Program-made: the position numbers and the translations under genes | The notes under the pieces: generated by a model | The model's database searches: none | Seen by the model: the letters and a program-made list of their open reading frames with translations, nothing else | What the model was told of the DNA's origin: nothing | IMG/VR virus record: IMGVR_UViG_3300031963_011159 | Location: 1-31,795 of that record | Source of the DNA: a virus | Reading direction: 5' to 3' (one strand) | DNA length: 31,795 nucleotides | Shown: positions 1 through 31,795 of the stretch, one piece after another | How positions within the stretch are numbered: the stretch's first letter is position 1 | Layout: each line of letters starts with the position of its first letter

Positions 1-359
1 AACCAAATTTTATCTGTAGGCTTTAAAATTGTTCCTAATTCTGTCCACCATAATTCATCATGTGTATTCGCATTGGTGTAAATTTCTATTTCACAATTGC
101 GAGAAACTAAGTAACGCATTAAAGGTAGAAATTCTTCATATAAAGTAGGTTCAGAAACACTACCACTTATGCAGGCATATTGTAAATTTGGAAATGTTTC
201 TAATTGATCGATCCACTCCTGTAAAGGTCTAATATTTTTTACAACAAGATGCTTACCGTTTTCATAAGAACGTATGCATAGTGGACAATCAAGATTACAT
301 GTTCCCGTTAGCTCCAATTCCACTTCTCTAATTTGTTCTACCGATAAACCTTTCTTCAT
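1..359 (-). CDS. Radical SAM protein A, C-terminus beyond window
   Basis: The reading frame opens with ATG at 359 and stays open to base 1, giving about 119 residues; the rest lies outside the window. Cys21, Cys25 and Cys28 form the CX3CX2C [4Fe-4S]/SAM signature of radical SAM enzymes. Around residues 63-70 the usual GGEP strand is replaced by I-S-G-S-V-S-E-P-T-L, and an I-Y-T-N-A strand follows near residue 95, as expected along a radical SAM TIM barrel. The ATG overlaps the stop of the preceding radical SAM gene (ATGA), so the two are probably translationally coupled. This is the sixth and last radical SAM gene visible in the operon. The substrate is unknown, and an auxiliary-cluster domain cannot be judged because the C-terminus is missing. 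Confidence 0.85.
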   Translation of the reverse strand, partial: MKKGLSVEQIREVELELTGTCNLDCPLCIRSYENGKHLVVKNIRPLQEWIDQLETFPNLQYACISGSVSEPTLYEEFLPLMRYLVSRNCEIEIYTNANTHDELWWTELGTILKPTDKIW

Positions 360-970
360 AGATATATAATACTATCGAAATCTTTTTCTTTAAACACTCG
401 TTTTTTAGATTCGACCGTCATCCTTTTATATTGACTTGTTAACATTTTATGTTTTAATTCATTACTTAATACCACTTTGTTAATGCCTTCAGGCATTGTT
501 GCAGCCACTAGGTTAAACTTAATGTCTGGATATTTAGCAAGAAATGCATCTAATCTGTTAAAATTATTGTCAGTAACAATTAATAAGTATTGTAAATTTA
601 ATTCTGAATCAATAATAATATCATCATTAATATCTAAGTCCTCAGAACAATGATATAAAATAGTATCAAATCGTGGTAACAAATCTCGGTATCGTTTAAT
701 AAACAACCCGTTGGTGTTGATACTAACTGGACATCCTTTAGATTCCAACTCTGATAATATAAACTCTATGTCATCACGTTTCATTGTGCCAACTTCACCA
801 CCACTTAATGTTACATTGTATCCAGGTATAACCTTATCTAGTTTGGCTTTAACTTCTTCCATTGTAAGTTTAGGACGATTGTGCGTATCAACACAACAAT
901 AGTCGCAGAACCAATTACAAACCCATGTAACAACTAGTTCAATTTCCTTTTCTTTTGCTTGTATTCCCAT
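356..970 (-). CDS. Short radical SAM protein B (single-domain)
   Basis: The protein has 204 residues with Cys18, Cys22 and Cys25 in CX3CX2C, a further Cys26, and an S-G-G-E motif at 56-59, the SAM amino-group binding loop. An in-frame GTG lies at 979, but ATG at 970 is preferred: a GAGG Shine-Dalgarno sits 8 bases upstream of it and it falls 2 bases after the previous stop. The protein is a clear paralogue of the next gene; both share V-D-x-H-N-R-P just after the cysteines, then SGGE and T-N-G-L-F-x-K-R. It has no C-terminal cysteine cluster and is short for a radical SAM enzyme, closer in size to activase or QueE-like single-domain members, though those have different signatures. It may act on a protein or as a partner of its paralogue. 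No family-level function can be assigned. Confidence 0.88.
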   Translation of the reverse strand: MGIQAKEKEIELVVTWVCNWFCDYCCVDTHNRPKLTMEEVKAKLDKVIPGYNVTLSGGEVGTMKRDDIEFILSELESKGCPVSINTNGLFIKRYRDLLPRFDTILYHCSEDLDINDDIIIDSELNLQYLLIVTDNNFNRLDAFLAKYPDIKFNLVAATMPEGINKVVLSNELKHKMLTSQYKRMTVESKKRVFKEKDFDSIIYL

Positions 971-972
971 TA

Positions 973-1551
973 TTACCACCTCGATACTACAGTAATAAAT
1001 TCATTCAAACTATAGGGATGCACTTTATCACCATGTTCATTAAAAAAATCCATCATCAAATTTAAATTAATTTTTTTTTGACTTCGAACATCAGGTAACA
1101 ATAAAAACTTAATATGTGGATACTTGTTAATCATTGTGTGTATGCTACCATCCAAAAAGTTGGTATTGGTCACCACCAACCCGTAAAATACATGATCGAA
1201 TTCCAAATTAGGAAATTCAATATCATCTGGTAGATATTCTACACAATGATAATGTATCTTTCCAAACTCATGTACTAACGGCATGTGTCGTTTGAAAAAC
1301 AATCCGTTGGTTAACAAATCAATTACACAGTTTTTATCTTTTAATATTTTAATTAGTAATTCTAATTCTTCACGCTTTAATATTCCTGGTTCTCCACCAC
1401 TAAAAGTAACTTCACTACCAGGTTCAATATCTTTTACTTTACTCAATACTTCTTCAAACGGAAGTTCTGGTCGGTTGTGAATATCCACCACGCAATAATT
1501 ACAATGCCAATTACATTTATTAGTTAGAGGTAATTCAATGTCTTTAATCAT
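973..1551 (-). CDS. Short radical SAM protein C (paralogue of B)
   Basis: The protein has 192 residues from ATG 1551, which overlaps the upstream stop as ATGA; a TTG at 1560 would add three residues but is a poorer choice. Cys13, Cys17 and Cys20 form CX3CX2C, and S-G-G-E-P lies at 51-55. It shares V-D-I-H-N-R-P, the spacing to GGE, and L-T-N-G-L-F-F-K-R with protein B, so the two are tandem duplicates. No auxiliary cysteines are present. A run of nine A residues on the coding strand (1071-1079) encodes Gln-Lys-Lys and is a possible slippage or sequencing-error site, but the frame is open on both sides. The gene sits inside an uninterrupted chain of coupled genes. Radical SAM assignment is firm; the substrate is unknown. 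Confidence 0.88.
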   Translation of the reverse strand: MIKDIELPLTNKCNWHCNYCVVDIHNRPELPFEEVLSKVKDIEPGSEVTFSGGEPGILKREELELLIKILKDKNCVIDLLTNGLFFKRHMPLVHEFGKIHYHCVEYLPDDIEFPNLEFDHVFYGLVVTNTNFLDGSIHTMINKYPHIKFLLLPDVRSQKKINLNLMMDFFNEHGDKVHPYSLNEFITVVSRW

Positions 1552-2573
1552 CGATACCAACCTTTTCTATAAAAGTTGACTTGTTTGATTTGTTTGCCGT
1601 GTTCAGGCCGCAATTTCACATCTTTGATTTGTTTTTCTACACCATCACAGATATAATAATGTTTACACTTCAAACAATCGGCAGTTTTATAGTATGTCCT
1701 GTTGCGTTTGAATTCTGCAGCTGCATACATTGCCTTTAAAGGATCTGCACGATATGCTAATGGGTCAATATCTCTATTATATACCGCAATATTCCAATCA
1801 TATATGTCATAAATGTGTTGATAATAATTACACACATATTGTTCATAACCTTTCATAAAACAATAAGGAGTATATCGTACATTGATAATTTTAACCGAGT
1901 CTTTAAGTAAATCAATTGCTTGATGTACATAAGGAGTAATTATTGAATAGTCAATTGTTTCTTGAACTCCGGCATCATCCCAATAATTTAATGTAAGGAA
2001 ATTAACTTCAAAAGGCTTTAACTCTTGCATTAAAGCAATAAATTTTGTTGGTAAATTCTTATAATTTTTATGTGTGACAGTACAATTAATGCGGACTAAT
2101 ATACCTAATTCGTGAGCATTATGTATGGCTTGGACTATATTTTCAAATCCTTTTCGGTGACCAACTAATGTATTGTGACTTTCTTTATCGTATCCATGAA
2201 CACTAAAAAGTATCTCGTCTAATCCGTGTTTTTTAGATTTGGTCAAAAACAGTTTATCTGCAAACTTATAACCATTACTTAAAGTACTTATCTTTAAACC
2301 TTTACTTTTACAATAGTCTAGTATATCAAACCATTGTTTATGGATACTGGATTCTCCTCCAGAAAGGTCTACCTCTTTGATACCGCAATCTACAAGGTAA
2401 TCAATTCGTTCTTTAATTACATTAAATTCAGTTACATCGTTTAGTTGTGTCTTGTAATAACAAAATTCACAACGATAATTACAATGTGTACCTGTATCTA
2501 ACTTGGCTCGTTGGCACAAAGGTTCATCATAATCAATTTCTAATTGATGACTTAATTCATTATATAACTTCAT
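1548..2573 (-). CDS. Radical SAM protein D with partial C-terminal auxiliary cysteine set
   Basis: The protein has 341 residues. Cys31, Cys35 and Cys38 give CX3CX2C followed by Tyr-Tyr; S-G-G-E lies at 71-74, lacking the usual proline, and an L-S-N-G strand follows. The C-terminal part has cysteines near residues 237-247 and then Cys300, Cys303 and Cys309 in C-L-K-C-x5-C. This looks like a reduced SPASM or twitch domain that could bind one auxiliary [4Fe-4S] cluster. Such domains are typical of enzymes that modify peptides (sactisynthases, PqqE, anaerobic sulfatase maturases), but they also occur in enzymes acting on sugars and other small molecules. The gene starts with ATG overlapping the TAA of the glycosyltransferase-like gene (TAATG) and ends overlapping radical SAM C. 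Substrate unknown. Confidence 0.88.
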   Translation of the reverse strand: MKLYNELSHQLEIDYDEPLCQRAKLDTGTHCNYRCEFCYYKTQLNDVTEFNVIKERIDYLVDCGIKEVDLSGGESSIHKQWFDILDYCKSKGLKISTLSNGYKFADKLFLTKSKKHGLDEILFSVHGYDKESHNTLVGHRKGFENIVQAIHNAHELGILVRINCTVTHKNYKNLPTKFIALMQELKPFEVNFLTLNYWDDAGVQETIDYSIITPYVHQAIDLLKDSVKIINVRYTPYCFMKGYEQYVCNYYQHIYDIYDWNIAVYNRDIDPLAYRADPLKAMYAAAEFKRNRTYYKTADCLKCKHYYICDGVEKQIKDVKLRPEHGKQIKQVNFYRKGWYR

Positions 2574-3460
2574 TATATGATACCTTTAAGTATTTCTATA
2601 ATGTTATCGTTATCTTTTAAATGTAAACTATCGAAGTCATTATCAATATCCCATTTTCGCACACGCAACCCATGATCTTCTTCCCAATAGTCTATATTGT
2701 GATATATTACTTTTTTACCATAGTGTTTACATTCAGCAATAAATCTAGGACTACAATCCCATTTTCTATCTACAGGAGTATAAATGTAAGTATCAAATTT
2801 TTCAAATAAATTTTCAATTGGGGGAATAACAAAATTAATACCTTCAATAGGCTTAGGAATAACATTTACAATGGCTAATAATTTGCCATATTTTTTATAT
2901 TGTTGAAAGTCTTTAATATGCCTACAATTTTTAGTAGCGTATAATAACGATTGGTTATTACTTTTGCCAATGGATTTTAATCTATTGAACAGTATTTTTT
3001 TCTTATAGTTTATACCATTACATTTGACTGGTTCATAAACCCTATTATCTTGAAGTACCCAAACATTTGATTTATTATTATTTTTTATTTCTCTATTACC
3101 ACAGGCAAAGTACAAAACATTTTTAAACAAAAGTGTTTTACTATCATTGTTAATTATTCCACCATCTGTAAATAAAATGTTTTTTCCAGTTACTATACTA
3201 GGACGATTACCAAATACAATATTATCTTTTATGTTTTGAATTTCTTCATCTGTAAAATTATATTTCCAGCGAATACTTTTTTCAAACTTATCCCAATCAA
3301 TATCTTCAGCTAATAATATGCCTACTTTAAAATGATTTTTTAAAATATAATAGTAATCTATAATCTCATAAGTGTGACCACATATTCCGTGATTGTTACT
3401 ACTCCAAGTGTAACTTAACCAAAGATCATAATTAGGATCAAGTCTGAGTATTTTGTCCAT
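2573..3460 (-). CDS. Glycosyltransferase-like protein (tentative), paralogue of the preceding gene
   Basis: The protein has 295 residues and no signal peptide or membrane segment. It has a Rossmann-like alternation of hydrophobic strands and helices. The C-terminal half has a strand (F-D-T-Y-I-Y-T-P), then P-R-F-I-A-E-C and Y-G-K-K-V-I-Y, which resembles the donor-binding half of GT-B glycosyltransferases, where a P-x-x-x-x-E helix precedes G-K-x-V. By eye it aligns along its length with the protein encoded just upstream, so the two are probably diverged duplicates. The start overlaps the upstream stop (TAATG). With the UDP-sugar dehydrogenase further upstream, the context suggests sugar modification, perhaps of a virion protein. 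I do not recognise a named family; the enzyme class is inference. Confidence 0.45.
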   Translation of the reverse strand: MDKILRLDPNYDLWLSYTWSSNNHGICGHTYEIIDYYYILKNHFKVGILLAEDIDWDKFEKSIRWKYNFTDEEIQNIKDNIVFGNRPSIVTGKNILFTDGGIINNDSKTLLFKNVLYFACGNREIKNNNKSNVWVLQDNRVYEPVKCNGINYKKKILFNRLKSIGKSNNQSLLYATKNCRHIKDFQQYKKYGKLLAIVNVIPKPIEGINFVIPPIENLFEKFDTYIYTPVDRKWDCSPRFIAECKHYGKKVIYHNIDYWEEDHGLRVRKWDIDNDFDSLHLKDNDNIIEILKGII

Positions 3461-4257
3461 TAACTATTCCCTATCATGGCTTGTATAATAATGTCATCTT
3501 CGGTTAGAGTATAATTTTTTAAACCGTTCGCCAAAATATCTTCATATCTTAATTTTATAGAATCGATTTCTGGATGCAAATCTTCTATGGTAACTGTTTT
3601 GCCGTAGAAAAAAGCTTCAGGTATAATTCTATTATTGGTATCTCTTTGTGTATGAACATAATGAACACCATCAATATGTTCAAACATATTGCCTTGGCCG
3701 CTGTGACTTTTTTTAATAATAATTGGACGGCCAAATTCCTGTTGCCATCTATTAATATTACAACGAATATATTCTTGATTTAAAGCACTAATAAAAACGC
3801 CATGGCCGTTTTTGGTTAGTTTGCGAAATATGTCAAAATTAAATTTAATATGAGAAAATATATCAAATTTTTGATATTGGGAATAAGATCCATAGTATGT
3901 TACGGTTCTATTATTTTTATAACGAAACATACTATGGTCATTATTACTATAACAATGAATTTGATTTGTTAAAAACTCTTTACAATCGTAAAAAGTCATC
4001 ACATCAAGGATTAGAGTTTGATCTAATTTGAGTTTGTATAAATCTATTATTTTAATTGGAACTACATCGTTAAAATTAGAAGTATACTTTTCAGTAAAAA
4101 TTTTAGATATTAAGTTAATATCTTTTTCAGAAATGTCTACAATATAAAATTTTACATCAACAAACTTTTTTAAAAATTGAAAATATTCAAAACAATAAAA
4201 AAATGTTCCATTTATTTTATTATTAGGTTTGTGTTTATATACAACTCCATATTTCAT
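3460..4257 (-). CDS. Glycosyltransferase-like protein (tentative)
   Basis: The protein has 265 residues, is soluble, and is rich in Lys, Asn, Tyr and Phe. The last third contains R-I-I-P-E-A-F-F-Y-G-K-T-V-T-I-E, corresponding to the P-R-F-I-A-E-C-x-x-Y-G-K-K-V region of the downstream paralogue and reminiscent of the GT-B donor site. An F-E-Y-F-x-F-L-K segment near residue 25 matches Y-x-I-I-D-Y-Y-Y-I-L-K in the paralogue. ATG 4257 directly follows the upstream stop (TGAAATG). Sequence divergence between the two is high, so they may use different acceptors or form a heteromer. Catalytic residues cannot be identified with confidence; glycosyltransferase is the best guess. Confidence 0.4.
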   Translation of the reverse strand: MKYGVVYKHKPNNKINGTFFYCFEYFQFLKKFVDVKFYIVDISEKDINLISKIFTEKYTSNFNDVVPIKIIDLYKLKLDQTLILDVMTFYDCKEFLTNQIHCYSNNDHSMFRYKNNRTVTYYGSYSQYQKFDIFSHIKFNFDIFRKLTKNGHGVFISALNQEYIRCNINRWQQEFGRPIIIKKSHSGQGNMFEHIDGVHYVHTQRDTNNRIIPEAFFYGKTVTIEDLHPEIDSIKLRYEDILANGLKNYTLTEDDIIIQAMIGNS

Positions 4258-4258
4258 T

Positions 4259-4876
4259 TCAATAATCTAAATAAAAATTTTCTAAAAATTTATTTGTAAG
4301 TTCAACAACATCTTCTACTGTTGATGATGATAATACATCATTTTTAAATTTGGAAAACTTTCTTTCTAAATAAGCAACTTTTTCTATTTCGTCTTTATAA
4401 TTTAAATAGTCTTCCAGTTTTGAAATTAATTTTTCATCGCCAGTTTCTAGTATTTGTAAATACTTTTCTTCTCGGTTTTCATTTGTAATTGCATAACCGG
4501 CATTAATTAGGTCATTGTTTAAAACCATAAATCCGTACAAAGTTAATCCAGCAATTTTACATAAATCTGGACTAACAATCATTCTTACTTTTGCTAAATT
4601 ATGATTTTTTGATTCTTGAAGAGGATCTTCTAATGAAGTATCTTTTACATTAACTTCAAAAGGAAGTACTTCATTGGCCATCATATTTTTATTAATATGC
4701 ACCGTTTTATTGGCCAACAAAGCTTCTTCAATTTTTTTATAAGAAACATGGGACAATTTTAATAACTTTTCATCATTGTTTACTAAATTGTCAAAGGTAT
4801 TTTTTGTTACATTGGTTACCCTCCAATAGGTGCCACAATCAACAACCATAGCTAATTCATAAATCATAGAACTCAT
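4259..4876 (-). CDS. Unknown 205-aa protein directly after the Cys-rich fibre gene
   Basis: The protein has 205 residues; ATG 4876 is preceded by AGAAGG with a 6-base spacer, one of the clearer ribosome sites in the block. The N-terminal half has a short beta-like start (M-I-Y-E-L-A-M-V-V), a segment with a helix and H-I-N-K, and an L-A-K-V-R-M-I-V strand. The C-terminal 80 residues are strongly acidic and helical, with a likely coiled coil from about residue 135 to 200. There are only two cysteines and no membrane segment. The gene lies 16 bases after the S74 fibre gene, where tail-fibre assembly chaperones often sit in phages, so chaperone or fibre partner is one possibility; a recognition partner for the neighbouring radical SAM enzymes is another. 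I do not recognise the family. Confidence 0.7.
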   Translation of the reverse strand: MSSMIYELAMVVDCGTYWRVTNVTKNTFDNLVNNDEKLLKLSHVSYKKIEEALLANKTVHINKNMMANEVLPFEVNVKDTSLEDPLQESKNHNLAKVRMIVSPDLCKIAGLTLYGFMVLNNDLINAGYAITNENREEKYLQILETGDEKLISKLEDYLNYKDEIEKVAYLERKFSKFKNDVLSSSTVEDVVELTNKFLENFYLDY

Positions 4877-4892
4877 TTCAAACCTTCTTTCA

Positions 4893-5603
4893 TTAAATAG
4901 GTAATTTTTTATAATCTACTTTATAATATCCGTTTTCATCGGTTAAAACAGCGTTTGAATAAATTGTGTTTAACAAATCTTGCGCCATGACACCCACTTT
5001 GGTGATACTTTTGTCCCAAATGTAATTGAATGAATATAGATTAATACCTTTTTTAGTATAAAGATATTTAATATTTTCTTTTAATCTTTCATCACTATAA
5101 TTACAACCGCAATTACCATTGCAATCACAAACTAAATTACATGCACAATCAGAGTTGCAAATACAATCTTGTCGCATAGTATTGTATTTTGCTAAAAGTA
5201 CTGACCAATGCGTATCTTCAACCAATTCTCCATCAGCATAACTATTAGGTGATGTGGTATTATCAGGTTGCTCTGTAAGAACGGCATAATTTGATCCAAC
5301 GGGTTCAACAACATTATTTACTCTTTGTACAATTGTTTCATAGTCATTAACATGATTATTATCAATTACTGTAACACCTGCACCATGATCGGCACCACTC
5401 CTATCAGAAGCGGTATATGCAGAAGCCATATCTCCAGCGGCCGCAAAACTTCTATGTTTAGCATATGTTGCTAATTCGGCTCGAATAGCATTTTTTAAAG
5501 TATTAATGTCATTAGCAGTAATTAAAGCTCCTGGTATTGCAAAATTGCCAGATAATGTGACTGGGTTATTTGTAGAACATGGGGCTCGATTTCCAGTACA
5601 CAT
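4893..5603 (-). CDS. Cysteine-hexad tail fibre protein with C-terminal Peptidase_S74 chaperone
   Basis: The protein has 236 residues. Residues 20-140 look like a phage fibre shaft or knob: I-T-A-N-D-I-N-T-L-K-N-A-I-R, then polar Gly/Asn/Ser-rich sequence. Residues 147-170 are four exact C-x-C-N-x-x hexads with cysteines at 147, 149, 153, 155, 159, 161, 165 and 167. Immediately after comes S-D-E-R-L-K-E-N-I, the hallmark opening of the Peptidase_S74 intramolecular chaperone, running to the C-terminus with G-V-M-A-Q-D-L near 200. In endosialidase-type S74 proteins a Ser and a Lys five residues on form the self-cleavage dyad; Ser170 and Lys175 fit. Cleavage would leave a mature trimeric fibre ending in the hexads. 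The start is one base after the stop of SPASM radical SAM E, which strengthens the idea that this is its substrate; that link is inference. Confidence 0.88.
   Translation of the reverse strand: MCTGNRAPCSTNNPVTLSGNFAIPGALITANDINTLKNAIRAELATYAKHRSFAAAGDMASAYTASDRSGADHGAGVTVIDNNHVNDYETIVQRVNNVVEPVGSNYAVLTEQPDNTTSPNSYADGELVEDTHWSVLLAKYNTMRQDCICNSDCACNLVCDCNGNCGCNYSDERLKENIKYLYTKKGINLYSFNYIWDKSITKVGVMAQDLLNTIYSNAVLTDENGYYKVDYKKLPI
5094..5165 (-). repeat. Four tandem 18-base units encoding C-x-C-N-x-x hexads
   Basis: Four in-frame 18-base units, each starting TGY-NNN-TGY-AAT/C, encode eight cysteines with perfect six-residue periodicity and an Asn after every second Cys. The codons differ between units (TGT and TGC mixed, variable third positions), so the periodicity is kept at the protein level and is not a recent DNA duplication. 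The array ends exactly at the serine that opens the S74 chaperone domain. Confidence 0.93.
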
Positions 5604-5604
5604 T

Positions 5605-6756
5605 TTAGACTTCCTTTTCCACTAATTTTATCTCTTTATTTAAATATGATTGAACTGATCTATCAATTTCACCAAATGCTTTAAAGAAACCACACATATT
5701 ATTAACCCATCTATCCGTCCATCGGTCAAAATAATCTACTTTTTTACTGTTGTCCAAGCTACTAACTGGACAAATCATACAGGTTGTGGCCACGCATCCT
5801 TTACATATATCAGACACTTCTTTAATAGGAGTCTGATATTTCTTACTCATAGATTCTACACTATTTATAAAACCGTCATCCATAATATTACCACCTTTCA
5901 TCAAATCCTTATTAGGTGAGTATATTGAACCATGACATGCATAACTATTACCATCAACATCAATGGCATGCATATGAGCACCAGATGTACAATGAGATTT
6001 CGAATCTGAACCGTTAAACCATGAACATAAATGGTACCCATGTTCTTCAAAAAATTTGATTTCTTCAGCTGCAATTTTTATCATTTCGGATCTAAAATTT
6101 TGAATCAATCCTTCTAAGTTTTCTTTAGGTATTTCTTCGACATAATCAATTGTAGGTGCATATGAAACATTAATGTTTGGTCCAATAGAATTAAGTTTAA
6201 GATGCAAATCTTTAAAATCCAACCAAGTATTATAAAGACCTTTCATACTCTTTAAAGGTATTGTAGATTTAAGGAATACATTAATACCTTTTCTAGCAAA
6301 GTATTCTATATTCTCGACAACTTGATCTGAAGTTGGTTTACCTGAATGAGTGACTCTAAATTTATCTCCAATTTCTTTACCATCATGTGATATTTGTACC
6401 GTTAATTTACGAATATCCACTTTATCAAGAATATCATCTAGTCTTTTTCTATTGTAACCATTTGTATAAATGTGAAAATTAACTTTATCCAAATGTTGAA
6501 ATTCGGTCATTATATCTACAATCAAATTTCCGTTTAAAGTGGGTTCACCACCCCAAAAAGTTAAATTTAACATTTCATAGTTGTCTTTTAAAAAATTACT
6601 ATCTAAAAGTTCGTAAATTCGTTTCTTAACAACATCAACTTTATCATCTAGTCTTTGTGTATTGGTCTTTGCACCTTCAAAACAATATGTGCAACCCATA
6701 TTACAAAGTGCAGTAGTTGTAATTTCTAATGTGAACTGATTATGTTTTTTGTTCAT
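5605..6756 (-). CDS. Radical SAM/SPASM protein E, probable peptide-modifying enzyme
   Basis: The protein has 383 residues. Cys18, Cys22 and Cys25 give CX3CX2C; W-G-G-E-P lies at 68-72. The C-terminus holds a full SPASM-type set: Cys256-x12-Gly-x4-Cys274, then Cys318, Cys321, Cys326 and Cys329, then Cys355. The first pair fits the family spacing exactly; the middle quartet (CX2CX4CX2C) is slightly compressed from the usual CX2CX5CX3C. SPASM enzymes bind two auxiliary [4Fe-4S] clusters and typically modify ribosomal peptides or proteins. The gene overlaps the 79-aa gene upstream (ATGA) and is followed after one base by the cysteine-hexad fibre gene, the arrangement expected of a maturase and its substrate. 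Family assignment is firm; the substrate is inferred from position. Confidence 0.92.
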   Translation of the reverse strand: MNKKHNQFTLEITTTALCNMGCTYCFEGAKTNTQRLDDKVDVVKKRIYELLDSNFLKDNYEMLNLTFWGGEPTLNGNLIVDIMTEFQHLDKVNFHIYTNGYNRKRLDDILDKVDIRKLTVQISHDGKEIGDKFRVTHSGKPTSDQVVENIEYFARKGINVFLKSTIPLKSMKGLYNTWLDFKDLHLKLNSIGPNINVSYAPTIDYVEEIPKENLEGLIQNFRSEMIKIAAEEIKFFEEHGYHLCSWFNGSDSKSHCTSGAHMHAIDVDGNSYACHGSIYSPNKDLMKGGNIMDDGFINSVESMSKKYQTPIKEVSDICKGCVATTCMICPVSSLDNSKKVDYFDRWTDRWVNNMCGFFKAFGEIDRSVQSYLNKEIKLVEKEV

Positions 6757-6992
6757 TTAGTTTTTTCTTCCTTAGAAAACTCCATTATTTCATCGAGTAT
6801 TGAAAACATCTTTTCTTCTGTAACCTTACTTACTTCTGGCTTAACAATACCCACCATTTCTTCTGCCATACGAAATAGTTTAACAGCTTCAGGTCTAAAG
6901 TCCTCAACATTAGTTAAGTATTTTCCAGCTTCATTTAAATGAAACGCTGCACCATAAAGTGCTTTATTCATTTTTTTTATCGAATTAGCCAT
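6753..6992 (-). CDS. Small helical protein between two SPASM enzymes
   Basis: The protein has 79 residues with no cysteines, no signal peptide and no membrane segment. It is predicted by eye to be nearly all helix: a basic N-terminal helix, G-A-A-F-H-L-N-E-A-G-K-Y, then an amphipathic helix around residues 33-50 and a charged C-terminal helix ending E-E-K-T-K. The gene overlaps the stop of radical SAM F by eight bases and the start of radical SAM E by ATGA. An internal ATG at 6971 would give 72 residues; neither start has a strong ribosome site. The absence of beta strands argues against a PqqD-type winged-helix recognition element. It may still be an adaptor or chaperone for the flanking enzymes. 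Function unknown. Confidence 0.75.
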   Translation of the reverse strand: MANSIKKMNKALYGAAFHLNEAGKYLTNVEDFRPEAVKLFRMAEEMVGIVKPEVSKVTEEKMFSILDEIMEFSKEEKTK

Positions 6993-7989
6993 CTATCAAT
7001 TCTTTCATAACAGTATTTTTAAAATTTTCATTATTTCTTAATTGTTTTGTCATATCACCAACATTTTTGTACATAAATTTATATACATCACACAATTCTT
7101 TTATTGGTCCTTTATTTTTTATCTGTTCAAATAAACAACCTTTTTCACAATAATTTTTTACCTCACATGTTTGACATTCAGACATGCGCTGATATTCCGG
7201 AATCAATTCTACCATCTCTGGATTATCCTTGAATCGATTGCAAGGTACAGGTTTGTTTTCACTAAACATAAAAATATCTGTTCCTGCACCACAAAAATCT
7301 TTAACAAATCCGTTAGATTCATAATTAATAAAATGTCGTAAATAAAACAATATGAAGTACGGCATTTCTTCTTCAGGATTATCAATATACCAATTGAACA
7401 ATTCTGTTATACCAACTTTTAATCTCTCCACACTCTTTGAATCCCAAACATGCATGTCACGAACCAAAGTAAGTTCAGGATTAACACCAAAGTGTTTCCT
7501 AATATATAGGTGGTTTTCCAAAAGGTTATAGCACCCTTTGTAGATCATAGTGTGTATCTTAAAATTTGGTATTCTTTGAAACAATTCTCGTTTCTCAAAA
7601 AATCTAGGTACAGTACCTTTACCATTTAATTGAAGTCTGTTTTTATCATGCCACAGTCCATCAAAACTCAATGATACATTTACTTTCTTCTCAATCAAGT
7701 ATTCCAATATTTCTTCAGTAAGTAGTAAACCATTTGTTGGCATTCCATATTGAATATTGCCATCATTCTCAGTTTCACTAATAATGGTTTTTATTAAATC
7801 CATAAAAAGTAGTGGCTCACCACCAAAGAAATCAATTTGTATCAACTCATCAGGAAAAGACTTTCTAACCCTACGATACTCATTTAAAAATAGTTGTGGA
7901 TCTATAACATCTTTAGACAACTTGTCTTGATTGCAATATGAACAATTGAGATTACACTTTTCAGATAAAAATACGGTAACTAATTTCAT
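6985..7989 (-). CDS. Radical SAM/SPASM protein F, anaerobic-maturase-like
   Basis: The protein has 334 residues. Cys12, Cys16 and Cys19 form CX3CX2C, followed by F-F-G-G-E-P at 54-59, P-T-N-G near 83 and S-L-S-F-D-G near 106, the strand order of anSME/sactisynthase-type enzymes. The SPASM domain is complete and canonical: Cys233 and Cys250 (C-G-A-G-T-D and P-C-N-R-F), then Cys272, Cys275, Cys281 and Cys285 in exact CX2CX5CX3C, then Cys300. All ligands for two auxiliary clusters are present, so the enzyme should be active if reduced. Known relatives convert Cys/Ser to formylglycine or build thioether or C-C bonds in peptides. The start overlaps the dehydrogenase stop (ATGA). Substrate not proven; the nearby cysteine-hexad protein is the best candidate. 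Confidence 0.93.
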   Translation of the reverse strand: MKLVTVFLSEKCNLNCSYCNQDKLSKDVIDPQLFLNEYRRVRKSFPDELIQIDFFGGEPLLFMDLIKTIISETENDGNIQYGMPTNGLLLTEEILEYLIEKKVNVSLSFDGLWHDKNRLQLNGKGTVPRFFEKRELFQRIPNFKIHTMIYKGCYNLLENHLYIRKHFGVNPELTLVRDMHVWDSKSVERLKVGITELFNWYIDNPEEEMPYFILFYLRHFINYESNGFVKDFCGAGTDIFMFSENKPVPCNRFKDNPEMVELIPEYQRMSECQTCEVKNYCEKGCLFEQIKNKGPIKELCDVYKFMYKNVGDMTKQLRNNENFKNTVMKELIDG

Positions 7990-8717
7990 TGTCTATATTG
8001 TTCATTAAGTTCTAATACAGTATTTAAAAGTTTCATGTCAAATTTTTTACTTAAAGCTTGTGTGTCTTTTGGTAAACATGGTCCGCCAAATCCTCGTTGG
8101 CCATCAGGACCAGGTACTTCAAAGTGATGTGATCCCATCCATCGATGTTTTGAAAGCATTGCAGTCAACTCATTATAATCAACATTCATCTCTTTTGATA
8201 TGTCATATATTGAATTCATAAAGGTAACTTTTAAAGCATAAAACGAATTCATTGTATATTTTGCAAGACTAGCCGTTTGCACATTAGTTAAAAAGACATT
8301 ATCAGTTTTAACAATAGAATATTTTTGGTAAATATCTAAAACTTCTTTTGCTTTATCACCACCAATAATCAACATTGGAGGATTAACAAAATCTTCATTT
8401 GAAGTTTTTCTTGATAGAAATTCAGGATTATAAATTATATCATAACCTTCTAATTCATGCGGCAATATTGTCGATTTTACTATTGTCAATCCTTTGTAAT
8501 TGAATTTGACAATCTGATTCAATACATCTTTTAAAATTTTGTAATTTGTATTATCTGTCGGAGTTGGAACGCAAATGAATATTGCCTCCGGGTTTGAAGA
8601 ACAAACTTCTTCTAATGATATATCATTATATTCGGGATCACAAATAATTTTAGATACATTGGGAAAGCCATAATCAACGGCTTTTCCCACCATACCATAA
8701 CCAACAATACCAATCAT
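7986..8717 (-). CDS. UDP-glucose/GDP-mannose-type nucleotide-sugar dehydrogenase, C-terminally truncated
   Basis: The protein has 243 residues against roughly 390-450 for the family. The N-terminal NAD-binding Rossmann domain shows G-x-G-x-x-G at Gly6-Gly11 and I-F-I-C-V-P-T-P-T near 47-55, a family signature. The central domain has S-L-A-K-Y-T-M-N-S-F-Y-A (catalytic Lys and Asn region) and G-F-G-G-P-C-L-P-K-D with the nucleophilic Cys at 214. The protein stops within the long helix that normally connects to the C-terminal UDP-binding domain, which is absent. All residues for NAD binding and thiohemiacetal chemistry are kept, so it may act on an unusual or carrier-bound sugar, or need a partner supplying the missing domain. 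It lies 6 bases after the tail fibre gene and is coupled to radical SAM F. Likely role: making a uronic-type sugar nucleotide for the glycosyltransferase-like pair. Confidence 0.88.
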   Translation of the reverse strand: MIGIVGYGMVGKAVDYGFPNVSKIICDPEYNDISLEEVCSSNPEAIFICVPTPTDNTNYKILKDVLNQIVKFNYKGLTIVKSTILPHELEGYDIIYNPEFLSRKTSNEDFVNPPMLIIGGDKAKEVLDIYQKYSIVKTDNVFLTNVQTASLAKYTMNSFYALKVTFMNSIYDISKEMNVDYNELTAMLSKHRWMGSHHFEVPGPDGQRGFGGPCLPKDTQALSKKFDMKLLNTVLELNEQYRQ

Positions 8718-8723
8718 ATTACA

Positions 8724-11700
8724 TTATAGGATAACCGCTTCGATTAATCCTTCTTCCTCAGTAGTTTTAGATTTGAGTGCAATTGCAAAATACTTATCCT
8801 CAGTATATTTAGCTACTCCAGGAATATCACTTGGTCCTAATGGTTGGCCTTTTTTAACTTTACCAATTACACGAACTGGTACTCGTCCTTTCAAAGCAAC
8901 CACAGTACCATTCTTTAGATCACTATTCATCAAGTAAGCTGGATAGTTAGAAACAACACCCAAAGGTCTGAAATGTGAATCGGTAGCCGCAGTAACTTCC
9001 TTTTTACCACCTACGGCCAATACAGTACCTTCTGAATATTCATCATCAGCAATATATTTTTCGGCCAAGTCAGCGTATCGAGCAGAACTTGCGGTACCAG
9101 ATAAATTACCAATAAAGGTAGTTGCGTACATATTACCTTGTGCAAAGGCGTCACCTACAACTCTAAGTGCTGGTGTTGATGTTCCTGTACCACCAGATAG
9201 GAACTGACCCATTACATAGGTTTGAAATGCTCCACTCAATTGTTGATAACCTGTTGCGGCCGCAATACTACCACCATTAAGGTTTGTTGCAGTACCAGCA
9301 GTTGTTGCAGATGAAGCCGTTGTTGCACTACCGGCAGTTGTTGCTGAAGCAGCGGTACCTGAAATATTGATTCCATATGTACCACTTAAACGAGCTGATG
9401 GTACTGTACCTGATGTTAAATTAGAAGCATTAAGGTTTGAAAGATCCACACCAGACAATGATTGATCAACATAGGCCTTCGTAGCAGCATGTAAAGGTGA
9501 TGATGGAGCACCAGCAAGCACTAAAGTACCGGTCATTGTGCCACCAGCAAGTGGTAAATAACTTGCTACTTGAGTTGAAAGATCGGTAGCACCAATAATA
9601 TTTTGATAAGTTGATCCATCGTTGGTAAATTGCCACTTGTCAGTCGTTTCATTCCAGAGAACATAGACATTTGAGGAAGTGCCTCGATCAACTTCAAGAC
9701 CAGCATCTTCGATTGGTGATGCACTTTGACTAATATCAGCATTTAATGTGATAATAGAATCTGCAACTTTTAAATCGTTTGCGTAGATACTTGCGCCAGC
9801 AGCATTTAATGTTCCAGTAATTGTTAAATCACCAGAAATTGTACCACCTGAAGTACTTAATTTTGAATTAGCTGCACCAAAGGCTGCATTAGCATATACA
9901 CCAGCACTAATAGCATTTGTGTTGGCAGTATTGGCTCTTGCAAAAGCTCCGTTAGCGTATGTTGAAGCAGAGGTTGCGTTAGTATTTGCAGTTACAGCTT
10001 TTTGATCTGCCAAAGCAGCATCAACAAGTGCGGTGTTTGCAGTTGAGTAAGCTGCGTTAGCATGAGTACCAGTAGTACCAGCAAACGCAGCATTAGCGGT
10101 AACGAAAGCCGCATTAGCATAAGCACCAGCAATTTGGCCACCAGCGACAAATGCGGTGTTGGCAGCATCATAAGCAAGTTGTGCTAAATTGTTTGCAGTA
10201 TTGGCTCTTGCAAAAGCTCCGTTAGCATATGATGATCCAGAATTGGCAACATGACTTGGAGTGTTTGCGGTAATAAAAGCACCGTTGGCATGATTGTATG
10301 CCGAATTAGCATAAATGCCTGTTGTATTTTGACTTACAAATGCCGAGTTAGCATGCCGATAAGCGGCATTTGCATATCCACCAGCAATCACACCTCCAGC
10401 TTCGTATGCAAACTTAACAGCACTTGCGGATGCAACCAAAGTGTCACTGGTTGAATCAATTCCTGTGTATATGTCTGCACCATCTAAAATCTTATAAGTG
10501 GTCGTCCAAGTGTTTCCTGTTGAAATTTCCCAACGATCATTGGTTTCATTCCATTTAATGATGGCATCATTGCCCGTTACTCGATCATTAACAATTAATC
10601 CGTCTTTATTTGTACCCGTATTTGCATTTAAAACAAATCGATCAACCTCAAAGTTTAAATTGCCTGTTTGTGTAAATGATCCGGAAACTGTTAAGTTGCC
10701 TTCAATTACTACGGCTTGCAAAGTTGTGATACCACTTTCAACAATAATAGCATCTTGACTTGTACCCGTATTAACTTTGAGTGTAGCATTTTGAAGATTC
10801 AAATTACTAGTTACATTCGCAGTAGCAATTAATGCGGATACAATATTGGTAGAAAGTAATGTGGAATTATTTAATGTTGCGGAATTTGAAGTCAAGGTTA
10901 CAACATTACCAGTAATAATTGTACCATTAGTAATTCTACTTGTGGTTATATTACCTGTTGTTATTGTAGCTGTTGCTATAACAGCATTAGCAATTGCAGT
11001 ATTGGTTAAAGTACTGTTAATTAATGTTGAGGTGTTTAGTGTTGCAACATTAGAAGTTAAGGTTACAACATTACCACTAATAATTGTACCATTAGTTGCA
11101 GTAAGGTTACCAATGGTTGCAGTATTGATTGTAGATACATTGGAAATAAGATTTACAAGATTTGCAGAATTATTAGCAACAAAATCTTTTATTGTACCAG
11201 TATTTGCATACAAGGTATTTGATGATAGATAAAATACATTACCAGTTGTGGCTCTTAAAATATTTACACCAATAGAACCAATATCCGATAAATTATCAAT
11301 AAAGGCTTCTAAAGCATAAATTGTTGTTACATTGGCTTTTGTTAAAAATGCGTTTGCTAGATATGCATCTTTTACATATACTGTACCATTGTTAGCCGAT
11401 AAAACTTTTCCTGAACCACTTAAATCTACAGCACCAGCAACGGATACGTTATTACTAATTGTTGCATTGGTATTAACTGTTGCATAATTTACAAAAACAT
11501 TTCCTACAATATTTAAATCTTTATTGATAATTGCACTATTTGAAACACTTAGACCTGTACCACGACCAGAAACAGTCAATGTGTTACCAATCGAAACATT
11601 ACCTACATTTGAACCTACGGTACCGACTGTAAGGTTATTTGCAACTGAAAGGTCGTTACCAATAAGAGCATTATTAGAAGTTTGCAATACTGTACCAGGA

Positions 11701-11858
11701 CCAGTAAGCAATAATGAACTATTACCAGAAAGAGTTAAAGTTCCGTTTGACTTGGTAAAATTGTTAGATGATAAATTGTTTAAATCAATAGCCGATAAAT
11801 TGGTTTGAATTCGCCATTCATCAATCGTATTTGTTCTCGTTATAATAGGAATAGGCAT
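8724..11858 (-). CDS. Large tail fibre protein with AN-rich repeats
   Basis: The protein has 1044 residues. Residues 1-400 are Asn/Thr/Ser/Val-rich with beta-solenoid-like repeats (G-N-V-x-T-L-T-S-N-x-A-T-L-N occurs twice). Two copies of a knob-like segment containing W-N-E-T-x-D-x-W lie near 450 and 740. Between them, about residues 495-665, is a run of Y-A-N-A-A-F / A-N-T-A repeats, probably a trimeric helical or fibrous stalk. P-L-A-G-G-T-M-T-G-T-L followed by A-T-K-A-Y-V-D near 790 is a common tail-fibre element. The last 120 residues (Y-A-D-L-A-E-K-Y onward) form a compact C-terminal domain I associate with marine T4-like fibres; there is no S74 chaperone. This is probably a host-recognition or long accessory fibre, transcribed with the baseplate genes. 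Confidence 0.85.
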   Translation of the reverse strand: MPIPIITRTNTIDEWRIQTNLSAIDLNNLSSNNFTKSNGTLTLSGNSSLLLTGPGTVLQTSNNALIGNDLSVANNLTVGTVGSNVGNVSIGNTLTVSGRGTGLSVSNSAIINKDLNIVGNVFVNYATVNTNATISNNVSVAGAVDLSGSGKVLSANNGTVYVKDAYLANAFLTKANVTTIYALEAFIDNLSDIGSIGVNILRATTGNVFYLSSNTLYANTGTIKDFVANNSANLVNLISNVSTINTATIGNLTATNGTIISGNVVTLTSNVATLNTSTLINSTLTNTAIANAVIATATITTGNITTSRITNGTIITGNVVTLTSNSATLNNSTLLSTNIVSALIATANVTSNLNLQNATLKVNTGTSQDAIIVESGITTLQAVVIEGNLTVSGSFTQTGNLNFEVDRFVLNANTGTNKDGLIVNDRVTGNDAIIKWNETNDRWEISTGNTWTTTYKILDGADIYTGIDSTSDTLVASASAVKFAYEAGGVIAGGYANAAYRHANSAFVSQNTTGIYANSAYNHANGAFITANTPSHVANSGSSYANGAFARANTANNLAQLAYDAANTAFVAGGQIAGAYANAAFVTANAAFAGTTGTHANAAYSTANTALVDAALADQKAVTANTNATSASTYANGAFARANTANTNAISAGVYANAAFGAANSKLSTSGGTISGDLTITGTLNAAGASIYANDLKVADSIITLNADISQSASPIEDAGLEVDRGTSSNVYVLWNETTDKWQFTNDGSTYQNIIGATDLSTQVASYLPLAGGTMTGTLVLAGAPSSPLHAATKAYVDQSLSGVDLSNLNASNLTSGTVPSARLSGTYGINISGTAASATTAGSATTASSATTAGTATNLNGGSIAAATGYQQLSGAFQTYVMGQFLSGGTGTSTPALRVVGDAFAQGNMYATTFIGNLSGTASSARYADLAEKYIADDEYSEGTVLAVGGKKEVTAATDSHFRPLGVVSNYPAYLMNSDLKNGTVVALKGRVPVRVIGKVKKGQPLGPSDIPGVAKYTEDKYFAIALKSKTTEEEGLIEAVIL
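9860..10385 (-). repeat. Protein-level AN-rich repeats with a 32-base exact direct repeat
   Basis: This region encodes at least ten variants of Y-A-N-x-A-F or A-N-x-A. Bases 9925-9956 and 10195-10226 are identical over 32 bases and are offset by 270 bases (90 codons, in frame), both encoding A-N-G-A-F-A-R-A-N-T-A. That suggests recent in-frame duplication or recombination within the stalk, a known way for fibres to change length. Confidence 0.85.
10894..11096 (-). repeat. Imperfect 38-base direct repeat in the fibre N-terminal half
   Basis: Bases 10894-10931 and 11059-11096 match at 37 of 38 positions by direct reading and lie 165 bases (55 codons) apart in the same frame. Both encode T-I-I-(S/T)-G-N-V-V-T-L. 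The repeat belongs to the beta-solenoid-like section of the tail fibre. Confidence 0.85.
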
Positions 11859-11867
11859 TTTAGAACT

Positions 11868-12095
11868 TTAATCTCTCTTAATTAATTGTTTTAACATATT
11901 TTTTATATCACCAATATCTTGGCCAAGTAAATCTACTTGTTCTTTTAGTTTATTTATTTCATTATCTTTAGAGTTTAATTTTGCTTTTAATCTTTTTCTG
12001 GCTTCATTTTCAGCCAAAACGCTGGGGTTTACAGTAAGTAAAGCCCCAGTTTTGGTGTCTTTTACAAAATTAGTTCCTCTAACCGGCAATTTCAT
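11868..12095 (-). CDS. Small coiled-coil virion-module protein
   Basis: The protein has 75 residues from ATG 12095, which lies one base after the stop of the DUF4815 gene. An in-frame TTG at 12116 would extend it by seven residues into that gene but is a weaker start. The N-terminus reads M-K-L-P-V-R-G-T-N-F-V-K-D and is followed by a long charged helix (about residues 28-72) with heptad hydrophobics and Lys/Glu/Asp, a probable coiled coil. No cysteines are present. It sits between the largest tail protein and the fibre, so it may be a connector or assembly factor. I do not know a function. Confidence 0.8.
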   Translation of the reverse strand: MKLPVRGTNFVKDTKTGALLTVNPSVLAENEARKRLKAKLNSKDNEINKLKEQVDLLGQDIGDIKNMLKQLIKRD

Positions 12096-12096
12096 A

Positions 12097-15000
12097 TTAT
12101 GCACTTGGTAAAGCAATCACACGAAGGTCTTTTACTTTTGGTACAATAGACGGATCGGTAGAAGTCATTACGATCTTAATTGCAAAAGTCTTAAACGAAT
12201 CATAAGTTACACCAGTGTCGGTAGAGTATGTTATAACATCACTTGTTAAAGATGGACGATATTCATATTCCCTAAAATCTTCTGTTGTCAAAGAAGCCGC
12301 TGTTGTTGGATTGTAACATTCCATTTTTAAATATGGACGATCTTTAAATGGCGTTGCATCTGAACCAGAAAGTACTTTATAATATACATGCACTTCTGTT
12401 GTTCCAGGTTTATTTGCGGATAAGAATACTCGCAAATCACCAGCATCAAATCCGTCAGCAAGTGTAATTGGCTTAGTAATATATCTTGCTAATGAGGGAC
12501 CGCCAGCACTATCAAACTCTGAATTGAGTACAATAGAAGCATTGGATGTGATTGCACCAGAACCTATTCCAGGTATTGAGATTGTGAAATCGTCATAGTA
12601 ACCAGAACCTGTTGCAGCCACATTTACTCCAACAACATTACCAGCAGCACCATTAGTCACAAGATAAACAAGAGCTCCTGTACCTGTATTGGATGTTATT
12701 GTTACAGTATTACTATTTGAGTAACCACCGCCTGGTGCAATAATATTAAAATCATCAGAATTGATTTCTGAATTGTCTAAGAAATTTTCCCATGCATTTA
12801 AGTAAACACTTTCTAACGAAATTAATGGTGACACAGCATCATCAGTTGAAGCGATAGTCAAAGCAATTTTAAAGTCGCCTTGATTTTGCAATTCTTTTCT
12901 ACGGCTTCCAGCAACGTATAGGTCATCATCACCCATTGAATAAGTTACAAAGGGCAATAAATCACGGTAATTGGTTTCTTTTGCACCATCAATCACTTTA
13001 GAAATAAATTTGTAATCCATCGTAAATGGATTGTCAGATTCGGTTTCTAAATGTTTTTGAATCAATCTGAATTTATCAATGTAATATTTACTAGATTGTT
13101 TTTCATTTTCTAAAACAAATGTTGCTGGAGAACTGGTAAATAAACAACGATCTAATGAAAACATTAAATCTTCATTTAAATATGGAACATATTCCATTGC
13201 ATTTTGAGATTTATATAGAGTGCCAACATAAGGGTTTACAGAAACATATTGATTGTTTACTGTTGTACCACCTTTTTCAGCAACCCATAATGAGTATTGT
13301 GGACTATCTGTGAGTACCACTAAAGCATATAAACCAGGTTTTAAGAATACTGGTGAACCAAAAGTAAACTTGGTATAACTTGTATCAGAAGCAAAATCTG
13401 GTGTTGCAGTTGTATTAATTTCAAATGGATACTTTGTTACTACTGATTCTGGATATGAAAAATCTGAAGATGGTAGTGCATTGACTGTAGGTCTAATTTG
13501 TATATTAACAGGAATATTACTGTCGTCTTTTGCGGAGAAGAATAATTTAACATTCTCAACAAAAAGGCCATTTGGATAAACCTCTGGATCTACAAAGAAG
13601 GTTTGTGCCAATGGGTCAACACGCCAAGTACTTGTAACAACCTCTCTAGAAGTTGTAGACTGTAACAATGGTGAAGTAGCATTACCAACAAATTTAACTC
13701 CAACATCCACATTGTAAACAGTATTTAATAGATTTGTTTTGTTTACTTTAATACCCGATGACACAAAAGTTTTCTCAGCAAAAGAAATTGCATCTGCATC
13801 GTAAGTATTACTAAATGATTCAGTTAAACGGAAATTTCTTTCACCGTTTCTAAATGTTGCAACTGGAGGATAAAATACACCAGAAATATCACCTAATTTA
13901 TTTGCGGAATTATAACCAATACTATATGTCCAACTTGTTGCAGCTTGTTCAGCGGTGGTTGTTGTTTCGGTTACGGTTGCAACTTTTGTAGAAGTATTGT
14001 AAGCCACAACAGTAAACTCTCTGCCATGACCTTCATAACTACCAGTTTCATGAACTAGAGTCAATGTGTTACCTGCAATGTTTACGGAAGGAGCATCAGA
14101 AGCTAATGTAATCGTATTTGGACCAACACCTCTTGTTAAACCTGAACGATGATCTAATACGGATGCAATTGCATATGTGCTCTTAGATTCTAATCCATAA
14201 ATTACTTTACTTGAAAGTGGTTTACCAGTTTCATTAATAACGCTTACATTTGAAGATCCTCTTTCGCTATTTGAAACAATTACCATATCGTAATTTGTTC
14301 CACCAGCAAGGTAACTAGCAATATTGAATGCTAAGTCAGAACCATTATTTGCAATCAGAGCAATTTCGCCAGATACAAAAATAGTATTCGAATGTACACC
14401 TGAAGTTACTTGTAATTTATTTGGTATTACAATATATTCGTCAACCGAAACATCATCAAAAAATGCATAGAATCTCGCATTTGGTTTTAATGATGTGCCA
14501 ACAAAAGTAATATCTCTTGGTTTGATGTATGGTTGAATTGCAAGATCAGTTACATATGTTCCAAGATCGACTTCAGTTGTCGAACTACTAATTTGTTTCA
14601 TGTTGAGTTCTGCACCTTTTTGTACATAAACTCGGTCTGTTGTTGTTTGTAAATTACCAAACGAATTGCCACCAAGGCCAATTGTTCGGTTGTCTACTGT
14701 AGTTACAGTTTCAAACCATTTACTATCAACAACTTTAGCAAAAGGATTATCTTTATCATTTACCCATGTTGGATTTTGATCAGAGATATATTTGAAAGCA
14801 TCGTTTACAAAATTAAATGCATTTTCTAAACCTTGTGCAGAATTGATTGTAACTTTTGCAGTATGATTGGTATCAACATCACCGGTATACTCAGGCAACA
14901 ATTTGATGTTACCTTTAAAGTTAGCAAATAAAGCACTTGCAACTGGTATAGATTTTGTTGCATAAGGCTGTGATGCAAAAGCAGTATTTGCATAACTTAA

Positions 15001-18000
15001 CATTAATGATTTTTGATCATTAACACCTACAGCAGCATAAGAACCTGAGGAATTTGCTTGAGACCATTTTAATTTAAATGTTCTCATTAATGAAGCTGGT
15101 TTTAATTGAGCTTCTTCAATAAGGTTGCGGTTATCAAAGCCAACATCACTATAGGTTGCTTGTACATCTCTTGTAGTAAAATTGTCTACAAGAATACCAT
15201 ATTTGGATCTTTCGAGACCATCAGCATCTAAAATTTTAGAATCGGCTGCGTTCTTTTCCAAATTTGTAAGAGCAACATAATACTCTAAACCTTTAATTCG
15301 TTTTTCAAACGCACCAATGTCATTCATTGTAAAACGGCGATTGTTTTTAAACTCTGCATTAATTTCTTTGACACTTTCTGTATAAGGAGGAATAGTCAAA
15401 GTATAAATCATCATATCGTTTGGATCGATAGGAGGTGGAATTGGTGTAACAGAAGATTTACCTGAAACAACCGAAAATTCTTTAGATGGTTTAACTACCA
15501 ATTTATCAATGCGACTTAAATAATATTCAAAACCAAGTTCTGCCGTATAATCTGGATCGGCATTGACAGCACCAGATATTGTTTCTGAAGCAATTTGTCG
15601 TGTTGGTCTAAAGTCTAAACAAGAACGCAAAGAAATTAATTTACCATCTTCATTACTTAAAAATTTGGACATTTCATCATAGGTGAAATTTGATCCAGTT
15701 TTTAAATAAGAATCAACAGTAAACAAACCAATATTTTGTGGTGATGGAGCAGCTTGATGTTTTAAATATTTGTATTGTACCAACAACGAAGAACCTGTTG
15801 GTGAACTATAACCACGCTTTAATTTAATTGTTGCATGGTCGTAATGTGTTTTACGTTGACCATTATCAAACTCATAATTATTAGTTACATCATAAGTTGC
15901 ATCTGTTAACATCGCAGTTGTTACATTGCCTGTGCCACGAGAATCTGTAATTCGAACAATCTCATAAACATCTGGTACCTGTAAACTAACAACAGTACCA
16001 GGAGTTTTTAATTGTTGCATTAGTGCTGCATTATTAAAGAATGTTGCACCAACATCTTGAAAAACGTAACCACCTGTAATAGTCGTTACAGTACCAGTAT
16101 TACCTGAAGATAATGAATTACCAGCAGTGTCTAAATTATAAGGAACTTTTGCATGTAAATCTGCACCTGTGGTAAGTGGTATCATTTGTTTACCACGAAT
16201 TGCACCAGATGTTCCATTTTCTGCATTGTTTACTTTTGTTGTAATAATGAAGTCTGCACGAACACCAGCAGTATCAAAATCGACAGTAATGGAGTTATTA
16301 CTTACAGCAGTAACAGTAAACAAATTATTAGCTAAACTTACAACAGTATTTGGTGCAATACCAGAAGCTGAATTTGATGTTGAATTGTAACGAATAAAGC
16401 AAATAATATTATTTAAAATTTGTGAATCGTTAAGAACACCTGGCGAACCTGCAAATGCAAAAGTATCTGTACCAGTTGTTGAAATTGTTAATGAACCCCC
16501 ACCGTCAGCAAGTTTATCAGAGTAAACTTTTCTAGCATAAAAATCCAAATTATTAATTGAACCAGCTTTAATAGATTCAAAAGGAGTATCAAATATTAAA
16601 CTTGTTTTTGATGGTTCAGTAATGTAGGCATCACCAGTTGCAACATCTTTAGAACTACTGTGAACATTGGCTGCAAAAGATAAAGATGATCCAGATTTTA
16701 CTGAAATTGATTCTGCCACTTTGAAGTCTGATTCGATAGAATAAGTATTTGAAGCAGGTATAAATGGTAACGCTTGAGAAAGTGTAATTGTTTGAGCTAC
16801 ACTATTAGATTCTCTGATTAAAATTGGTGCCAAAAATAGTCCTGCACCATCAGTAATTCTAAAGTACATATTAGCATAACAATTTGCTTGTGCTGTCGTT
16901 GAGAAAGAAGATTCCAATTCAATAACAGTATTTGTGGATCCAGAACTTGGTATAGTACCAATAATTGGTGTTGAGGTTACATCAAAAACATTTACATAAA
17001 AAGAATGTGAAGTGCCTACATCAGAGGCAAAAGATGTATTATATTTCATCATATCGGCACGGAGTGTACCAATTTTTGTCGAATTATATTCGTTAGATGA
17101 AGCTGGATTAATTGTATTAAAACTTGTACAATGTATATCAAGTTTTGGAAAGCTGGATATATCTAATGTGCCATAAGTATTAGCTACAACAATGTAACTA
17201 GAATAATTTGTTGGTAGATCATAATCAGATACATTGGCTGTAGTTCTTGCTCTAGGTATAGTTATACGAGTAGGTGCAATCGTTTGAACTTCGTAACCGC
17301 CAACATAGGCTTTACCTGGATCTAACACAGCTGTAAATGAATCTGCAATTAAATTATTGTTTGCATCGTAAGCTTCTTCTTCAAGCGATAACACAAAAGG
17401 ATCAACAGTATAATTACCTGATTCTTCAAATGTTCTACGTGCAAGTGTTTTTTCAATTTCACTATAAACCGGATAATTAATTTCTTTTGTTTTAACACCA
17501 TTGACAATTCTAATAACTTCAAAGAAAGAAGATTCATCGGTGGAATCTAATGTTCTTTTTGACAGTCTAGTTGCAATTTCAAATCGAGCAGCACCAGGAG
17601 CTTGATAATTAAAGGCACCTTGAGCAGGATCTAATAGTGAAGTATCATCAACCTCATCTATAATATTTTCTTCAAATTCAATACCAATTTTATATGAAGG
17701 TTGAGTGTTTATTGTTGTTGCATTGTAACCTATACGATAAAACAGTTCTAGTACTAGAAATTGTGGAACAACTTTTACAAAATTACCTTTAAAGTAATAA
17801 ACACCTTCCTGAATACTAGCAACATAGGATCGTCCTACGGCTGAAGTATCTTTTGCTTGAGCAAATATATTTTGCCCAAAAATTTTGATTTCATCATTTT
17901 CAGAAAATGTATCTGAACTTAAATACTTTAAAATTAAAATTGGATTTGTTGTACTATCATCAATTGCAATTACTTTAGCACGAACATTTTTACCAGAATT

Positions 18001-18297
18001 GTAACTTATAATAGTCTTATCGGTAAATTGAGTAACATCAATATCTTCATTATTATATTGAGTATTTAATATTAAGTAAAAGGCACGATCATCTAAAGAG
18101 ATTTTACCACCAACAATTGGACTACCACTTTTGAAAATGTGGTTGCCAAATTTTTCAATTTGGCTTGATAAGATTGTTTGTAATTGAGTTAATTCACGGG
18201 CTTGAACAGAATATCCAGGCCTGAAAAGAACTCGCATGTAATTCTTATCTTCGTCAAAATCATCATAGTATGGATCGTAATTAAAAAAAGTAGTCAT
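12097..18297 (-). CDS. Giant DUF4815-type tail/baseplate protein
   Basis: The protein has 2066 residues, the largest in the window. The N-terminus (Y-D-P-Y-Y-D-D-F-D-E-D-K-N-Y, then P-G-Y-S-V-Q-A-R-E-L-T-Q-L-Q-T) is characteristic of DUF4815 proteins of T4-like marine phages, which are virion structural proteins placed where T4 has its gp9-gp12 wedge and fibre genes. Around residue 1560 is W-R-V-D-P-L-A-Q-T-F-F-V-D-P, a conserved element of these proteins. About residues 1845-1922 form a G-x-G-Y beta-repeat module also seen in gp6, gp8 and the gp7-position protein. The start has AGAGG 5 bases upstream. It is probably a multi-domain baseplate-attached fibre or gp10-like wedge component; the exact role is inferred from position. 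Confidence 0.85.
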   Translation of the reverse strand: MTTFFNYDPYYDDFDEDKNYMRVLFRPGYSVQARELTQLQTILSSQIEKFGNHIFKSGSPIVGGKISLDDRAFYLILNTQYNNEDIDVTQFTDKTIISYNSGKNVRAKVIAIDDSTTNPILILKYLSSDTFSENDEIKIFGQNIFAQAKDTSAVGRSYVASIQEGVYYFKGNFVKVVPQFLVLELFYRIGYNATTINTQPSYKIGIEFEENIIDEVDDTSLLDPAQGAFNYQAPGAARFEIATRLSKRTLDSTDESSFFEVIRIVNGVKTKEINYPVYSEIEKTLARRTFEESGNYTVDPFVLSLEEEAYDANNNLIADSFTAVLDPGKAYVGGYEVQTIAPTRITIPRARTTANVSDYDLPTNYSSYIVVANTYGTLDISSFPKLDIHCTSFNTINPASSNEYNSTKIGTLRADMMKYNTSFASDVGTSHSFYVNVFDVTSTPIIGTIPSSGSTNTVIELESSFSTTAQANCYANMYFRITDGAGLFLAPILIRESNSVAQTITLSQALPFIPASNTYSIESDFKVAESISVKSGSSLSFAANVHSSSKDVATGDAYITEPSKTSLIFDTPFESIKAGSINNLDFYARKVYSDKLADGGGSLTISTTGTDTFAFAGSPGVLNDSQILNNIICFIRYNSTSNSASGIAPNTVVSLANNLFTVTAVSNNSITVDFDTAGVRADFIITTKVNNAENGTSGAIRGKQMIPLTTGADLHAKVPYNLDTAGNSLSSGNTGTVTTITGGYVFQDVGATFFNNAALMQQLKTPGTVVSLQVPDVYEIVRITDSRGTGNVTTAMLTDATYDVTNNYEFDNGQRKTHYDHATIKLKRGYSSPTGSSLLVQYKYLKHQAAPSPQNIGLFTVDSYLKTGSNFTYDEMSKFLSNEDGKLISLRSCLDFRPTRQIASETISGAVNADPDYTAELGFEYYLSRIDKLVVKPSKEFSVVSGKSSVTPIPPPIDPNDMMIYTLTIPPYTESVKEINAEFKNNRRFTMNDIGAFEKRIKGLEYYVALTNLEKNAADSKILDADGLERSKYGILVDNFTTRDVQATYSDVGFDNRNLIEEAQLKPASLMRTFKLKWSQANSSGSYAAVGVNDQKSLMLSYANTAFASQPYATKSIPVASALFANFKGNIKLLPEYTGDVDTNHTAKVTINSAQGLENAFNFVNDAFKYISDQNPTWVNDKDNPFAKVVDSKWFETVTTVDNRTIGLGGNSFGNLQTTTDRVYVQKGAELNMKQISSSTTEVDLGTYVTDLAIQPYIKPRDITFVGTSLKPNARFYAFFDDVSVDEYIVIPNKLQVTSGVHSNTIFVSGEIALIANNGSDLAFNIASYLAGGTNYDMVIVSNSERGSSNVSVINETGKPLSSKVIYGLESKSTYAIASVLDHRSGLTRGVGPNTITLASDAPSVNIAGNTLTLVHETGSYEGHGREFTVVAYNTSTKVATVTETTTTAEQAATSWTYSIGYNSANKLGDISGVFYPPVATFRNGERNFRLTESFSNTYDADAISFAEKTFVSSGIKVNKTNLLNTVYNVDVGVKFVGNATSPLLQSTTSREVVTSTWRVDPLAQTFFVDPEVYPNGLFVENVKLFFSAKDDSNIPVNIQIRPTVNALPSSDFSYPESVVTKYPFEINTTATPDFASDTSYTKFTFGSPVFLKPGLYALVVLTDSPQYSLWVAEKGGTTVNNQYVSVNPYVGTLYKSQNAMEYVPYLNEDLMFSLDRCLFTSSPATFVLENEKQSSKYYIDKFRLIQKHLETESDNPFTMDYKFISKVIDGAKETNYRDLLPFVTYSMGDDDLYVAGSRRKELQNQGDFKIALTIASTDDAVSPLISLESVYLNAWENFLDNSEINSDDFNIIAPGGGYSNSNTVTITSNTGTGALVYLVTNGAAGNVVGVNVAATGSGYYDDFTISIPGIGSGAITSNASIVLNSEFDSAGGPSLARYITKPITLADGFDAGDLRVFLSANKPGTTEVHVYYKVLSGSDATPFKDRPYLKMECYNPTTAASLTTEDFREYEYRPSLTSDVITYSTDTGVTYDSFKTFAIKIVMTSTDPSIVPKVKDLRVIALPSA

Positions 18298-18305
18298 TTA
18301 TTCCT

Positions 18306-19646
18306 CTAGAAACTTAAAATGAATCGTATTCTATCTATTTGGTCTGCATCTCTTGTAATAGGTGTTTTATCTGAAACATATAAAATTTTACCCGAATATA
18401 ATTCTAGTGATGGATCAGTTTTATTTATGGCTACTCGGATAGAGCCACTCGATTGTCCTTTAATAGGTTCATTTGTGGCCAATGTACCATTTACATTATT
18501 AACATAAAGTAAATTATTGGTTTCATCAAATGAAATTACTTCTGCACTAAACGTTGATGATGCATAATCAACACCTTGAAAAACTATTTCATCATTATTA
18601 TAATTGCCTACACCAGCTGAAGTTTTAATTTTTGTATATAAAGTATACAATTCATCTGATGCTAAAGTTGTTGTTCCATATTCATATGGATTTTTTATAA
18701 TTACAACTTCACGATATTCGTTTTCTGTAGGAAAAACACCAGATTCACTACCATCAAAATCAACATTAAATATGATGGTGTTGGCATAAAGTTCTTCTAC
18801 TGGATCGTAGCCGTGTCCGTTTTGTGGTGAAAGAATAACTTCAGCCGCAGCTGAGGTTCCAATACCACCAGCAACATCTCTAAAAGTCAAATTTGCTTTG
18901 GTGTAATCCGAACCTCTATTCTGAATCGTAACACCTGCAATTTTACCATTGGCCACATTGGCTTTTAAAATTGCTCCAGTACCATCACCTGTAATTGTGA
19001 TTATGTCTTGCGATGAACCATCAGTATAATTATTTCCAGTATTTGTAACTCGTACTATATCTATACTTCTATTTACAGCAGCCGCTCTAACAAATCGATT
19101 GTATAAAACAGGTAAATAATCATTTGTTAAGAACTTTTGTTTTTGTTGAGCAGTTAAAGTGTACATATATTTCCACTTATAACCATCAGCAGTTAAAAAG
19201 AAAGGTTCTTCTAAAGATGTAGAAGATAAAGATAATTGTGGTTCACTAGTCGATGCAGCTGCATTGTTATTCCATAAACATTTAAAAACTTGATCTTTAG
19301 AGTTTAAAACATAAAAATTTGTACCAGCTGGACATACTGTACAACCAGCAAATCTATAAACTGTACCTGTTGTCCAATTTACTCTAGGTACAACAAAAGA
19401 TGCATTTTCTTGTGATATTCTTTTTGCAACCATTCCACGATCATAATAGGTATTCAAATCTCTAATAGCTTGACCTGGTGTTGGAGCAATTTCAGTACCA
19501 GTATTCCAAACAGTTTCTTTTCCCAAAGACACAAACATGTAAGATTTTCTATTTGCTGGAAGGTATGAATTTGCACTCACATCTAGTAAATCATAGATGC
19601 TTTGTGCCAATAGTGTGGAAAATTGGAAAGTCAGTAAGGAAGCCAT
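18306..19646 (-). CDS. gp8: Baseplate wedge protein gp8
   Basis: The protein has 446 residues against 334 in T4. The first 180 residues match gp8: Y-M-F-V-S-L-G-K near 36, then a long loop region and D-G-Y-K-W-K-Y-M-Y-T-L near 155, followed by a helix and L-P-V. The extra length is largely a G-x-G-Y module at about residues 190-270 (T-G-N-N-Y-T, G-D-G-T-G-A, N-R-G-S-D-Y-T). gp8 forms dimers bridging gp6, gp7 and gp10 in the T4 wedge. A NATAAATA motif lies 5 bases before the start codon. It is followed after 8 bases by the DUF4815 gene. Confidence 0.85.
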   Translation of the reverse strand: MASLLTFQFSTLLAQSIYDLLDVSANSYLPANRKSYMFVSLGKETVWNTGTEIAPTPGQAIRDLNTYYDRGMVAKRISQENASFVVPRVNWTTGTVYRFAGCTVCPAGTNFYVLNSKDQVFKCLWNNNAAASTSEPQLSLSSTSLEEPFFLTADGYKWKYMYTLTAQQKQKFLTNDYLPVLYNRFVRAAAVNRSIDIVRVTNTGNNYTDGSSQDIITITGDGTGAILKANVANGKIAGVTIQNRGSDYTKANLTFRDVAGGIGTSAAAEVILSPQNGHGYDPVEELYANTIIFNVDFDGSESGVFPTENEYREVVIIKNPYEYGTTTLASDELYTLYTKIKTSAGVGNYNNDEIVFQGVDYASSTFSAEVISFDETNNLLYVNNVNGTLATNEPIKGQSSGSIRVAINKTDPSLELYSGKILYVSDKTPITRDADQIDRIRFILSF

Positions 19647-19651
19647 AGTTC

Positions 19652-19659
19652 TATTTATT
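19652..19659 (-). promoter_or_regulatory. Late-promoter-like octamer before gp8
   Basis: The minus strand reads AATAAATA, matching the T4-type late promoter -10 element (TATAAATA; NATAAATA in cyanophages). It overlaps the end of the upstream gene, and five bases separate it from the gp8 ATG. With usual T4 geometry the transcript would start at or next to the ATG, giving a leaderless mRNA, so it may be real or a chance AT-rich match. Confidence 0.4.
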
Positions 19660-22456
19660 CAACTTTTTGAAGGATTGTGGTGACTAAGTTTGCGGTAGTT
19701 GTAAATGATCCAGAAACCAAAATGGTATTGGCATTAACAAATGTAACGGTTCTTATATCGTCAAATACCACATTGATTGTTTGGTTATTTGCAGTAACAT
19801 TGATAGTATTTTGTGTCATCAAACTGGTGGTGTTTGTAACATAGGTTACAGTTTCAGTATTTCCACTTGAAATAAAAATGGTATCACCATCTTGTACATC
19901 ATTAATGAAGGTTGTTAAGTTACCTGTAACCACATTTGATGTGGACGCCACATTTACTGTACCATTAACTCGTTTAGATAAGGTTGTAAGAATAACCATA
20001 TCACCAACATTTACGGTATTTGCAAGATTAGGTGACGCTCCTGTAGCAACCATATTGTTCGAACCACTTCGAATGTTGAAGGTATTTGCAAGTTCGGTTT
20101 TAATAATGTTGATTGTGGTTAGTGATGTATTTGCTACATCCTCAGTATGAGAATTTATTCGGTTAACAAATGTTTTGGTTCCTAATGGATGTACAATTTC
20201 ATTCAATGATTTCTTAAATTTGTTGTAATCATTTTCCGTTTGAATTTGATATGAGAAATTGTGGTATTTTGTACCATCTTGTATTTTTTTGTCGGAACTA
20301 GGTTGGCCATCCGTATTCAAATAAATTCCAGGATAACGAATCAAACCATTTTCAAATCTGGCAGTTGCTTTTGCTTTGCCATCTCCATAATATAATACAG
20401 AATTAACATTTGCTTTTACGGCATTATCGGCCGATGAAATCTGTATTTGATTATTAAGAGTGCCTTTATAATTAAAGATACGCAAAAGTCCACTTGAGGG
20501 AGTAAATTTCTCAACAAAAGCTGTAAATGTGGCATTACTACTTGAATTTCCTTGATAAATTATAGTATTGGAAACAAATAATTGTCCTGAAGTAACATTT
20601 GATACGGTCAAATCCGCATTTCTTAAAGATATTGTTGGAGCGCTAACATAGTCATAACCAAAACTAGAAATTCTGAGAGATGAAATAGATCCAATTTTTG
20701 TTGTAAATAAACTAACATCAACACCTTCACCTAAAATTTCAGTTACAGAAAGAACTGCATTTGAACCACTTGCTGTATTAACAGTAATCGTTGGTAAATT
20801 TGTTTGTGAATAACCTTCACCACCTTTAATTAAAGAACCATTGTCATTAAATGTGACGGTTTTGATGCCATTATTTCCAGCATGAAGTTGCGTAATTGAG
20901 GCATTTGCACCATAGCCAGAAGATCCTGTGAACACCAAGTATTCACCAACATTGTAATTTGATCCACCATTAGTGATTCGAATTCTGCCTAAAGAACCAA
21001 CTTCATTAATTGGCCTTCTAAATATTTTATAAACATCTACAGCACCAACATCATTTTCAAAATTATCACCTTCTAATGTGATTGTATTTGTTGTTACTGA
21101 TTCTATATTCCTAATTTCTTCAAATTTATTAGGAGAATTTAAACGAACTGTATCACCAGCTTCAAAAGAAACGGTTAAATTTTGCGAACTATCATTTATA
21201 GTTTTTGTTCCTTTTAATAAGGATGTAGATGAAATAATTAGTGAGTCAGCTATGTCTTCCAAATAATAACTATAAAATTTAGCTAAAGGTAAAGACTTAT
21301 AACCACCACCAGATCCATCTGTTGTAACATAAGAAATTGGGAATACATTTAGTGTTTGGGTTGTAGTAATAAAACTAATTTGGCAATTTTCAATATTTGC
21401 GGTATTTGCTGCACCATCTAATGTTAAAGTATGAATGGTCTCAATTGCAACATTGCTTACATTGACTAGTCTTTGTGTATTTGTATCTACAAGAGAAATA
21501 GTTGCTTTAGATTCTTGACCTAAAACCGAATCTTTAAAACCACCAACAAAATCAATTAATGAACTATTTACAATGTCTGGTGATCGGAATCCAAACCCTC
21601 CATCATTAACAGCCACTTGAATGATCGATCCTTTTGTAACTGATCCTACAGTAGCAATAGCACCAACAGGTGTTTGATTGACTGGTGGAGTTGGATTTAG
21701 TCCTCCAACAATTGAAACCGGATCACCATCATAACCTATTGTTGGATCATATGCATTATAAAATAAACCTCTAAATTCAGGATTAATTTTAATTTCAGAC
21801 AATGATCCAATCAAACGACCACTTACTGAAATTGGCGTTCCATTGGAAATATATGTGGCAGAAATTGTTTCTCCCGTTTGAAATAGTTTCTTAACATTTG
21901 AAACAAACATTTCAACATATTGAATACCTAATTGTCGATCAATTGATCTTGTGACACTTTCGACAATTGCTGTAGACTTTGATAAATCTCCAGTAACTTT
22001 TACGCCAACCAAATTAAAAATATTATTATCGCTGGTATCAACACGCAAAGACAATGGTAAAACCCATTTACCGTCCGAAGCAATTAATATTTCTTCTTTA
22101 GGATAATAAATTTCAATATCTTCATTATAAAAAATTCGAAATAGAAACTTAACGGATTGAGGAGTACCTTTTGCTCGGTAATATTGATTAATAAATTTTA
22201 AAAGAGTTGCTTTGTCTGATATAATTTCTTCAGGAAAATATGGTGCAAGTTCTTGTTTAATTAATTCAATATATGTGTTTGTTGCTAAATCCAAATCTTT
22301 TGATTCAGCAAAAAATTCGACAGCACTTAGAATTTGATTATTTGTTTTTGTCCATTCATAATACTTTTCTAAGAATGTGACAAATTTAGGGTAGTCTTCC
22401 CTTACAAATTCGGGTAGTTGTTTTTCAACTAATGAGGAAACTAATAGTTCGGACAT
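19655..22456 (-). CDS. Large baseplate wedge protein in the gp7 position
   Basis: The protein has 933 residues. The N-terminal 130 residues (L-P-E-F-V-R-E-D-Y-P-K-F-V-x-F-L-E-K-Y-Y-E-W, later Y-R-A-K-G-T-P-Q-S-V-K-F-L-F-R and E-D-I-E-I-Y-Y-P-K) form a helical domain recurrent in large myovirus baseplate proteins. The middle is beta-rich, with G-x-G-Y-type modules at about residues 485-612 and a weaker one near 285 (D-G-G-F-G-F). The gene lies between gp6 and gp8, exactly where T4 has gp7 (1032 residues), which with gp6 forms the wedge core. I assign it by position and size; direct homology to T4 gp7 cannot be shown by eye. It overlaps the gp6 stop by one base. Confidence 0.7.
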   Translation of the reverse strand: MSELLVSSLVEKQLPEFVREDYPKFVTFLEKYYEWTKTNNQILSAVEFFAESKDLDLATNTYIELIKQELAPYFPEEIISDKATLLKFINQYYRAKGTPQSVKFLFRIFYNEDIEIYYPKEEILIASDGKWVLPLSLRVDTSDNNIFNLVGVKVTGDLSKSTAIVESVTRSIDRQLGIQYVEMFVSNVKKLFQTGETISATYISNGTPISVSGRLIGSLSEIKINPEFRGLFYNAYDPTIGYDGDPVSIVGGLNPTPPVNQTPVGAIATVGSVTKGSIIQVAVNDGGFGFRSPDIVNSSLIDFVGGFKDSVLGQESKATISLVDTNTQRLVNVSNVAIETIHTLTLDGAANTANIENCQISFITTTQTLNVFPISYVTTDGSGGGYKSLPLAKFYSYYLEDIADSLIISSTSLLKGTKTINDSSQNLTVSFEAGDTVRLNSPNKFEEIRNIESVTTNTITLEGDNFENDVGAVDVYKIFRRPINEVGSLGRIRITNGGSNYNVGEYLVFTGSSGYGANASITQLHAGNNGIKTVTFNDNGSLIKGGEGYSQTNLPTITVNTASGSNAVLSVTEILGEGVDVSLFTTKIGSISSLRISSFGYDYVSAPTISLRNADLTVSNVTSGQLFVSNTIIYQGNSSSNATFTAFVEKFTPSSGLLRIFNYKGTLNNQIQISSADNAVKANVNSVLYYGDGKAKATARFENGLIRYPGIYLNTDGQPSSDKKIQDGTKYHNFSYQIQTENDYNKFKKSLNEIVHPLGTKTFVNRINSHTEDVANTSLTTINIIKTELANTFNIRSGSNNMVATGASPNLANTVNVGDMVILTTLSKRVNGTVNVASTSNVVTGNLTTFINDVQDGDTIFISSGNTETVTYVTNTTSLMTQNTINVTANNQTINVVFDDIRTVTFVNANTILVSGSFTTTANLVTTILQKVE

Positions 22457-24528
22457 TATAGACTATTCATTTCTATAACAACACTTGTTGGATCTTCACT
22501 ATCAAAGGCCAACATTTTGTTTTGCTGTGATGAAATAACAGAAATTTGTGGTCTAATATTAACAGATAATTCTCCAAAATCATTTGCAACATCTGTTGGA
22601 TTAAAGTTATTAATATAAATTTTTCCTGTATAATAATCAATTGATCCTATAACACCAAAATTGGCACCATAGTTCAAAATTACTTTTGTATTTTCATTTG
22701 TTACTTCATCTGGTTTATAGTAAACAATTCTTAATTGGCCATAACGACCTTCTAATACTGCCGAAGCGGCACCTAACTGTCCACCACCTCCAATAATTCT
22801 TACTGTAGCTGTAGTATAACCAACACCTGGATTTGTTACTGTAACTTTAGAAAGTTTAGAATTAACTATGGTCGCAATAGCAGTTGCTCCTTGTCCATCA
22901 CCAATAATTTCAACTGTTGGTGTTGTCATATAATTAATGCCTGGATTTGTAACAGTAATTGATTCAACACCGGTAAAAGAAGATGGTACTTCTTCTAAGA
23001 AAGATTGTCTTGAAATGCCTTCTTCATCCAACATTGTAAATTCTGGATTTGAGTATAGATTGTCTGATGTAGTTCCTTTTTGTAAAGGAACACCATAGTC
23101 TAAAATATAACTATTAGAATTGATTAAATCAGGTCTAAATTTTTTAGTTAAAAATAATTCCAATTCATTTGATTGAATTGCAGAATCTAAATTATCAATT
23201 CTAGAACTCAATATAGATGATTTAAAAATTGAATTAAAAGTATTTAAATTATCATTACAATAATTTTCAATTTCTGTTTGTATAGAAGATTTTAATGTAT
23301 TAGTATTACTAATTGTTTTTGTTGGATCATAATAAACTTTAGAAATTAATTTTAAAAAGTTATAATCAATATCAACAATTTCAGGTGTTACTGTAAGAAT
23401 ACTAATTGGCTTAATGATCTTTTCTTTAACAAATTCTTTTTCGGCATCTGTTACTTCAAAACCTTCTTTTGGTTTTGCAGAAATAAAAACTTTACCATAA
23501 ATTGGAGGATCATTTTCTTCTCCACCCCAAACATTGACAGCTTCAAACTGTGGATATTTTTGTTGAATGAGTTTGATATAATCGTTTTTTGTTACCGCAC
23601 GATTTTGTGAAGTAAATTGTAATGGAGCTGCAAACTTAATTTGATCAACTGTTTCTCTTGGTGCTCCACCAGAAGCAGCCAATGTTGAATTGACAATAAA
23701 TGTTGAATACCCACCAATCGTGGAAGTCGCAATAAAACTGTTAGCTTTGTTTGCTAAGTCACCATTCGTAATTAAGTATTTTACTGAAACAATGCTTCCA
23801 TCAGGTATTTTTTTACCTAAAACATTATTACCAAAATAAATTTCATACTTGTTATTTTGGCCTTCTTGTATATAATATACTTCAGAGGTTGAATCTATAT
23901 CTAAAGCATCAGTATTCAATGTATAAACTGTAGATGTTGAATTTGAAATTGATTCCCTTACACTAACTTTAATTGTTGAGGTATCAATATTAATATCCGG
24001 TAAAGTAAAAATTTGTTTTGGATTGGAAGCTTCAACATGTGTAAAACTATATGTTGCTAATTGGCCTTCATAAATTTTCAAATTAGTAAATACAAAGTTA
24101 TTACCAGTTTTTGAAACTGTCGTATCTTCTAATGTAATGAAATTGTAGGATTTACTATCAATTAAATTTGAAAGGAAAATATAACCTTCAGGTAATGTTA
24201 ATGAACCTGGCGTTGAAGATAAAGAATCAACTGAAAAATTAATTTTAGCTAAAGGTGCCGATGCAGAACGTGGAGTATAACCAAATCGTTTAGCATGAGA
24301 TACAACAGAGTTTCTTAATATTGCAGAATCTAAAAAAGATTCATTTGCCAACATATTCAAATAATATGAATTGTAATGCGTATTATAGGCAAGAATATCC
24401 AAAAGAACATTTAAACCTGCTCCTTCGAAATCATAATCAGAAAACTCGGATTGTTGTTTTAAAAAACTTTTAAGATTAGATTTGAGTGTATCAAAATCTA
24501 AATCGGTTACATTTAAACGGTCTGCCAT
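22456..24528 (-). CDS. gp6: Baseplate wedge protein gp6
   Basis: The protein has 690 residues against 660 in T4. The N-terminus (D-F-D-T-L-K-S-N-L-K-x-F-L, Y-D-F-E-G-A-G-L-N-V-L-L-D-I-L-A-Y-N-T-H-Y-N) is the strongly conserved gp6/gpJ-type domain that shapes the inner baseplate ring. V-x-V-W-G-G-E-E-N-D-P-P near residue 330 is also typical. Residues 522-594 are a G-x-G-Y beta-repeat insert (T-N-P-G-I-N-Y, G-D-G-Q-G-A-T-A, T-N-P-G-V-G-Y) between conserved parts; after it, R-Y-G-Q-L-R-I-V-Y-Y begins the C-terminal domain. The start overlaps the gp25 stop and the end overlaps the gp7-position gene, each by one base. Confidence 0.93.
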   Translation of the reverse strand: MADRLNVTDLDFDTLKSNLKSFLKQQSEFSDYDFEGAGLNVLLDILAYNTHYNSYYLNMLANESFLDSAILRNSVVSHAKRFGYTPRSASAPLAKINFSVDSLSSTPGSLTLPEGYIFLSNLIDSKSYNFITLEDTTVSKTGNNFVFTNLKIYEGQLATYSFTHVEASNPKQIFTLPDINIDTSTIKVSVRESISNSTSTVYTLNTDALDIDSTSEVYYIQEGQNNKYEIYFGNNVLGKKIPDGSIVSVKYLITNGDLANKANSFIATSTIGGYSTFIVNSTLAASGGAPRETVDQIKFAAPLQFTSQNRAVTKNDYIKLIQQKYPQFEAVNVWGGEENDPPIYGKVFISAKPKEGFEVTDAEKEFVKEKIIKPISILTVTPEIVDIDYNFLKLISKVYYDPTKTISNTNTLKSSIQTEIENYCNDNLNTFNSIFKSSILSSRIDNLDSAIQSNELELFLTKKFRPDLINSNSYILDYGVPLQKGTTSDNLYSNPEFTMLDEEGISRQSFLEEVPSSFTGVESITVTNPGINYMTTPTVEIIGDGQGATAIATIVNSKLSKVTVTNPGVGYTTATVRIIGGGGQLGAASAVLEGRYGQLRIVYYKPDEVTNENTKVILNYGANFGVIGSIDYYTGKIYINNFNPTDVANDFGELSVNIRPQISVISSQQNKMLAFDSEDPTSVVIEMNSL

Positions 24529-24932
24529 TATCTGACTCTTTGTAGTAAGAATTGAATTGTTATTGGGTTAGTTAAATTGATAATAAAAAAATCCAACTTA
24601 ATTGAATATCCGTTATTATCGAAATCTGGTATGGCTGTTACTTTGGACACACTAACACGAGGTTCAAAATTTTCTATTGTTTGTAAAATTTCTCTTTCCA
24701 AAGTAATTGCTGTAATAGAATCTATATTTTCAAACAATAAAGCTCGAATGTTGGAACCATAATCTGGATTAAATGGTTTCTCATAGTGGTTCGTCAGTAT
24801 AATATTTTTTAAAGAATTAATAACTGCCTGTTCATCCACATGTTTGTTTATGTCTTTTTTAACTGGATGAATATTAAAAGACAGGTCTAAGTCTTTAAAT
24901 TGTCTGGTTGTTTGTGTGGTTACTGTAGCCAT
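24528..24932 (-). CDS. gp25: Baseplate wedge protein gp25 (GPW/gp25 family)
   Basis: The protein has 134 residues, close to the 132 of T4 gp25. It carries the family signatures P-F-N-P-D-Y-G-S-N-I-R near 53-63, L-E-R-E-I near 78-82 and E-P-R at 90-92, the motif that locks gp25 to gp6 at the sheath-baseplate junction. gp25 initiates sheath polymerisation and is conserved in contractile injection systems. A NATAAATA octamer lies 4 bases before the ATG. Its stop overlaps the gp6 start. Confidence 0.95.
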   Translation of the reverse strand: MATVTTQTTRQFKDLDLSFNIHPVKKDINKHVDEQAVINSLKNIILTNHYEKPFNPDYGSNIRALLFENIDSITAITLEREILQTIENFEPRVSVSKVTAIPDFDNNGYSIKLDFFIINLTNPITIQFLLQRVR

Positions 24933-24936
24933 GGGT

Positions 24937-24944
24937 TATTTATC
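24937..24944 (-). promoter_or_regulatory. Late-promoter-like octamer before gp25
   Basis: The minus strand reads GATAAATA, overlapping the stop codon of the upstream 278-aa gene and ending four bases before the gp25 ATG. It fits NATAAATA. By the T4 rule of initiation about six bases after the element, transcription would begin inside the start codon, so if functional it would mainly serve downstream genes. Confidence 0.4.
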
Positions 24945-25779
24945 ACGTATTTGCCAGGTTATTTTTAAGGAAGTCTGTACCAATGTAATTTTGTATCAAA
25001 TAATTATCCGTATTGCCAGAATTGTTAAATTGTGTAACAAAACGATAGTCATTCAATACTTGTCTTTGTTTTTTATAAAAATTCCAGTCTGATGTTCTTC
25101 TGGTAAACATTAAAGAATTGGCTTGTTCTAAAGTAGAAATAATGCTAACTAAAGCTGAGTTGGTTATATTACTTGTGAGACCATTATAGGAGTTGGTTAA
25201 ACTTATGTACCCATTTCCTATATTCCAACTGTTTGCGGTTAATTCAGGATTTACAAAAATACTTGTAAAGCAACCTAAAATTGCATCTGTGTTTTGTACC
25301 GATTCGGTAGAATAAAGTAGTCTAGTCAATTCACTACCTTGTGCCATTGCCATCTGATAGTTTGGTATATTTGGAGAATCAACTAAAAATTCTGTACTAA
25401 GTGTTGTTGCTCCAAGACGGGACATATTATCAGTATGAGATTTAAAATCTAATATTTGCACTAACAAATTATTTGCAGTATTGGCCAAATTTCTGGCTTG
25501 AATTGAAGTGTTTGGAAAAGTATTTGCAACATCGTTTGTACAAAATGTTATAATTGAATTTGTATTTGATGTTATACTAGAACAAACACCTTGTACTGGA
25601 TTTTTAAAATAGTTACTTGGTGAAATTGTACCATTAGCAATTTCTTGAGTTTGCCATTGAACTACATCCGAAGGATATACGTTCATACTGTTTTTTGCTT
25701 CTTGACTTAAATAATAAGCTCCACCAAATTTTGTGGTATCAAAACTAAAAGTCAATCTTGAGGATATTGTATTTGCCAT
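24943..25779 (-). CDS. Unknown virion-module protein between spike and gp25
   Basis: The protein has 278 residues rich in Asn, Ser and Thr, with no signal peptide or membrane segment. The N-terminus (S-S-R-L-T-F-S-F-D-T) could be a beta strand. The middle has a helix around 90-120 (A-R-N-L-A-N-T-A-N-N-L-L-V-Q-I-L-D-F-K-S-H-T-D-N-M-S-R) and the C-terminal third is mixed. It lies within the baseplate run, 10 bases before gp25 and two bases after the spike gene, so it is probably a virion or tail assembly protein. I do not recognise a T4 counterpart. Confidence 0.75.
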   Translation of the reverse strand: MANTISSRLTFSFDTTKFGGAYYLSQEAKNSMNVYPSDVVQWQTQEIANGTISPSNYFKNPVQGVCSSITSNTNSIITFCTNDVANTFPNTSIQARNLANTANNLLVQILDFKSHTDNMSRLGATTLSTEFLVDSPNIPNYQMAMAQGSELTRLLYSTESVQNTDAILGCFTSIFVNPELTANSWNIGNGYISLTNSYNGLTSNITNSALVSIISTLEQANSLMFTRRTSDWNFYKKQRQVLNDYRFVTQFNNSGNTDNYLIQNYIGTDFLKNNLANT

Positions 25780-25781
25780 AA

Positions 25782-26570
25782 TTATTGAATTGGTGTTGGT
25801 GTACCTGATGGTCCTTTAGGTGTTGGATGTATGTGTATATTATATAACTGTCGAATCAATTCCATTGGTCCCCTAGAATCTTGTACTGCTGCCAATCCAA
25901 ATATAATTGGTGAAGTTACTGTTACAGTTGAAGTAATTACGCCAGGTGGCACAGGACTCTCTGAGGTAAATCCTGAATTAATACCACCTAAAGTTTGAAT
26001 TCCCAAATAAGAGAACAATTGTTTTCCAGCCACAATGTTATCACCTGAATGTATGCTACTTGCAGCTGTCAATAGTCCATTAACTGTAACATCACCATTT
26101 AAATTTATTCCATCTGGTGCATTGATTGTTACTGTGCCTGTTGCACCGCCAGCTGCTAAATCTAAATCACCACCAGCAAAAATAGAAGCATCACCTTTAA
26201 CTTTGGTTGTTAAATTTCCTTCAACCATTGTGTATGCATCACCATCAACCTTTACATCAGCATCACCTTGAACACGCAATACTGAATCTCCTTCAATTAC
26301 AATATTGCATACGCCTTTAATTAATACGTGGTTATTTTTGGCAATAATTTGATAACCATCACCAACAATCTTATCAACTCTTGTTCCATCTTTTTGAAAT
26401 TCTGTGAATGTGCCTAAACGATGTGCTAGTCTAACTGTTTCAGAATCTTTTGTATCATCCATAGCAAATAGATGACCCGATTGTGTTTCTGTTACATGTG
26501 CATATGGATATTCACCAACAAATGTTGATGAAGGTTCTGTCCAATCAAGTCCACTAGGTTTAGTTGCCAT
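25782..26570 (-). CDS. gp5: Baseplate central spike, gp5 C-terminal beta-helix as a separate gene
   Basis: The protein has 262 residues. About residues 55-75 and 80-145 show short repeating strands (I-V-I-E-G-D, V-R-V-Q-G-D-A-D-V-K-V-D-G-D, V-K-G-D) like the V-x-G-x-x-x repeats of the T4 gp5 triple-stranded beta-helix. The C-terminus has Y-N-I-H-I-H-P-T-P, a His-x-His (246 and 248) as in the metal-binding tip of P2/Mu-type spikes. In T4 this domain is fused to the OB-fold and lysozyme domains in one gene; here it is a separate gene whose start overlaps the previous stop by one base. It should trimerise as the membrane-piercing needle below the hub. Confidence 0.85.
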   Translation of the reverse strand: MATKPSGLDWTEPSSTFVGEYPYAHVTETQSGHLFAMDDTKDSETVRLAHRLGTFTEFQKDGTRVDKIVGDGYQIIAKNNHVLIKGVCNIVIEGDSVLRVQGDADVKVDGDAYTMVEGNLTTKVKGDASIFAGGDLDLAAGGATGTVTINAPDGINLNGDVTVNGLLTAASSIHSGDNIVAGKQLFSYLGIQTLGGINSGFTSESPVPPGVITSTVTVTSPIIFGLAAVQDSRGPMELIRQLYNIHIHPTPKGPSGTPTPIQ

Positions 26571-27619
26571 TATACTCGTCCAAATGATTTAGCTGTAACC
26601 GCCAATATTGTTGCTTGTGCTACTGCGGTTGTTGAGGCATTTACTGCTGTTTCTATTGCTTGGCCGGTTTCTTTTGCGGTTTCAACTAAACTTTTAATTT
26701 CAGAAAATGGAGATGGATTACCATCTTTAGTTACACTATCAAACGATAAAGCATCTGATAAAGCGTTGGTGAATTCCTGCAAACACTTTTTTAATTGTGC
26801 TGCCAATTGTGCAGGCAGACTTGCAATGTACGCAATAAGTTCGTTGCAATATTTAATAAAATCAGCAATAGCTTTTGCAACATCAGTAATAAAATCCGCA
26901 GCTTTCTTTATCATTTTTAATATCTCTTTGATTTGCCTAATTGCAGCTTGAATAGCAGTAGACATTGGACCTGAAGAAAGACTTGTAAAATATGCTTTTA
27001 TTGCAGCTCTTGCTTTTTGAACAAATTCATAAACTTTAAGTTTTTCAATTGCAATATCATATCTAAGTTTCTTTTTAAAATCGCAAACATGTTCTGCATT
27101 GGAATCAGCAACTGAAATACTACTGTTCTCATATACTCCACGAGCAAGAGGTGCTGTCGTTGGTTGACCAACTGATCTTGTTACAATGCCTTCAGGTAAT
27201 ACTGGTGTTTTATCCGCTTGCTCTTGCGTTAGTTGTGGTACAAATCCTGCTGACTTGTTGTAACTGTATGAACCAACTTTAGAACCAGAACTTGTAACAT
27301 TCACCACATTGGTTGATTGTATTCCTGGAAGAATACCAATAATAATGGGATACTGTAATGTTTCAGGATCTAAAAAATAACCAACAACCCATTCACCAGG
27401 TCTTGCAACTGAAGTGGTATAACCTTGTGATAAAGGTATAGCTCCATGAGCCCAAGGAAGATTATCAACAGGCACTTCTTCAACATTAGGTGAATGTAAT
27501 CCGATAATACGGACTTTATACATTCCAATATTTAATTTGTCGTGACTATTCTCAACAACACCAACCCAATTGGTTGGATCAAAAGTGCCATAGTCTTTTT
27601 TAGGTTGATTAACTATCAT
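26570..27619 (-). CDS. gp5: Baseplate hub OB-fold protein, gp5 N-terminal part without lysozyme
   Basis: The protein has 349 residues. About residues 10-105 resemble the gp5/VgrG OB-fold: W-V-G-V-V-E-N near 18, K-V-R-I-I-G-L-H near 36, then A-R-P-G-E-W-V-V-G-Y-F and P-I-I-I-G-I-L-P-G. After a Ser/Pro/Thr-rich linker, about residues 190-300 are helical and Ala/Lys/Ile-rich. There is no T4-lysozyme-like segment, which lies between OB-fold and beta-helix in T4 gp5. The protein probably connects gp27 to the separate spike. It overlaps gp27 (ATGA) and the spike gene (one base). Peptidoglycan digestion, if needed, must come from elsewhere. Confidence 0.82.
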   Translation of the reverse strand: MIVNQPKKDYGTFDPTNWVGVVENSHDKLNIGMYKVRIIGLHSPNVEEVPVDNLPWAHGAIPLSQGYTTSVARPGEWVVGYFLDPETLQYPIIIGILPGIQSTNVVNVTSSGSKVGSYSYNKSAGFVPQLTQEQADKTPVLPEGIVTRSVGQPTTAPLARGVYENSSISVADSNAEHVCDFKKKLRYDIAIEKLKVYEFVQKARAAIKAYFTSLSSGPMSTAIQAAIRQIKEILKMIKKAADFITDVAKAIADFIKYCNELIAYIASLPAQLAAQLKKCLQEFTNALSDALSFDSVTKDGNPSPFSEIKSLVETAKETGQAIETAVNASTTAVAQATILAVTAKSFGRV

Positions 27620-28965
27620 GCGTAATATGCCGAATCTTGAATTGGTTTAGAAGTTAATATTCCATATTCTCTATTTGATGAATCTGAAACTGCTTCAATT
27701 ACTACTTCATGTTTATTTGGTTGTATACAATGGTGTGTTGCAATTACCAAATGATTTCCATACAATGATTTATCCAAATTATCTTCATTTTTTAAATACT
27801 GACCAATCTTAGGTACGAGTAACTTAACATTTACACCAGATGTTATTTGAAAATTTCCAGGTAAAACTATTTGCACTCTTTGTGTCATTAAATTTTGTAC
27901 TATTGCTCGTCTTTGGAAGATATACTTATAAGGGTCATCAACATAGTTTAATGATTCGGGATCTTTCTGATTAATGAAATCATTATCTTTTCTATAATAT
28001 CCAAAAACATAAACAGATTGTTTAGCATCAAACATTTGAGTATTGTTTAATCCTTTTACATTTTCAACAACTGCTAAATTAGGAACTTTATTACCATGTT
28101 CACTAGTATAATAATGGTCATCAAAAGTAATTTCTCTTTGTGCAATCGTTCTGGTTATTGGATCAAATCCAATAAATTTACCAGCATAAACTCCATTCTG
28201 AACCGATTTTAAAAAGTCAAACTGTGATAGAACCTTAAAATCTTTAATACCTAAAAATTGAGTTTCTTCAGTTTTATCACCCAAATTTATATTTTTAGGT
28301 GTAAAATTTAACGAAGCTACTGGCGATATTGAAAGTAATGTTGATAGACTTACAAAATTATAACCTTTATTATTTTCAAAAAATAAAAAAGATGGAGATT
28401 CATTTTTATCTAAACACCTTTTTGCACACCAATCAATAGCGTCAATTGGATGTAGATTAGGTATTGCTACTTTTTTTAATCCTTCAGATTCAACAAACAA
28501 ACTACCATCTTCAATTTGTTTATCAATATCAATATTCAAATAGTCTTTCATTATAGACTTTGCAATATTTGAATACTTTTCTCTATACGATTGATTTACT
28601 CGTAATTGTTCAGATAAAATAAATTCTTCGGAAATAAAATGTAACACATAAACTTCAGAACGTTGATTTACACCTTTTCTGTTACTTTGTTTAAATACCC
28701 TAAAAACTTTTTGAAATGCAAAATCACTATCTGCATCATCATTTTTATTTTTTCGTATATCAACAATTAAATTTTCAGATCCATCTAGTGCTAATTTATC
28801 AGTAAGTCCTCGACTATCAAGAATTACAACATTACCATGTACACAAGGTAACAATATACTATCGTGTATATTTAATTCCTGAAATAAACCAGATATGTCA
28901 ATTTTTTTGTCTTTGTAAACTAAAGATAATTCTTTAATTACAAAATTGGATACTGCACTGGTCAT
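27616..28965 (-). CDS. gp27: Baseplate hub protein gp27-like
   Basis: The protein has 449 residues against 391 in T4. The N-terminal part (Y-K-D-K-K-I-D-I-S-G-L-F-Q-E-L-N-I-H-D-S-I-L) and the segment around 90-130 (V-Y-V-L-H-F-I-S-E-E-F-I, then R-V-N-Q-S-Y) are typical of gp27-type hub proteins, whose two tube domains make a pseudo-hexameric ring from a trimer. I-D-A-I-D-W-C-A-K-R-C near 175-185 is a recurrent hub motif. It lies immediately before the OB-fold partner, as gp27 and gp5 cooperate in T4. GGAG lies upstream of the ATG with about a 10-base spacer. Confidence 0.85.
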   Translation of the reverse strand: MTSAVSNFVIKELSLVYKDKKIDISGLFQELNIHDSILLPCVHGNVVILDSRGLTDKLALDGSENLIVDIRKNKNDDADSDFAFQKVFRVFKQSNRKGVNQRSEVYVLHFISEEFILSEQLRVNQSYREKYSNIAKSIMKDYLNIDIDKQIEDGSLFVESEGLKKVAIPNLHPIDAIDWCAKRCLDKNESPSFLFFENNKGYNFVSLSTLLSISPVASLNFTPKNINLGDKTEETQFLGIKDFKVLSQFDFLKSVQNGVYAGKFIGFDPITRTIAQREITFDDHYYTSEHGNKVPNLAVVENVKGLNNTQMFDAKQSVYVFGYYRKDNDFINQKDPESLNYVDDPYKYIFQRRAIVQNLMTQRVQIVLPGNFQITSGVNVKLLVPKIGQYLKNEDNLDKSLYGNHLVIATHHCIQPNKHEVVIEAVSDSSNREYGILTSKPIQDSAYYA

Positions 28966-29609
28966 TTAGTAAAAACTCCAATAAACTCTTGTTCTACAAC
29001 AGGTACAAAGTCTGGTTTTAAAATTTTAATTGATCTTTTGCTTTCGTTTTCAGCAATTTCATAATCATAATAACTTAATGTATCTTTTGTTATACTAATA
29101 TTAATTGTGGTGTTATCACTTAAAGTATAATTTGTTGAAGTTGAAACCACATTAGCATAGTCATTTTGGGTTACATTTAAAGTATTGACCGATATAGTTT
29201 CATTTAATATTGTATTTGTTTTTGTTTCAATTTTGTGGTATTCTTTAACATGTGTTTGTGCCCATGTCGTACCTGTACCTTCGGTAGAACTATTGGCATA
29301 TTGTGATTGACGATATTTAATATCAATATATTTAATTAAAGAACTTTCATTTAAAGGCCAATCAAATTGTGGGTGCAAAATATCATTTAGCATTAAAATG
29401 ATCCAATGTTTTTCAGCAGAACCATATATCTTATGAGCAACAATTTCTGGTGTTTCTCCGTCAGTAACCAAATATTCATAATAAATTACTGAATTTTCTT
29501 TAAAGTCATTTTCAAAAGAAACTTTAGAAAGTAGATTTGTTACATATTGAATATTTTTACCATCAAAGGTATATGAAGTTTTAGGGAAATAATTAAAATA
29601 TTTTGCCAT
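28962..29609 (-). CDS. gp53: Baseplate wedge protein gp53
   Basis: The protein has 215 residues, near the 196 of T4 gp53. Residues 43-75 (Y-Y-E-Y-L-V-T-D-G-E-T-P-E-I-V-A-H-K-I-Y-G) form the LysM-like domain of gp53, followed by W-I-I-L-M-L-N-D near 69-76. gp53 clamps neighbouring wedges together around the hub. A GGAGGAGAGG run lies upstream of the ATG within the end of the preceding gene. The end overlaps gp27 by ATGA. Confidence 0.93.
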   Translation of the reverse strand: MAKYFNYFPKTSYTFDGKNIQYVTNLLSKVSFENDFKENSVIYYEYLVTDGETPEIVAHKIYGSAEKHWIILMLNDILHPQFDWPLNESSLIKYIDIKYRQSQYANSSTEGTGTTWAQTHVKEYHKIETKTNTILNETISVNTLNVTQNDYANVVSTSTNYTLSDNTTINISITKDTLSYYDYEIAENESKRSIKILKPDFVPVVEQEFIGVFTK

Positions 29610-30748
29610 TATTCTGCCTCTCCTCCACCACTTTGAAATTGAGTTTTTCTATTAGCGTCATCTGAAAAATTTGATTTTGTAAGCATTTCAAGTTCTTTAA
29701 ATTGTAACGACAGGCGAATACCTACTGGCATTCCTGTGCCGCCTTTTGTAGCATATTGTCCACTTGGGACTTCATATGTTGAAAAACCATTTGGTGCATA
29801 GTCTATGTCAATAGTTTCTAAAGCACATGTGGAGATTTTTGGTATATTTGGATTTTCTAATCCATTATAATAAAATTTAATATCAAATTCAGATGGAGGT
29901 ACCATAAAAAATCCACCAAGTCCACCAGCATTTTGTGAACCTAACAATTCTGGTGCTTGATGAAAACGCAATCTATCTAAAATACTTTGGACTTCTATAG
30001 CTTCTTTTTCTGACCTTGGATAAAACATAAAATCGAATCTAAATGATCTGAGAGCAGGAGAAGAATAAAGAACTTCTAAAGCTGGATTGGTTACAAAACC
30101 AAAAGCACCAGCAAATGCAGTAGCACCCAATTCTCCAGCAAGTGATGCCAAACCACTAAGTAAAAATGGTGAGGCATTATTTCCAAGTTTACTTAAAAAA
30201 TCATCAATTGAATTAGATCCTTGAGCAGCCTGCAAAGCTGCACCAGCAGCTGCAAACATACCGCCACCCATCTTCACATCACTATAACCTTGATTGTGTG
30301 TAAAATTTAAAGTATCAGGCATGTACAACGCAATCGTATCGGTTGTTCTACGAATTGTTCTAACCTCTAGTGCTGGTCTATAATCTGAACCAGATATGAA
30401 ACCTTGATTTCCTTTAAAAAAATTAGTGGCTTTAGATATAACGTCACCGTATAAATCTGAAAAATTGGATAAACCTCCAATTCCTGTGCCGCCAATTGAT
30501 TTATTTAAATTTTGTCTATTTGTAAAAATTGATGGAACATCTGTAGATGATGGACCAATATAACTTGTTTTGATTTGTTCATTAATATGAATAACCATAT
30601 AATGACCTTTATCGTAACTACCCAAATCAATAGGATATTTGAATGTGTTTGAATTATATCCAGAACCAACCAAATTGTTTCTGGAATCTCCAGTTCTGGA
30701 GATAGGATTCTTATTGAATGTTATTTCGGTTAAGTTAAAAATACCCAT
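29609..30748 (-). CDS. gp48: Baseplate tail-tube cap/initiator, gp48-like (gp54 related)
   Basis: The protein has 379 residues; T4 gp48 has 364 and its homologue gp54 has 320. The C-terminal half shows F-R-F-D-F-M-F-Y-P-R-S-E-K-E-A near 233, I-L-D-R-L-R-F-H-Q-A-P-E-L, P-S-E-F-D-I-K-F-Y-Y-N-G and I-D-Y-A-P-N-G, the tube-type beta barrel of these proteins. The middle is Ala/Gly-rich helix (about 165-215). In T4 gp54 and gp48 sit on the hub and start tube polymerisation. Length and N-terminus favour gp48 over gp54, but I cannot exclude gp54. It is the first gene of the long minus-strand unit, with AAAGG 7 bases before the ATG and a NATAAATA motif about 28 bases upstream. Confidence 0.78.
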   Translation of the reverse strand: MGIFNLTEITFNKNPISRTGDSRNNLVGSGYNSNTFKYPIDLGSYDKGHYMVIHINEQIKTSYIGPSSTDVPSIFTNRQNLNKSIGGTGIGGLSNFSDLYGDVISKATNFFKGNQGFISGSDYRPALEVRTIRRTTDTIALYMPDTLNFTHNQGYSDVKMGGGMFAAAGAALQAAQGSNSIDDFLSKLGNNASPFLLSGLASLAGELGATAFAGAFGFVTNPALEVLYSSPALRSFRFDFMFYPRSEKEAIEVQSILDRLRFHQAPELLGSQNAGGLGGFFMVPPSEFDIKFYYNGLENPNIPKISTCALETIDIDYAPNGFSTYEVPSGQYATKGGTGMPVGIRLSLQFKELEMLTKSNFSDDANRKTQFQSGGGEAE

Positions 30749-30775
30749 CTTTTGCCTTTAATGTTAACTAGATAG

Positions 30776-30783
30776 TATTTATG
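30776..30783 (-). promoter_or_regulatory. Late promoter candidate for the baseplate-fibre operon
   Basis: The minus strand reads CATAAATA inside the 32-base divergent gap, overlapping the gp4 start codon on the other strand. With T4-like geometry the transcript would start near 30770, giving a leader of about 20 bases with an AAAGG ribosome site before the gp48-like ATG. Position at the head of the operon makes this the most credible of the NATAAATA motifs in the window. Confidence 0.6.
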
Positions 30784-31212
30784 TCATATAAAGGAAGGTT
30801 TAAACCTAAAAATCCTAAGAAATATAATGGTAGTGCAGATAACATCATTTATCGTTCTTCTTGGGAGTTAAGGGTTATGAAGTATCTTGATGAAAGCCCC
30901 AACATTATTTGGTGGGCTTCGGAAGAACTCGCCATTCCATATCGTTCTCCAGTAGATCAAAAAATGCACCGATACTTTCCTGATTTTATAGTTAAGGTTC
31001 GTGAAAAGACTGGATTAGTAATGACATATATTCTAGAAGTCAAACCTGAGAAACAAACCAAGGTTCCTATTCAAAAAAGAAAAACTCAAAAGTATTTACA
31101 AGAAGCTGCAACATACGCAATTAACCAAGAGAAGTGGAGAGCTGCAGACATATTTTGCCAAGACCATGGTTGGAAGTTTAAAGTGGTTACAGAAAAAGAT
31201 TTAGGAATTTAG
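30781..31212 (+). CDS. gp4: Head completion protein gp4, TnsA/PD-(D/E)XK-like nuclease
   Basis: The protein has 143 residues; T4 gp4 has 150. The N-terminus (F-K-P-K-N-P-K-K-Y) and Y-R-S-S-W-E-L near 24-30 match T4 gp4 closely. A nuclease core is visible: Glu29 in S-W-E-L, P-D-F with Asp68, and E-V-K with Glu86 and Lys88, the PD-(D/E)XK pattern. In T4, gp4 and gp50 act late in head filling before neck attachment, perhaps trimming DNA. It is divergent from the baseplate operon and followed after 12 bases by another + strand gene. No clear Shine-Dalgarno precedes the ATG. Confidence 0.93.
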   Translation: MSYKGRFKPKNPKKYNGSADNIIYRSSWELRVMKYLDESPNIIWWASEELAIPYRSPVDQKMHRYFPDFIVKVREKTGLVMTYILEVKPEKQTKVPIQKRKTQKYLQEAATYAINQEKWRAADIFCQDHGWKFKVVTEKDLGI

Positions 31213-31220
31213 TATAAATA
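31213..31220 (+). promoter_or_regulatory. Exact T4 late-promoter octamer TATAAATA
   Basis: TATAAATA lies immediately after the gp4 stop codon and four bases before the ATG of the next gene. It is an exact match to the T4 late consensus. The start point expected from T4 spacing would fall at about the start codon, so the next gene's own transcript would be leaderless or begin slightly further in. Confidence 0.5.
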
Positions 31221-31224
31221 GTAG

Positions 31225-31795
31225 ATGGCCACACTAATAGACAGAATACAAAAATCTTTAGATAAAGAAGGTTTAGCACCAAGAACCCGACAATCTAGAG
31301 CATGGTTACAAAATAAAATAAGCTCTCTAAATGCTTCACAACGATCCTTATTTAGAGATGTTGACCGAACAACTAGATCCGCTTTTGTTGGACATATGTA
31401 CTTTTTCTACTATGATCCAAAGCATAAAGAAAAATTACCATATTATGATCGATTTCCTTTGGTGTTGCCGGTAGAACAATACAATGATGGATTTTTAGGT
31501 ATTAATTTACACTACATTCACCCAAGAGAGAGAATGGTATTACTCGATAAATTAAGTGAAACAGCAACAGATAAAAGTTTTGATATTAATACAAGATTAA
31601 GACTAAATTATCAGTATTTAAAAAGAGCAACAAAAGCATTTGAAGCAAAACCATGCATTAAAAGGTATTTGTTTACACATGTTAGATCCAGATTTGTTGA
31701 AGTTTTTGCTGATGAGTGGGACATAGCTGCCATGTTACCAATGGAAACATTTGTTGGTGCTGGAACAAACAAAGTATACGCTGATTCAAGGAACA
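31225..31795 (+). CDS. Conserved phage structural-module protein, C-terminus beyond window
   Basis: The frame is open for 190 codons from ATG 31225 to the window end. The N-terminus is helical and basic (M-A-T-L-I-D-R-I-Q-K-S-L, then A-P-R-T-R-Q-S-R-A-W-L). It is followed by M-Y-F-F-Y-Y-D-P-K and L-P-Y-Y-D-R-F-P-L-V-L-P-V, then G-F-L-G-I-N-L-H-Y-I-H-P, a pattern common in T4-like and larger myoviruses. In T4, gp4 is next to gene 2 (DNA end protector), so a gp2-like role is possible from position, but I cannot confirm homology. No ribosome site is visible; the TATAAATA element lies just upstream. Confidence 0.8.
   Translation, partial: MATLIDRIQKSLDKEGLAPRTRQSRAWLQNKISSLNASQRSLFRDVDRTTRSAFVGHMYFFYYDPKHKEKLPYYDRFPLVLPVEQYNDGFLGINLHYIHPRERMVLLDKLSETATDKSFDINTRLRLNYQYLKRATKAFEAKPCIKRYLFTHVRSRFVEVFADEWDIAAMLPMETFVGAGTNKVYADSRN

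Follow-up and report, generated by a model that had tools for sequence, protein, structure and literature searches.

A phage cassette pairing SPASM radical-SAM enzymes with a cysteine-array fibre protein: a candidate system for the maturation of fibre tips

In the PapB/freyrasin and the SCIFF (CteB/ScfB) systems, a SPASM radical-SAM enzyme adjoins a Cys-rich ribosomal substrate. PapB acts on repeated Cys-X3-Asp motifs, the spacing of which is loose (PMC9413430). In phages, a disulfide network has been described in the tail of phage Milano, where Cys-rich parts give covalent stability (PMC10811340), and the variable host recognition cluster of pelagimyophages is described as including radical-SAM cassettes (PMC7029224). 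Many radical-SAM genes are recorded for the Campylobacter phages CP220, CPt10 and IBB_35, and for CP220 and CPt10 a 21-bp coding repeat is recorded as a separate oddity, a link to radical SAM not being drawn (PMC2853527, PMC3322345). Our literature search, which covered few subscription papers and is therefore no proof of novelty, found neither a paper connecting radical SAM with fibre arrays nor one in which a virion protein undergoes radical-SAM chemistry.

Here, we analysed the first 31,795 nucleotides of the virus record IMGVR_UViG_3300031963_011159 (the window), in which a SPASM enzyme and a Cys-rich ribosomal product are likewise encoded side by side (Table 1). The genes of the cassette are all on the minus strand and follow each other in the order F, 79-aa gene, E and fibre (array) gene. 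E and the fibre gene are a single base apart, E and the 79-aa gene share four overlapping bases, and the 79-aa gene also overlaps F. The open reading frames thus confirm the coupled arrangement described in an earlier sequence-only reading. The window contains six radical-SAM genes, not two.

Table 1. Coordinates of the cassette and of its neighbours in the window.
Feature	Position	Strand	Basis
Array protein (proposed substrate), 236 aa	4893..5603	-	ORF; S74 above cut-off; same-place homologues in many phages
Four CxCNxx hexads, residues 147-170	5094..5165	-	sequence; relatives' conservation
S74 intramolecular chaperone domain	4896..5093	-	PF13884 residues 170-219; Foldseek
E, SPASM-type radical-SAM enzyme, 383 aa	5605..6756	-	PF04055; NCBIfam PapB best; PDB CteB 5wgg
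Small helical protein between F and E, 79 aa	6753..6992	-	same-place homologues; three-helix model
F, second SPASM radical-SAM enzyme, 334 aa	6985..7989	-	PF04055; NCBIfam PapB, QhpD best
UDP-glucose-dehydrogenase-like protein upstream of F	7986..8717	-	PF03721 and PF00984 only
205-aa protein just after array gene	4259..4876	-	phrog_25260; shared motif in homologues

The array protein consists of a Cys-containing N-terminal segment, a helical middle, the Cys hexad array and an S74 chaperone domain. As had been claimed for this fibre-like protein, there are four CxCNxx hexads (CICNSD CACNLV CDCNGN CGCNYS) with eight cysteines between residues 147 and 167. C149, C153, C159, C161, C165, C167 and N168 are invariant among 15 array relatives, and C147 is almost so. 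Since the hexads are kept in relatives whose alignment otherwise averages about 30% column identity, they are not a product of chance. Across the relatives, arrays are built from hexads (CxCNxx) or heptads (CxCxCNY) and occur with or without S74. The residue that follows the second Cys of CxC is nearly always N, H or D (124 of 130); the other positions vary. In the structural model S74 is well folded and the array is disordered; with a pLDDT below 50, AlphaFold is uninformative on the array.

E and F both score above the Pfam cut-off for Radical_SAM (PF04055) and possess the CX3CX2C core as well as auxiliary-cluster cysteines, in agreement with their earlier designation as SPASM enzymes. In 20 E relatives, C18, C22 and C25 of the core and the auxiliary cysteines C256, C274, C318, C321, C326, C329 and C355 are invariant, the auxiliary spacing (CX2CX4CX2C) differing slightly from the classic one. 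F has the canonical SPASM spacing CX2CX5CX3C, and C233, C250, C272, C275, C281, C285 and C300 are kept in nine relatives. A loss of the F cluster motif in three loci (L088, L105, L132) was considered and rejected; the motif sits upstream of the called start. PapB is the best NCBIfam match of both enzymes, followed for F by QhpD. Among solved structures, the best full-length relative of E is the thioether-forming maturase CteB (5wgg), and F matches CteB, 8vpo and anSME. The PapB scores of 91.7 bits (E) and 102.2 bits (F) are far below the curated cut-off of 340 bits (NF047865), and the reaction is therefore not transferable from PapB; E and F resemble the PapB family in sequence but are not assigned to it. 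The arrays, reading CxCNxx or CxCxCNY, also do not follow the PapB-type substrate motif Cys-X3-Asp/Glu. E begins at the radical-SAM core, and neither a leader nor an RRE-like domain was detected.

The association between enzyme and array was investigated from both directions. Searching IMG/VR with E alone yielded 37 true relatives, 36 of which could be scored for the next gene. This gene encodes a Cys-array protein in 31 of the 36 loci, compared to 7 of 436 other genes (Fisher p=1.3e-36), and a Cys-array protein is present within five genes of E in 36 of the 37 loci. In about 31 of the 37 loci, an F homologue lies upstream of E at a distance of no more than four genes. As a positive control, the same profile was applied to bacterial genomes, where it retrieved SCIFF maturases adjoining their SCIFF Cys-rich peptides. 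Conversely, IMG/VR was scanned for the hexad pattern alone. Repetitive DNA read in the wrong frame accounted for most of the other raw matches, which made it necessary to check frame and context; only open, sensible ORFs were kept, and the rest served as control. Radical SAM was found near 15 of the 19 real array loci and near one of the 70 spurious loci. For a truncated marine array type the count is 12 of 21, and for the array type of L011, L023, L074 and L106 radical SAM is absent nearby. Every full hexad-S74 protein found has a SPASM radical-SAM gene immediately upstream. The co-occurrence that the sequence-only reading had predicted is thus observed, as is the reciprocal recovery of Cys-array proteins as the gene adjacent to E; hexad-S74 proteins mostly devoid of radical SAM, the pattern that would have spoken against it, were encountered from neither direction.

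In a tree of E, the hexad and the heptad partners fall in separate starred clades (96/89 and 99/99). The array-type label changes 7 times on this tree compared to 17.4 times after shuffling, and none of 200 shuffles gave a value as low. Enzyme and array have co-diversified, their pairing is conserved in both directions and the cluster ligands are intact. As in RiPP systems, a ribosomal candidate substrate is encoded beside its putative modifying enzyme.

The Peptidase_S74 match comprises residues 170-219 (E=6e-7, 30.1 bits, cut-off 22), and Foldseek with the S74 model returned proteins titled 'Intramolecular chaperone auto-processing domain'. The catalytic Ser and Lys (S170 and K175) are conserved among the S74-bearing relatives, with a spacing of five, as in endosialidases. 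Autocleavage is predicted between S170 and D171, right after CNYS, and, because the mechanism of S74 is known, probably takes place in these array proteins. The SD..LK motif is found at most seven residues from the last Cys in 21 arrays, and exactly at C-N-Y-S in all 12 full-S74 versions. In six loci, L151 and L143 among them, S74 is split, the array protein holding 12 residues and the adjacent gene the remainder, each above the Pfam cut-off. Short SD..LK tails had been considered as tags, which was rejected when the missing S74 portion was located in the adjacent gene. In Achromobacter phage JWF and in 2-1, a Hint domain begins at the last array Cys of the array protein (gp28 in JWF, which would then mature to an end in CNCS). 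Other arrays end in a plain stop after CNYS (L134), CNYA (L159), CNYTQ (L130) or CNYTA (L132). Most arrays are thus placed at the predicted mature C-terminus, by stop, S74 in cis, split S74 or Hint. Autocleavage by S74 or Hint, as predicted from sequence, would provide a RiPP-like proteolytic release.

The system is broader than first seen: it occurs in many unrelated phages, cultured ones among them, and includes arrays without S74, heptad arrays, Hint-processed arrays and arrays with a split S74. In the Campylobacter phages CP220, CPt10 and IBB_35, the neighbourhood of an E relative includes a protein of 534 aa that has CNYCTCD heptads (array protein gp140 in CP220). Here, the array is not C-terminal and, instead of adjoining E, is found about 2 kb upstream of it; F is located elsewhere, its relative being accompanied by small proteins and a UDP-glucose dehydrogenase (gp019 in CP220). 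A tblastn search of cultured phages with the whole fibre gave S74 matches only, probably an effect of the low-complexity filter; in two of these phages that were inspected, an annotated radical-SAM gene is absent within 10 kb.

Homologues of the 79-aa protein hold the same place between F and E in relatives. Its model comprises three helices and no strands (pLDDT 86.5) and has no significant match in the PDB, and a role as a PqqD-like RRE was rejected on these grounds; the protein is possibly an adaptor or chaperone. The UDP-glucose-dehydrogenase-like protein, which is devoid of the C-terminal domain, is conserved upstream of F, and a gene of similar size (243-249 aa) directly precedes F in about 13 loci. 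Homologues of the 205-aa protein follow the arrays in hexad and heptad loci and share the motif GYxIT..NREEKYLEIIE.GD; this protein is possibly a fibre assembly factor.

Taken together, we consider it likely, from gene order and sequence, that F, the small gene, E and the array gene constitute a phage maturation cassette in which E, probably helped by F, post-translationally modifies the Cys array at the C-terminal end of a fibre protein or tail-tip protein before autocleavage exposes the tip. That the array is the substrate of a radical-SAM enzyme is the part of which we are most confident. The likeliest products would be intramolecular thioethers from Cys to backbone or side-chain carbons of neighbouring residues, a tentative assignment with the odds slightly against it; the acceptor residue for a crosslink is not obvious from the sequence. 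A crosslinked array would be a rigid structure resistant to reduction. The follower domain, either Hint or an S74 provided in cis or in trans, would aid folding and trimerisation, shield the end and then cleave itself off, so that the array becomes the exposed C-terminal tip of the mature protein. Whether this tip contacts the receptor is an even question. More generally, we are inclined to believe that many kinds of phage use private radical-SAM maturases to crosslink Cys-rich fibre tips that self-cleaving follower domains unveil.

E might modify the array by epimerisation, Cys-to-formylglycine conversion, methylation or C-C crosslinks instead. SPASM enzymes are diverse, the annotation of the JWF enzyme (gp30) reads anaerobic sulfatase-maturating enzyme, and structures of anSME are among the matches of F; however, PapB and CteB, the best matches, both form thioethers and the anSME motif (C/S-x-A/P-x-R) is missing from the array cysteines, leaving these reactions possible but not probable. 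It is considerably less likely that the array is an unmodified, metallothionein-like metal-binding tip, with the radical-SAM genes acting elsewhere or assisting metal loading. The CxCx3CxC periodicity would fit, C-C spacings of 2 (226 of about 365) and 4 (99 of about 365) predominating, as would the occasional replacement of the Asn after Cys by His. However, a Pfam search gave no metallothionein match, and metal-binding tips do not require the radical-SAM enzyme that adjoins them so regularly and whose phylogeny follows array type. Ordinary disulfides could stiffen the fibre, with the enzymes as bystanders in a variable host-recognition island. Both the Milano network (PMC10811340) and the pelagimyophage cassettes (PMC7029224) are precedents, but bystanders would hardly be so tightly and reciprocally paired with a matched phylogeny. 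Moreover, a disulfide between the two cysteines of a CxC is unfavourable, and we regard this explanation as slightly more improbable still. Least of all do we expect E and F to act on host glycans, lipids or other phage molecules, the gene order reflecting late-fibre co-regulation: a UDP-glucose-dehydrogenase-like gene does lie beside F and more radical-SAM genes follow, but the nearest enzyme families modify Cys-rich peptides or proteins, and E keeps its array partner at loci that differ in F, the dehydrogenase and the remaining genes.

Host range is decided by phage fibre tips, and we know of no earlier radical-SAM-modified virion adhesin. If correct, maturation of the array by E would represent a new way of building a viral adhesin, with a chemically crosslinked or otherwise modified tip, and would define a class of post-translational modification of viral proteins. 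It would also account for the unusually many radical-SAM genes in Campylobacter Firehammerviruses and many uncultured T4-like phages, a puzzle since 2010 (PMC2853527). The cultured phages supply a testable candidate substrate, and the system would offer enzymes for large repetitive protein substrates as well as a split self-cleaving chaperone.

When compared with PapB and SCIFF, to whose enzymes PapB and CteB E and F are most similar in sequence, the system differs in that the candidate substrate is not a short peptide but a fibre protein (about 100-800 aa) with a C-terminal array, and in that a follower domain predicted to cleave itself takes the place of leader and protease, an RRE not being seen. 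With QhpD, which serves the maturation of quinohemoprotein amine dehydrogenase, it would share the radical-SAM maturation of a protein subunit instead of a peptide, but QhpD belongs to a cellular enzyme cofactor system with an unrelated substrate. The Milano tail relies on ordinary disulfides spread over many proteins, with no C-terminal array, and radical SAM is absent from that paper (PMC10811340). With Peptidase_S74 and endosialidase-type chaperones, finally, the array proteins share the SD..LK motif and the position as C-terminal domain of a fibre-like protein, whereas here S74 follows a Cys array and, in the six split loci, extends over a second gene.

Re-examination of the window, which covers 31,795 bases of an IMG/VR virus record, confirmed the coordinates and counts that the sequence-only reading had given for the radical-SAM cassette. 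T4-like baseplate genes occupy roughly 18-31 kb, and downstream of them on the minus strand follow a fibre-like protein of 1044 aa, a UDP-glucose-dehydrogenase-like gene, the radical-SAM gene F, a 79-aa gene and the SPASM radical-SAM gene E. After E, the series continues with the array protein of 236 aa, a 205-aa gene, a pair of genes with no assigned function and further radical-SAM genes, which bring the total for the window to six. Residues 147-170 of the array protein read CICNSD CACNLV CDCNGN CGCNYS and are followed by the Peptidase_S74 (S74) motif D-E-R-L-K; its S74 domain scores above the Pfam cut-off. Runs of further radical-SAM genes behind the cassette were also seen in other retrieved loci (L-numbers), with nine in about 12 kb of L113 and some only about 200 aa long.

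Two IMG/VR searches, one seeded with the array and one with E, were carried out, each blind to the other partner. The search with an alignment of E yielded 37 true relatives (26 to 97% identical to the window E), 36 of them scorable for the next gene. The very next gene is a Cys-array gene in 31/36 cases as compared to 7/436 other genes (p=1.3e-36, a value that overstates independence because some loci, L130/L131/L156, L152/L153 and L148/L149/L154, are near-duplicates), and these seven are themselves Cys arrays of the same kind. An array lies within five genes of the E relative in 36/37 loci. About 31/37 loci have F at most four genes upstream of E, many of them with a small helical protein between the two. 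L150 departs in array type: CHSN tetrads, with the end WCFWCA, follow its E relative.

The array-seeded search scanned IMG/VR for three consecutive CxCN units with the frame checked. The sequence-only reading had proposed radical-SAM modification of the hexad fibre and named co-occurrence as one test; every hexad-S74 protein recovered (L016, L081, L017, L028 and L041) has an E relative immediately upstream, as do the S74-less proteins of L031, L088, L105 and L052. L080 carries a 585-aa relative with the same motifs, while in L040, L086 and L070 the array has a different radical-SAM gene next to it or close by. By profile scoring, radical SAM is present in 15/19 real array loci versus 1/70 loci that are wrong-frame artefacts. 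Marine-type array proteins (L002, L042, L110 and about 18 similar loci) have 122-128 aa, end in CNCNC and are followed two genes downstream by a SPASM radical-SAM gene of about 490 aa; radical SAM was scored in 12/21 of these loci, the enzyme often being lost past the stretch end, and whole records mostly hold exactly one radical-SAM gene each. The one clear exception to the pairing is the 645-aa protein type of L011, L023, L074 and L106, which ends in CGCNTGCGCNTGCGCN... and near which no radical SAM was found.

Arrays are of two types, hexads (CxCNxx) or heptads (CTCDCNY). In the maximum-likelihood E tree, most hexad partners fall in a single clade (96/89) and heptad partners in a separate clade (99/99) which includes two unclassified members; array type changes 7 times, versus 17.4 in shuffles, and S74-less hexad ends require at least three changes. 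Hexad and heptad phages alike have, behind the array, a conserved protein of about 200 aa (phrog_25260), perhaps a fibre assembly factor. Cys/His repeats (MGCTAHTNTTACTAHT...) occur at N-termini of array proteins, where they may bind metal or serve in recognition by the enzyme.

Among cultured phages, the Campylobacter phages CP220, CPt10 and IBB_35 have CNYCTCD heptads in a protein of 534 aa whose gene adjoins RnlA and an E relative; in CP220, F, small proteins and a dehydrogenase are grouped elsewhere in the genome. The 11-12 radical-SAM genes of CP220/CPt10, the six of IBB_35 and a 21-bp coding repeat were recorded and left unexplained (PMC2853527; PMC3322345). In Erwinia phage phiEaH2, two radical-SAM genes lie downstream of two tandem ORFs whose C-termini carry CSGxC arrays not recognised in the annotation, which suggests that the pairing principle reaches beyond E.

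Features of the array cassettes, with coordinates in the window or within the named locus
Feature	Position	Remark
UDP-glucose-dehydrogenase-like protein without C-terminal domain	window 7986-8717; L177:3678-4448	kept near F in otherwise different phages
~200-aa protein (phrog_25260)	window 4259-4876; L142:8040-8615; L151:7998-8594	motif GYxIT..NREEKYLEIIE.GD
Split S74 loci	L137, L142, L143, L145, L151, L157; e.g. L151:7097-7705 + 7720-7998	first 12 S74 residues end the array protein
Array-Hint fibre protein	L178:3679-5130 (JWF gp28); L179:3856-5298 (phage 2-1)	cultured phages
Radical-SAM runs behind the cassette	window 3-2573; L113:13007-19070; L115:13029-20083	
Tandem CSGxC-array ORFs (phiEaH2)	L260:5099-5889	
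E relative with CHSN array	L150:7136-7636	
N-terminal Cys/His repeats	L140:7134-7270	e.g.

In 12/12 full-S74 proteins, the predicted scissile Ser lies exactly three residues past the last Cys (CNYS|D); S|D cleavage and the S..K dyad of S74 are predicted here from endosialidase work. Array proteins without S74 stop at the same point, with CNYS* (L134), CNYA* (L159), CNYTA* (L132) or CNYTQ* (L130). In six heptad-type or divergent loci S74 is split: the array protein ends 11 residues past the predicted scissile Ser, and the remaining S74 is encoded by an adjacent 84-103-aa gene (over the Pfam cut-off in 6/6). The array of Achromobacter phages JWF and 2-1 (NCNCDCNCNCSC in JWF) is directly continued by a Hint domain, the last Cys of the array being also the first of the domain, and a radical-SAM gene lies two genes downstream. 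So several predicted processing routes, namely full S74, plain stop, split S74 and Hint, would place the array at the C-terminus of the mature protein. The Campylobacter phage arrays deviate, being internal with 199 aa beyond the main run, and so do a few others that have 12-17 trailing residues.

Taken together, the genomic data strongly support the array as the probable substrate of the enzyme. No paper joining radical-SAM enzymes, Cys arrays and fibre processing was found in the literature searched; radical-SAM cassettes are mentioned, with no explanation given, in the host recognition cluster of pelagimyophages (PMC7029224). Thioether crosslinks are our best guess for the product, at slightly less than even chances and with family resemblance as the sole basis. 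The array may instead receive other radical chemistry, or its cysteines may bind metal or form disulfides.

In the enzymes themselves, every core and auxiliary Cys is invariant in the E relatives, and the SPASM region of F is of textbook form. The best NCBIfam model for both E and F is PapB, far under cut-off in either case, with QhpD next for F. PapB tolerates Cys-Xn-Asp with n=0-6 (PMC9413430), and the loose array spacing is therefore no obstacle to PapB-like chemistry. The arrays differ in having Asn, His or Asp after the second Cys, not Asp/Glu alone. The best full-length solved relative of both enzymes is 5wgg ('Radical SAM domain protein' in its PDB title), which we take to be CteB. On bacterial genomes, the matches of the E profile are for the most part SCIFF-type maturases of Firmicutes, and in many of these the SCIFF peptide (GCGECQTSCQSACKTSC) is encoded just upstream. 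These matches serve as an internal positive control, indicating that such pairing marks an enzyme and its substrate.
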